DNA from: Candidatus Schekmanbacteria bacterium
GTDB lineage: Bacteria > CSSED10-310 > JACPHN01
Assembly (NCBI GenBank): GCA_016188575.1
Contig: JACPHN010000146.1
Location: 1-46,268, forward strand
Direction of reading: 5' to 3'
DNA: 46,268 nucleotides
Each line of letters starts with the position of its first letter. Positions within the stretch are counted from its first letter, which is position 1. The position numbers and the translations under genes are program-made. Below the pieces are notes generated by a model. It saw only the letters and a list, made by a program, of their open reading frames with translations. It was not told the DNA's origin and searched no databases. Positions 1 to 46,268 of the stretch are shown here, piece after piece.

Positions 1-81
1 ATGTCCTGGAATTACTGGAAGCCGGTGCCCACCTCGTATCAGAAGACCTTGAAGGAGCTGAAGCTTGTGCACACACCGTGA
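1..81 (+). CDS. C-terminal end of an upstream gene (partial)
   Basis: Frame 1 is open from the window edge to a TGA at 79-81 and gives 26 residues rich in Tyr, Trp and Lys. It overlaps the TTG start of the next gene by 17 bases, the kind of overlap seen in translationally coupled genes. The ATG at base 1 may be internal to a longer gene lying outside the window. No family can be assigned from so short a tail. Confidence 0.35.
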   Translation: MSWNYWKPVPTSYQKTLKELKLVHTP

Positions 82-1018
82 GCTCGCTGTCGTTGGCGCG
101 GTCGCCGCGCTGCTCGCGAGCGCGCCGTCGAGCGGAGCGGGTGGCGGAGAACCCGCGGCAAAGTGGCTCGAGAGCTATGCTGGACCGCTGAAACTGATGT
201 TTCTTTTCGAGAACGGCCAGCCTTATTCAGATTCCCGCGAGCGCGAAGAGCCGCACCGGTTCTATCCCCTCGACCGCCCGGCGGTCGTGAGCGTCACGCT
301 CATCAACCGCTTGCACGATCCCATCGTCATCTCCGGGCCGAACGGCACCGTCACCAGCACCGAGGATATCTTCGCCGTCACGATCGAGAGGGAAGGCGCG
401 CGCTACCAGCCCGCCGACCTCTTCACCCTCGCGTCCTCGCATCGCCGCACCGGCGCGGCCGATTCCGTGACGCTGGTGCCGCCGCGGCTGATGACCCTCG
501 ACATGACCTTGCGGGAGGGCGTGGCGCCGGGGCAGTACCGGATCACCGCGGCGCTCCGCCCCGTCGATGGCCTGGCGGCGATGCGCCTCCCTCCCCCCGT
601 CAAGATGATCGTGGACATTCGCGATGCCTACGACACAGCGGCGGCCGAAATCACATCGATCGTGCGTATGATGCACCGCGGCTATGGGGTACCGGAGCCG
701 CGGCCGCACTTTTTCGAATGGGCTGTATCACGCCTCCAAGAGCTCGACCGCACCAACTACCATACCCGGTACTACACCATTCACCGCCTCGTCAATCTGG
801 GAAAATTCCGCGAAGCTCTTGCCGAGGCGAACGCCGCGCTCGAGGAGCGTCGTGGCAAGATCTACTCGGGGATGAGAGCCGAGCAAGAAAAGCTCGAGAA
901 CTACGCGTCTGAGCTCGAGAGGGTCGTCGCGGAAATCCCTGAGGGAGCCGAAGCGATAGGCGTCTTCGTTGGCGAGCCGTTCAAGGCGCGTCTCTTCTAC
1001 CAGATCGTTCGTAAGTAG
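65..1018 (+). CDS. Secreted protein of unknown function, C-terminus probably frameshifted
   Basis: A 317-residue protein. The TTG at 65 is the only start upstream of the hydrophobic stretch (about residues 8-25, rich in Ala, Val and Leu and ending in small residues), which looks like a Sec signal peptide, so the product is probably exported. Residues 65-190 look beta-rich and residues 240-290 helical, with a TPR-like stretch around LVNLGKFREALAEANAAL. I do not recognise a family. The frame ends at a TAG at 1016-1018, but the neighbouring frame (from 1014) continues with protein-like sequence that resembles the end of a fibronectin type III fold, including DTTVVPGSCYEY. A single-base change near 1013 would join them. 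The present stop may therefore be a frameshift artefact or a mutation. Confidence 0.6.
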   Translation: MCTHRELAVVGAVAALLASAPSSGAGGGEPAAKWLESYAGPLKLMFLFENGQPYSDSREREEPHRFYPLDRPAVVSVTLINRLHDPIVISGPNGTVTSTEDIFAVTIEREGARYQPADLFTLASSHRRTGAADSVTLVPPRLMTLDMTLREGVAPGQYRITAALRPVDGLAAMRLPPPVKMIVDIRDAYDTAAAEITSIVRMMHRGYGVPEPRPHFFEWAVSRLQELDRTNYHTRYYTIHRLVNLGKFREALAEANAALEERRGKIYSGMRAEQEKLENYASELERVVAEIPEGAEAIGVFVGEPFKARLFYQIVRK

Positions 1019-1294
1019 CGACGACAAGAGCGCCGCCGCGCAGGCGCTGGCGAATCTCCACATCGCGCACATCACCGATGTCGACGTCACCGTATACACC
1101 GACACGACTGTCGTGCCGGGCTCGTGCTACGAGTATGGGCTAACCATCGTGGTCCACGAGCCCGCGGCACCCGCGCGCGGAGATTCCCGTCTCCGACGCT
1201 CACGAAAAATGACAGGAGTTTGCTCGCCGAAACTGTACCACCCAGTTTTCTCCCGAAATCGGCAGTTAGAGAGAAAAGACAATGTCCCCGGGCG

Positions 1295-1338
1295 ATTGGA
1301 GCGCCTGGCCCGGGCCAATGGCACTGGCCTGCTCCAAT
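1295..1338. repeat. Inverted repeat between gene 65-1018 and mobB
   Basis: ATTGGAGC at 1295-1302 is matched exactly by GCTCCAAT at 1331-1338, with further GGCC-rich pairing possible in the 28-base interior. It could form a stem-loop downstream of the first gene, but no T-run follows it, so a terminator role is only a guess. Confidence 0.35.
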
Positions 1339-1375
1339 GGAGCAAAAGCGGTGGGTTCAGGGCATCTGAGTCGGC

Positions 1376-1405
1376 TTGCCCCATGGCCTGGGGTACGCGT
1401 ATACT
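1376..1405 (+). promoter_or_regulatory. Putative sigma70-type promoter of mobB
   Basis: TTGCCC at 1376-1381 and TATACT at 1400-1405 are separated by 18 bases. Transcription would start near 1412, leaving a leader of about 55 bases that contains the AGGAGG ribosome site before mobB. Confidence 0.5.
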
Positions 1406-1467
1406 CGACTCCACTCGTCAACGGCTGCTGAGGCCGTGGCGTCGAACGCGCCAGGAGGCACACCGTC

Positions 1468-1983
1468 GTGAAACTCGTGCACATCGTCGGCCGGAAGAAC
1501 CACGGGAAAACGACCCTGTTGGTGGAGCTCTTGCGTGAGCTACGCGGCCGCGGGCTGCGCGTCGGCACCATCAAGCACAGCCCCCACAAGCATGAGCTTG
1601 ATGCTCCGGGGAAGGACTCATTCGTCCATCGCCATGCCGGGGCCGCTCCCGCCGCGATCGTCGCGGCCGACCTCAGCGCGGTTTTTGTGCCCCGGACTCC
1701 GGGCGACGATCCCATCGCCAGTCTTCTCCCACTGTACTCCGAATGCGATGCCATCCTGGTCGAAGGTTACGTCATGGGACCGGGACACAAGATCGAGGTA
1801 TGGCGGCGCGAACGCGGAACGCCTCCACTGGCCGCCGAGCACGAGGGAATTCTGGCTGTAGTTACCGATGACGCCATTTCGCTGCCCGTCCCGACCTGGC
1901 CCAGAAGCGATGTCGGTGCCGTAGCAGATGGCTTGTTGCAGATTCTGGGGAACCGACGCGACGCGGATCCTGGAGGAAAATGA
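1468..1983 (+). CDS. mobB: Molybdopterin-guanine dinucleotide biosynthesis adapter MobB
   Basis: A 171-residue P-loop GTP-binding protein. It starts MKLVHIVGRKNHGKTT, whose GRKNHGKT is the Walker A loop at residues 8-15, followed by the MobB-typical GTIKHSPH (about residues 32-39) and by DAILVEGY (about residues 90-97). MobB assists MobA in attaching GMP to molybdopterin for enzymes using the bis-MGD cofactor. The GTG start at 1468 is preceded by AGGAGG about 10 bases upstream. Length and motif order match the family. No molybdoenzyme or other mo-cofactor gene is in view, so it appears isolated here; the next gene begins two bases after its stop and may be cotranscribed. Confidence 0.92.
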   Translation: MKLVHIVGRKNHGKTTLLVELLRELRGRGLRVGTIKHSPHKHELDAPGKDSFVHRHAGAAPAAIVAADLSAVFVPRTPGDDPIASLLPLYSECDAILVEGYVMGPGHKIEVWRRERGTPPLAAEHEGILAVVTDDAISLPVPTWPRSDVGAVADGLLQILGNRRDADPGGK

Positions 1984-1984
1984 G

Positions 1985-2992
1985 TTGCATACCAAGCGTG
2001 CGCTTCTTGTCTGGCCGGTCGTCACGATACTTGCTGGCGCTGGCTTGTGGCTCGGCGGCTGTGGGCGCCACCGGAGCGCCTCCGAGCTCGCCGCGCCAGG
2101 CGGCCAGAAGTCGGCCGAGGCTGCAGCGGCGCTGCCGCAAGCAGCCGACAGCCGGCTCGACCCATCTCCCGCCCCCGAGCTCCCGCCGCCAGGCGCGCGG
2201 CCACCGGCGGCGCCCGGAGCGCTTCCGAAGACGGTCGGAAACTGGGTGCTCATTCCTGGCGGCTGGTTCATGATGGGCATTGACAGCTCCGACGACGAGG
2301 AGATGTCGTATCGCCTGGACGAAAAGCCGCGGCACCGCGTCTGGCTGGACGATTTCTACCTCTATGGCCACGAGATTACGGTTGCCGAGCACCGCGAGTG
2401 CATCGCGGCGGGCACGTGCGCCGGGCCGCTGGCTCATGACGCGAGCTCCCCGGTGCAGCGCCTGTGCAACTTCGGGGCGCCAGAGCGCGATGCGCACCCC
2501 GTCAACTGCATCGCCTGGGCCGAGGCCGCCGCTCACTGCGCCTGGCTGGGCGGTAGCCTGCCGACCGAGGCACAGTGGGAAAAGGCGGCGCGCGGCCTGG
2601 ACGAGCGATCCTACCCATGGGGAGAGGAGACGCCCGATTGTGATCATGCCGTGATGATGAAGAGCGGCTGGACCGGCTGTCGCAAGGGCGCTACCTGGCC
2701 GGTTTGCTCCAAGCCTGACGGTAACAGTCCCTATGGCGTCTGTGATCTGGCGGGCAATGTCGCGGAGTGGACGGCGGATTGGTTCGAGCAACTCTACTAC
2801 GAGACGTCGCCGGCCTCCAACCCGACCGGGCCGGCGGACGGCATCATCAGAGCTGTCCGCGGTGGTTCCTGGAACATGGAGAGGAAGGGACAGCACGCGG
2901 CAAGACGGTGGTACGAACCTCCGGAGTCGCGAAAGTACATGCTTGGTTTTCGCTGCGCTGCTGAGCCTGACAAGGTGGCGCGCCAGCCATGA
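1985..2992 (+). CDS. Formylglycine-generating-enzyme-like (SUMF1 domain) lipoprotein
   Basis: A 335-residue protein. I chose the TTG at 1985, immediately after the mobB stop and downstream of GGAGGAAAA, because it gives a clean lipoprotein signal peptide ending in LGGC. A Pro/Ala-rich linker precedes the FGE-sulfatase domain (about residues 85-330): IPGGWFMMGIDSSDDEE, LPTEAQWEKAARG, YPWGEE, YGVCDLAGNVAEWTADW, AVRGGSW and a terminal LGFRC. True sulfatase-activating FGEs carry a Cys pair after GGSF; here that region has no cysteine, so formylglycine formation is unlikely. In this lineage such domains are common on envelope proteins and near Ser/Thr kinases, with unknown substrates. Probably anchored to a membrane by its lipid. 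Confidence 0.82.
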   Translation: MHTKRALLVWPVVTILAGAGLWLGGCGRHRSASELAAPGGQKSAEAAAALPQAADSRLDPSPAPELPPPGARPPAAPGALPKTVGNWVLIPGGWFMMGIDSSDDEEMSYRLDEKPRHRVWLDDFYLYGHEITVAEHRECIAAGTCAGPLAHDASSPVQRLCNFGAPERDAHPVNCIAWAEAAAHCAWLGGSLPTEAQWEKAARGLDERSYPWGEETPDCDHAVMMKSGWTGCRKGATWPVCSKPDGNSPYGVCDLAGNVAEWTADWFEQLYYETSPASNPTGPADGIIRAVRGGSWNMERKGQHAARRWYEPPESRKYMLGFRCAAEPDKVARQP

Positions 2993-3121
2993 AGCGGTTG
3001 CCGCGACGACTGCCCCGACGGCGCCCACGCGAGTGGTACGCACGGGTCGGCAGCGGCGATCAGGCCGACCGCGCGGCGAGATTGGGGCGGCCGAGTAGCA
3101 CATATCTGTGGGAGGGAGTCG

Positions 3122-4228
3122 ATGGAGCCAGCAGCGGATCATGCTGGGAATCGCTGTGCCGAGTGCAATAGCTACCTGAAGAAGAAGGTGCCCGCATCGG
3201 TGATCGTGGCGTGCGACACGTGTGGAGCGACCGTCGCATTTCCGCCGGCCGTGCCCGCGGTGAAGTCACTCGGAAAGCAAGGCCACGCTCTGCAGTCCTT
3301 TGGGGAGATCCCCATAGGCCAGGTGGCCGATGTCCCGTTCGCCGCGATGAAGGCCCGACTCGCCGGCGTGGCGGACTTCGGCTTGATGCCGCTCGGTGGT
3401 GCCGAGGTCCCGGCACAGCTCGCGTGGATCGTGGCGCACGACGAGCACTTTCTGGCGTTGTGCACCGGGGTGACCGTGCGGCTCCTGCGCATCGTCGGGA
3501 AGGCGTCGGCAGGAAGCGACGCCACCACGCCGGACGCTTCGGGGACTGACGTGACGGTAACCGTCAAGGCGTTTGGCGGGGAGCTGCCGTGGCCGCTGGT
3601 TCCCGGCCAGGCGGTGATCTTGCGAAACCCGGCCGCCTCCGGGGAGCTCCGGCTCCGCCTCGCCGACCGCGGTCCGTGGTTTGCCGCCGCCGAGGAGCAG
3701 CGCTGCCGGATGGATGAGCTGCGGGACATGTTTTCGAGCGTGCTGGACGCTCGTCTTCATCGGCGCGGGGCGCAGCCCGCCGCCGATGCGGGGTCTTCCG
3801 AGCCGCTCAGTGACCGCCGTCCCTATGGAATACCTGCCGTCAGCGGAAGCGGGCGAACGTCGGTCGTCAAAGTCGGCGAGCTGAGTCACGTGATGATCTA
3901 CTTCGGGATTCTGGAGCTCGTGACCTTGCCCTTCGTCTATCCCGAACGCCACGAGCTCGCGTTCGCTCAGGTCGGAATCGGCCTCCTGAGCGGTTTTCTC
4001 ACCGGGTTTGCCATCTGGCTACGGCGGGTCAACGCATTTGGCGGGATGATCACCGGGGCGGTGGTCTTCATGGCGCTCGCCGGACTGTTCAGCTTTCTGG
4101 TCAGTCACACCGGCTACTATCGCGACTTCTCGCGAATCATGCTCGTGTTTCTCACCTTTGCCGGGCTCAAAGGAGCCCTTGGTGGTTTGCTCAGCGGCCA
4201 TAGCCGCGAGGGAACCGACCTGTCGTGA
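3122..4228 (+). CDS. Zinc-ribbon membrane protein of unknown function
   Basis: A 368-residue protein starting at ATG 3122, preceded by GGGAGGGAG. The N-terminus holds two CxxC pairs (CAEC at about residues 12-15 and CDTC at about 31-34) that should form a zinc ribbon. The middle (about 50-230) is soluble with no family I recognise. The C-terminal 100 residues contain about four hydrophobic spans, the last two within GMITGAVVFMALAGLFSFLV and FSRIMLVFLTFAGLKGAL, so it is an inner-membrane protein with a cytoplasmic zinc ribbon. It follows the FGE-like lipoprotein by 129 bases on the same strand. A role in sensing or membrane organisation is possible, but nothing in the sequence decides it. Confidence 0.72.
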   Translation: MEPAADHAGNRCAECNSYLKKKVPASVIVACDTCGATVAFPPAVPAVKSLGKQGHALQSFGEIPIGQVADVPFAAMKARLAGVADFGLMPLGGAEVPAQLAWIVAHDEHFLALCTGVTVRLLRIVGKASAGSDATTPDASGTDVTVTVKAFGGELPWPLVPGQAVILRNPAASGELRLRLADRGPWFAAAEEQRCRMDELRDMFSSVLDARLHRRGAQPAADAGSSEPLSDRRPYGIPAVSGSGRTSVVKVGELSHVMIYFGILELVTLPFVYPERHELAFAQVGIGLLSGFLTGFAIWLRRVNAFGGMITGAVVFMALAGLFSFLVSHTGYYRDFSRIMLVFLTFAGLKGALGGLLSGHSREGTDLS

Positions 4229-4229
4229 G

Positions 4230-4267
4230 AAAAAAGGCGGAGGGGAAGCGTGTGCCTCCCCTCCGCC
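4230..4267 (-). terminator. Rho-independent terminator of the TPR lipoprotein gene
   Basis: GGCGGAGGGGA at 4236-4246 pairs perfectly with TCCCCTCCGCC at 4257-4267 (11 bp, 10-base loop). On the - strand the stem is followed by six T (A-run at 4230-4235). It lies between two convergent genes. No T-run follows on the + strand, so it serves mainly the - strand gene. Confidence 0.8.
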
Positions 4268-4294
4268 CTGAGCCGCCTGGATCAGGCGCTGGCG

Positions 4295-4741
4295 CTACTT
4301 CGCCGCCTTGATCCAGCCTTTTTGCTTCATTTCGCGGATGCGGAAGTGGAAGTCGGGGACGTCGACGTTCGACAGAGCGTCCGCAATCCTCCCCATGCGC
4401 GTCATCAGCCACGTGTCCGAATGGATGTCGTACGCGCGCTTGTAATAGTTCTTGGCGTTTTCGAAGGCGTCCATCAACGGCTTGCTCTGGGGAATCTTTT
4501 CCCCCTCCCCCCAGAGTTGCAGCGCGCGATTGAAATAGGCGTCGCCCAGCGCTTGTTGTACGCCCCAATCGTCTGGAGTCTGCTCGGCAAGCGGCTTGAG
4601 AAGGGTGATCGCTTCTTCGAACTTGCCCTCATCAATCAAGTTCATCCCTTGTCGCGTCGGGTTTTGCGTGCACGCCGACGACAGCAGCAGAGCAAGGCCG
4701 ACCGCAAGTGCGGAAGCGATCTTTGAGTGTTTTCCCGACAT
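4295..4741 (-). CDS. TPR-containing lipoprotein
   Basis: A 148-residue protein. The ATG at 4741 is preferred over the adjacent ATG at 4744 because it lies five bases after AGGAGG. The signal peptide ends in the lipobox LSSAC at about residues 19-23. The mature part contains helical TPR-like repeats: GMNLIDEGKFEEAITLLKPL, then ALGDAYFNRALQLW and AKNYYKRAYDIHSDTWLMTR. Such small TPR lipoproteins act as envelope scaffolds; the partner is unknown. It is downstream of rplT but separated from it by a stem-loop and about 150 bases, and it ends at a strong terminator. Confidence 0.75.
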   Translation of the reverse strand: MSGKHSKIASALAVGLALLLSSACTQNPTRQGMNLIDEGKFEEAITLLKPLAEQTPDDWGVQQALGDAYFNRALQLWGEGEKIPQSKPLMDAFENAKNYYKRAYDIHSDTWLMTRMGRIADALSNVDVPDFHFRIREMKQKGWIKAAK

Positions 4742-4852
4742 CATTACCTCCTGATTCGCGAAACAGCAGACCACGCGGTTCCGGCCTCGGCCCTGCACCG
4801 GCGGCCCAGGGGCGCCGACCGCCTGCTCATCACAACGAGCAGAGCCTAAGAC

Positions 4853-4879
4853 AGGCGCGCGAATATTGCAAGCGCGCCT
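4853..4879 (-). terminator. Stem-loop just after rplT, possible weak terminator or attenuator
   Basis: AGGCGCGC at 4853-4860 and GCGCGCCT at 4872-4879 form a perfect 8-bp stem with an 11-base AT-rich loop, starting 10 bases past the rplT stop on the - strand. The following TGTCTT is a poor U-tract, so partial termination is the most that can be inferred. Confidence 0.4.
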
Positions 4880-4888
4880 TCAGAGTCC

Positions 4889-5242
4889 TCACGCATCCTG
4901 CTTGGCAGCGTCCACCACAGACGCGAAAGCATCGGGTTCCTGCAGGGCGAGAAAGGCGAGGACCTTGCGGTCGAGCTCGATTCCGGCGACCTTCAGGCGA
5001 TGCATAAACTGGCTGTAGCTCAAGCCATATTGCCGCACCGCCGCATTGATGCGGACGATCCACAGGGCGCGGAACTGGCGCTTGCGTTGCTTGCGGTCGC
5101 GATACGCGTAGCGGCCGGCACGCATGAACGCGTCGTGAGCCGTGGCGTACAGTCGTCGGCGACCGCCCCAAAACCCTTTGACGGCCTTGAGAATTGTCTT
5201 TCTGCGACGGCGGCTCTTGAATCCGCCTCGGGCGCGAGCCAT
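4889..5242 (-). CDS. rplT: 50S ribosomal protein L20
   Basis: A 117-residue, very basic protein beginning [19 protein letters not shown], with [11 protein letters not shown] and [10 protein letters not shown], all typical of L20, which binds 23S rRNA early in assembly of the large subunit. The ATG at 5242 is preceded by AAGGAG; the much longer open frame upstream is not coding. In most bacteria rplT follows infC and rpmI. Neither is upstream here: the preceding gene on this strand is pyrC, and a promoter-like sequence precedes rplT, so it appears to be transcribed alone or with the TPR lipoprotein. Confidence 0.96.
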
Positions 5243-5291
5243 GAGCTTCTCCTTAGTAACAGCGATACTGAAGCGAAACGAACGCGAAGTG

Positions 5292-5321
5292 ACTATAGCG
5301 TGCACACATTGGGAATGCCAG
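5292..5321 (-). promoter_or_regulatory. Putative promoter of rplT
   Basis: On the - strand CTGGCA (5321-5316) and TATAGT (5297-5292) are 18 bases apart, placing the start near 5285 and giving a leader of about 43 bases before the rplT ATG. Confidence 0.45.
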
Positions 5322-5378
5322 CATCGTCCCCGGCGTTGACGGGCCCTGGCCTGCGCGCTGCCGGGGCCGGTAACCCGT

Positions 5379-6707
5379 CTAATCGTACGGCATCGGCGAG
5401 CGTGACCCTCCTTCGGCGCGGTGCCGGTACACTTCCTTACCGTCGCGATAGGTGGCTTCGATCCGACACCCCACCGCCCAGGACTCGAACGGGGTATTCC
5501 GCGACTTCGACGCAAAGTCCGCGGAGGTGATCCGCTCCTGAACGCCGATGCGAATGATCGCCAGCGTCGCTGGTCCCCCCACGCGCAAGCAACCCAGGTC
5601 TGCGAGGGCCAGCACCTGCGCCGGCCCGGCTGTCAGCGCTGCGACGAGCCGCTGCAGCGACAGCAACCCCTTTTCGACGAGGTAGGTGTAGCAGAGCGGA
5701 AACGCCGTCTCCAGCCCGATCACGCCAGACGGTGCGGCGTCGTACTCGAGCTCTTTTTCTGCCGCGGTATGTGGGGCGTGGTCGGTTGCGACAATATCGA
5801 GCGTGCCCTCGGCGAGCCCGCGAACAACCGCCTCCCGGTCAGCCTCGGAGCGCAGCGGCGGGTTCATCTTGGTGCGCGTGTCGTACGAGCGGACGGCAGC
5901 GTCGGTGAGCAGAAGGTGGTGAGGTGTTACCTCCGCGGTGATCGCCAGGCCTTCTTCCTTTCCCCGTCGAATGAGCGCTACCGAGCCCGCCGTGCTCACG
6001 TGCGCCGCGTGCACACGCCCCCGAGTCAGGCGCATGAGCTCGAGATCGCGAGCGATCTGCACGGACTCGGCAGCGGCCGGGATGCCGCCCAGGCCGAGCG
6101 CGAACGACACGGCGCCCTCGTTCATGCTGCCGCCGGCGGCCAACGTCTCATCCTCGTTGTGCGTGATGATCGGCAGCGCGAAGCGCCCGGCATACTCCAG
6201 CGCGCGGCGCATGAGCGCGGCGTTCATGATCGGCCGACCGTCATCGCTGAGGGCGACGACGCCGGCCTCCTTGAGCTCGCCGAAATCCGCCAGCTCCGCC
6301 CCCTGCAGGCCGCGAGTCACCGCACCCACGGGCAGCACGAGCACGGGGCTGGTCTTCGCCGCCTGCTCGAGGATGAACTGCGTGACTGCCGCATTGTCGT
6401 TCACGGGATTCGTATTGGCCATCGCCGTCACCGCGGCGAATCCTCCCCGCGCCGCAGCCGCCCCGCCCGAGGCAATCGTTTCCTTGTCCTCGCGCCCCGG
6501 CTCTCTGAGGTGGCAATGAGCGTCGATAAACGCCGGCGTTACCAGGCAGCCGTCCACGACCTCCACCTCGACGTCCGCGTCGTCCAGCGGAATCCGCGGC
6601 GCGATCGCGGCAATTTTTCCGTCTTCGATCAGCAGGTCGCCGACGCGGTCAAAGCCGCTGGCCGGCCCTTCCAAAATGCGAGCGCCCCTAAGCAGCCGTC
6701 TCGCCAT
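5379..6707 (-). CDS. pyrC: Dihydroorotase (class I, PyrC type)
   Basis: A 442-residue amidohydrolase that cyclises carbamoyl-aspartate to dihydroorotate in pyrimidine synthesis. The zinc-binding HxH lies in [11 protein letters not shown] at about residues 61-71; NPPLRS and TDHAPHT further on are class I signatures, and the C-terminal [10 protein letters not shown] strand belongs to the composite beta-sandwich. The ATG at 6707 follows GGAGGCGG and overlaps the end of pyrB by 20 bases, so pyrB and pyrC are probably translationally coupled. Length and motif order are normal, so it should be active. Confidence 0.96.
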
Positions 6708-7638
6708 GTCCGCCTCCAGCGTAAAGGTAGAGAAGCGCCATTCGCAGCGCCAGGCCATTTGCCACCTGCTGCAGAATGAGCGACCGCGGACCGTCGGCGA
6801 CGGCCGGATCGATCTCGACTCCGCGGTTGGTGGGACCCGGGTGCAACACCCAGGTATCCGGCCGGGCCTTCTTCATGCGCGCGGGACCGAGGCCGTACAG
6901 CTTCGAGTATTCGCGCAGCGAGGGAATGAAACCGCCCGTGCCCCGCTCGCGCTGGATGCGCAGAGCCATGACCACGTCGCACTCGGGCAGCACCCGATCG
7001 AGATCGAGCTCCCGGCTCGCCCCCAGGCTCTCGACCTCGGGAGGGACGAGCGTGGCAGGACCGCACGCAATCACGTGGGCTCCTAGCCGGGTCAGCGCCA
7101 ATATGTTCGAACGCGCTACGCGGCTGTGCAAGATGTCTCCGACGATGACCACGGTCACGTCCTCGATCCGCCCACACGCCTCGCGGATCGTGAAGGCGTC
7201 GAGAAGCGCCTGCGTCGGATGCTCGTGGGCACCGTCCCCGGCGTTGATGATGGCGGCGTCGACCGCGGGCGCGATCGTCGCGGCGGCTCCCGAGGCCGGA
7301 TGGCGCAGCACGACCACGTCGGGGTTCATGGCCTGCAGATTGCGCGCCGTGTCCAGCAGCGATTCGCCCTTCACCAGGGAGGACGCTCCTGGGCTGATGT
7401 TGATCACGTCGGCGCTGAGCCGCTTGCCAGCGAGCTCAAACGAGGTCCGCGTCCGCGTGCTGGGCTCCACGAACAGGTTGATTACCGTCTTCCCGCGCAG
7501 CGTCGGGACCTTCTTGACTGTCCGCTGGTTGATTTCCCTGAAGGCCGCGGTCATGTCCAGCAGCGCCGTGATCTCGTCGCGCGAGAGCTCGGCGATCCCG
7601 AGAAGGTCTTTCCGCCTCCAGGGATGATGCTCGGTCAT
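6688..7638 (-). CDS. pyrB: Aspartate carbamoyltransferase catalytic subunit
   Basis: A 316-residue enzyme transferring the carbamoyl group from carbamoyl phosphate to aspartate. It contains the carbamoyl-phosphate loop [17 protein letters not shown] (about residues 58-74), the [12 protein letters not shown] motif and the [11 protein letters not shown] motif near the C-terminus. Its ATG directly abuts the pyrR stop (TAAATG), and pyrC overlaps its end, giving a tight pyrR-pyrB-pyrC unit. No pyrI is present, as is usual where pyrB associates with pyrC or works alone. Confidence 0.97.
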
Positions 7639-8211
7639 TTACTGATCCTTTCGCGCGGGCGGCACGCGCATGGGGGGGCGTGGACCCAGCTCCACCGACT
7701 CTCGGCCGTCCTCTTCATGGAGCCAAACGTTGACCGTCTCATCGCTTCCGGTCGCGACCGTCAACCCCACGTAGTCCGCCTGGATGGGGAGCTCGCGATG
7801 ACCGCGATCGATGAGCACGGCGAGCTGAATTCTGGCCGGCCGGCCATAGTCCATCAAGGCGTCCATCGCCGCGCGCACCGTGCGGCCGGTGAAGAGGACG
7901 TCGTCAACGACAACGATCGTGCGGCCCGAGACCGAAAATGGCAGCACCGTTTCGCCGACCTCGGGACATGGGCCGATTGCGGAAAGATCGTCCCGGTAAA
8001 ATGTGATATCCAGCTCTCCCAGCGGGACCTCGGTGGATTCGCTGCTGGCGAGCTCCGCACGCAGCCGGTTCGCCAGGAGGATGCCGCGGGTGCGAATACC
8101 CACGAGCGCCACGTGCTCCGCGCCGCGGTTGCGCTCGGCGATCTCGTGTGCGATCCGGCGCACGGCTCTACGGATGTCGGATTCGGTGAGGATTGTCCTG
8201 CTGTCGGTCAT
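7639..8211 (-). CDS. pyrR: Bifunctional pyrimidine operon regulator / uracil phosphoribosyltransferase PyrR
   Basis: A 190-residue type I phosphoribosyltransferase. The PRPP-binding motif [16 protein letters not shown] is at about residues 100-115, and [15 protein letters not shown] is typical of PyrR. In Gram-positive bacteria PyrR binds pyr mRNA leaders in the presence of UMP; it also converts uracil and PRPP to UMP. Being first in the pyrRBC cluster supports this call. The 111 bases upstream hold a GAGG ribosome site but no attenuator hairpin with a T-run that I can see, so the mode of regulation is open. Confidence 0.95.
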
Positions 8212-8322
8212 GTTGGATCAACCTCGGCTGTTGCGCGTCCGCTCTCGACGGTTCCACCGGCTGGACGCTCGCCGGTACGCTTATCCCGTGCCGCGTCCTG
8301 CTCACCTGCCCGCGACTCGGCG

Positions 8323-8778
8323 CTACCCGGTTCTGGACGCCTTGGCGGCTACGGAAAGACGCATGATCGCACGCACCAGCGCGACTCTGGCGCGGTCCAG
8401 GTCCGTCCCTGGAAGGCGGCCGCGGAGCCGTTCTTGCGCTCGGCGCATCGCCTCGCGGGCGCGCTCCACATCGATCTCGAAAGGACGCTCGGCGACGTCC
8501 GCGAGAATGACCACGGTGTCCGGGAGCACCTCGACGAAACCACCGCTGACCGCCAGAATCTGCTCAACTCCATCGTCATCCCTGTAGGTGACCGGGCCGA
8601 CTCCGAGCCGGGCCATGAGCGGCGCGTGACCGGGCAGAAAACCCATGCTGCCGTCCGTGGCGGTTACGGTGACGTTGCGCACCAGGTCATCGACCAGCTT
8701 GCGCTCCGGCGAGACAATCCGCAGGTGCATGCGGTCGCCCTTGACCTGCATTTTTCTGGAGGGCTGTTGCTGCGCCAT
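8323..8778 (-). CDS. atpC: F-type ATP synthase epsilon subunit
   Basis: A 151-residue protein with the N-terminal beta-sandwich signature (LRIVSPERKLV, then GSMGFLPGHAPLMARL) and the C-terminal helical pair (RAREAMRRAQERLRGR). It is the inhibitory central-stalk subunit of F1. It follows atpD by 44 bases. The N-terminus before MHLRIV (16 residues, basic) is longer than usual; an alternative start at the ATG of MHLRIV is possible. Other F1Fo genes are not in the window. Confidence 0.95.
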   Translation of the reverse strand: MAQQQPSRKMQVKGDRMHLRIVSPERKLVDDLVRNVTVTATDGSMGFLPGHAPLMARLGVGPVTYRDDDGVEQILAVSGGFVEVLPDTVVILADVAERPFEIDVERAREAMRRAQERLRGRLPGTDLDRARVALVRAIMRLSVAAKASRTG

Positions 8779-8822
8779 GTCGACTCCTTCCGCCTGCGTT
8801 CGCGTCTTGTCGCGGGCGGGTG

Positions 8823-10325
<1,503 letters not shown>

Positions 10326-10941
10326 CTATCATTGCCGGCATCGGCGGGATTTCGCCGCGAGGGGTCGCGCCAGCCGGGCGATGGCAGCGGTCCTGCGTCC
10401 AGCGGGCGTTTTGTCTGGCGATTTTGCCATGGCCTTGACAGGCACGATCGCCCCTGGTGGGCGAATTCAAGCCGGCCGGGAGTACATTTCGCGCCGGGAG
10501 GTGAATGGTCCGCGTTGTGTTTGCATGACCTCAGAGGGCGTAGGGAAAGATACAGAGAGTTGGAGACAGAAACTCATTGAAGCCACTGTATCTCGGATCG
10601 CCGGGGGGCTCAGCGCAAAGCATCACCGCCTGCATTTTGCCGATCCCAGGCTTGTCCTGCTGACATCGCGCGTGCAACGAGGTCGGGTTGGGGGCATGCA
10701 ACGCGACTGTCACTGCGCCACGGATGCCTTGTCCGAGTTTCACCAAATCTGGATGCCTCCCGGCGTTACGGCCATTGCGCCATCTAGCAGATGAGGCGGG
10801 CGATCCAGGCGAACATGCCGGTAGGGTGTCATCATGGTCGTTCTGCTCCACCACGCTGCTGTTCCGCGCGCCCACCTGCCGAAAGCTCACCGTCTCGGAA
10901 AGTGTCGTTGATTCAGCAACCTGAACCAATTGGGGTGCGCT
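10326..10941. other. Intergenic region without recognisable genes
   Basis: About 610 bases between the divergently placed start of atpDC and the end of the AbiEii-like gene. The short frames on both strands have the composition of chance frames and no motif I recognise. No strong hairpin plus T-run is visible. Confidence 0.5.
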
Positions 10942-11769
10942 TCACCGGCCCAACTCCGCGCGGAGGTCAGCCGCCAGGACCTCGCAGGTCAGCCTCACCT
11001 GGTCCGCGTCCATGATGGGCTGCGTTGCCCGCGCCGCCATCACGGCGCCTTTGCTGCCTCGGTTCGCGAACAGGTCGTCGAACAGCTCGAGCGCCCGCGA
11101 GCCGGCGGCGGCGCTTCGCGGGTCGACCAGGATCGCACGCAGGCGCCGCCCGAGGTCCCCGACGGGGATCGCCTGCAGCACGCGAAGCACGTCGAGCGCG
11201 TCCTTGTCGTTCGCCCTGGCCGAGCCGCGGCGCTCGTGAATCTTGAACAGCTTGGCGACCAGGAGTGCCCCCGGTCCGGCGACCTTGGCTCGCACGACGC
11301 GCCCGTCGACCTCCGGTTCAAGCGAAGCGATGTCATGCTCGGCCTGGTCGACGAGGACCCCTTCGAGGCCGTCGACCTTCCGGGCGGCGTGGACGCCATG
11401 GCCAGTCAGCCGCGCGGCGCGTCGTCCCGAGCCGGAGCTGACGGTCGCCGGCATGAGGATATCGACTCGGACGTCGATGTCGAGGGCCTCAGAGGTCTGG
11501 CGCCGGGTCTTCCAGATGCCGATGGTGCTCGTCGAGCCGTAGAAGCCGGCACCCTCGAGCGCCTGCTCGAGCGGCGGGATCTCGCCGAGCAACGCAGGGT
11601 CGAGGACCAGGTCGGCGTCCGTGGTGTACTCGGCGACGCCGAGCTCCGCCGCGCCGGTGTGCAGGTAGATCGCCTGGGCGCCGACCAGGATGGTGGCCTT
11701 GCGGTGGTCACCGAGGGCCTCGAGCGCGTCGAGCAGCACCCGCCGCGCGATCACGTACAGCTCATCCAC
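10942..11769 (-). CDS. AbiEii-like nucleotidyltransferase (toxin of a type IV-like toxin-antitoxin pair)
   Basis: A 275-residue protein of the minimal-nucleotidyltransferase type. The nucleotide-binding loop VGAQAIYLHTG is at residues 29-39, and the metal-binding acidic pair lies in YTTDADLVLD (about residues 48-57). A later basic segment (AKVAGPGALLVAKLFKIHER, then KDKDAL-like NDKDALDVLRVL) matches the lysine-rich helix of AbiEii proteins. AbiEii toxins transfer nucleotides, probably to tRNA, and stop growth reversibly. Its ATG overlaps the 3' end of the upstream antitoxin-like gene by 8 bases, the usual AbiE gene order. The first loop reads VGAQ rather than the commoner GGTA/GSLA type, so substrate range may differ. 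Confidence 0.78.
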   Translation of the reverse strand: MDELYVIARRVLLDALEALGDHRKATILVGAQAIYLHTGAAELGVAEYTTDADLVLDPALLGEIPPLEQALEGAGFYGSTSTIGIWKTRRQTSEALDIDVRVDILMPATVSSGSGRRAARLTGHGVHAARKVDGLEGVLVDQAEHDIASLEPEVDGRVVRAKVAGPGALLVAKLFKIHERRGSARANDKDALDVLRVLQAIPVGDLGRRLRAILVDPRSAAAGSRALELFDDLFANRGSKGAVMAARATQPIMDADQVRLTCEVLAADLRAELGR

Positions 11770-12781
11770 GCCACATCCTCTCGTGCGCCGCCATCCAGTC
11801 CATCAGCGCCTCTGCCTCGGCGGGGGAACGGCCGGGGCCCGAGAGCAGGTCCGCAGCGACAACCGGCAAAGCGGCGCACCGCAGGCCGTCGCGCTCGTCC
11901 ACGCCCTCGAACACCGCTTCGTCCTCTGGCTGAAGCAACACGACGTTGGCGCCCGCCTCGGCCGCTCTCAGACCGAGCGTGTGGGCGGCGCCCGCCGAAT
12001 CCTCGACGTACACGGAGGCGAGCCGCGTCGGGGCAGCCGGCGCGATGGCCGCGGCGACCGCGCTGCCGGTCGCGGCGTAGCGAAAGTCGGCTGCTCGGAG
12101 GCCTTCCCAGAGGCTCTTCAGCCCCCGCGGCGCGAACCAGGTACTCGCGTCCGTCCGACTCTCCAGCGGCGCCTCCTCGGACCACCGCAGGAGCAGCTTG
12201 CGCCAATCGACGCGCTCGACTCGCCCGCGCGATGTGCGGTCGAGCAGCGCCTCGCGATCCAGCATGCCGAGCAGCCGCGACACGTACCCGGGGTCGGTGT
12301 CTGCCGCGGCCGCCAGCTCGCGCACGCCGATCGGCTGCGTGAAGCGGGCGAGGGCACACACCACGCGACCCGCCTTGGCGCCGCGCAGGCTGAGGCGTCG
12401 CTCCTCGGGCCAGGGGTTCGCGTCTGCACCGCTTGTCACGATGTACAGACCCGGCTCGTCGACGACGATGCGCACGTTGCCGGTCTGGTCGACGAAGCTG
12501 GCCCCCTCTGCCTCGAGGACCTCCCGGACGCGCCGAGAGAAATAGGGCGCGGCAACGAGGAGCGGTCGTTCGGCCGGGATCTGTCGCGCCGAACGCGGGT
12601 CGGGGCGTGAGAGCGCGGACACCGGCATCTCGCCCGAACGACCCTCCTTCGAGGTGATGCGAAGGCGGGGCGGCCGAGACGTTGCTTCGACTCGCTCCAC
12701 GACCCAGCCGGGCGGGAGGCGCTCCTGCACGACACGGGTCACGCCAGCGACGATGTTGTCCGAGACGCTCATGTTGCACAC
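11762..12781 (-). CDS. AbiEi-like antitoxin and transcriptional regulator
   Basis: A 339-residue protein (GTG start at 12781; ATG at 12772 is an alternative). Residues 70-118 (VREVLEAEGASFVDQTGNVR) match the D-x-x-GN segment common to AbiEi-family regulators. Residues about 138-190 form a winged helix (PIGVRELAAAADTDPGYVSR as the recognition region). AbiEi proteins neutralise AbiEii without tight binding and repress their own promoter through repeated sites. The gene is coupled to the nucleotidyltransferase downstream, and seven phased half-sites surround its promoter, which strongly supports autoregulation. Confidence 0.75.
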   Translation of the reverse strand: MCNMSVSDNIVAGVTRVVQERLPPGWVVERVEATSRPPRLRITSKEGRSGEMPVSALSRPDPRSARQIPAERPLLVAAPYFSRRVREVLEAEGASFVDQTGNVRIVVDEPGLYIVTSGADANPWPEERRLSLRGAKAGRVVCALARFTQPIGVRELAAAADTDPGYVSRLLGMLDREALLDRTSRGRVERVDWRKLLLRWSEEAPLESRTDASTWFAPRGLKSLWEGLRAADFRYAATGSAVAAAIAPAAPTRLASVYVEDSAGAAHTLGLRAAEAGANVVLLQPEDEAVFEGVDERDGLRCAALPVVAADLLSGPGRSPAEAEALMDWMAAHERMWRG

Positions 12782-12877
12782 TCATGGCAACGGGCCGGAT
12801 TGGGGCAACGACCCGGGCTTTCGTTGCCTATGATAGCTCAGTTGCCCGTATCGTGCAACAAGTCACATTCGGACAAC
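12773..12877. promoter_or_regulatory. Phased GTTGC/GCAAC operator array over the AbiE-like promoter
   Basis: Six exact pentamers occur at 12773 (GTTGC), 12787 (GCAAC), 12805 (GCAAC), 12823 (GTTGC), 12841 (GTTGC) and 12855 (GCAAC), with a one-mismatch copy ACAAC at 12873. Successive starts are 14, 18, 18, 18, 14 and 18 bases apart. Two identical 19-bp palindromes GTTGC-N9-GCAAC result (12773-12791, 12841-12859), and the middle pair extends to GGCAACGA-N9-TCGTTGCC (12804-12828). The array spans the promoter and the start codon of the AbiEi-like gene, as expected of a cooperative repressor operator. Confidence 0.7.
12830..12858 (-). promoter_or_regulatory. Promoter of the AbiE-like operon
   Basis: On the - strand TTGCAC (12858-12853), a 17-base spacer and TATCAT (12835-12830) form a sigma70-like promoter. 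The -35 box is itself part of one GCAAC half-site and another half-site sits in the spacer, so repressor binding would directly block polymerase. Confidence 0.6.
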
Positions 12878-12936
12878 GCGGGTTCCGTCGAGGCGTTCCG
12901 GACCTACATCTGGCGCAACGCTCCGATGATTACGTA

Positions 12937-12961
12937 GGAGCACGGCCGTTTGCCGTGCCTC
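12937..12961. repeat. Short stem-loop repeat of REP-like form
   Basis: GGAGCACGGC and GCCGTGCCTCC pair with a single bulge around the loop CGTTT. Short GC-rich hairpins of this look are often dispersed in intergenic DNA of such genomes, but only one copy is in the window, so the repeat status is inferred. Confidence 0.35.
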
Positions 12962-13300
12962 CCCGGTTCGTTCGATGAGCGGACGGGGAAGACACGCCGG
13001 GGAGTACGATCGCGAGCAGAGCACGATGCGTCCCCGGCGAGACCGTAGGTCGGGAAATGGACGGAGCGCTCGCGCCCGGTGCCCCTTCGGGTTACCATTG
13101 GAAGGGTCCCACCCACGGCGCCGGGTGTGCGCTCGACTGAGCTGGTGTGAATGCGCCGCCGGCGCAGTACTGCATTGGGGAATGCTCCAAGCCGTGAACC
13201 CGGACAGTCGTAGAGACCACGAGCGTTTTTCCGGCGACCCGGCAGGCGAGGAGCAGGTGCTCGAGGCGAGCAGCCGTACCGCGAGGTATCCACGATTCCC

Positions 13301-13504
13301 ATGACCACGACCGCCGATGAACCCCGTGCTCCTGTCCCTCCGTGCTCGCTTCTGCTGCTCCATGAGGCACTCCGCGACTTCGCGGCCAGAAACAGGGCGC
13401 CCGAGACGGTCGGGCAGGCGGCATTGCGCCAACTAGTAGGAAACTCAGGTTACGAGGTCCTCCGTTTCATCCGGCGCGGGTCGGCGATGCCGGTGGAAAA
13501 CTAA
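13301..13504 (+). pseudogene. Probable detached N-terminus (GAF start) of the sigma54-type regulator
   Basis: This 67-residue frame starts at ATG 13301 and reads LLLLHEALRDFAARNRAPET followed by VGQAALRQLVGNSGYEVLRF, which is the usual entry into a GAF domain (helix, then first strand). It stops at 13502-13504, six bases before the ATG of the next gene, which picks up mid-GAF. Adding one A to the AAAA run at 13497-13500 joins the two frames without any stop. I read it as the original N-terminus separated by a one-base indel; a sequencing error in the homopolymer is equally possible. Confidence 0.5.
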
Positions 13505-13509
13505 TTGGA

Positions 13510-14928
13510 ATGACGGACTCGAGCGCCGGGGCGGTGGCGAGGTTGACCGGGAGCGACGAGATCGCGTTTCTGGCGCGGTGGGGCCTCGACGGCTCGGAGC
13601 TGCCCAGCGAGACTGCCCTGCGCGAGGTCCTCTCCAGGCGACGAGATATCATTGCGGGAGCTCCCCCTTCCTCCAGCTCCGTCGAATCCGCCCGGATCTC
13701 GCACGTTCTCTGCCTCCCCGTAGCCTGCGGGGACCAACTGCTCGGAGCCGTGTACCTGGACCGGAGGGGCTGGGCGGCGGAGGCATACGACGATTCGAGC
13801 CGCATTCTGGCGGAGGCTTTTTGCTCCGCGTTGGCGCTCTCCCTCCACCTTTCGGCTGAGCTCGATTCGACCCGCGAGTTGCTCGAGGAAACCGGAAGCG
13901 CAGCGATCGAGGTACGGGAGCTGGCCCTCGCGTCGCGGGATTATTGGCGACTGGGGGACATTCGCACCCACAGCCCGGTCTTCGCGGACTGCCTGGCCAG
14001 GGCGGAGCGTGCGGCCCGGTCGTCCTTCGAGGTGCTCCTGCTCGGCGAGACCGGCGTCGGCAAGAATCATCTCGCTCACGTCATCCACTCGGCCTCGGAG
14101 CGAAGAGGCGGCCCCTTCGTCCTGCTGCAGTGCAGCGCGGTTCCGGAATCGCTGCTCGAGTCCGAGCTGTTTGGTCACGAGAAGGGCGCCTTCACCGATG
14201 CGGTTGGTCGCCGGAAAGGCAAGATCGAGCTGGCGGCGGGCGGTACCCTGTTCATCGACGAGATCGACGAGCTCGGGGCCGCCGTTCAGGTGAAGCTGCT
14301 GGAGCTGGCGGAAAAGCGCGCCTTTTATCGGGTAGGTGGCGAAGAGCTCCTCTCCAGCGACGTCCGGATCATGGCCGCGACGAATCGTCACCTGAAGTCG
14401 GAGGCGCGCGCTGGTCGCTTCCGCAAGGACCTGTACTATCGGCTCAACACGATCCCCCTCGCGGTTCCGCCGCTGCGCGCCCGGCGAGAGGACATTCCAG
14501 CTCTGGCGGCGAGTTTTTTGCGTGAGGCCTGCGCCCTGTCGAGCCGGCGGGAGCCGGCCGAGCTCGAGCCGGAGGCGATGCGGCTCTTCGAGGGGTACCA
14601 CTGGCCGGGAAACGTCCGCGAGCTCCGCAACTACGTTCGCCGCCTCGTTGCGCTCACGTCCACTCCGGCAATCACCGCCCGTGACATTTTACTGCACCCA
14701 TTCGACGACGTGGAACCAGCACCGCGCACGCCGAGTACGCCCTTGTGGTTGCCGGGGGCTTCCCTGGCGGAGGCGCTCGAGAGTTTCGAGCGCCAGGTAC
14801 TCGAGGCGGCCATCGGCCACGCGGGTACGATTGCCGGCGCCGCCAGGCTGCTCGGTCTGCCGAGGCGAACGATGACGGACAAGTGCCAGCGATTCGGCGT
14901 GCGGCCGCGTGGAAAGAAGCCGAGCTGA
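13510..14928 (+). CDS. Sigma54-type enhancer-binding regulator (GAF, AAA+, Fis HTH)
   Basis: A 472-residue protein. Residues 1-118 are the later part of a GAF domain. The AAA+ domain follows, with Walker A GETGVGKN at 179-186 (the last residue is normally E, S or T), the sigma54-contact loop GAFTDA at 226-231 (consensus GAFTGA), Walker B GGTLFIDEIDEL, and the NWPGNVRELRN-type sensor II as YHWPGNVRELRN. A Fis-type helix-turn-helix (AGAARLLGLPRRTMTDKCQR) ends the protein. It should activate sigma54 promoters unless the loop change disables it. Its stop overlaps the ATG of a Ser/Thr kinase gene (TGATG), a pairing common in myxobacteria-like genomes, implying a shared signalling circuit. Confidence 0.85.
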   Translation: MTDSSAGAVARLTGSDEIAFLARWGLDGSELPSETALREVLSRRRDIIAGAPPSSSSVESARISHVLCLPVACGDQLLGAVYLDRRGWAAEAYDDSSRILAEAFCSALALSLHLSAELDSTRELLEETGSAAIEVRELALASRDYWRLGDIRTHSPVFADCLARAERAARSSFEVLLLGETGVGKNHLAHVIHSASERRGGPFVLLQCSAVPESLLESELFGHEKGAFTDAVGRRKGKIELAAGGTLFIDEIDELGAAVQVKLLELAEKRAFYRVGGEELLSSDVRIMAATNRHLKSEARAGRFRKDLYYRLNTIPLAVPPLRARREDIPALAASFLREACALSSRREPAELEPEAMRLFEGYHWPGNVRELRNYVRRLVALTSTPAITARDILLHPFDDVEPAPRTPSTPLWLPGASLAEALESFERQVLEAAIGHAGTIAGAARLLGLPRRTMTDKCQRFGVRPRGKKPS

Positions 14929-15314
14929 TGGCGCCCTGTCCAGAGCGCGTCGGTCCCTACCGCGTTCTCGACTTGCTGGGACGAGGCGGAATGGGGCTCG
15001 TGTACCGAGCCGAGCACACGGAGTCAGGCGACCTCGTAGCGCTGAAGCTCGTCCAGGGAAAGAGCCATGCCGCGATCCGTGGTGCCCGACGGGAGATCTT
15101 CGCGCTGCAACGCCTGCGCCATCCCGGGATCGTGCCGCTTCGCGAGCAGGGCCTCCACGACGGTTTGCCCTGGTATTCCATGGCGCTGCTGCGGGGGAAA
15201 CGGCTCACACTCGCGCTGCGAATCGACGATCTCGGCGGTACGACGGTCAGCGGCGCCGCGGATGAGGTCGGCCAGGCGTCCGAGTCGGAATCCGAGCCGA
15301 CATCCGGTTGGTAG
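14928..15314 (+). CDS. Fragment 1: protein kinase N-lobe
   Basis: 128 residues from the ATG overlapping the regulator's stop. LLGRGGMGLVYRAEH is the glycine-rich loop, LVALKLVQG holds the ATP-binding lysine, and RREIFALQRLRHPGIVPL holds the helix C glutamate. The tail is a Ser/Glu-rich linker ending at TAG 15312-15314. The frame continues after the stop directly into fragment 2, so a single nonsense codon separates them. Confidence 0.6.
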   Translation: MAPCPERVGPYRVLDLLGRGGMGLVYRAEHTESGDLVALKLVQGKSHAAIRGARREIFALQRLRHPGIVPLREQGLHDGLPWYSMALLRGKRLTLALRIDDLGGTTVSGAADEVGQASESESEPTSGW

Positions 15315-15323
15315 ACCCGCTCG

Positions 15324-16448
15324 TTGAGCAGCGGGGCGGCAGTGGCCGAAGCGCCACGCGAACCGATTCCTGGAGCCGGTCCGACGCGGCCGGCAGAGAC
15401 GTCTCGCATCGATGAGGCGGTGGCGATCGTCGAGGCGCTGTGCGGCCCGCTGGATTACCTGCACGCCAACGGTCTCGTCCACGCCGATCTCAAACCGGAC
15501 AACGTATTGCTGGGAGATGACGGGCTGCCAGTTCTCGTCGATCTCGGCCTGGCAGCGCTGACCACCGTCTACGATGCCCGAGAAACGGTGCTGCACCGGG
15601 ATTCCTCCATCTCGGGAACGGTCGCCTACATGTCGCCCGAACAGGTGCGGGGCGAGCTGCTCGACGGGCGCTCCGACCTCTACGCAATCGGTTGCCTGCT
15701 CTACCGTCTTCTGGCCGGCAGGCCGCCGTTTTCTTGCGCCACTGCCGGCCAGACGATGCGAGCGCACCTGCGGGATCAACCGGCGCCGCCATCCTCTCTC
15801 AACCCGGCCGTGTCCGCCGAGCTCGACGCCATCGTGGTGCGCTTGCTCGCCAAGCGCCGCGAGGATCGTTTCGGGTTTGCCTCGGATCTTTCGCGAGCGC
15901 TCGGCAGTGTGGCCCGCGAACCCCGCCATTGGCCCGGTGCGCCGCCGCAGAAGACCTACCTACACCGCCCGGCCTTCGCCGGCCGCACCGCCGAAATTCG
16001 CTTCATCAAGGATTCTCTCGGCAAACCAGCCGGCCCGTCGCAGGTGGTTCTCGTCAACCTGAAGGGACCAGCCGGGTCGGGAAAGACGCGTCTGGCCCTG
16101 GAATATGCGGTGAAGGTCGCGGACAGCGGAACGGTCGTGCTCTTCTCCTCGTGCGAGCAGCATCGGAGCCAGCCGCTCGGCGGTTTCGTCGCGGCGATTC
16201 GGGAGCTTGCCGACCGGTTCCGGTTGAGGCCCAAATCCTATGAGCCCGCGATCGAAGTGCTTCCGGGCGTGGCGGGTGCGGGAATCCGTATTTTGCCGCC
16301 GAGTACATCCGTGCGGCGGTCGCCTCCGGGTTGCTTTCCCGTTCCGGGGAGGGCGCCTGGATCATCACCGACGCCCGCGCTCGCGGGTCGGATGAAGAAG
16401 CGGAGCGACTGCCTCTGCCGGCCACCTTACGGGCGCTCATCGCGGTGA
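15324..16448 (+). CDS. Fragment 2: kinase C-lobe and start of the ATPase domain
   Basis: 374 residues from a TTG in the same frame as fragment 1. The catalytic loop reads HADLKPDN rather than HRDLKPxN, the metal-binding motif reads DLG (VDLGLA), and SPEQVRG is the APE-like motif; the loss of the HRD arginine is known in some active kinases. An ATPase begins after residue 210 (FAGRTAEIRFIKDSL) with Walker A GPAGSGKT at about 248-255. From about residue 312 the frame is out of register and the sequence becomes meaningless. Confidence 0.6.
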   Translation: MSSGAAVAEAPREPIPGAGPTRPAETSRIDEAVAIVEALCGPLDYLHANGLVHADLKPDNVLLGDDGLPVLVDLGLAALTTVYDARETVLHRDSSISGTVAYMSPEQVRGELLDGRSDLYAIGCLLYRLLAGRPPFSCATAGQTMRAHLRDQPAPPSSLNPAVSAELDAIVVRLLAKRREDRFGFASDLSRALGSVAREPRHWPGAPPQKTYLHRPAFAGRTAEIRFIKDSLGKPAGPSQVVLVNLKGPAGSGKTRLALEYAVKVADSGTVVLFSSCEQHRSQPLGGFVAAIRELADRFRLRPKSYEPAIEVLPGVAGAGIRILPPSTSVRRSPPGCFPVPGRAPGSSPTPALAGRMKKRSDCLCRPPYGRSSR

Positions 16449-17281
16449 ATCTCTGCAACCTCACGGCGGCGGCCTACCACCTGCTGGAGTGCGCGGCCGC
16501 GCACCCATTCGACGTTTTCCTCGACACCCTGTCGATCCTGGTGGAGGCGGGCGCGGACGGCTTCGAGGCCGGCATCTCCGAGCTGCAGAGCAAGCAGATC
16601 GTTGTCCTCGCCCAGGAGCGGTGCCTCCTGTTCGCGCACCTTTCTTACCGGGACGCGGTCTACGAGAACACCGAGGCGAGCAGCCGCCGGGCGATTCACC
16701 GGCGCTGGGCGGAAACGCTGGAATCCGCATCTGATCCGCCCTCGCTGGATCGCTTCGCGGTGCTGGCCTGGCATTGGGAGCACGCCGCCGACGGCCAGAG
16801 GGCGAGGCCGTGCTACCTGGCTGCCGCCCGTGCGGCCCGGAAAGTCTACGCTCAGCGGGACGCGGAACGGTTCTACCGGGCCTATCTGGACCTCGTGGAA
16901 GTGCCCACGGCCGAGAGTATCCAGGCGCGCAACGAGCTCGCCAGGGAGGTGCTCGGCTTCGGCGGCCGGCTGGAAGATCAGGTGACGGAGCACTCCCGAG
17001 CGCTCGACGAGGCGCTGCGGATCGGTGACGAGCTGAATGCGGGGCGGAGCCACGCCTTGCTGTCCCTGCCACTCCTTCGCCTGGGGAAACGGGATCAGGC
17101 GCTGGCGTCCGTCGAGGCCAGCCTCGCGATCGCCCGAAGCGTGCGGGATCGGCCGACCGAGGCAGCAGCGCTGCTCGGGCTTGCCAGGCTTTTCTCGGAC
17201 GAAGGACGCCTACGCGAGGCACAGGGAACCGCCGCAGAGTCATTGGCGATTGCACGCGCCATCGGCGATCGCCAAGCTTAG
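16331..17281 (+). CDS. Fragment 3: ATPase C-terminal part and first TPRs
   Basis: 316 residues. Real homology begins upstream of the TTG, at about 16280, with GNPYFAAEYIRAAVASGLLS, matching GNPFFVEEIVKELVAERIVV of the intact paralog. The winged-helix-like segment (LPATLRALIAVNLCNLTAAA) and the first TPRs follow (DQALASVEASLAIARSVRDR). It ends at TAG 17279-17281 in the middle of a TPR, and the same frame continues as fragment 4. Confidence 0.6.
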   Translation: MLSRSGEGAWIITDARARGSDEEAERLPLPATLRALIAVNLCNLTAAAYHLLECAAAHPFDVFLDTLSILVEAGADGFEAGISELQSKQIVVLAQERCLLFAHLSYRDAVYENTEASSRRAIHRRWAETLESASDPPSLDRFAVLAWHWEHAADGQRARPCYLAAARAARKVYAQRDAERFYRAYLDLVEVPTAESIQARNELAREVLGFGGRLEDQVTEHSRALDEALRIGDELNAGRSHALLSLPLLRLGKRDQALASVEASLAIARSVRDRPTEAAALLGLARLFSDEGRLREAQGTAAESLAIARAIGDRQA

Positions 17282-17296
17282 CTGTATAGCATCGGA

Positions 17297-18382
17297 GTGC
17301 TCGCGGATCTTCTCAATAGCCAAGCCGAGCATGCGGAAGCACAAAGACTCTGGGAACAGGCGCTCGACCTGGCCCGCGGATCCGGAGATTCGTGCGCCGA
17401 AGTCAACATTCTCGGCAACTTGGTCCAAGTGCTCGCTCACCAGGGCCTGCGCGGTTGCGCGCGCGACTTCGCAGAGAGGGGATTTCGCCTGGCCAGGAAA
17501 ATCGGCTACAGGATCCCGGAAGCCGGCATTCTGTATTTGCTGGGCATGCTATTCCGGATCGAGGCACGCTTTGCCGAAGCCCAGGAGGCTTTCGAGGCGT
17601 CCTTGGACTTGGCCCGGCGTGGCGGCATTCGTGAAACCGAGGCCGCTGCACTGAATGGCCTCGGTCATGTGTGCTTTCAGCTTGGTGACCTCGAAAGAGC
17701 GCGCATCTTCTACACGCAAGCACTGGTTGCCGCTCGCACATGGAACCACCGGCAAGGGGAAGGCTCCATTCTCAATAGTGTCGCCGAGGTGTGTCGACAC
17801 CAGGGTCGTGCGAACGAAGCGAAGGCGCTCTACCGACAAGCATTGGCAGTCGCCCGCGAGCTTGGCCACCAACTTGACCAGGCAATGAGCCTGGGGAACA
17901 TCGGGAAACTGAGCGTCCAGGAGGGCCGGCTAGACGAGGCAAGGGCGATGTACGATCAGGCCCTGGCGATTCTCGATGACAGTTCCCCGGATCGCGCCTG
18001 GATTCTCGCCGAGCTCGGTGATCTGTCGCTCCTGCGGGGGGATTTCACCCAGGCCGAGCGCCTGATTGCCGAGGGGATCGGCATCTCGAAAGCCTCCGGC
18101 GACGTCGTGCAAGTCGCTCTGGCGGACTGTCTCAACGGTCATCTCGCTCTGGCCCGGCAGCAGTCCGCTCAGGCGGCGCTCGAAAGGGCGACGGAAGTGG
18201 CCGGCACCATCGGCTGCGGTCCAGCCAGCGAGCTCGGCCAGGCCATCGCCAGGCTGCGGCGCGCTCAGCGCGCCCAGGAAAGCGGCGACGGCAGGTTGAT
18301 TGGCGGGTACCGCGAGCAGGACGTTCCCGCCTTGCTCCGGACCGCGCAGGCGGACCCCGATGGTGCGGGCGCCGGCGGGTAG
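17297..18382 (+). CDS. Fragment 4: C-terminal TPR domain
   Basis: 361 residues consisting of about eight tetratricopeptide repeats (for example EAQRLWEQALDLARGSGDSC, EAQEAFEASLDLARRGG, EAKALYRQALAVARELGHQL). The TPRs are well preserved, suggesting recent breakage or retained expression of this part. The frame is the same as fragment 3. It ends with TGA-free run to TAG 18380-18382; nothing downstream looks cotranscribed. Confidence 0.6.
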   Translation: MLADLLNSQAEHAEAQRLWEQALDLARGSGDSCAEVNILGNLVQVLAHQGLRGCARDFAERGFRLARKIGYRIPEAGILYLLGMLFRIEARFAEAQEAFEASLDLARRGGIRETEAAALNGLGHVCFQLGDLERARIFYTQALVAARTWNHRQGEGSILNSVAEVCRHQGRANEAKALYRQALAVARELGHQLDQAMSLGNIGKLSVQEGRLDEARAMYDQALAILDDSSPDRAWILAELGDLSLLRGDFTQAERLIAEGIGISKASGDVVQVALADCLNGHLALARQQSAQAALERATEVAGTIGCGPASELGQAIARLRRAQRAQESGDGRLIGGYREQDVPALLRTAQADPDGAGAGG

Positions 18383-18513
18383 CCGCGGTTGGACGGGCGC
18401 TCGGAACGAGTCCCGGGAAGTTCCACCTCCGCGGGAAATTCCCGCGAGATTCTCGGCGCGATAGGCCGGAGATCTAGCGGGGCTGTGACTTTTTACCGGG
18501 GCCCGCCGGTCCG

Positions 18514-18895
18514 TCATTCGGAGACGGTCACCGTCCAGCAATGCCGCAGGGTGAATGGACTCTGCGCGTACGCACCGCAAATCGTGGAGGTCCCTACCTT
18601 CTTGTATACGGTGGCCACGTCCGACATCGTCCCGGACGTGCGGATCGACGCCACGGTCGGGTCGCTCGCCGACCACACGACGCAACCCTGTCCCATTGGT
18701 GTGGCCTGGAACGATGTCGAAGACCGGGGGTGTTACGTTGCGTGCCCAATGGCAGTGGAACAGGGTTTTCGTTGCAGCTTGAATGACAGTGGCCGGGCCG
18801 CGGGGCGGTAGCCACCCCCAGCATGCCCGCTCGGTAGCTCGCCACGTTGGACGTCCGCGACGCTGGGCCGGAATTATCCGTGCCATCCTGCCATG
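18514..18895 (-). pseudogene. Remnant of a bacterial Ig-like (Big_2) repeat protein
   Basis: Three - strand frames together give two Big_2 domains. The upstream one reads SWQDGTDNSGPASRTSNVAS, then AGMLGVATA, then in a second frame GPATVIQAATKT. The next continues with VTPPVFDIVPG and, in a third frame, FQATPMGQGC, VVWSASDPTVASI and finally GTSTICGAYAQ and CWTVTVSE before a TGA at 18514-18516. Only the last part is an open frame of any length (60 residues). Big_2 repeats are found in surface adhesins. The rest of the gene is gone or further decayed. Confidence 0.55.
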
Positions 18896-18995
18896 ATGCC
18901 CGCAAAAAAGGCCCACGCCCCTGGCAAGGCGAAGGCCTTTGCCACACGTGCCGATACCCGATTTTCTGCGACGGTTCGGCACAACGCGAGGCTGT

Positions 18996-19424
18996 ATGTC
19001 TTATCATCGGCGGCCTCCGAGCGCCAGCCGCCCGTTGCTCATCGCGTCGTATCATGCCCCCGCGGGCGGCGTTCTCTTGCCCGACCTTCCCCCCGTCTGT
19101 GCCGCCCACGGTGCGGATGCCCGCGACTGCCGAATCGCCGTGCATCATCTCCGGCCACGAGTTACTGGACCGGGCTTTCCGCTGGTGGTGGCGCGGTGCC
19201 GCACCCATCGTCTGACGTTTACTCTCTACCCGCCTGGCCACGTTCCCTACGGCCGGTCGGCGGTCGTCCCTATCGCAGTCGACGGCAAGCGCATCCAGCG
19301 GCAACCCGCTGCGCCCGGCGCCGAGGGATTGCGCGGCACGATCTTCGATGCCGCACTAGATGGCGCCGCGGGCCGGCAGTGGGCGCGGATGGACGATGAG
19401 GGCAGCAAGCTGCGCCCAGGGTGA
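18996..19424 (+). CDS. Zinc-finger-like ORF of transposon-associated type, probably truncated
   Basis: 142 residues from ATG 18996. The central part (LPDLPPVCAAHGADARDCR, then GPGFPLVVARCRTHRLTFTL and YPPGHVPYGRSAV) resembles a family with a Cys-rich finger followed by the TxLPPGxxPYxR-like stretch that occurs in proteins encoded near insertion sequences (DUF6431-like; my recollection, not checked). Two CxxH pairs could bind zinc. It stops soon after the motif, shorter than I would expect. It lies between a decayed gene and an intact one, consistent with a mobile-element remnant. Confidence 0.4.
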   Translation: MSYHRRPPSASRPLLIASYHAPAGGVLLPDLPPVCAAHGADARDCRIAVHHLRPRVTGPGFPLVVARCRTHRLTFTLYPPGHVPYGRSAVVPIAVDGKRIQRQPAAPGAEGLRGTIFDAALDGAAGRQWARMDDEGSKLRPG

Positions 19425-19473
19425 TCCGCCGGCCCGGGACCGACGCCCTGGCCGGTACCCGCCGCCATCGACG

Positions 19474-20805
19474 TCATTGGCGCGTCGCAGCTTTCCGAGA
19501 TCGGCGCGACACGGCCGCGATCGCTCCCAGCAAGCCCAGCACCAGCAAGTCGGCGCCCGGGCCGGCTGCCGTCGACCGCGTCCCTGCGAAGCATCCGCCG
19601 CGCGGCCCTTCCTCCTTCGGGACGTCGGGGTTCGGGGTTGGAATTCCGTTCGCGCCGGCCGGCAACGCCGGGCTCCACTCATAGGTCGTGCCGTTGAAGC
19701 CGACGTCCGCACCCTTGATGTAGCCGTTGGAATCGGCGCCGATTGTGGTCTGCGCCAGCGCCCAATTCGACACCTCGCTCGGGTGGGCGACGTGAACGAT
19801 GTTGATGCCGTCGTCGAAGGCGAAGCTGTCGACGATGGTATCGCCCCGGTAGGTCGCCGTATATGCGGACGCCGATTCGTCGACCCACGTGTTCATGGCG
19901 AACTGGATCCTGCTCACGTGATCTTCCGTGAAATCCGCCTGGTGCGAATAGTATGACACTGGCAACGACTTCCAGCGATACTTGACGTCGAGAGGCTCGT
20001 TTGAGCAACAGTCGGTGAGCATGCGGCCAACGCAGATATACGTGAACAGATTCTCGTTATTCGCTCCGTTGTCTACCGGAACCGTCTGATTCCCGTAGAT
20101 GAAGCGAATACCCAGCATGTCGGCGTTGTGCAGACCTCTCTTGATCTCCCCTGCTGCGGTCTGGCCAAACATCATCTTTGCGCCATTGTTCTTTCCCATG
20201 CAATCGCGATGCGAGGAACCCTCGTCGTAGATGTCGCCCAGGCCCAAGAAATGGCCGAGCTCATGGGTGGCGACAGTCTGGAAGTCATACGCCGCCCTTT
20301 CGCGTCCTGTCCGTTCCGCGGGGAGGTGGGGATTGATGCGGGCGACGAAGTCGAAAGCGCGCTCACCGGGAAGCGGGCTCTGGTCGGAGCGGATGGCCGT
20401 GGCGCCGAGCGCCAACCCGGTCACGGTCCGAATGCCCCGATCGTCGGGCGAATCGAGCAGCACGGCATACCGCTGTCCGAGCGCGAAACGCGCCTCCGAC
20501 GAAACGAACATGTGCAGATCGCGGTCGGAAAGGTAACCCCCGAGCGTGGTCACGCGCACCGTTTCTCCGGGCGCGTGACCGGGGACCAGCGCGTCGATCG
20601 AGAGGGTAGTGATCGTTTCGACCCGCTGAATTTCGTCGTTCCAGGCGGATTCCTGCGCCACCGCCTGAGCCGCCACGATCAGATCGGACGCCTCTACGAG
20701 CTCGCGCACGGAGGTTTCGCGGATCGCCGCGCGTGACCCCGCGGTCCAGAAGATGGCGACGAAAAAGGCCGCGAAAAGGAAACACGCTCTACTTCTCATT
20801 CTCAT
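19474..20805 (-). CDS. Secreted matrixin-like metalloprotease with reversed subdomain order and MYXO-CTERM-like anchor
   Basis: 443 residues, ATG 20805 preceded by GAGGAG. Signal peptide at 1-26; residues 30-135 are a beta domain often found at the start of such anchored proteins. The zinc site HELGHFLGLGD is at 181-191, followed by a Met-turn-like KMMFG and LHNADMLGIRFIYG (225-238), i.e. the end of a matrixin catalytic domain. After it, at about 277-380, comes sequence that normally precedes the zinc helix: RWKSLPVSYYS, IQFAMNTWVDES, DGINIVHVA, SNWALAQTT and GYIKGADVGFNG. The C-terminus has a Cys (405), a hydrophobic span and an Arg-rich end, like the MYXO-CTERM sorting signal. Probably surface-attached; substrate unknown. 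Confidence 0.8.
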   Translation of the reverse strand: MRMRSRACFLFAAFFVAIFWTAGSRAAIRETSVRELVEASDLIVAAQAVAQESAWNDEIQRVETITTLSIDALVPGHAPGETVRVTTLGGYLSDRDLHMFVSSEARFALGQRYAVLLDSPDDRGIRTVTGLALGATAIRSDQSPLPGERAFDFVARINPHLPAERTGRERAAYDFQTVATHELGHFLGLGDIYDEGSSHRDCMGKNNGAKMMFGQTAAGEIKRGLHNADMLGIRFIYGNQTVPVDNGANNENLFTYICVGRMLTDCCSNEPLDVKYRWKSLPVSYYSHQADFTEDHVSRIQFAMNTWVDESASAYTATYRGDTIVDSFAFDDGINIVHVAHPSEVSNWALAQTTIGADSNGYIKGADVGFNGTTYEWSPALPAGANGIPTPNPDVPKEEGPRGGCFAGTRSTAAGPGADLLVLGLLGAIAAVSRRSRKAATRQ

Positions 20806-21500
20806 CGAAACACTCCTCGAGGGGGCGCACGTTCAAGGAAGCTCGGGATTGGTCCCGGTACGTGAAGCGCGCTGACGGCGCCGGTACCCCTCGCGCCGAG
20901 ATCATCGCCAGCGACTTCCGCGATCTTCACCCCGGAAATCTCACCGTAGCTCATACCGATTACAGGCGCCACGGGACCCAAGAGCGGAACGCGCTATTCC
21001 ATGTGAGCTCCAGTCGAGAGCAGCGGCTGAAGCTCGGCGGGACGCCCTTTTCCGGTGTACGGAGAGAATCTCCTGGAGCGAATGCAGTTTTCTGGAGGTC
21101 AGTTGCGCTCCATTTCCGGATACCAGGGACCATGCCAGCTTGCTTCCATCGCGCACCGAGTCCACATTGGAGGCCGGCGAGGGCGAGAAAAACGCATCAG
21201 CGCCAAGTCATCAGGCCGGGCTCCGCGGTCCGCCAGCCCCGTTTCCCCTCGCCGACTTGCCGGAGGGAGGCGGCAATCGCCCGCCAGGGTGAGCAAGAAG
21301 CCGCTCATTGGTCCGACGCCTTTCGTCGGCAACGGCGAAAACGGCAATGCGCGCCGCCCAGCCTCTCCGACCGCGTGCGATTGATCATCGAGAAGGCGTC
21401 GGCCTATTATGGACAGTCGAAATCTCGAAAAGCACCTCGCCACCGTGACCCGGCTCATGGGCGCCCGGGATCATGCAACGGCCTGGGAGATGGGATCGCC
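20806..21500. other. Intergenic region between divergent genes
   Basis: About 695 bases without a frame I would call coding on either strand. A plausible + strand promoter sits at its right end (21381-21410). No repeat or structured RNA is apparent. Confidence 0.5.
21381..21410 (+). promoter_or_regulatory. Putative promoter of the second nucleotidyltransferase module
   Basis: TTGATC at 21381-21386 and TATTAT at 21405-21410 with an 18-base spacer; start near 21417 and a leader of about 85 bases to the GTG at 21501. Confidence 0.4.
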
Positions 21501-22223
21501 GTGTCTGTGCTGCGCTTCCGCGATCGACTGCTCGATACGCTTCGCCTGGTTCGGCCGCTACTCGATGTGCCGGACGTGCTGGTCCTCGGTTCCCAGGTTC
21601 CCAATCTGCTCGAACCTGACGCGGCCTCCACTCTGGTGGTGTCGCTGGATGTGGACATCGGTGTGCCGGTGGACCGCCACGAGACGTGCAGGCGCATTCT
21701 GGCCTCGCTATCGGGAGTCCGACCATCGCCAGAGGAGCCTTCCGTCTGGCTCCCCGAGGCGCCGGGCTTGCTCGAAGTGAACGTCGTCGGCATTGACCGG
21801 TCGATTGAAGACGTTTCCGATTCCTACGTGCTCGCCGACGCTCACCTTCCGCTCATCGTCTTCGGGCCACTGTCGCTCTTGGTCGAGGGCCCACGCCTCG
21901 AGTTGGAGGCGCTCAGCGTGCCGCTGCCCCTGCTCTCGACGCTGGCCCTGGAAAAGCTACTGACCGAGCGCAGCGGCGTCAAGGGAGAGCGTGACCTGCT
22001 GGTGGTGGCGGCGCTGCTGGCGATCGCCTCGCCGCAGGAGGCGGCAGACGTGGCGGTCCGCTACCGGCGGCTGAGCCCCGCGCTCCGGCACCAGGTGCGG
22101 TCGAATCTCGCACTGCTGTCGTTGCTTCCCCAGCGTCCCGGCATGCCCGACCCCAGACCGTTGCGCAGGAGTGTAGCGGCGCTACTCGCCGCGTGCGAGA
22201 CCAAGGAGGAGGAGGCGCCGTGA
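21501..22223 (+). CDS. Nucleotidyltransferase-fold protein (possible toxin-like partner)
   Basis: 240 residues from GTG 21501, preceded by GGGAGA. The stretch VLVLGSQVPNLLE (GS loop) followed by LVVSLDVDIGVPVD (acidic D-x-D pair) is the signature of a nucleotidyltransferase fold; STLALEKLLTERSGVKGERD resembles the basic helix of AbiEii-type proteins. It is only distantly similar to the 10942-11769 protein. Its stop overlaps the GTG of the next gene (GTGA), so the two should be made together. I infer a toxin-antitoxin-like or defence role from fold and gene pairing alone. Confidence 0.6.
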   Translation: MSVLRFRDRLLDTLRLVRPLLDVPDVLVLGSQVPNLLEPDAASTLVVSLDVDIGVPVDRHETCRRILASLSGVRPSPEEPSVWLPEAPGLLEVNVVGIDRSIEDVSDSYVLADAHLPLIVFGPLSLLVEGPRLELEALSVPLPLLSTLALEKLLTERSGVKGERDLLVVAALLAIASPQEAADVAVRYRRLSPALRHQVRSNLALLSLLPQRPGMPDPRPLRRSVAALLAACETKEEEAP

Positions 22224-22633
22224 ACGCGGAGGAGGGGGGGCGGCGGTTGGAGAAGCGCCTTGCGCAAGCGCGTGCCCGCGCGGCGCTCCGTGCCTGGGAC
22301 TATCGGCAGCGGCATCATGCCAGAGGAGCATGGTTTCGCCTGTGCCGCGTGCTTGCCCTCGCGGAGTCCGTTTGGCGCATTTCGACTCAGACCGCGTTGG
22401 ATCTCGTTCGCGAGGGGCTGGCACCCGACCCCGTCGGTGAGGCGCTGGCGCCACCCCGCGTCGTTTTCCTCCTGAGCAAGGAGCGTTGCGAGGCCATTCC
22501 CGGCCGCCGCGCGCTCGCTCCGCGCCTCGACGCCGAGCTTCTCGGCGCCGAGGCATTGGTGCTCGTGCCGTTCGCGCTCGACCCCCCACCAGTGCGTCGA
22601 AGCCGAGAAAACGGTGTGCCTGACGGCGACTGA
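22220..22633 (+). CDS. Small partner protein of the nucleotidyltransferase
   Basis: 137 residues from a GTG overlapping the upstream stop by four bases. The N-terminal half is basic and helical (RLEKRLAQARARAALRAWDY), the middle helical and hydrophobic (FRLCRVLALAESVWRISTQT), and the end Pro-rich. I do not recognise a family. Small size and tight coupling to a nucleotidyltransferase make an antidote or accessory role possible, but no DNA-binding motif is evident. Confidence 0.5.
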   Translation: MNAEEGGRRLEKRLAQARARAALRAWDYRQRHHARGAWFRLCRVLALAESVWRISTQTALDLVREGLAPDPVGEALAPPRVVFLLSKERCEAIPGRRALAPRLDAELLGAEALVLVPFALDPPPVRRSRENGVPDGD

Positions 22634-22734
22634 GCAGTGGGTATCAGGGGCCCATCGCGCGGATCGTTCGGCGGCCGCCAGCGAATGGTGCGGTGCCGGA
22701 TCTGGAAAGCTCGGCGTCGGCCGATTCTGCTTTT
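22634..22734. other. Spacer before the inverted-repeat element
   Basis: About 100 bases with no visible gene, promoter or terminator. Confidence 0.4.
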
Positions 22735-23032
22735 GAGCCTATCCCAGTAGGCCCGTAGCTCGCCAGGTAATCAACGCCGCTCGAGGGTCGGCTACCGAAT
22801 GCGGGGCAGTCCTCGATGCGGCCAGGATCCTCGGAGCTCGTGATGAGGAAAGGTACACCGAAGGCAAGACGACGCTGTCCAGGCTCGTTTCCATGCTAGT
22901 GAAGATGAGCGCACCATGAAGTCGAGCCAGCGGGTACCAACAAGGCCGCGCCGAGGGCGAAGGCGCCGGCCAGGGCTACGGGGAGCTCCGGGGCGGCCGG
23001 GAACTTCGTTCAACGCCTACTGGGATAGGCTC
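22735..23032. mobile_element. 298-bp MITE-like element with 18-bp perfect terminal inverted repeats
   Basis: GAGCCTATCCCAGTAGGC at 22735-22752 is repeated exactly in inverse orientation at 23015-23032. The right end abuts the TAA of the - strand gene 23033-24043. The interior contains the last 44 codons of a four-helix-bundle protein gene. Long perfect terminal repeats around a non-autonomous interior are the mark of a miniature transposable element or an intervening-sequence-like insertion. No clear target-site duplication is visible (TTTT on the left, TTAG on the right). Confidence 0.65.
22785..22919 (+). pseudogene. C-terminal remnant of a four-helix-bundle (23S rRNA IVS-type) protein
   Basis: Forty-four codons from 22785 to TGA 22917-22919 read GSATECGAVLDAARILGARD then EERYTEGKTTLSRLVSMLVK and MSAP. 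This matches the final two helices of the four-helix-bundle family (TIGR02436-type), whose members typically have GSxxEC, LDxxxxxG and a closing LxRIVxMLTK-like helix. The first half of the gene is missing and there is no start codon. These proteins are classically encoded inside intervening sequences bounded by inverted repeats, which fits its location within the element. Confidence 0.55.
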
Positions 23033-24043
23033 TTAGCGCGTCTCGGCAAACTGCCGAAACGTGGCTTTCAGCCCCGCATTCTGCAGATCGCCTGCATACA
23101 CCTCGAGGTAGCTCGCGTGGTCTTCCGTCGCCCGGCGAAGCGCCTCAAGGCGGCTCCCGGTCTGTTGCTCGAGAAAACCTCCGCCTCCGACCATCTGGTA
23201 TCCCACCACCGTCCTGCCGGCAGCGCCTCGGAGAATCGTTCTGATCCGGTGATCCGCCGGGAGATCTCCCCGCAAACCGTTGTGCTGGAGATAGACCGCA
23301 CCGGGGTATTTCGCCAGGACAAAATCCACCAAGGGGTTCAACACATTGCTGCTGCGGAGCGGCTCGTTGATGTCCAGGTTGGTCGGGATGCCGGGAAAGG
23401 ACTCGCGATAGGCGTCGATGATTCGCTTCCAGGCGCCGATGAGCTTTGTATCCGAGTAGCCGGCTGCCGACCACTTCTCCGGCGCCTTGGGCAGGTTCAG
23501 TTCGCCGATGTGGCCGCCGCCCGTCATCTGGATGCTGAAGATGCTCTTGTCACGGCCATAGCGCTCCCCGAGAGCGTGGATGAAGGCCGTCCACCTCGCC
23601 AGGTAGACCTCATCCCAGGGCGGCGCCATGGTGAGCTGCTTCTTGTAGTTTTCGCTATGGAACAAGTCGGTATTACTGAGCTGCACGGCCCGCGCGCCTG
23701 CATCATAGACCCAGTCCGGAGTGTGCATGCCCGCCGTGATCCGAAGCATGACCGTCTTGCCTGCGGCCCTGGTCACCTGGATAGCACTATCTATACGTTC
23801 CCAGTGGTACTCCCCCGGGAGCGGCTCGATCGTGCCCCAGCGGAACCGCCAGCTCAGGCCGTGGACGGCGGGTTCAGCCAACTCGGGCGGCGTCGTCCCG
23901 ACGGGGGCGTCGGGTTGCTGAAGCGAGAACAGCTTCATGGGAGTCGGCGCGGGAGCGCGACATCCCGTCGATGCGAGCAGCGCCACGATGACAGTGGCCA
24001 GGCCGGGCCAGCCGCGCGCCAGCGCTCGCGCCAGAGTTTGCAC
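23033..24043 (-). CDS. TIM-barrel glycoside-hydrolase-like lipoprotein
   Basis: 336 residues. The signal peptide ends in the lipobox ASTGC at about residues 24-28. The rest resembles a glycosidase TIM barrel of the GH42/GH5-like type: WRFRWGTIEPLPGEYHWERI (first barrel strand region), TVMLRITAG, IFSIQMTGGGHIGELN and TNLDINEPL, with possible acidic catalytic residues in GHIGEL and NEPL. I cannot assign a GH family or substrate. It is the last gene of a - strand set with the OmpA-like lipoprotein and the transmembrane kinase, 12 bases after the former, which suggests an envelope polysaccharide role. Confidence 0.7.
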   Translation of the reverse strand: MQTLARALARGWPGLATVIVALLASTGCRAPAPTPMKLFSLQQPDAPVGTTPPELAEPAVHGLSWRFRWGTIEPLPGEYHWERIDSAIQVTRAAGKTVMLRITAGMHTPDWVYDAGARAVQLSNTDLFHSENYKKQLTMAPPWDEVYLARWTAFIHALGERYGRDKSIFSIQMTGGGHIGELNLPKAPEKWSAAGYSDTKLIGAWKRIIDAYRESFPGIPTNLDINEPLRSSNVLNPLVDFVLAKYPGAVYLQHNGLRGDLPADHRIRTILRGAAGRTVVGYQMVGGGGFLEQQTGSRLEALRRATEDHASYLEVYAGDLQNAGLKATFRQFAETR

Positions 24044-24055
24044 GTGCCCGCTCCG

Positions 24056-24763
24056 TTACTGCGGCAGCACAATCTCCGTACGGCGATTCTGTGCGCGCCC
24101 CTCCTCCGATTCATTGCTCGCGAGCGGGTAGTCGGCGCCAAAACCCTGAGTCTTGACATGCTCCTGCGGGACCTTGCCGGCCACGAGGTAATCGGCCACG
24201 GCGCGCGCGCGATCGAGCGACAGGGCCAGGTTCTTCTGGGGATCTCCGGAGCTATCGGTGTGGCCGCAGACGTAGATGTCGATCCCCGGAAAGTACGAGC
24301 TCAGCATCTGGACCTGTCGGTCCAGAGAAGAGGTGAACTCGGGCTTGATCTCGTGCTTGCCGACGGCGAACGTGGTTTGCGCGCCGTAGTCGAACACGAG
24401 GACGCGGGGCAGGCCAAGGGCCTTGGCGATCGCCGATGCTCCCGCGCCAAACACGAAGGTGACCTCGGCGGTGTCCGCGCTCGTGAAGCGGATGCGCGTC
24501 TCCACGGGGGCCTCCTCGCCCTGTCGCGCGGACAGGCGGACAACCTCCTGGAGTGACTGCATGCCTACCGTTTGCGGCGTCTGACCGACGACCTTGCCGT
24601 TAAACACGACGTCGGCCGGGCCGGGGCTTGCCGCGACCATGGCGTGGGTGGGCAAGACTTTGGGCGCACAGGCGAGGGTGGTCAAGGCGGCCCCGATCGC
24701 GGCGACACCCAGAGTCAGTCGGCGGGCGGCCTGGCAACGGGAGAAAGCGCAGAAGTGCGTCAT
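24056..24763 (-). CDS. OmpA-like peptidoglycan-binding lipoprotein
   Basis: 235 residues. The ATG at 24763 overlaps the kinase stop (ATGA), so the two are coupled. The lipobox LTTLAC is at about residues 27-32. Residues 50-110 hold a PEGA-like segment (DVVFNGKVVGQTPQTV). The C-terminal 120 residues are an OmpA domain: YVCGHTDSSGD, LSLDRARAVADYL and NRRTEIVL, with the Asp and Arg that hold diaminopimelate. It should anchor the outer membrane to peptidoglycan. Its tie to a kinase with a periplasmic domain suggests that the pair monitors the cell wall. Confidence 0.85.
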   Translation of the reverse strand: MTHFCAFSRCQAARRLTLGVAAIGAALTTLACAPKVLPTHAMVAASPGPADVVFNGKVVGQTPQTVGMQSLQEVVRLSARQGEEAPVETRIRFTSADTAEVTFVFGAGASAIAKALGLPRVLVFDYGAQTTFAVGKHEIKPEFTSSLDRQVQMLSSYFPGIDIYVCGHTDSSGDPQKNLALSLDRARAVADYLVAGKVPQEHVKTQGFGADYPLASNESEEGRAQNRRTEIVLPQ

Positions 24764-26514
24764 GGTGATGCTCCGGCAGGAAAGTCGATTCCGATTGCGA
24801 CCGTCACGGCCACGGGCTGTCCTTCGGCATCCCGCGCCGGCGAGAACTTGTAGCGCGAACACGCGGCCACTGCCAGAGGGCCGCAGGCAGAATTGCCGGC
24901 CTGCAACACCTTGCAGCCGCTGGTCGCGCCAGTCACGTCAACGCGGGCGACCACGCCGACGCGGGTGCCGGCGCACGCCGCGACGAGGTCGGGGGGAATG
25001 TCGGGCAGGGGTGCGGTGATCGGCACAGGAGTGGTGACCGGGCGGGCCGCTGGCCGCGGCGCCACCCTGGCGGCGGCCGTGGGTTGCGGTGCCGGCTTGA
25101 TCGCAGTCGCTCTCGGCGACGGGGCCGGGCGCGTGGCCGTAGGTTCGGGCGGCGTGGTGGTCGGGATCGCGGTTGTGGTAGGTGACGGTGACGGTGACGG
25201 TGCCGGGGCCGCGGGTAGCGCCGTCTCGGCGGATGCCAGAGCAGGTCGCGGGCCGGTGGGCGCCGTTGTCGCGACAGCGGCCGCCGGAGGTTGCTCTGTC
25301 GCCACGATCCAGACAGCGGCGGTCGTCGCCGCGATGACCATGGCCCCGAGGCTCGCGGCGACCACGATCGCCGCGCGGTTGGTGCTCCGGGAGGCAGATC
25401 CCGCGACGAGAGGCAGGGGGGGCGGCAAGACCAGCGGAGCCTCTGGCGTCCGGGCAACCAGAGTGTCGGGAGGCGCCGTCTCCGCGGTGGACAGCGCTGC
25501 CGGGGTTGCGGTCGCGGTGAACCCCACAGGCTGCTGTTGCGCACGCGTAACCTTGCTGGCGGTTGCCAGCGCCGCGGAGAATTCGGGCAGAGGCTGCCAG
25601 CGGGTCCGCGACAGGCCGCGGGACTCGAGGTATGCGGCGAAACCGTCGCGCATCGCCAGGGCCGATTCATGGCGCTGTTCGGGCGCGCGCGCCAGCGAGC
25701 GCATGACCAGATCTGCCAGCTCGGGCTCGAGATCGGGGCGCATCTCCTCGATTCTCGGTGCCGGCTCCACCAGGCGCTTCATGACCATTTCGAGGACCGA
25801 TTGCGACTGGAACGGGCGCGCTCCTGTCAGCGCCTCGAACAGCGTCACTCCCAGCGCGTACAGATCCGCTCGCCCATCGATCGCGCCGCCGATCGCCTGC
25901 TCCGGAGCCACGTACGCCGGTGTTCCCATCATGAAACCGGTCTGTGTTTTCACCGTGCTTTCCGTGGACCTGGCGACGCCGAAGTCCGCCAAATGCGGCC
26001 GCCCCGAAGGATCGAGGATGACGTTGGCGGGCTTGATGTCGCGGTGGATCACGCCGCGATCGTGGCTGTACTGCAGCGCCCCGAGAATGGGGATCGCCAA
26101 CTGGCAGACCGTCAGCGGGTCGAGCCGCCCGGCGACGCGGAGCACCCCGCCCAGAGTCGGCCCCTCGATGAGCTGCATGACGTACCAAAGCAACCCGGCG
26201 TCGCGTCCAAAGTCGTAGATCTTGACGATGTTGGGGTGATCGAGCGCCGCCGCAATCGTCGCCTCGCGCTCGAAGCGTTCCGCGGAATCCGGCTCGTGAT
26301 CGCTCGTCAGGATCTTGAGCGCCTCGTCACGGTGCAGGCGCACGTTGCGCACGCGAAAGACCGCGCCGCCCCCGCCCTTGCCGAGCAGTGCCAGGAACGT
26401 GTAGCGCTGCCCGAGGTGACGCTGGAGCTCCGCCGCCTGGTGCGCATAGGCCTCGTGCGGCAGGGACACTTGCCGCGGCATGGGTCCCGTCGGCAGACCG
26501 GTGCTCTCATCCAT
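24760..26514 (-). CDS. Transmembrane Ser/Thr protein kinase with TonB-C-like periplasmic domain
   Basis: 584 residues. Kinase at about 38-300: LLGKGGGGAVFRVRN (Gly loop, 44-58), EALKIL (ATP lysine), HRDIKPANVILD (157-168), ADFGVAR (176-182) and APEQAIGG, all canonical. A Pro-rich stretch leads to one membrane span (about 381-404), then a Pro/Thr-rich periplasmic linker (405-500). The last 75 residues (VVARVDVTGATSGCKVLQAG, then CSRYKFSPARDAEGQPVAV) resemble the TonB C-terminal fold. Eukaryotic-like kinases often end in PASTA or beta-propeller sensors, so a TonB-C-like end is unusual. No clear ribosome site precedes ATG 26514. The OmpA-like gene overlaps its stop. Confidence 0.88.
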   Translation of the reverse strand: MDESTGLPTGPMPRQVSLPHEAYAHQAAELQRHLGQRYTFLALLGKGGGGAVFRVRNVRLHRDEALKILTSDHEPDSAERFEREATIAAALDHPNIVKIYDFGRDAGLLWYVMQLIEGPTLGGVLRVAGRLDPLTVCQLAIPILGALQYSHDRGVIHRDIKPANVILDPSGRPHLADFGVARSTESTVKTQTGFMMGTPAYVAPEQAIGGAIDGRADLYALGVTLFEALTGARPFQSQSVLEMVMKRLVEPAPRIEEMRPDLEPELADLVMRSLARAPEQRHESALAMRDGFAAYLESRGLSRTRWQPLPEFSAALATASKVTRAQQQPVGFTATATPAALSTAETAPPDTLVARTPEAPLVLPPPLPLVAGSASRSTNRAAIVVAASLGAMVIAATTAAVWIVATEQPPAAAVATTAPTGPRPALASAETALPAAPAPSPSPSPTTTAIPTTTPPEPTATRPAPSPRATAIKPAPQPTAAARVAPRPAARPVTTPVPITAPLPDIPPDLVAACAGTRVGVVARVDVTGATSGCKVLQAGNSACGPLAVAACSRYKFSPARDAEGQPVAVTVAIGIDFPAGASP

Positions 26515-26733
26515 TCGTTATTGGCTCTTGATGGATTCCGGGGAGCGAGCTGAAGAGCGCTCCCATACAGTGGTCGCGAATGGAGACGCCAGAGCGCCCA
26601 TCCGCCTTGGTACGCGGACCTCTCCGATCACCTGCCTGGATCCCATGTTGAGCCAGGTGCAAACAAGGAAACCCGGCATTCGGCCGGCGCCGAAACGGGT
26701 GGGCGCCAGCTCTGTGCGACCCGCGGCGAGCGC

Positions 26734-29154
26734 TCAAGGCCCTACGGCCTGCAGCGATCGATCCAGATGGACCGCTCCGTTGCCGGTGACTGCTACGGTG
26801 TCTGCCCAGATCGCGCCCATCAGCTCCCCGTTCCCGGTCACCCCCACGCGCTGGTACGGCGCGAGGACGATGCCGCCGAAGCGGCCCTGGCCCGCAACGA
26901 CCACCTCGTCATCGGGATCGTCCGAGTAGGCCATCAGGAAGAGCGCGACCGGATCCTCGCTGGGATGCACCGCAGTGCGGCCGCTGATCGTCACCGGCCC
27001 GCCCACGGCAATCGTAGCCGGGCCCGTGAGCTCGAGTTTGGCATCCCCGTGCAACTGAAGTGAGGTCAAGTAGTAGACGCCGTGGGGCAAGGTGAGGGAG
27101 TCGCCAGTCTGCACCGAAAGGTCGAGGGAACCCGCCGGCTGGAAGGGGTCACGCCCTTCGGCCGTCAGGCCGATCTGGGCGTTGTCGTTCTGCAATGGCA
27201 AGACGTCGACGACCAACGTTCGCAGCGCGAAGGGGTCAGCCGGAAGCTCGAGATCCGCTTGCACCGTGCCTTCCTCGAGAACCGCACCGTCCAGGACGGA
27301 GAGCGAACCGGCGGGCCCCAGGACCGCGCTGCCGCGCACCCGGGCATTCTCGGCGAGGGTGATCGACCCGTTCGACCTGACGTTGGCGCCGCTCTCCGAG
27401 CGGTCCTCGGAATACGGCCCGGCGACGAAGTCGTAGCCGTCCACCAAGGCGTTGCCCGAAAGCTCCGCGCCGGAGCTCGCAAAGATGGCGTTGCTCAGAT
27501 ACGGAATGGGTGAGGGGGAGGGTTGGCTCGCCCGTTGGCGCACCACTACCGGCACCGCCGGCCGGAAACCCACGAACACAGATGATTCCAACGCGTGGTC
27601 GAACCAGCACAGAGGCGGCACTCCGCCGTAGTCGGAGCAGGCATCGAGGTCGTTTGCGCTCCAGCGGCCCATGCGGGCCATTTGCAGCTCGACGAGGTAG
27701 CGGCCGGGGACGAGCAGCGCCTCGGAAAGGTCGGTCCCCGCCGTGAGGGTCGGCGTCAGATCCACCGCGCCCTGGTCGTGGGGCGCGACTTCCGCGGTGA
27801 CCACCGCGTTGCCGGTCACGGGTGGATCCTCCGCCACGACGAAACAATCGACGGGTTCGTGCGCAATCACCTCGCACCGGGTTACCCGCCGAGCGCGAAC
27901 GGACACGGTGGGCTTCGCCGGGTCGGCGAAGTGCCGCCACCACTGTCGTCCGGTGTTGCGCGCCCGCACGGGGAACGGAACCTCCACGACTTCCGTGGTC
28001 GCGGTGGCCGGAAGCGAGATGATCAGGGGATCCTCGGCAAAGAGCGGCGTCAAGCTGGCGCGATAACCGAGCTCGAAGTCGTTGATGGTGCGTTCGTAGG
28101 CAATCGCGGCCGGTTTGGGGGCGACGCTGCAGGTGGCCGCGGGATGGTCGCGATCCAGGAGCAGACCGAAGTAGCGTTCCCGCGGGTCGCTCGGGACGCC
28201 ACCGCCATAGGCGTGATCCGAAAGCGTGTAGAAGGAGACGCGATCGAGGCGAAAGGAACTTCCTCCCAGTAGCACGTTTTGGTTCGAGAGCAACGCATTT
28301 TGCATGAAGTCCCGCAGCTCCGCGGCCTGGGTGCCGAGCGTCACGTCGTAGGTCGACCTTCCGGTCTCCGTCAGCCACACGGAGCGGTTCGACAGGTTGT
28401 GGCGCGACATCCAATAGTACACGGCCTGAAGGTACCCGGGCATGCACGAGGCGGCGCTGCAGTCGCGGAAGTAGCGATGGATGCTGATGCCATCCATGTA
28501 CTGCCATCCCAGCAAGCGAACGACGTCGTCGACGTTCCCGCCGCCGTCCCAGGGACCGCCGCTGAATGGGTCGATGTCGTACCCGTATCCCCCGAGACCG
28601 AGGACGACCGCGTTGCCGTCGGCGGCCTTGATCGCCTCGTAACCGGGTTTCTGAACCCGCTCTCGATACTCCCACGCGGTGCCTTCCCAGAACCGGACCA
28701 GATGCGGCTCGTTCCACAGCTCCCAGGCGGCGATCACGCCCGGGAAACGCTGGTTCGACCAGCTTACGAGCCGGGTGAGGAACGCCTGCCAGCGGTCGAC
28801 GTGGTTGGGGAATGGGTAGCTGTCGCGTGGGACGGTGAGACCGTCTTCAGTGCACACATACGGTGGCGTCTTGGCCACCAGCGCCAGTACCTTCAAGCCG
28901 TGGTTCCTGGCGTTGGTCAGCGCGTCTTCCCAGGGGCCGATACTGAACTGGTCCGGCTCAGGCTCGATATCGCGCCACAGAAACTCGATGCGCACGTGCC
29001 CGAGCTCTTCGGCTCGCGCGAGCTCCGGCTCGGTCGGAACATGCCCGTTGATCCCGAACCACACCGGATCGGCCGCGGCTCGCCCCCCGACAACCACGCC
29101 GACGGTCACGATCGCGACGCACCCAAGCCACCTGTTCAGCCCGCTCCCCGTCAT
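26734..29154 (-). CDS. Large secreted glycoside-hydrolase-like protein with C-terminal beta-helix-like module
   Basis: 806 residues; the ATG at 29154 follows GGGGAGGAG. Signal peptide at 1-27. Residues 30-340 are a TIM barrel of the GH5/GH39 kind: IEFLWRDIEP, AAWELWNEPHLVRFWEG (acid/base Glu in NEP) and VWLTETGRSTYD (likely nucleophile Glu in TETG). Then come beta-sandwich regions with an N-terminal-like CARDB segment, and a C-terminal part (about 590-800) rich in short repeats such as GNALVDGYDF, GSITLAENARVRGSAV and GPATIAVGGPVTISG, like polymer-forming or pectate-lyase-type beta-helices. Probably an exported enzyme or adhesin acting on polysaccharide. It lies 14 bases after the beta-propeller lipoprotein. 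Confidence 0.8.
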   Translation of the reverse strand: MTGSGLNRWLGCVAIVTVGVVVGGRAAADPVWFGINGHVPTEPELARAEELGHVRIEFLWRDIEPEPDQFSIGPWEDALTNARNHGLKVLALVAKTPPYVCTEDGLTVPRDSYPFPNHVDRWQAFLTRLVSWSNQRFPGVIAAWELWNEPHLVRFWEGTAWEYRERVQKPGYEAIKAADGNAVVLGLGGYGYDIDPFSGGPWDGGGNVDDVVRLLGWQYMDGISIHRYFRDCSAASCMPGYLQAVYYWMSRHNLSNRSVWLTETGRSTYDVTLGTQAAELRDFMQNALLSNQNVLLGGSSFRLDRVSFYTLSDHAYGGGVPSDPRERYFGLLLDRDHPAATCSVAPKPAAIAYERTINDFELGYRASLTPLFAEDPLIISLPATATTEVVEVPFPVRARNTGRQWWRHFADPAKPTVSVRARRVTRCEVIAHEPVDCFVVAEDPPVTGNAVVTAEVAPHDQGAVDLTPTLTAGTDLSEALLVPGRYLVELQMARMGRWSANDLDACSDYGGVPPLCWFDHALESSVFVGFRPAVPVVVRQRASQPSPSPIPYLSNAIFASSGAELSGNALVDGYDFVAGPYSEDRSESGANVRSNGSITLAENARVRGSAVLGPAGSLSVLDGAVLEEGTVQADLELPADPFALRTLVVDVLPLQNDNAQIGLTAEGRDPFQPAGSLDLSVQTGDSLTLPHGVYYLTSLQLHGDAKLELTGPATIAVGGPVTISGRTAVHPSEDPVALFLMAYSDDPDDEVVVAGQGRFGGIVLAPYQRVGVTGNGELMGAIWADTVAVTGNGAVHLDRSLQAVGP

Positions 29155-29168
29155 GCTCTCCTCCCCTC

Positions 29169-30044
29169 TCAGCACCCTTCGAGACCCGGGTGCGTAAAGC
29201 CATAGATCGCTCTGGGCGGTCCGCCGGCGACCCACAACGTCGTGCCATCCCAGCTCACTTCCAGGGTGCTGATGTCGCGCGGCACTTTCCACTCGTGCAA
29301 GCTCGCTCCGGTATCGGCGTCGAGACACTCGATCCGGCCTTCGTCCCCGTACGACGCGAAGAGATTGCCGCGAGATCCCCGCGACAGTCCATAGACCGGC
29401 CGATCGATCTCCCAGCGCACGCCGGCGAGGCTCACATCTGTCGGGTCGATCACCAGCAGCCAGGAGTGCCCATAGGTCTCCGTATTGCTGCGGTTGACCT
29501 CGATCGCCAGCAGATGGGTCTCGTCGTGGGTCAGCGCCTGTAGGAGCGTGTCGAGTCCCCGCGTGAACCTGTGGACGTCGTAGACTTTTGCGGTCGGCAG
29601 ATCGACACGGCCGAGCTCTTTCAGACCAGACACCCAGCCCCCGCCGAACGCTACCGTGAGGGCGGAAGGAAACACGTACTCCGTCAAATCCATGACCTGG
29701 TTCAGACGGAGTGTTCCGTCGCGCTCAACGGCAAGCAGCCGGTGGCCTCGGTAGTCACTGGTATAGCCAGTCCCCCACAGCACCTCCCCGTCCCAGGCCA
29801 CCGCGTCGATGGAGCCAAACCCCGCTGGCAAGGGGATGACCTGGCTGACCTCGAGGACATCCTGAGGCTCCTCGTCGTCGCAGCCGGCGCAGCACGAGCA
29901 CAGCGAGGCGAGCATCAGCGGAATTGCCACGGCGCGGAGTCGGCGCCAGGAACCGGTCCGTGGGGGACGCGTCGCGATCGGCTGGCCGTGCCGTGCACAA
30001 AGGAACCTGGTCTTCAACACCAGAAAAACGGGCGGTTTCGCCAT
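29169..30044 (-). CDS. Beta-propeller lipoprotein
   Basis: 291 residues from ATG 30044, chosen because GGAGGT lies four bases upstream; the open frame extends further but without a ribosome site. A long N-region of about 30 residues precedes the hydrophobic core and the lipobox SCCAGC. The mature part has repeated strands of propeller type, with AVAWDGEVLWGTGY, ALTVAFGGGWVSG and EVSWDGTTLWVAGG near the start and end of repeats, like NHL/glutamine-cyclotransferase-type propellers. It is cotranscribed with the glycosidase-like gene; a binding or sensing role is inferred. Confidence 0.72.
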   Translation of the reverse strand: MAKPPVFLVLKTRFLCARHGQPIATRPPRTGSWRRLRAVAIPLMLASLCSCCAGCDDEEPQDVLEVSQVIPLPAGFGSIDAVAWDGEVLWGTGYTSDYRGHRLLAVERDGTLRLNQVMDLTEYVFPSALTVAFGGGWVSGLKELGRVDLPTAKVYDVHRFTRGLDTLLQALTHDETHLLAIEVNRSNTETYGHSWLLVIDPTDVSLAGVRWEIDRPVYGLSRGSRGNLFASYGDEGRIECLDADTGASLHEWKVPRDISTLEVSWDGTTLWVAGGPPRAIYGFTHPGLEGC

Positions 30045-30157
30045 GCAAACCTCCACTTCGGCAGCCAGGCCATCCGGACGGTACCCGGACCCAGGGCTTT
30101 GCGTCCCCGACGCGTGGCGGGGTTGCCTTTTCGGTGGAATGATCCCCAAAGCAAAAG

Positions 30158-30185
30158 CGTATACTGGCTTCCCGCTCGATTGCAA
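30158..30185 (-). promoter_or_regulatory. Possible promoter of the propeller-glycosidase operon
   Basis: On the - strand TTGCAA (30185-30180), a 16-base spacer and TATACG (30163-30158). The last base of the -10 box is off consensus. It would leave a leader of about 105 bases. Confidence 0.35.
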
Positions 30186-30661
30186 GGGCCAGTAGGTCTA
30201 CAATCGCCCGCCCTGGCAGCTAAACTCTCCCCCGCGCGCCGGCGGCGGGTTTTTCAGGTGTTGTGCCCGATCGCAGACGTCGGATTGAGGGTGCCGTCCT
30301 ACTTTGAACCGCGTGTTCTTGTCGTAATAGCTCAAAGCTCTTTGTGGATTTTGGGGAGCTCCTCGGACAAGCTCGGGCGCGGGGTCGAGGAATGCTTTGG
30401 CGTTGTCCCTTTATGGCCACTCTGAACGATTGAGAAACCGCGGACGATACCATTCGCCAGCTCCCCGAAACTCATCAAGAGCCTCGTTTTTTTACTCGCG
30501 GCGCCAACCCGTGGCGCACCAGGAAACCCGTGCCAATCGTACCGTCCGCGGCGCTGGGGGTCAAGGTGCCGCCCCTGCCATCCGCATCCGGCAGCGCGCC
30601 TCTGACGACGCCGATTATTGTAGTCGCTCGCCCGTCGGGCTAGGATCTACGGCTCCAGATT
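30186..30661. other. Intergenic region between divergent operons
   Basis: About 475 bases without a coding frame. On the + strand CCCGC at 30231-30235 and GCGGG at 30245-30249 flank a GC-rich loop followed by five T, which looks like a terminator although no gene on that strand precedes it. A loosely promoter-like TTGTAG-N17-TAGGAT precedes the kinase gene at 30662. Confidence 0.4.
30231..30254 (+). terminator. Terminator-like hairpin without an upstream gene
   Basis: A short GC-only stem (CCCGC/GCGGG, extendable through the GCGCCGGCG interior) followed by TTTTT. It could end a small RNA from 30.05-30.23 kb or be fortuitous. Confidence 0.25.
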
Positions 30662-33600
30662 ATGGGCGACAAATATATAGATAGATTCCGCATCCAGTCG
30701 CTTCTGGGCCGGGGAAGCATGGGTGTGGTCTACCTTGTCGTCGACGAGCAATCGGGGCGGCCGTTCGCCCTCAAGCAGATCACGCGCGTCGACGAGTCGC
30801 AACTGCTGCGCTTCAAGCGGGAATTCCGCGCGATGCAGCGGCTCGACCACCCCAATCTTGTGCGCGTTTTCGACTACGGCCAGACTGAGGATCTCCCGTA
30901 TTTCACCATGGAGTACGTGGACGGATTCGGTCTTGCCGACTATGTCCAGCACGGATCTGCAGGACCGCCGGCGGGAGGGGCGCTGGATGGCATCAGATCG
31001 CCCGCTGCGGCGCCGGAACCGCCGACTGTGCGCCAGATCGGCCGCCTCGTTCATGCGATCGCGCACGTGTGCCGCCCGCTCGCCTACATTCATGCACGCC
31101 GGGTCCTGCATCGCGACCTCAAACCCTCGAACATCATGATCCTGCGCGCCGAGCACGCCGGGCTGGAAGATCGCGTCAAGCTGATGGACTTCAGCCTCGC
31201 CAAAGAACAGGCGGGCGGCCCGAGCATCGACCCCGAGATCACCGTCGCCGGTTCGCTCATCGGCACACCCGCTTACATTTCTCCGGAGCAGGCGCTCGGC
31301 GAGGCCGTAGATGCGCGCAGCGATCTGTACGCGCTGGGCGTCGTGCTGTTCGAGCTCGCCGCCGGCCGGCGCCCATTCGATGCGACCTCGGCCTTTCTCA
31401 CCGTGCTCAAGCATCTCAACGAGCAACCGGTCTCGGCGCGGATCCTCAACCCCGCAATTCCCCCGGCGCTTGCCGAGATCATTGAGCTCTTGCTGCGCAA
31501 GGATCCATCCGAGCGAGTTCAAAGCGCCGCGGAGCTCGAGTCACGGCTGCTCAGGATCACCGGCCTGGTCGATACCGAAGAGGCGGCGCCGGCGCCTCCG
31601 GTCCTGGTTCGTGGGCGGCCGATCCCTTCCTGGGACGCCGAAACGACTCCAAATATCCCATGGAGCGTGATCCGCGAGGCCATGGCGACGGGTGGCCAGG
31701 AGCACGCGGATGCGTTGGTCGACAGCGGCGCTGGCCAGCGGCAGGCGCCCGCGCTCTATTCGCCGCGCTTCGTGGGCCGGGAGCGCGAGCAGACGGTGCT
31801 GGCCGCCAGGGTCGCGGAGCTTCGTGGCGGCGTGGGCAGCTTCGTGGTTGTCAGTGGTGAGGCCGGCGTGGGCAAGACGCGCCTGGCACGCGAGCTCCGT
31901 CGCGACCTGCGGCTCGGCAAGATTCCCGCCTTCGCCGCCGCGTGCACGGAAGCGGCGAGCACCCCACTCGGGGTTTTCGGCGGTATCGTCGAACAGGTCG
32001 TGGAATCGTGCCTGGCAGTGGCGGATGGCGCGATTCCGGCGGAAATCGTGTCGCCGCTGCTCGTGCTCGGCCAACACTGCCCCGAAATCCGCCGCTTGCC
32101 ACCGCTGCGGGCGCAGCCGACTCCGGAGCCGCTGCCTCCAGGCCAGGCCAAGTTCCGCGTTCTCGACGCCCTTCACCGCGTCCTGGCGTGGGCAAGCAAC
32201 CGCTCGCCGCTCGCGTTGCTCATCGACAACCTCCAGTGGATCGACCAGCTCAGCCTCGAGGCGCTCGAATACTTCGTGCGGCGCGGCATTCACCGCCCGC
32301 CAGACCAGGCGGCCGCCGACGACCCGCCCCTGGCCGTCATGATCGTGGCGTGCGTGCGCAGCGAGGAGATTGCCGAGGTCGAGGCCCTTTCGAAAAGCCT
32401 GCAGCGCCTCGTCGGCGAAGGCGTCGCCGTGCCCCTGCCTCTTGAACGGTTGGAGGTCAGCAGCATCAGAGCGCTGCTCGCTTCCATGCTCGGCATGGCA
32501 GACCCGCCCGCCGATTTCGTGCGGCGGGTACACGCGGAAACGGACGGGAACCCCTTCTTTGTCGAGGAAATCGTCAAGGAGCTCGTGGCAGAGCGCATCG
32601 TGGTGCCGAATACCGGAGGCGGGAGCTGGGGCATCGGGCCCGCGGAAGCTGGTGCCTCACCGTTGACCGCCAGCGACTTCGACCGCATCCGCATTCCGGT
32701 CACGATCCGGGAGGCCTTGCAGCGCCGCCTGTCCCGCCTTTCTCCCGAGCTGCTCGAGGTCCTGACGGTTGCAGCAGTCATTGGCAGCGAGTTTTCGTTC
32801 GACGTGCTGTCCGCCTGCACCCGCTGGGACGAGGATCCCCTGCTCGACGCGGTGGACGAGCTTCTGCGGCGGGCCATTCTCGCCGAGGTGGTGGGCACCT
32901 CCGAGCGCTACCGGTTTCATCACGAAAAGGTCCGCGAGGTGCTGTATCGGGATTGCCCTCAGCGCCGGCGCACTCGCCTGCATCGTCGCGTCGCCGAGGC
33001 GCTGGAGGCGCGTGGCGACGCCGCCGGAGAGCAGCGGCCCAACGAGCTCGCGCGGCATTACCTGATGGGGAAAAACCGGCCCAAGGCGATCCACTATGCG
33101 TTGACGGCAGCGCGGGTTGACGCGGCAATGTTCGCCAACGAGCAGGCGCTGGAGCAGTACGCAAACGCCTTGTCGCTGCTGCAAAAGCCCGAGGGCAGCG
33201 ACGAGGAGGCGCAGAGGATCCGCGTCTTGCTCGAACGGGGCGACGTCCTGAAGTTGATCGGCAGCTATGCGGAGGCGCGCGACGCCTTTGCGGAGGCGCT
33301 CGACGGCGCACGGTGCGGGCTGCTTCCGGCGGAAACGGCCGCGGCCATGCTCGGGCTGTGCGAATCCTACTGGCGCCAAGGAGCGCATCGCGTCGCTCTG
33401 GAATTTGGCAAGGAAGCGCTGGAGCAGGCGCGGCAGGACAACAATCCGCGCGCTATCGCAGCCGCGCTCACTGCGATCTTTCCCATTCATTTCTACCTGG
33501 GCCAGATCGACGACGCGCGGAGCGTCATGCAGGAAGCGATCGCCATGGATCCTGCGCCGGGGAACCCCGCCGAGCGCGCCGATCGCGTCGGCAGACTGGC

Positions 33601-34528
33601 GACGCTGGCCCACCGTCTGGCCGAATACGATCGCGCCCGCGAGTACTATCTGCAGTCCATACGGCTCGCCAAACAGAGCAACAACAAGGTGCGCATCGCG
33701 GCGAACCTGTCGAATCTTTCCGCGCTATATTTCGACCTCGGACGGTACGGCCGCGCGCTGAAGCATTGCCGGCGCGGGCTCGAGCTCGATCGAGAAATCG
33801 GCAACCGCCCCGGGCTCGCACTCGGGTACGCCCATCTCGGGGCGATCTACGCGACCATCGGCATGTATGACAAGGGCGCCAAGACACTCGTGCGCTCGGT
33901 CCGCATCAGTGACGAAACCGGTGAGCGCGTCTTTCTTCCGTATGCGCTGGTGATGCTGGCGCGCGTGTGGCGGGCGCTGGGAGAAGCGGACGGGGCCCGG
34001 GAGGCGCTGATGCGCGCATATCGGCTCAGCGGTGAGTCCGGAAACCCCGAGGACGGGCTACACGCCGGGCTCGAGGTCGTGCGCGTGATGGCGCAACAGG
34101 GTCGGCTCGACGCCGCCCGCAAGAAGGCCGAGGAGCTCAAGAATACGGCGGCGACATTGAGCAATCCGCTGCTGCACGCCGCGGCCATCCACCTGTGCGC
34201 GCGCCTGGACGGTCTGCTGAAACGACCGGAACAGGCGCTGAACGCGGCCCGCATCGCCGCGGACATGCGCGTAAAGCACCAGTTGGGGGAGGCGTGGAGC
34301 TCGTATGTGGTCGCCGCCGAGTCGCTGCAGGCGCTTGGCCAGCTCGACGAAGCGAAGGCCGCCGCGGCGCGGGCGCTGAGTCTACTTGGAGAGTGCATTG
34401 GCGAGCTTCCCGCCAATCTCCAGGAAGTCGCCGCCAATCGCCGCGGCGTGCAGCGACTCGGTTCCCTGTACCAGGAGCTGACGGGCGCGGAGATCGATCT
34501 GCAGCACCTGCTGCGCGAACGCCGCTAG
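30662..34528 (+). CDS. Ser/Thr kinase - NTPase - TPR signalling protein (intact)
   Basis: 1288 residues. Kinase at 8-300: LLGRGSMGVVYLV, FALKQI, HRDLKPSN (150-157); the metal-binding motif reads DFS (176-178) instead of DFG. A STAND/AAA-like NTPase begins at about 370 (RFVGREREQTVLAARV) with Walker A GEAGVGKT at 399-406, Walker B LALLIDNLQWID near 515-526 and GNPFFVEEI near 630. A winged-helix-like segment is followed by about ten TPRs (830-1270). This architecture is widespread in Myxococcota-like bacteria and acts as a cytoplasmic kinase scaffold with protein-binding repeats. It is the intact counterpart of the broken locus at 14928-18382. No strong ribosome site precedes ATG 30662. No dedicated regulator gene is beside it. 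Confidence 0.9.
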   Translation: MGDKYIDRFRIQSLLGRGSMGVVYLVVDEQSGRPFALKQITRVDESQLLRFKREFRAMQRLDHPNLVRVFDYGQTEDLPYFTMEYVDGFGLADYVQHGSAGPPAGGALDGIRSPAAAPEPPTVRQIGRLVHAIAHVCRPLAYIHARRVLHRDLKPSNIMILRAEHAGLEDRVKLMDFSLAKEQAGGPSIDPEITVAGSLIGTPAYISPEQALGEAVDARSDLYALGVVLFELAAGRRPFDATSAFLTVLKHLNEQPVSARILNPAIPPALAEIIELLLRKDPSERVQSAAELESRLLRITGLVDTEEAAPAPPVLVRGRPIPSWDAETTPNIPWSVIREAMATGGQEHADALVDSGAGQRQAPALYSPRFVGREREQTVLAARVAELRGGVGSFVVVSGEAGVGKTRLARELRRDLRLGKIPAFAAACTEAASTPLGVFGGIVEQVVESCLAVADGAIPAEIVSPLLVLGQHCPEIRRLPPLRAQPTPEPLPPGQAKFRVLDALHRVLAWASNRSPLALLIDNLQWIDQLSLEALEYFVRRGIHRPPDQAAADDPPLAVMIVACVRSEEIAEVEALSKSLQRLVGEGVAVPLPLERLEVSSIRALLASMLGMADPPADFVRRVHAETDGNPFFVEEIVKELVAERIVVPNTGGGSWGIGPAEAGASPLTASDFDRIRIPVTIREALQRRLSRLSPELLEVLTVAAVIGSEFSFDVLSACTRWDEDPLLDAVDELLRRAILAEVVGTSERYRFHHEKVREVLYRDCPQRRRTRLHRRVAEALEARGDAAGEQRPNELARHYLMGKNRPKAIHYALTAARVDAAMFANEQALEQYANALSLLQKPEGSDEEAQRIRVLLERGDVLKLIGSYAEARDAFAEALDGARCGLLPAETAAAMLGLCESYWRQGAHRVALEFGKEALEQARQDNNPRAIAAALTAIFPIHFYLGQIDDARSVMQEAIAMDPAPGNPAERADRVGRLATLAHRLAEYDRAREYYLQSIRLAKQSNNKVRIAANLSNLSALYFDLGRYGRALKHCRRGLELDREIGNRPGLALGYAHLGAIYATIGMYDKGAKTLVRSVRISDETGERVFLPYALVMLARVWRALGEADGAREALMRAYRLSGESGNPEDGLHAGLEVVRVMAQQGRLDAARKKAEELKNTAATLSNPLLHAAAIHLCARLDGLLKRPEQALNAARIAADMRVKHQLGEAWSSYVVAAESLQALGQLDEAKAAAARALSLLGECIGELPANLQEVAANRRGVQRLGSLYQELTGAEIDLQHLLRERR

Positions 34529-34536
34529 CGGCGGCG

Positions 34537-34563
34537 GCGCCTGGACAGATCCTCAGGCGCTTT
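34537..34563 (+). terminator. Possible terminator of the kinase-TPR gene
   Basis: GCGCCTG at 34537-34543 pairs with CAGGCGC at 34554-34560 around a 10-base loop and is followed by TTT. It overlaps the 3' end of the convergent gene. The short U-tract makes it weak. Confidence 0.35.
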
Positions 34564-35176
34564 CGCTGTCGCTCGCCGTCGCCGCCGGTTCCGCCTGGTC
34601 GACTTGCTCCAGCCCCAGCTTTTCGCGCATGTCCCGCTCGAACTTGTCGAGTTTCTCGAAGGTCAGTCCGTGCGTCTCGTCGGTGATGGACGAATCAAAA
34701 AGGGGATTGCTGGAGAGCACCCCGAGGGCCTGTGAAAACCCCTCCTCGACCGCGCCGCGAACCGTCGACATGTAGCGATCCAGGATTGCCGCGTCCTCTT
34801 CGCCCGCCTTGCGATGCTGCTGCAGATAGGCGTCAAAGAATCCGGTCGCGAAGCCGGCGATGCGGCCGCTGACGGCCTCCGGGGAAAATTCGCCGAGGTC
34901 CGGCTTGCCATCCGCCCCCCTCTTGCTCGGCAGCGCTGCGGTATCGGGGAGGCTCACGCCGAGCTGCTTTTCGAGCATGGCCTTGATGCGGTCGAGCGTT
35001 ATCGTCCCGGCCGCCTGTTCCGGCGCCCCGAGGTGCACCTCGAGCGCTGCTCGCGCCGATTCGGCGCGCGCCGTGACCGCGGATTTTTGCATGGCCGCGC
35101 GCTTGTCTAGCCCGGGTGCGGTGCGGTTGGCGACCGGAGCCGGGAGGGGGTTGGAGAGCTTCTTCATCGCGTCCAT
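34553..35176 (-). CDS. DUF5610-like helical protein
   Basis: 207 residues from ATG 35176 (AGGAGG eight bases upstream). No signal peptide or membrane span. Residues 50-185 match what I remember of DUF5610: a long helix, then FSPEAVSGRIAGFATGFFDA and VEEGFSQALGVLSSN, which is the family's typical GFxxAxxxL helix. Function unknown; members occur in flagellated and non-flagellated proteobacteria alike. The gene stands alone between a convergent kinase gene and a lipoprotein gene on the same strand. Confidence 0.6.
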   Translation of the reverse strand: MDAMKKLSNPLPAPVANRTAPGLDKRAAMQKSAVTARAESARAALEVHLGAPEQAAGTITLDRIKAMLEKQLGVSLPDTAALPSKRGADGKPDLGEFSPEAVSGRIAGFATGFFDAYLQQHRKAGEEDAAILDRYMSTVRGAVEEGFSQALGVLSSNPLFDSSITDETHGLTFEKLDKFERDMREKLGLEQVDQAEPAATASDSESA

Positions 35177-35314
35177 GCGGCTGTCCTCCTGCGCTGCGCG
35201 TAGTGCATGCGGCATCGAGAACGGGGTATCTTCTCCCCGGTACCGATACTTATCGGCGCCCCGCGCCACGCCCTTGAGCGGCTGTGCGGCTCAGAGGTTT
35301 GGCGTCGGCCGACA

Positions 35315-35938
35315 TCAGAGGTTTTGTATCTCGCCCTTGAGGACCTTGGTCGTAAAGTTGGCAAGGTGATCCGCCACCAAGGTGATGGCCTCCATAGGCG
35401 GGTTCTCGAAGCCGACGCTGTACCCGTACACCTGCTCAGTGTGTCGGAACAGGGCCAGCACCCGCCCTCCCTTGGCCTCGAGCAGCCGCCCCTCGACAGT
35501 AAGCTTGGTGCCGAGGTCGTCGCGCTGGAGCAACTCCACCACCGCCGCCTCGACCATGAGGTCGTTGGAAGGGCTCGTGACTGCGGGCGAGCGATCAATC
35601 ACGCCGATGCGTCCCGAGCCCTCCTTGCCGAGCGCGATCGCGAGCTCCTGGCCAAGCGAGGTAAGCACTACTTCGGGGACGTTGGTGCCGGTATAGTTTT
35701 GAAACGCAGGAATGTGGAACGACCGATAGGCGCTGAAGTCGGTGTTCGGCACGATGTGATACTCGCGCACGACCTTGCCGCGGGTGAGCTTGACTTCGGG
35801 AGCGATGAAGGGAGTCGCGGTCTTGTTCTTCTTGCCGAAGGCGCCGCGAGAGCCGGTGACGCAGGCCGACACGGTTACCGCCAGCAGCAGCGCGGTCAAG
35901 AGAACAAGGAGGGCAGTTCTTTCGCGGCAATTCTTCAT
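35315..35938 (-). CDS. Lipoprotein of unknown function
   Basis: 207 residues from ATG 35938, preceded by AGGAGC. The signal peptide ends with VTVSAC, a lipobox at about residues 21-26. The mature part (YHIVPNTDFSAYRSFHIPAF, then PEVVLTSLGQELAIALGKEG) resembles the DUF4410/LPP20-type alpha-beta fold found in envelope lipoproteins, including a closing ADHLANFTTKVLKGE helix. It lies 135 bases after the PhnD-like gene on the same strand and may be cotranscribed. Confidence 0.65.
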   Translation of the reverse strand: MKNCRERTALLVLLTALLLAVTVSACVTGSRGAFGKKNKTATPFIAPEVKLTRGKVVREYHIVPNTDFSAYRSFHIPAFQNYTGTNVPEVVLTSLGQELAIALGKEGSGRIGVIDRSPAVTSPSNDLMVEAAVVELLQRDDLGTKLTVEGRLLEAKGGRVLALFRHTEQVYGYSVGFENPPMEAITLVADHLANFTTKVLKGEIQNL

Positions 35939-36072
35939 GAGCGTGCTCCTGACAGGGCCGAGAGATCTACGGTCGCATGCGCGGAGTCGGTTCCCTCCGC
36001 TGATCACCGTGGGTGCTAGATAGTCGAAACGGCGGTGGTGCGCAAGTGCGCGGCCGGATCGCAACGGCCTGC

Positions 36073-36963
36073 TTACGGAGCCTTCTCGGCTCGCGGCTGC
36101 AGATCCGCGGCGGCAAAGAGGTCCGTCCAGTCGCCGGCCACGAGATGGTCGAGGTGCACGTAGTCGAGCCAGGACTTTCCGGATGGTGTCTTGTGGCCCC
36201 TTACCGCTCGCTCGACGATGATCTTGCGGTCCCCCTCGCCCGTCCCCGAAAAAAACACGAGAGCGCCAATAGCCATGGGCGACGACTGATGAATGACCTT
36301 CAGGTTTTGCCAGATCGCACTGGTGCGCGATTCCATGATGTCGAAAACGCGGCTGGAGACCAGACCCGCGTCGGCCGAGCGAAAATAGACCCCCATCACC
36401 GCGGAGCTCGATGATGGGCACAGCTTGAGCTCCGCGAGCTCGCTGAGACGCACTTGCGAGGCGAATGCCAGGCGTTCGAAGCGGGCCGCGTCAGCGCCCC
36501 AGTACTCGGCGCCGATGAGGGTTTTCCCGCGCATGTCGGCGAGCGACGCAAGCGTCGAGTCGCGCCGCACGACGACGCTTATCGTGTTGTTGCGGGCACC
36601 GTCCCGGGTCACCGGATAGGCGCCGAGCGCCAGCCCCCAGCGCGTCCGCTTCTCCATTGCCACTTCCGCGTGCAGCGCGCCAAAGAGCGGTGGGGTGCCG
36701 AGCCCGCGATTGAGCTCGACGTAGTCCTCCAGATCTTTCATGCGCGAGAAGTAACGCACCTTGAGCTCGTAACCGAGCGCCGGCGCCAGCTCCTCGTCGA
36801 TCCATCGCTGGTAGCGGTCGACGATCTCGCCGGTGTTTTCACCCACCGAGTCCGGGAAATAATACACCACGGTATGAGCGGGCGCCTGTGCGTCAGCGGC
36901 CGGCGCCGAGACGAAGAGCAGGACCAGAGCGATCAAGGTGAGGCAGCGAGTTTTCGGGTGCAC
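36073..36963 (-). CDS. PhnD-like periplasmic substrate-binding protein
   Basis: 296 residues with a Sec signal peptide (1-25, ending ADA-QA). The body follows the phosphate/phosphonate-binding PhnD fold: VVYYFPDS, LELKVRYF-like YELKVRYFSRMKDLEDYVEL, TRDGARNNTISVVVRRDS, LADMRGKTLIGAEYWGAD and the hinge VFDIMESRTSAIWQNLKVIH. No ABC permease or ATPase gene is nearby; instead a PAS histidine kinase gene lies 80 bases upstream on the same strand. Such orphan binding proteins often feed a sensor rather than a transporter, so ligand sensing is a reasonable inference. Ligand unknown. Confidence 0.78.
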   Translation of the reverse strand: MHPKTRCLTLIALVLLFVSAPAADAQAPAHTVVYYFPDSVGENTGEIVDRYQRWIDEELAPALGYELKVRYFSRMKDLEDYVELNRGLGTPPLFGALHAEVAMEKRTRWGLALGAYPVTRDGARNNTISVVVRRDSTLASLADMRGKTLIGAEYWGADAARFERLAFASQVRLSELAELKLCPSSSSAVMGVYFRSADAGLVSSRVFDIMESRTSAIWQNLKVIHQSSPMAIGALVFFSGTGEGDRKIIVERAVRGHKTPSGKSWLDYVHLDHLVAGDWTDLFAAADLQPRAEKAP

Positions 36964-37043
36964 GAAATGTCCTCAGATCGACGCGATACGGTACACGAAA
37001 CGTGAGCGCGCGTCCACCGCCCGCAGCAGCGCCGCGCTGGGTA

Positions 37044-38693
37044 TCAAGGGGCGAGCGGCAAAGTCACCACGAAACGCGCGCCACGACCCGGCAGGTCGGC
37101 TGGCTGCCGCGGGCCGCCACACGGGGGCGGGGCGATGTTCTCGGCCCACGCCCGCCCCCCGTGAGCCCTCATGATTCCCCTGACAATCGCCAGACCGAGC
37201 CCCGAGCCAGTCCTTTCAGGGTGCGTGCGGCTCTTGGCGAAGCGGTCGAAGATCCGTTCCAGGCGGTCGGCAGCGATCTCCGGACCGTCGTTCTCCACCG
37301 TGACGCGCGCCTCGGACTCATCGGTAATGGATACCGTCACCCGGATCTCGGACACGGCAAACCCCATGGCGTTGCTGAGGAGGTTGCCGACCGCCTGGGC
37401 GATGCGATCTTCCTCGGCCAGGACCTCTACGGGGTGCGGGGGCAGCATCAGATGCAACTGCTGGCCGCGCTGCTCGACGGCAATGCGCGCTTCGGTAACC
37501 ACCGCCGTGACGGGGTGGCGCAGATCGATGCGGCGCAGGCTGGAAACCAGCCGGCCGGCTTCGATGCGAGTGATCGTGAGCAGATCCTCGATCATGCGGA
37601 GCTGACGGCGTGCGTTGCGCTCGATGATCGCAAGGATTTCTCCCCGCCGCTCCGCGGAGGCCGCGGTGCTTTCGCGCAGCGCGCCTACGGCGCTGAGCAG
37701 GGTGCTGAGCGGAGACCGCAGGTCGTGAGACAGGACCGCGAGGAACTCCGTCTTGAGCTCGTTCGCGCGCCTGAGCTCCTCGTTGGCCTTCTGAAGCTGT
37801 CGCTCCACTTCCTTCCTGGCACTTATGTCGCGGGCGAGAACCGTCACAAACCTGCGGCTGGAGGTGGTCCAAAGACAGAGCGTCAGCTCGACGGGGAACT
37901 CCGAACCGTCACGACGGTGCCCGGCGACCTCGATCGGGGCACCGACCACCCGGACGCCGGTACGGCCGCCGACGCGGAGGCCGAAAGGCTGCTCTTCGGA
38001 GCGATGCCGATCGGCGAGCAGCGCCGATAGAGGCCTGCCGACGATGTCCCCGGCAGCATAGCCGAACATGCTCTGCGCACTATCCATCCACAGGACGATG
38101 GTTCCAGCGGCGTCCGTGCCGATCATCGCGACTCTGGCGGAGGCCGTAAGCGCCGCGAGAAACGCGAGCCGCGACGCGGTGCGGTCGGCGCGCTGTTTTT
38201 CCGCGGTAATCTCGAGCGCGATGCCATGCACCCCGGCGCCGTCGCCGCCTGGATTCGAGCACCTGCTGCCGGTGACGATGACGGCCGCAGTTTCGTCATG
38301 ACCGATCCGCGCGGGGTGCACGATGATCGCGCAGGCATCGGGCGCCGCCGGACTCGTCGCAAGCAGCTCTTGAACTCGTTCGCGCTCGGCCGGGTCAAGC
38401 GGCGCCAGGATCTTCTCGAGGGTGGCGGCTGCGGTCTCCGGCGCCGGTGACTCCGCAGCCGCAGTGCCCGGCTCCGCGAGCCCGGCTGCGGCCGAGTCCA
38501 CGTCGATCCTGAACGCAACTGGATCGCTCATGGCGGGCTCGCCGAGGCCACCGAACGTGTCGTCGCAAACGCGCAAAAGCTGGGCGCGAAACTGGCCGGC
38601 GACGGCGCGCCAGCAGGCACTTTCGGCGCGCGCTGCCGCAAGCTCGGCGCGCAGCACCGCCAGCTTGTTCTCGTCAGGTTTCGCAGAAGTCAC
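37044..38693 (-). CDS. PAS-domain sensor histidine kinase
   Basis: 549 residues, GTG start. A coiled N-terminus (1-40) is followed by a GAF/PAS-like region and a PAS domain (about 175-290: GYAAGDIVGRPLSALLADRH is its core). HisKA carries LSHDLRSPLS with His 323, and the ATPase part has QAVGNLLSNAM (N box) and GSGLGLAIV (G box). There is no membrane span, so the protein is cytoplasmic. It has no receiver domain and no response regulator next door, so the partner is elsewhere. It follows the isopropylmalate-synthase-like gene by 24 bases. Confidence 0.9.
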   Translation of the reverse strand: MTSAKPDENKLAVLRAELAAARAESACWRAVAGQFRAQLLRVCDDTFGGLGEPAMSDPVAFRIDVDSAAAGLAEPGTAAAESPAPETAAATLEKILAPLDPAERERVQELLATSPAAPDACAIIVHPARIGHDETAAVIVTGSRCSNPGGDGAGVHGIALEITAEKQRADRTASRLAFLAALTASARVAMIGTDAAGTIVLWMDSAQSMFGYAAGDIVGRPLSALLADRHRSEEQPFGLRVGGRTGVRVVGAPIEVAGHRRDGSEFPVELTLCLWTTSSRRFVTVLARDISARKEVERQLQKANEELRRANELKTEFLAVLSHDLRSPLSTLLSAVGALRESTAASAERRGEILAIIERNARRQLRMIEDLLTITRIEAGRLVSSLRRIDLRHPVTAVVTEARIAVEQRGQQLHLMLPPHPVEVLAEEDRIAQAVGNLLSNAMGFAVSEIRVTVSITDESEARVTVENDGPEIAADRLERIFDRFAKSRTHPERTGSGLGLAIVRGIMRAHGGRAWAENIAPPPCGGPRQPADLPGRGARFVVTLPLAP

Positions 38694-38717
38694 GGGTCAC
38701 GCCTTCGCGGCCGCCGG

Positions 38718-39983
38718 CTAGCTGACCACTCCGGAGGCGGCAATAGATTGATGAACTTGCTCGTCGGTGAGGATCCGGCTGCTCTGCTTGGCGCGTTCCA
38801 TGATCGCTTTCACGCGCTCGGGCGTGGGCTGAATGCCGCGCCGGCTGAGCCAGTACACGGCGTTGGACTCGCCGCTCATCGGACCGATCTCTATGATTTG
38901 CTCGCGCCCGACCAGGCTGGCGGGAACTCCGGAGTAGACCGAGTCGGCGAGCCAGCGGTCCCCCTTTTTCATCGCCTTGATGATCGCTGCGGCGTGCACT
39001 CCGGTGGCCGTGCGGAAGGCGTCCGCACCAACCACCGGGGTGCCGACCGGAATCGGAACGCCACAGGCACGAGCCGCGGTCTCGACGTATTCGACGAGGC
39101 GCTCGAGATTGCTTTGGTTGACGCCGATCAGCTTGAAATGCACCAGCAGCAGCTCCAACTCGCAGTTCCCGACGCGCTCACCAATCCCGAGCGCGGTGCC
39201 GTGCAAGCGCGAGGCGCCTGCTTCCCACGCCGCGATCGCGTTGCTCAAGGCCAACCCGCGGTCGCGGTGGCCGTGCCAGTCGAGCGGCAAATCCCGGCCC
39301 AGCGGGGCGACGATTTCGTCGCGCACGAAGCGGACGAGGTTGGCGGCACCTTCCGGTGTGGCGTGCCCGACGGTGTCGCACAGGCAAAGTCGCGACGCGC
39401 CCGCGGCGATCGCAGCGCCGTAGAGCGTCTTGAGGGTTTCGGGGCGGGCGCGGGTCGTGTCCTCCGTGACAAACATTACCGGTAGACTTTCGCGCACCGC
39501 AAAACCGATGGCTTCTTCAGAGCGGCGCAGCATCGAGCCCAGATCCCAGTCCTCGGCGTACTGGCGGATGGGGCTGGAGCCGATGAAGGTCGCCACCTGA
39601 ATGGGTAGTCCCGCCTTCTGCGAGATTTCGGCAATCGGAGCGATATCCGCCACCACGGTTCTGGCGGCGCAGTTCGGGAAGATGCGCATTCGCTGGCTGG
39701 AGATCTCCTGCGCGAGCCGCAGCGCGTCGGCGTAGGCTCTGGGTCCGGCTCCCGGCAGGCCGATATCTGCCCCGTCGATGCTTAGAGCTTCCATCAAGTG
39801 GAGCATGCGGAGCTTGTCGGTGATCGGCGGGTCGATAATCGAGGGCGACTGCAGGCCGTCTCGCAAGCTTTCGTCGTTGAACTCGACGCGGCGCCCACTG
39901 GGGTGCTCCATCCCTTGCTCGAGGTTCCAGTCGAACACCAGGTCTTGCTCGACCGGCGAGCGGTCGTAATCCGTGCGGCTCAT
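38718..39983 (-). CDS. Alpha-isopropylmalate/homocitrate-synthase-like acyltransferase
   Basis: 421 residues; ATG 39983 follows AAGGAG. The HMGL-like TIM barrel has NDESLRDGLQSP at 36-47 (metal-binding Asp and catalytic Arg), LCDTVGHATPEGA, DWHGHRDRGLALSNA (metal His pair) and the HGTALGIGERVGN glycine loop, all diagnostic. The barrel is followed by a short helical region (about 330-420) but no LeuA regulatory domain, so it may be a feedback-insensitive variant of LeuA, NifV or a related 2-oxoacid elongase. The exact substrate cannot be read from the sequence. Its downstream partner on the transcript is the histidine kinase. Confidence 0.82.
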   Translation of the reverse strand: MSRTDYDRSPVEQDLVFDWNLEQGMEHPSGRRVEFNDESLRDGLQSPSIIDPPITDKLRMLHLMEALSIDGADIGLPGAGPRAYADALRLAQEISSQRMRIFPNCAARTVVADIAPIAEISQKAGLPIQVATFIGSSPIRQYAEDWDLGSMLRRSEEAIGFAVRESLPVMFVTEDTTRARPETLKTLYGAAIAAGASRLCLCDTVGHATPEGAANLVRFVRDEIVAPLGRDLPLDWHGHRDRGLALSNAIAAWEAGASRLHGTALGIGERVGNCELELLLVHFKLIGVNQSNLERLVEYVETAARACGVPIPVGTPVVGADAFRTATGVHAAAIIKAMKKGDRWLADSVYSGVPASLVGREQIIEIGPMSGESNAVYWLSRRGIQPTPERVKAIMERAKQSSRILTDEQVHQSIAASGVVS

Positions 39984-40361
39984 GGTTTCTCCTTGATTGT
40001 CCGCGGGTCAGAGCACTCCTCTCGGCTCCTCCGGGAGCGCGGGGCGGCGCGAGGAGAAAGCGTCCGGGGGTGATGCGAAGTCTACTGGATTGCCCGCAGG
40101 GGCGACGTGGACACCGGGAGTGTACGGCCCCGTTTGCGGGGCTGTCAACGCGACCTTTGCACCTGCGCGCGGAAACGCGCCGATGCGGCGCTGAAAGCCG
40201 TGCCGCCACGGGCGGGGAAGAGGTGAGATGGGGGTCTTCGCGCGGCGCATTCCGCGCAGCTTGGAGTCGAACAGGCGGCGAGCGCAGGCTGCCGCGGCGA
40301 CTTGACAGCGCCAGGCCACTTTCATATAAGGTGCATGTCCACCGTAGTCGAGGAGGAAAAG
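39984..40361. other. Divergent intergenic region
   Basis: About 380 bases between the - strand isopropylmalate-synthase-like gene and the + strand pspA operon. It contains the pspA operon promoter at 40302-40330; nothing else is evident. Confidence 0.5.
40302..40330 (+). promoter_or_regulatory. Strong sigma70-type promoter of the pspA operon
   Basis: TTGACA (40302-40307, perfect), a 17-base spacer and TATAAG (40325-40330, five of six). Transcription would begin near 40337. The position rules out earlier start codons of the following gene. Confidence 0.7.
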
Positions 40362-40679
40362 ATGGAGAAACAGGAGTTCGGCCTCGATCAGGCTCTGGAC
40401 CTGATTTCGCGCCTGCCGTTGGATGGGGAAAGCCAAAACCTGGTGATTCAGGTCGTGCGCACCACGCTCGATGCCGTGGGCGTGGAGTTTGACCGGGTCG
40501 TGAACGAAGCGGACTCGCGGGCTCACGAGCTGGGGGATCGGGCGGCCGGCTTGGAGGAACAGGTTCACGACCTCGAGGGGCGGTTGGCGGACCTCCAAAA
40601 GCGGCTCGAAGAGCTCGAGGCCGAGCGCAACGATCTGGACTTGTTCGTCAAGCGATTCACCAAGCCGGAAAGTGCCTGA
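40362..40679 (+). CDS. Small coiled-coil protein upstream of pspA
   Basis: 105 residues from ATG 40362, five bases after GAGGAGG. The N-terminal 50 residues form a compact helical region (LDQALDLISRLPLDGESQNL); residues 50-95 are a heptad-rich coiled coil (LEEQVHDLEGRLADLQKRLE). It is acidic and cytoplasmic. No family is recognised. Being first in the operon with pspA, 43 bases ahead of it, suggests a role in PspA assembly or membrane-stress response. Confidence 0.75.
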   Translation: MEKQEFGLDQALDLISRLPLDGESQNLVIQVVRTTLDAVGVEFDRVVNEADSRAHELGDRAAGLEEQVHDLEGRLADLQKRLEELEAERNDLDLFVKRFTKPESA

Positions 40680-40722
40680 GGGCCGCTCCGGACCGTGCTC
40701 ATCACCGTTCTGAGAGGGACAG

Positions 40723-41484
40723 ATGTTTTCACGTATTGCGCGCCTCTTCAAGTCCATCGTCAATGCTATCCTCGGTCGCGCCGAGTCGCAGCTCACGATT
40801 CCGCAGATGGAGCTTGCCCATCGCGAGATGCAGCAAAACCTCTTCAAGTACAAGCAAGCCGTTGCCGGCGCCATCGCGTATGAGAAAAGGGCGCAGCGCA
40901 AGCTCGAAGAGGAACGCCAGCGCTACGACGCGCTGACCGAGAAGGCCAAGGTGGCGGTGCAGCAGTCGCTGCAAGTGACCGATGCGGGACGGAAGGCCGA
41001 GCTCGAGCAGCTCGCCAAGCGGGCGCTGCAGCTCCGCAAACAGGCGGAGGATGCGCTGAAGACCATGGAATCGGCGCATGGGCAGGCCGCAGCACAGTCC
41101 GACGCGGCCAAGAAGCGCTTCAACGTGGCCGCCGACGAAGTCGAAAAGCGGGCGCGGCAGCTCCAGCAGGCGCGCACCATCGCCGACCTGAACAAGTCCC
41201 GTGCCGAGGTCACGAAAATGGCCGGCAGCCTCGACATCAACTCGTCGGCCGGCATCTTCGACGAAGGCCTTGAACGAGTGCTTTCCAGCTCCGACCGGCT
41301 CGATGCCATGGACAACCTGGCCCTGAGCGAAGGGCAGGAGCTCGATCAGAAGTTGGCCGAGCTCACCGGCGAGTCGGGGGTGCAAAACGATTTTGACGCC
41401 ATGGTTGCTGAGCTCGGGGGCGCACCGGCCACCAAGTCGCGCCAATCCGAATTCGCGGAGCTGGATACGGCCCTGGAGTCGTAA
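40723..41484 (+). CDS. pspA: PspA/IM30 family membrane-stress protein
   Basis: 253 residues beginning with the amphipathic helix MFSRIARLFKSIVNAIL that binds membranes. The long coiled-coil hairpin follows (about 30-190; QMELAHREMQQNLFKYKQAV, then VEKRARQLQQARTIADLNKS), typical of ESCRT-III-like PspA/Vipp1 proteins. They polymerise on stressed membranes and preserve the proton gradient. A C-terminal acidic tail of about 60 residues replaces the usual short end. No PspF or PspBC gene is nearby, so the E. coli type of control is not present here. Confidence 0.85.
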   Translation: MFSRIARLFKSIVNAILGRAESQLTIPQMELAHREMQQNLFKYKQAVAGAIAYEKRAQRKLEEERQRYDALTEKAKVAVQQSLQVTDAGRKAELEQLAKRALQLRKQAEDALKTMESAHGQAAAQSDAAKKRFNVAADEVEKRARQLQQARTIADLNKSRAEVTKMAGSLDINSSAGIFDEGLERVLSSSDRLDAMDNLALSEGQELDQKLAELTGESGVQNDFDAMVAELGGAPATKSRQSEFAELDTALES

Positions 41485-41487
41485 TCC

Positions 41488-42285
41488 GTGGCCGCCGCGG
41501 CGGAACCGTTGCTGCCGATTTCCGCCGTCATCATCACCAAGAACGAGGCGGACCGCATCGGTAGATGTCTGGCGTCGCTGAGGTTCGCCGCGGAGGTCAT
41601 CGTCGTGGACTCGGGCTCGACCGACGGCACGGTCGAGCTGGCCACGTCACTGGGTGCGCGCGTCGTTCATCACGACTGGCTCGGCTACGGCCCCCAAAAG
41701 AACTACGCGATTTCACTGGCCACCCAGCCCTGGACACTCAGCATCGACGCCGATGAAGAGGTCACGCCGGCTTTGGCGCAGGCGTTGCGCCAGCGGCTCG
41801 GAGAGGAGGTGCCGCCACGCGTCGCGGGATTTCGGATGCGCCGCCAGCTCGTGTTCGCCGGACGCCGGCTGCGGTTTGGGCGCTCCGTCAACTACCCGGT
41901 CCGCCTCTTTCGCACGCATTGTGGCACGTTTGACGCTGTTACCATCCACGAGAGCTTGCGCGTCGACGGAGACGTGGCGTCGCTGCGCGGTACGCTGCTG
42001 CACCACAGTTATCGGAGCCTGAGTGACTACCTCACCACGCTGAACTCGTTCACGTCCCTGACCGCCCAGGACAAGGCCGCGCGCGGCTGTCGGGTCCCGC
42101 GCGGCTACGCGCTGCGGCTGCCGTGGGAGATCTTTCATCGCTACTTCCTGCGGCTCGGCGTCCTCGACGGCCGGCCTGGCCTGCAGTGGTGCCTGCTCAG
42201 CGCCTTCTACGTTTACGTTAAGTACGCGAAGCTCGACGAGCTGCTGAGTCGGCCACGCCAGGCCGATGCGCCCCAGCGCCGCTAG
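41488..42285 (+). CDS. Family 2 glycosyltransferase (WaaE/KdtX-like)
   Basis: 265 residues from GTG 41488, three bases after the pspA stop. A GT-A fold: ISAVIITKNEADRIGRCLAS, then VVDSGSTDGTVELA (nucleotide-sugar binding) and LSIDADEEVTP (D-x-D metal site). The region YPVRLFRTHCG and the later HHSYRSLSDYL are typical of the WaaE/KdtX lipopolysaccharide core glucosyltransferase group. It probably adds a sugar to envelope glycolipid. Translational linkage to pspA suggests joint response to envelope stress. Confidence 0.85.
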   Translation: MAAAAEPLLPISAVIITKNEADRIGRCLASLRFAAEVIVVDSGSTDGTVELATSLGARVVHHDWLGYGPQKNYAISLATQPWTLSIDADEEVTPALAQALRQRLGEEVPPRVAGFRMRRQLVFAGRRLRFGRSVNYPVRLFRTHCGTFDAVTIHESLRVDGDVASLRGTLLHHSYRSLSDYLTTLNSFTSLTAQDKAARGCRVPRGYALRLPWEIFHRYFLRLGVLDGRPGLQWCLLSAFYVYVKYAKLDELLSRPRQADAPQRR

Positions 42286-42360
42286 GCGTTGTCAGCCGGG
42301 GGACTTCGATGTTACAAGGGCATGAGCCTTTTTCGCATACCAACCGGAGGCTGAGCAAAG

Positions 42361-43362
42361 GTGATCAATCGGGTGGCTATCGTGGGTGCTCCGGGAGCGG
42401 TCGGGCGGGAGCTGCTCGATCTCTTCGCAGAGGGAAGACTGCCTGCCGTCGAGGTCAAGGCATACGCATCGCATGCCGAGCACGGAACGCTGCTGGCCCA
42501 CGACGACGAGCCATTGGTGGTGCTTGATCTGGAGAAGGAGGTCGATCCCTTTGCGGGGATAGACGTTGCGTTTTTCTTCGGCGACGCCGAGGCGGCGCGG
42601 CGGCACGTCGCTGAAGCGCTCCGTACCGGGGCCGTGGTCATCGATGGCACCGGAGCCCACGTGCGCGAGACGCACGTGCAGCTCACCATCGCCGGTGTGA
42701 ACTGGCGGCGGGCCACCGACGCCTGGCCGCTCTACCTGGTTCCCAGCTCGCTTGCGACCATCGCCGGCACCGTGTTGCTGCCTTTGCACCAGGCGTTTGG
42801 CCTGCGGCGGGTCGCGATGTCGTCGTATCAGTCGGTGTCCAGCCTGGGGCGGCCGGCGATGGACGACCTCTTCGAGCAGAGCGTGTCCATTGCCCGCGGC
42901 CAAGAACCGATTCCCGTGATGTTTGAGCACCAGATAGCGTATAACCTGATTCCCTGGATCGGGGCGATTCTTTCCGATGGGGAAAGCACGGAGGAGAAAG
43001 AAGTAGGCTATCAGCTTACGCGCCTCCTGGAGGTCCCGGCATTGGATGTTTCGATGGCCTGTGTGCGCGTTCCCGTGTTCATCGGCGAGGCGGCGACCGT
43101 GACGGTGGAGACGGAGCGGCCGGTCGACTTGCGCACCGCACACGAGACGCTCGATCAGGTCTCCATTATCACGGTCGTTCGCGATTGCACCAAGGACCGC
43201 CTCGACCCGCTGCGCGCCGGGCTGGAAGAAAACGTCCTGGTCGGCCGGGTGAGAGTGGACGCCGCGGTGGGGAATCGACTGCACTTTTTCGTCGTGGCCG
43301 ACAATCTCAGGCGCGGCTCCGCGCTCAACGCCATCGAGATCGCGTCGAGGCACTTCGCATGA
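42361..43362 (+). CDS. Aspartate-semialdehyde-dehydrogenase-like protein lacking catalytic residues
   Basis: 333 residues from GTG 42361 (GGAGG about 10 bases upstream). The whole Asd fold is present: VAIVGAPGAVGRELLDLF (NADP site), SYQSVSSLG, NLIPWIGAILSDGES and CVRVPVFIGEAATVTVE. The active-site NPNCST is VPSSLAT at 127-133, without cysteine, and the catalytic His of RVPVFRGH is Glu (243). It therefore cannot be a normal dehydrogenase. Non-catalytic Asd paralogs such as the Usg group are known. Its stop overlaps the nadB ATG (ATGA), suggesting that its product works with aspartate oxidase. Confidence 0.82.
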   Translation: MINRVAIVGAPGAVGRELLDLFAEGRLPAVEVKAYASHAEHGTLLAHDDEPLVVLDLEKEVDPFAGIDVAFFFGDAEAARRHVAEALRTGAVVIDGTGAHVRETHVQLTIAGVNWRRATDAWPLYLVPSSLATIAGTVLLPLHQAFGLRRVAMSSYQSVSSLGRPAMDDLFEQSVSIARGQEPIPVMFEHQIAYNLIPWIGAILSDGESTEEKEVGYQLTRLLEVPALDVSMACVRVPVFIGEAATVTVETERPVDLRTAHETLDQVSIITVVRDCTKDRLDPLRAGLEENVLVGRVRVDAAVGNRLHFFVVADNLRRGSALNAIEIASRHFA

Positions 43363-44990
43363 ACGCGCCTATCGCAGAAGCGGATCGGACCGAGGTCGTC
43401 GTCATCGGCAGTGGGGCTGCCGGGCTCCTGTACGCCATCGAGCTCGCGCGGCGAAGCTCCGGGACCGATACGATTCGCCTCGTCACCAAGGGCTCCATCG
43501 ACGAATCGAATACGCGCTACGCGCAGGGCGGAATTGCCGCGGTGTTCACGCTGTATGACGCGTATTCGCACCACATCCAGGACACCATGACGGCAGGTGC
43601 TGGCCTCTGCGACGTCGATGCGGTACAGGTGCTGGTGCGCGAGGCCCCGGCGCGCATCCGCGACCTCGATCGCCTCGGCGTTCATTTCAACAGAGACGAG
43701 GAAGATCGCTACCGGTTTACGCGAGAGGGCGGGCACGAGCAGCATCGCATCCTCTACGTCGGCGACATGACCGGCAAGGCGATCGAGAGTGCTCTGGTCC
43801 AGAGCATCTACGACAATCCGGCGGTGCGGGTGGATATCGACAGCTTCGCCATCGATCTAATCGTGTCCGAGGGACGGTGTCACGGCGTCTGGGTGCTCGA
43901 CCGCTCGCGGACGCTCAGGCCGATTCTCGCCAAGGTGGTGGTCCTGGCAACGGGCGGTGCCGGACAGCTCTTCAGCCGCACCACCAACCCCGCCGTGGCC
44001 ACGGGAGACGGCGTGGCCATGGCGGACCGCGCTGGTGTCGGGCCGCGCCATATCGAGTTTGTGCAGTTTCACCCCACGGCTTTTCATCGGACTGGCGCCC
44101 CGTCGTTTCTGCTCTCCGAGACGATCCGCGGAGAGGGAGGAATCCTGCGGACGCTTGCTGGTGAACCGTTCATGAAGCGTCACCATCCGATGGCCGATCT
44201 GGCGCCGCGCGACATCGTCTCCCGAGCGATCTACGCGGAGCTGACCAGCACCGGGACCGACCACGTGCTGCTGGACATCAGCCACAAGCCGGCCGACTTT
44301 ATCCGCACGCGCTTTCCGTCATTGTCCCAGCGGTGCCTGGAGCACGGCATCGACCTGGCCCGCGAGCCCGTCCCGGTATCTCCCGCGGCGCACTACATGT
44401 GCGGCGGCGTGCCGACCGACATCGATGGATGCACCTCGCTGCAAGGTCTCTACGCGATCGGGGAAACGGCGTGCACGGGAGTACATGGGGCGAATCGCCT
44501 CGCTTCCAACTCGCTGCTCGAATCTGTCGTGTTTGCGTACCGTGCGGCCGTGCACTCGGACTGGTATGTGCGCAGCCTGGGGCGGTCCTTCGACAGCGCC
44601 CAGCGCAGTCTGCTTTCTGATGGTCTGGCCCCGCCCTGCGGGGACGCGGCGCTGCCCGAGGCAGTCGGCGGAGAGCTTGCGGCGCTGCGGGTCGCGATCG
44701 GCGATTGCTTGTGGCGTGGCGCGGGCGTGGTGCGGTCCGACGAGGGACTGGCGCGGGCGGCGGCCGAGGTGACCGCGATTGCACGGCGCGTGGAGGAGAT
44801 CTACGCGCACCACTGCCCTTCCCCTGCACTGTGCGAGGTCCGCAACCTCGCACGTGTCGCCGAGCTTGTGGTCGCCGCCGCTCGTCATCGGCGGCAGAAC
44901 GTGGGGAGTCACTTCAGCACCAGTCTCGAGCCGGGGAGAGGGGAGGCGAGCAGCGCTCGCCTGCGGTTCCTGGACGAGCTGTGCGGTTGA
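43359..44990 (+). CDS. nadB: L-aspartate oxidase
   Basis: 543 residues from ATG 43359, which overlaps the previous stop by four bases; the longer open frame upstream is the other gene. FAD-binding VVVIGSGAAGLLYAIELARR at the N-terminus, then SNTRYAQGGIAAV, FVQFHPTAFHR, SETIRGEGGILR and ETACTGVHGANRLASNSLLE, all hallmarks of NadB, which oxidises aspartate to iminoaspartate for NAD synthesis. The helical C-terminal domain is complete. nadA and nadC are not in the window. A GC-rich stem-loop (GCGCGGC 44995-45001, GCCGCGC 45010-45016) follows without a T-run. Confidence 0.96.
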   Translation: MNAPIAEADRTEVVVIGSGAAGLLYAIELARRSSGTDTIRLVTKGSIDESNTRYAQGGIAAVFTLYDAYSHHIQDTMTAGAGLCDVDAVQVLVREAPARIRDLDRLGVHFNRDEEDRYRFTREGGHEQHRILYVGDMTGKAIESALVQSIYDNPAVRVDIDSFAIDLIVSEGRCHGVWVLDRSRTLRPILAKVVVLATGGAGQLFSRTTNPAVATGDGVAMADRAGVGPRHIEFVQFHPTAFHRTGAPSFLLSETIRGEGGILRTLAGEPFMKRHHPMADLAPRDIVSRAIYAELTSTGTDHVLLDISHKPADFIRTRFPSLSQRCLEHGIDLAREPVPVSPAAHYMCGGVPTDIDGCTSLQGLYAIGETACTGVHGANRLASNSLLESVVFAYRAAVHSDWYVRSLGRSFDSAQRSLLSDGLAPPCGDAALPEAVGGELAALRVAIGDCLWRGAGVVRSDEGLARAAAEVTAIARRVEEIYAHHCPSPALCEVRNLARVAELVVAAARHRRQNVGSHFSTSLEPGRGEASSARLRFLDELCG

Positions 44991-44994
44991 GCTC

Positions 44995-45016
44995 GCGCGG
45001 CAGCGGAGCGCCGCGC
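44995..45016 (+). terminator. Stem-loop after nadB
   Basis: GCGCGGC and GCCGCGC pair around an 8-base loop, four bases past the nadB stop. Without a T-run it may only protect the mRNA end or pause transcription. Confidence 0.3.
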
Positions 45017-45222
45017 CCGGCGCGCTGACGTGCGCATGGACGTGCGCTGGACGCCTCGCTCTCCCGGCCAACCAACCGCTTCGTGATCGTCTGCGTTCGC
45101 CCCAAAGCGCCGACTCCCCTTGGCCCGATCCCTGCAAGTCTCTCGCGTGGAGCGCGAGCCAGCCTGCTGCCGTGCTCGCGCGGCCAGGGCCGATCCAAAA
45201 TCATCATCAGGGGAAGACAAAC

Positions 45223-46224
45223 ATGATCCGCAAGGCGTGGGGATTGCTTTTTTGCTGCGCTCTGTGCGCGCCGTCGAACGCGCTGGCCGAAAGAGCCACA
45301 TACGCGGTGTTGACCTATAACGTCGCCGGACTCGTCGCACCAGCTCCCATGATCTTCGAGTACTCGGCGGAAGAGCGAGCTGGATTGATCGCAGACAGAA
45401 TTCTCGCCGCCCAATACGACATCGTCGTCATCGCTGAAGCGTTCGACGACGCCGTGCAGGACACGCTGGTCGCGCGACTCTCGCCCTCGTTTCCGCACTT
45501 CGTGAAAATGCTCGACGACGGCGGGTACGACGGTGACAGCGGATTGATGCTGTTCTCCAAGTTTCCGCCGCGGCCGCTGAGCCGCGGAGCTTCGCCCTCA
45601 GACTGGTACTGCGCCTACGACCCATCGACGGTAGGTGTTGAGCCCGCTGTCCCTTCCGGTAGCGTGGTCACCTCGCCCTCATTCTGGACGGCTGCCTTTG
45701 CCGACTACGCGGGCTGCAGTGCCGCGTACCGGCCATTCTCTTCGCTGACGGACGGCGACGTCTGGGCGGCCAAAGGAGTGGGCTGGGTCAGAGTCTTCAA
45801 CACCGTCAGCATGCGACCGCTCAACGTGTTTTTCACGCACCCCCAGGCCTCCTACGCAGATTGCGTGTACGAATGCGCCGTGGCTCGAGCCGAGGGCTTT
45901 GCGGAAATCCGCGCGATGATCCGCACCTTCGCCCCGCTCGCCGAGGGCGAAGAGGCGGTGCTGGCCGGTGACCTCAACGTCGTCGGCGACCTTGACGCCG
46001 CGGGCAGCCGCGACGTGGAGTACGAGCGCGAAATCACCTCGGCGGTTGGCTCCGCAAGCCTCCGAGCGCTCGGTTTTCGGGATCCGTGGCGCGCAGACGG
46101 GACGCCGTCTCCCGCCTACAGGGATGATCCCCTTCAACGCTGGCGAAAAACGACCGGGGTGTGCCGGCGAAAAGTAGGCCAGACGGGGCGTGGCAGTTGG
46201 GTGGGTATGGCCGGGAGCAAGTAG
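45223..46224 (+). CDS. Secreted endonuclease/exonuclease/phosphatase-fold protein, C-terminus probably lost
   Basis: 333 residues from ATG 45223 (AGGGGAAG upstream); signal peptide at 1-23. The EEP fold is clear: AVLTYNVAGL, DIVVIAEAFDDAVQD (catalytic Glu), SGLMLFSKFP, VNVFFTHPQA-like LNVFFTHPQASY and AVLAGDLNVVGD (catalytic D-x-N). The closing RLDYVF/SDHxP strands with the final catalytic His are missing; after about residue 305 the sequence (RWRKTTGVCRRKVGQTGRGS) looks unrelated. Secreted sphingomyelinase-like or nuclease activity would be expected of an intact copy. The change coincides with repeated AAGTAGGCC motifs at 46172 and 46219, possibly the end of an insertion sequence. Confidence 0.72.
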   Translation: MIRKAWGLLFCCALCAPSNALAERATYAVLTYNVAGLVAPAPMIFEYSAEERAGLIADRILAAQYDIVVIAEAFDDAVQDTLVARLSPSFPHFVKMLDDGGYDGDSGLMLFSKFPPRPLSRGASPSDWYCAYDPSTVGVEPAVPSGSVVTSPSFWTAAFADYAGCSAAYRPFSSLTDGDVWAAKGVGWVRVFNTVSMRPLNVFFTHPQASYADCVYECAVARAEGFAEIRAMIRTFAPLAEGEEAVLAGDLNVVGDLDAAGSRDVEYEREITSAVGSASLRALGFRDPWRADGTPSPAYRDDPLQRWRKTTGVCRRKVGQTGRGSWVGMAGSK

Positions 46225-46268
46225 GCCTGTGGTGGCTTGATCCGTGAACCGACGGCCGGGGATATCGG
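46150..46268. mobile_element. Possible terminal region of an IS21-like element (partial)
   Basis: AAGTAGGCC occurs at 46172-46180 and 46219-46227, each preceded by a GGCGAA/GGGAGC-like context (GCCGGCGAAAAGTAGGCCAG and GGGAGCAAGTAGGCCTGT). Repeated short motifs inside an element end are typical of the IS21 family. The window stops before any transposase, so this is only a hint. Confidence 0.3.

Follow-up and report, generated by a model that had tools for sequence, protein, structure and literature searches.

The window, that is, the whole stretch of DNA analysed, comprises the 46,268 nt of contig JACPHN010000146.1 (assembly GCA_016188575.1) and carries, on its minus strand, a two-gene operon preceded by an array of short repeats (Table 1). 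The regulator gene lies upstream of a nucleotidyltransferase gene, the two ORFs overlapping by 8 nt, and the operon is flanked by atpD-like and sigma-54 activator genes. The gene pair is conserved in Myxococcota relatives and on plasmids of Streptomyces, Rhodococcus and Variovorax.

Table 1. Coordinates of the operon, its putative promoter and the repeat units within the window.
Feature	Position	Strand	Description
Regulator / putative antitoxin	11762..12772	-	336 aa from ATG; alpha/beta ~1-115, winged helix ~127-200, nucleotidyltransferase-like ~215-336
Partner nucleotidyltransferase / putative toxin	10942..11769	-	275 aa; MenT/AbiEii fold
Operator unit A	12823..12877	-	GTTGT-N13-GTTGC-N9-GCAAC-N13-GCAAC
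Operator unit B	12755..12809	-	GTTGC-N13-GTTGC-N9-GCAAC-N13-ACAAC
Eighth half-site ACAAC	12755..12759	-	within regulator ORF, codons 5-6, encodes part of Asp-Asn; + strand GTTGT
Putative -35 hexamer TTGCAC	12853..12858	-	identical, same place in 6/6 close-clade loci (window included)
Putative -10 hexamer TATCAT	12830..12835	-	17 bp after -35

The operon and its putative promoter

The fold of the partner is that of the MenT nucleotidyltransferases, with VIA Z scores of 13.6 to MenT1 (rmsd 3.3, 177 aligned residues), 12.3 to TglT/MenT3 and 11.0 to MenT4, and a Foldseek E value of 1e-4 to Rv1045. Among its Asp motifs, D103 is invariant and D51 and D53 are nearly so. In Pfam, the only match is to NTP_transf_8, at an E value of 2.8e-4 that falls below the cut-off, and AbiEii (PF08843) is not matched; among the distant relatives, three have partners that score above the AbiEii cut-off.

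The AlphaFold model of the regulator has a pLDDT of 92. Its C-terminal domain is nucleotidyltransferase-like, with a Z of 8.6 to MenT1 that lies near background, and Foldseek returned no match at E <= 0.001, so that the structural likeness holds at the domain level only, many winged-helix entries being at similar Z; the AbiEi structure 6y8q is absent among the structural matches listed. The protein matches none of the AbiEi Pfam models, and it is not among the 17 of 48 family members that match AbiEi_2 (PF09952; best E 7e-12). In the N-terminal alpha/beta domain (12428-12772, residues about 1-115), D95, G98 and N99 are invariant across a 45-row alignment. The preliminary description had placed an operator array ahead of an AbiE-like toxin-antitoxin operon, and the analysis supports this.

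The regulator and the toxin are 76% and about 81% identical, respectively, to Myxococcota loci, although the host itself falls in a different and very small group, where 8 genomes were searched and no other one carries the operon. High identity to Myxococcota together with absence from those other genomes makes horizontal transfer likely. In one locus (L008; contig G133:C216, 53520-53675 and 55469-56470), a gene of the AbiEi_4 type and a close relative of the regulator are about 2 kb apart, which suggests clustering of toxin-antitoxin genes.

The promoter hexamers TTGCAC and TATCAT were assigned from their position and their conservation in relatives. The putative -35 is weak (3 of 6 consensus matches), and no promoter emerged from a consensus scan in which the -35 was set more strictly; a recognisable -10 stands 17 bp downstream of the -35 in most close-clade loci. 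Transcription would start near 12823. Unit A overlaps TTGCAC-N17-TATCAT, an inner half-site overlapping the -35 and the fourth half-site following the -10. Unit B spans the 5′ leader and the start codon, its third half-site abutting the ATG and its fourth lying inside the regulator ORF. The array thus covers both the promoter and the regulator start codon, as originally proposed.

A doubled four-half-site unit

The array had been described as seven GTTGC/GCAAC pentamers, six of them exact, spaced by 14, 18, 18, 18, 14 and 18 bp, and recomputation returned identical positions: on the plus strand, exact pentamers begin at 12773, 12787, 12805, 12823, 12841 and 12855, and the seventh, ACAAC, at 12873. 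An eighth half-site, 18 bp from its neighbour, had been overlooked. With this eighth site in place the array forms a full dyad, reading on the gene strand, from 12877 to 12755, GTTGT-18-GTTGC-14-GCAAC-18-GCAAC-18-GTTGC-18-GTTGC-14-GCAAC-18-ACAAC. The window has two occurrences of GTTGC-N9-GCAAC, at 12773 and 12841, against 0.03 expected from shuffles; the arms and the 68-bp distance agree with the earlier account of two identical palindromes, except that the 9-bp spacers differ.

The array consists of two tandem copies of one 55-bp palindrome, whose four half-sites (>18> 14 <18<) lie at 0, 18, 32 and 50: a 23-bp direct pair, a 9-bp gap and an inverted 23-bp pair, with 13 bp between units. When the eight-site comb was slid over the whole window, all eight sites matched at one position and at most four of eight at every other. 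With the geometry fixed at 18/14/18, both real units score 19/20, a value that a single one of 2000 dinucleotide-shuffled versions of the region attained; when 575 geometries were allowed, none of 200 shuffles attained the observed 20/20. A search of the 9.2-Mb genome that tolerated up to 2 mismatches found exactly two four-site units, both in this array, and a reversed control of the unit returned no hit at the same tolerance. The unit as a genome-wide regulon box was rejected on this result.

The preliminary description had also suggested looking for the same spacing upstream of homologous operons, and it is found there: at least one unit precedes 32 of the 36 regulators at >=34% identity, and two units precede 9 of the 36. 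The four loci devoid of a full unit are L033, for which too little upstream DNA is available, L036, which has three of four sites, and the Rhodococcus homologs L003 and L004, in which no unit was seen. In the nearest relatives (L007-L010 and L017; regulators 75-78% identical), both units are present, some sites having decayed. In a scan blind to the letters that covered 288 geometries in 36 homologs, (17,14) and (18,14) ranked top, and conservation reaches 0.89-0.91 in half-sites versus 0.66-0.71 in spacers. Distant relatives (25-33% identity, 37 loci) favour 18 with 11-13, with a mean score of 17.8 versus 14.7 +/- 0.3 over all geometries; their half-sites, at 18/13/18, are longer and diverse (GTTTCCTA, CTTGACTA, CTTCACTA and others). 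A Streptomyces plasmid homolog carries CTTGC four times at 17-14-17, and the half-site of a Variovorax plasmid homolog is GTTTC. In 30 AbiEi_4 loci, drawn from the phylum to which most relatives belong, the unit geometry was not found, and a general trait of AbiEi winged-helix loci was rejected on that ground; the comparison was made excluding the AbiEi_2 loci L113, L118, L119 and L121, whose start codons are unsure.

Besides the units at the gene start, L014 has a further complete 18/14/18 unit about 230 bp upstream of the regulator start, and L017 a further one of three or four sites about 246 bp upstream; each could possibly be a third unit or mark a divergent promoter.

Co-change with the regulator and alternative readings

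The half-sites fall into classes by clade, namely GTTGY in the window's clade, at 18/14/18, GTTCC in a second and GTTTC in a third (17/14/17). In the GTTGC clade, the inner half-sites read tGTTGCnC and the outer ones GTTGyC. The letter switch in the GTTCC and GTTTC clades usually affects all four half-sites. In the 45-row alignment, the residue most informative on half-site class is residue 6, followed by 163, 133 and 160. Residue 6, which is encoded by the half-site inside the ORF, differs between the three classes (N, G or T), and the 17/18 change puts that half-site in another reading frame; taken together, these two changes indicate that it is the DNA, not the protein, that is kept. The top non-operator columns switch with class as Y/T,S/V (163), K,Q/A/G (133) and D,N/P/S (160). 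In the AlphaFold model, all three residues belong to the winged helix, 160 and 163 being at the start of the recognition helix (161-173). As each GTTNC class is a single clade, with two changes on the tree, this co-change of protein and DNA is not independent of shared ancestry. The outlier is the Variovorax protein, which has G133 and S160 as in the GTTTC clade, but T163.

These data bear on three other readings of the array. The preliminary description had favoured one continuous seven-site ladder of alternating orientation, cooperatively wrapped by several AbiEi molecules or bound by an oligomer with two binding geometries; on such a reading the fixed 18-bp steps across the whole array would matter. 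The inter-unit step in the window is itself 18, so that eight sites form one dyad, and two-unit relatives mostly hold an offset of 65-72 bp. However, this step is 19, 15, 21, 21, 17 and 22 in the nearest relatives (L002/L007, for example, read 18, 14, 18, 19, 18, 14, 18), while the 18, 14, 18 steps within units are constant; some pairs of units are offset by 102 or 193 bp, and numerous operons contain a single unit. Because the inter-unit distance drifts over 15-22 bp, the metronome between units is incidental, and the central inverted repeat of opposite sense noted earlier is merely the junction between copies; likewise, since several relatives carry a single unit, the doubling is not essential. 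The continuous ladder was rejected on the variable inter-unit distance and is considered very improbable. A still smaller probability is given to a device acting in RNA, with leader hairpins controlling translation or attenuation of the operon. Unit B does extend across the start codon and the leader, and as RNA the full 131 nt have a good fold (z -4.5), but only about 74 nt of it are expected to be transcribed, and these fold no better than shuffles (z 0.31), which is evidence against an RNA device. Hairpins, moreover, do not need direct repeats, and the half-site changes are concerted across all four sites rather than pairwise compensatory.

That the sites are recognised by a nucleoid protein or a host regulator with no relation to the operon is judged just as remote. 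Lone pentamers are indeed frequent (GTTGC is found 112 times in the window, versus about 102 expected), and the exact unit pattern is present in 22 viral contigs, in no case next to a homolog. Yet the unit is absent elsewhere in the genome; in several phyla and on plasmids alike it goes with this gene family, and which letters it has depends on the clade of the regulator. A protein search of the viral contigs with the regulator found nothing, and phage carriers were rejected, as none of the 22 contigs with the pattern has it adjoining a homolog. The exact GTTGY 18/14/18 units in viral contigs include L138:11252-11306, L136:324-378, L132:12993-13047, L143:4809-4863 and L131:755-809, and some lie outside long ORFs. 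Those among the 22 that lie in Gln/Val-rich coding DNA are probably due to chance; the viral GTTGY units may more generally be chance occurrences or operators of other repressors.

A probable variant of AbiE-type autoregulation

Very probably, then, the array serves a two-gene AbiE/MenAT-like toxin-antitoxin operon as its autoregulatory operator. The elementary unit of this operator is the 55-bp palindrome of four half-sites, to which the protein encoded by the upstream gene would bind through its winged helices. We infer binding from the conservation of the unit and its co-change with winged-helix residues. In the corresponding model, unit A, over the -35 and -10, would block RNA polymerase, while unit B, over the start codon and the leader, would reinforce repression or form a roadblock. 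The regulator would occupy both units and keep the promoter shut until the antitoxin is depleted; when antitoxin is scarce, the sites would empty and the operon be expressed, by analogy with the AbiE precedent. The steps 14+18, 14+17 or 13+18 sum to 31-32 bp, or about three helical turns, which would place alternate half-sites on one face of the DNA. This arrangement suggests two interleaved dimers, or four monomers, per unit, and eight subunits on the whole array.

Among the closest known systems is the AbiE type IV toxin-antitoxin operon of Streptococcus agalactiae, whose AbiEi binds a pair of 23-bp repeats, separated by 3 bp, in its own promoter (PMC3985639, PMC7319586). The present operon resembles that system in having the antitoxin gene first and the nucleotidyltransferase toxin gene second, as well as a winged-helix regulator with repeats over the -35/-10 of its own promoter (PMC3985639, PMC7319586); the S. 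agalactiae repeat TGTTGCTTTTA-N27-TAAAAGCAACA also starts with TGTTGC/GCAACA arms, as here (PMC3985639, PMC7319586). It differs in its doubled 18/14/18 unit, which extends into coding sequence, and in the extra N-terminal domain of its regulator. Known AbiE operators are not confined to a pair of inverted repeats, contrary to the earlier statement: Rv2827c of M. tuberculosis binds four 23-bp repeats in its own promoter, with negative cooperativity (PMC7319586). The Rv2827c-Rv2826c (MenA4-MenT4) locus likewise has two inverted-repeat pairs, over about 130 bp, before the antitoxin gene (PMC7319586), and MenT4 is among the folds that the partner resembles. Its gaps, however, are 13 bp within pairs and 4 bp between them, as opposed to 9 and 13 bp here; its gene-proximal pair overlaps the promoter, a position taken here by the upstream pair, and its repeats all lie upstream of the start codon, whereas the last half-site here is inside the ORF (PMC7319586). 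The published abiE layouts (3-bp gap, or 13/4-bp gaps) are therefore not matched in spacing or repeat position (PMC3985639, PMC7319586), and no description of a four-half-site operator for this regulator family was found in the literature collection searched. Given the shared features of AbiE-like autoregulation and the different layout, the locus is called a new variant of AbiE-type autoregulation. PDLC04368 PDC-M05A, from the candidate defence system PDC-M05 of PADLOC, is matched by 14 of the 48 regulators in the family (best E 2.2e-6), among which the one in the window does not figure; the family may belong to that uncharacterised candidate system.

A broader proposal, plausible but held tentatively and a little short of probable, is that this AbiEi-type branch uses a fixed "four-clamp" operator whose spacing is kept across phyla, while its letters switch from clade to clade in step with two or three residues of the recognition helix, so that a natural set of mutually orthogonal repressor-operator pairs results. 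Where the operator is doubled, the two interleaved dimers (or four monomers) of each unit would stack as an octamer; the half-site inside the ORF would dictate N-terminal amino acids of the repressor. Apart from this proposal, the conserved unit provides a rule that can be tested in a large family of toxin-antitoxin regulators, most of them unannotated, spread over Myxococcota, the host's small phylum, and actinomycete and Variovorax plasmids. The operator would be findable from its spacing alone and the family could be annotated as autoregulated; base 4 of the half-site and residues 133/160/163 would give a handle on a specificity swap, and the locus would stand as a case of operator DNA constraining the N-terminal sequence of a protein.

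Follow-up and report, generated by a model that had tools for sequence, protein, structure and literature searches.

An Asd-family pseudoenzyme encoded directly upstream of nadB in a Candidatus Schekmanbacteria genome

Why should a bacterium carry, joined to the gene for L-aspartate oxidase (nadB), an Asd-family gene whose product appears to have lost its active site? The question arises in a 46,268-base contig (G000:C275), analysed here at its whole length and referred to as the window, from a 9.2 Mb Candidatus Schekmanbacteria genome of 275 contigs (completeness 93.76%, contamination 3.68%). The features discussed below are listed in Table 1. A GAGG sequence lies upstream of nadB and ends 8 nt before its ATG codon. 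The glycosyltransferase gene that precedes the pair lies on the same strand as the pseudoenzyme gene.

Table 1. Coordinates of features in the window and at the loci compared with it
Feature	Coordinates	Strand	Basis or remark
Asd-family pseudoenzyme (asd_B class), 333 aa, GTG start	42361..43362	+	profiles, alignment, model
VPSSLA motif of the pseudoenzyme	42739-42756		
ATGA, pseudoenzyme stop and nadB start, 4-nt overlap	43359..43362	+	sequence
nadB, L-aspartate oxidase, 543 aa, ATG start	43359..44990	+	TIGR00551 506.9 bits, cut-off 452.75; FAD_binding_2
Family 2 glycosyltransferase, 75 nt upstream of the pseudoenzyme	41488..42285	+	PF00535 5.2e-20
Protein kinase domain gene	24760-26514	-	
Protein kinase domain gene, also AAA_16 and TPR repeats	30662-34528	+	
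ORF behind nadB	44779-46224	+	later part resembles secreted endonuclease/exonuclease/phosphatase proteins, by eye only
E. coli Usg	L101:3137-4150		PRK14874 291.9 bits, cut-off 223
Conserved dead-Asd/nadA-nadB cluster	L081:4071-13473, also L080, L082, L083		four phylum genomes

The pseudoenzyme is matched by two Pfam families (Semialdhyde_dh, 9.5e-14; Semialdhyde_dhC, 2.9e-36) and passes the broad NCBIfam model PRK14874 (249.1 bits, cut-off 223), and it fails the asd_B equivalog TIGR01296 (233.6 bits, cut-off 324.2). PRK14874 is passed by E. coli Usg too, so that annotation by this model can label a dead copy a working Asd.

Residues were compared in an alignment of 64 rows, made up of the window protein, six same-phylum proteins, five proteins first picked as Usg or Usg-like, 48 Asd matches from the genome search (50 were fetched and two that duplicated phylum rows were removed) and four proteins from genome_contigs. 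Ten rows are without an intact active site: the window protein, four phylum copies, three Usg rows (E. coli, Proteus and P. aeruginosa), and L047 and L030, the two dead copies among the 48 sampled genome-search rows. The remaining 54 rows form the canonical set, which is partly defined by the active site, includes some near-duplicates and consists mostly of best matches to the window protein. Aeromonas L103 and Legionella L104, both first picked as Usg, were rejected as such because they are intact canonical Asd (46/46 sites), and they are counted as canonical. The 46 near-invariant sites referred to throughout were defined on 52 rows, with the dead L047 and L030 still among them.

The sequence-only reading held that the active-site Cys of the window protein had become Ser and the His had become Glu, and both replacements are real. 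The nucleophile column is Cys and the acid-base column His in 54/54 canonical rows, and the window protein has Ser at position 130 and Glu at position 243. The loss is wider than had been claimed: both phosphate binders, invariant in 54/54 rows, are gone (Arg101 to Val, Lys214 to Glu), as is the equally invariant pocket Asn129 (now Ser), and 16 of the 46 near-invariant sites are lost and 30 kept. Gln157, Asn195, Glu211 and Arg236, again invariant in all canonical rows, are all retained. The nucleotide site had been described as kept, which is correct for the GxxGxxG motif but not for position 40 (Ser in 53/54 canonical rows), which we take to contact NADP in Asd and which is Glu here. A sequencing slip as the source of these changes is ruled out by the stop-free reading frame, by its ordinary GC content by codon position (0.71/0.43/0.79, like the neighbouring genes) and by the change of five pocket residues.

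The equivalent residues of H. influenzae Asd, assigned by motif and spacing, are Arg103, Asn135, Cys136, a Gln, an Asn, Glu243, Lys246, Arg270 and His277. According to a review (PMC3276109), the kcat of single mutants of that enzyme falls to <0.01% of wild type in C136S, 1.0% in H277N, 0.07% in R103L and 3.3% in K246R, and Glu243 holds the amino group and Arg270 the carboxyl group of the substrate. With four mutant-sensitive residues lost together, normal Asd activity is very unlikely, and on its residues the window protein has near certainly lost it. The pair that binds the amino and carboxyl groups is kept, as Glu211 and Arg236 by the positions matched here. Among the ten dead rows Arg at position 236 is found in the window protein alone; it is replaced by Gln in the five rows that lie outside the phylum and by Trp in the four copies within it.

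The Asd fold, which had also been claimed to persist, is retained in the predicted structure. The best AlphaFold model, made from a six-row alignment, has a mean pLDDT of 82.4 and a pTM of 0.81 (the other four models have mean pLDDT of 61.0 to 77.2), with values below 50 at residues 160-162, 190-199 and 283-285. Its best PDB match is V. cholerae Asd II (2qz9; Z 38.9 over 322 residues), and the P. aeruginosa Usg homologue (2hjs) matches with Z 36.8. The pseudoenzyme thus has a full-length predicted fold in common with canonical Asd of the asd_B/PRK14874 type (2qz9; S. pneumoniae 2gyy), but differs from it in the nucleophile, the acid-base residue, both phosphate binders and the pocket Asn.

Another Asd is present in the same genome. 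There are three PF01118 matches: the window gene, a C227 protein that reads by eye as ArgC, and a C251 protein that scores 505.5 bits with asd_gamma (cut-off 402.9) and contains the catalytic Cys and His in GGNCT and RCHSQ motifs. Tetranucleotide usage in a 10.9-kb stretch of C251 correlates at 0.986 with that of the window, where pieces of the window give 0.979-0.990 against the rest of it, so contamination is not indicated.

The pairing with nadB is not unique to this genome, as it would have to be for the first refuting condition of the sequence-only reading to apply. Eight genomes of the phylum (G000-G007) were examined, nadB is matched at 1e-120 in seven of them (the exception, G005, is 60% complete), and each of these seven has an Asd-family gene on the same strand at most 3.4 kb upstream of nadB. 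The two genes are directly adjacent in G000 and G002 and separated by one small gene in G001, and three genes (~3.4 kb) stand between them in G003, G004, G006 and G007; the linked copy of G006 is detected by BLAST (3.0e-9) and was missed by the Pfam search. Outside the phylum no adjacency of Asd and nadB was found in the 59 genomes with both genes listed in a 386-genome search, and the two never lie within 140 kb of each other, three of these genomes having both on one contig. These counts were made among the 150 Asd and 150 nadB places listed, one place per genome, with the nadB places of G000 and G002 added from a separate search. Within the genomes sampled, only the phylum shows the pairing, and no description of this arrangement was found among the papers listed on an asd-nadB link, channelling or dead Asd.

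The linked Asd is intact in G001 (44/46 sites) and G002 (46/46), with the catalytic and pocket residues complete, and in each of these genomes it is the one PF02774 match. That of G002 also overlaps nadB by 4 nt, if its ORF-finder TTG start is right. The linked copy is dead in the other five of the seven genomes, four of which have a second Asd. G003, G004 and G006 contain a further Asd that carries the motifs NPNC(S/A)T and DGH, and scans of those from G003 and G006 assign them to the asd_EA class; a Pfam search of G007 (69% complete) found the dead copy and no second Asd. That the other Asd is of the gamma class in G000 and asd_EA in G003 and G006 hints at separate replacements. The proposed link to nadB is supported, the ATGA overlap being present and the pairing recurring across the phylum. 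As a hint of a role with NadB it fares less well: the overlap is real, but overlap and pairing also occur with intact Asd (G002 and G001), and the overlap alone is thus no evidence for a partner of NadB or for a role in aspartate oxidation.

The dead copies of G003, G004, G006 and G007 retain 12-18 of the 46 sites, with no catalytic Cys or His and with the Rossmann glycines lost. They resemble the window protein in belonging to the Asd family, in their position upstream of nadB on the same strand and in the absence of both catalytic residues, but they are much more degenerate and lie three genes from nadB where the window gene overlaps it. As they have neither the Rossmann glycines nor an equivalent of Arg236, a ligand role read from the window protein would not be common to them. 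They are under purifying selection, weaker than that on their neighbours. In four of the six possible genome pairs pN is 0.37-0.47 and pS 0.73-0.81, and by pN the dead copy changes faster than nadA, nadB and a 700-aa gene in every computed pair; synonymous change has reached saturation in three pairs, and the fourth has dS 2.77 and dN 0.74.

These four copies belong to a conserved cluster with the order binding-protein gene (535-541 aa), two transporter-like genes, dead Asd, small lipoprotein-like gene, 700-aa gene, nadA and nadB. Scanning the G004 cluster, with one of the two transporter-like genes included, identified SBP family 5, a permease and NadA, together with weak T2SSG similarity, below cut-off. 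The 700-aa protein, present in these four of the eight phylum genomes, has a cyclase catalytic domain in the one genome scanned (G004; PF00211, 25.4 bits, cut-off 21.9), which puts a cyclase-domain protein alongside NAD synthesis genes. Behind the intact Asd of G001 lies a small gene whose homologues occupy the matching place, behind the dead copy, in G003, G004, G006 and G007 (BLAST 1.6e-16 to 1.7e-22, five sequences). This homology supports, by position, the descent of the dead copies from an intact nadB-linked Asd.

The closest known parallel of the window protein is Usg. In E. coli Usg (b2319) the Cys is replaced by Ser and the His is kept, and usg shares one base with truA; in the P. aeruginosa homologue the His is replaced by Asp, and the gene lies between asd and fimV in a plasmid record. 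Like the window protein, Usg has an asd_B fold without the full catalytic set in a genome with a gamma-type Asd, as in E. coli and in the P. aeruginosa record, where the adjacent gene is named asd, and it is a dead Asd whose gene touches an unrelated downstream gene. The two differ in that Usg adjoins truA or fimV and the window gene nadB, in the Gln of the three Usg rows at position 236 against the Arg of the window protein, and in His243, kept by E. coli Usg and not by the window protein. E. coli Usg passes both Usg models, whereas the window protein scores below their cut-offs (160.2 of 273 for PRK08040, 166.4 of 284 for PRK05671); neither model score nor neighbourhood places it in the Usg family. 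No molecular function for the Usg protein was found among the papers listed on it. In a Salmonella study (PMC6358828), deletion of usg lowered macrophage survival and growth under oxidative conditions, and a plasmid with truA gave pdxB, usg and truA deletion strains wild-type-like growth, oxidative conditions included, so that for Usg as well a role of the protein separate from that of its downstream gene is putative.

Dead Asd were also seen in two genomes outside the phylum, with the Cys replaced by Ser in L047 (G242:C30) and by Val in L030 (G035:C57). We note that a Cys-Ser pair has become Ser-Leu in several dead Asd (window VPSSLA, E. coli VPDSLT, L047 APDSLT). Since dead copies occur away from nadB in L047, L030 and Usg, loss of catalysis does not need nadB. 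The frame beside the dead copy of L030 resembles TsaB by eye and is presumably a tRNA-modification gene, as is truA beside Usg.

Among the matches listed from the 386 genomes none is closely related to the window protein, the best identity being 41%. Searches of genome_contigs for close relatives gave six loci at 31-35% identity (with Haloplasmataceae, Bacillota, Clostridia and Sulfurimonas titles), tblastn matches in plasmids are all below 60% identity (best listed, 36%), no relatives were found in viral_contigs, and a DNA search of E. coli genomes gave no match. The end branch of the window protein is the second longest of the 64 rows. In the full tree the window protein groups with the dead copies of the phylum (97/83, with a long-branch warning) and Usg with gamma Asd (93/93). 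The window protein has nine rare substitutions in common with the four dead copies; dead rows from elsewhere share 6 to 15 with them (Proteus 6, L047 7, E. coli 8, P. aeruginosa 14, L030 15), and the 97/83 grouping may thus reflect long-branch attraction.

Trees constrained in several ways were compared. Holding the window protein with G001 and G002 gives p-AU 0.833 and a log-likelihood gain of 23.5, and the tree that joins it to two Usg rows is likewise not rejected, with p-AU 0.647 and a log-likelihood that exceeds the free search by 8.4. With G001 alone p-AU is 0.682 and with G002 alone 0.407, on a tree from which 21 of the 64 rows were left out (17 long or redundant, and the four dead copies). 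An rpoB tree, built from the 17 of 22 genomes with a match and with fragmented matches left out, shows a trichotomy of G000, G001 and the four dead-copy genomes; G002 is without an rpoB match. A tree of nadA and nadB has a branch setting G000 and G002 against the rest with a support of 52, or 68 with nadB alone. Catalysis may have been lost once or twice in the phylum.

We lean towards the explanation that the window gene encodes a former Asd whose place was taken by another and which persists, without catalysis, as a protein made in step with NadB. An Asd would have stood upstream of nadB in an ancestor within the phylum, the gamma-type enzyme of C251 would have taken over the pathway step in the G000 lineage, and the nadB-linked copy would have been left without nucleophile, acid-base residue or phosphate binders; we infer this order of replacement and loss. 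An origin as a nadB-linked Asd of the G001 and G002 type is quite probable from gene position. The protein would have been kept alongside NadB, probably still Asd-folded and possibly able to hold an aspartate-like ligand, and its retention for a protein function is reasonably likely. Against this scenario stand the long branch of the window protein and the dead copy of G007, for which a second Asd was not found in a genome 69% complete, as well as the dead Asd away from nadB and the sister copies' loss of the Rossmann glycines and of an equivalent of Arg236. That the pseudoenzyme acts on NadB is a guess, and a doubtful one, and the suggestion that it channels iminoaspartate, drawn from gene order, gains no support.

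The long branch would suit a relic, a dying Asd gene kept only for carrying transcription and translation into nadB and with an idle product, as would the loss of 16/46 near-invariant sites, the 4-nt overlap and the other Asd in the genome. We consider this rather unlikely given the intact 333-aa reading frame with ordinary codon-position GC, the retention of Gln157, Glu211 and Arg236 in the pocket, and the purifying selection on sister dead copies that are three genes away from nadB. Orthology of the window protein with Usg, the gene being perhaps gained together with the gamma-type Asd, would account for the combination of that enzyme with a dead asd_B copy, as in the P. aeruginosa plasmid record, and for the VP-x-S-L motif of E. 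coli Usg, and the constrained tree with two Usg rows (p-AU 0.647, 8.4 log units above the free search) is not rejected. It is nonetheless improbable: the Usg model scores are below even those of the intact G002 and G001 Asd, position 236 is Gln in the three Usg rows, L047 and L030 and Arg in the window protein, the neighbour is nadB as elsewhere in the phylum and not truA or fimV, grouping with G001 and G002 gains more (23.5 log units, p-AU 0.833), and in the full tree Usg falls with gamma Asd (93/93) and the window protein with the dead copies of the phylum (97/83, with its long-branch warning). Least probable of all is that the protein still catalyses some other reaction, on a different substrate and by way of the Ser or other residues. 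In favour of this are the retained GxxGxxG motif and amino-acid half of the pocket, but the nucleophile, the acid-base residue and the two phosphate binders have all gone, and C136S alone leaves <0.01% in H. influenzae Asd (PMC3276109).

If the window protein is a former Asd kept as a non-catalytic protein, then it probably has a second job. With the residues of chemistry and phosphate binding lost and the holders of the amino and carboxyl groups kept, it could sense an aspartate-like ligand, and one specific though quite unlikely version is that a non-catalytic Asd fold senses aspartate or the imino product and sets the activity of L-aspartate oxidase. Were this true, then, with the remodelled copies in the nadA-nadB clusters of the four sister genomes counted in, this phylum would have made an Asd, perhaps repeatedly, into an accessory protein for the synthesis of NAD. 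Upstream of nadB the genomes of this phylum form a natural series: an intact Asd in two of them, a copy whose pocket is half kept in the window, and copies that are fully remodelled in the rest. Wherever the second Asd was typed, it belongs to a different class (gamma in G000, asd_EA in G003 and G006). The series is a good case for asking why dead enzymes persist, and it bears on Usg as well.
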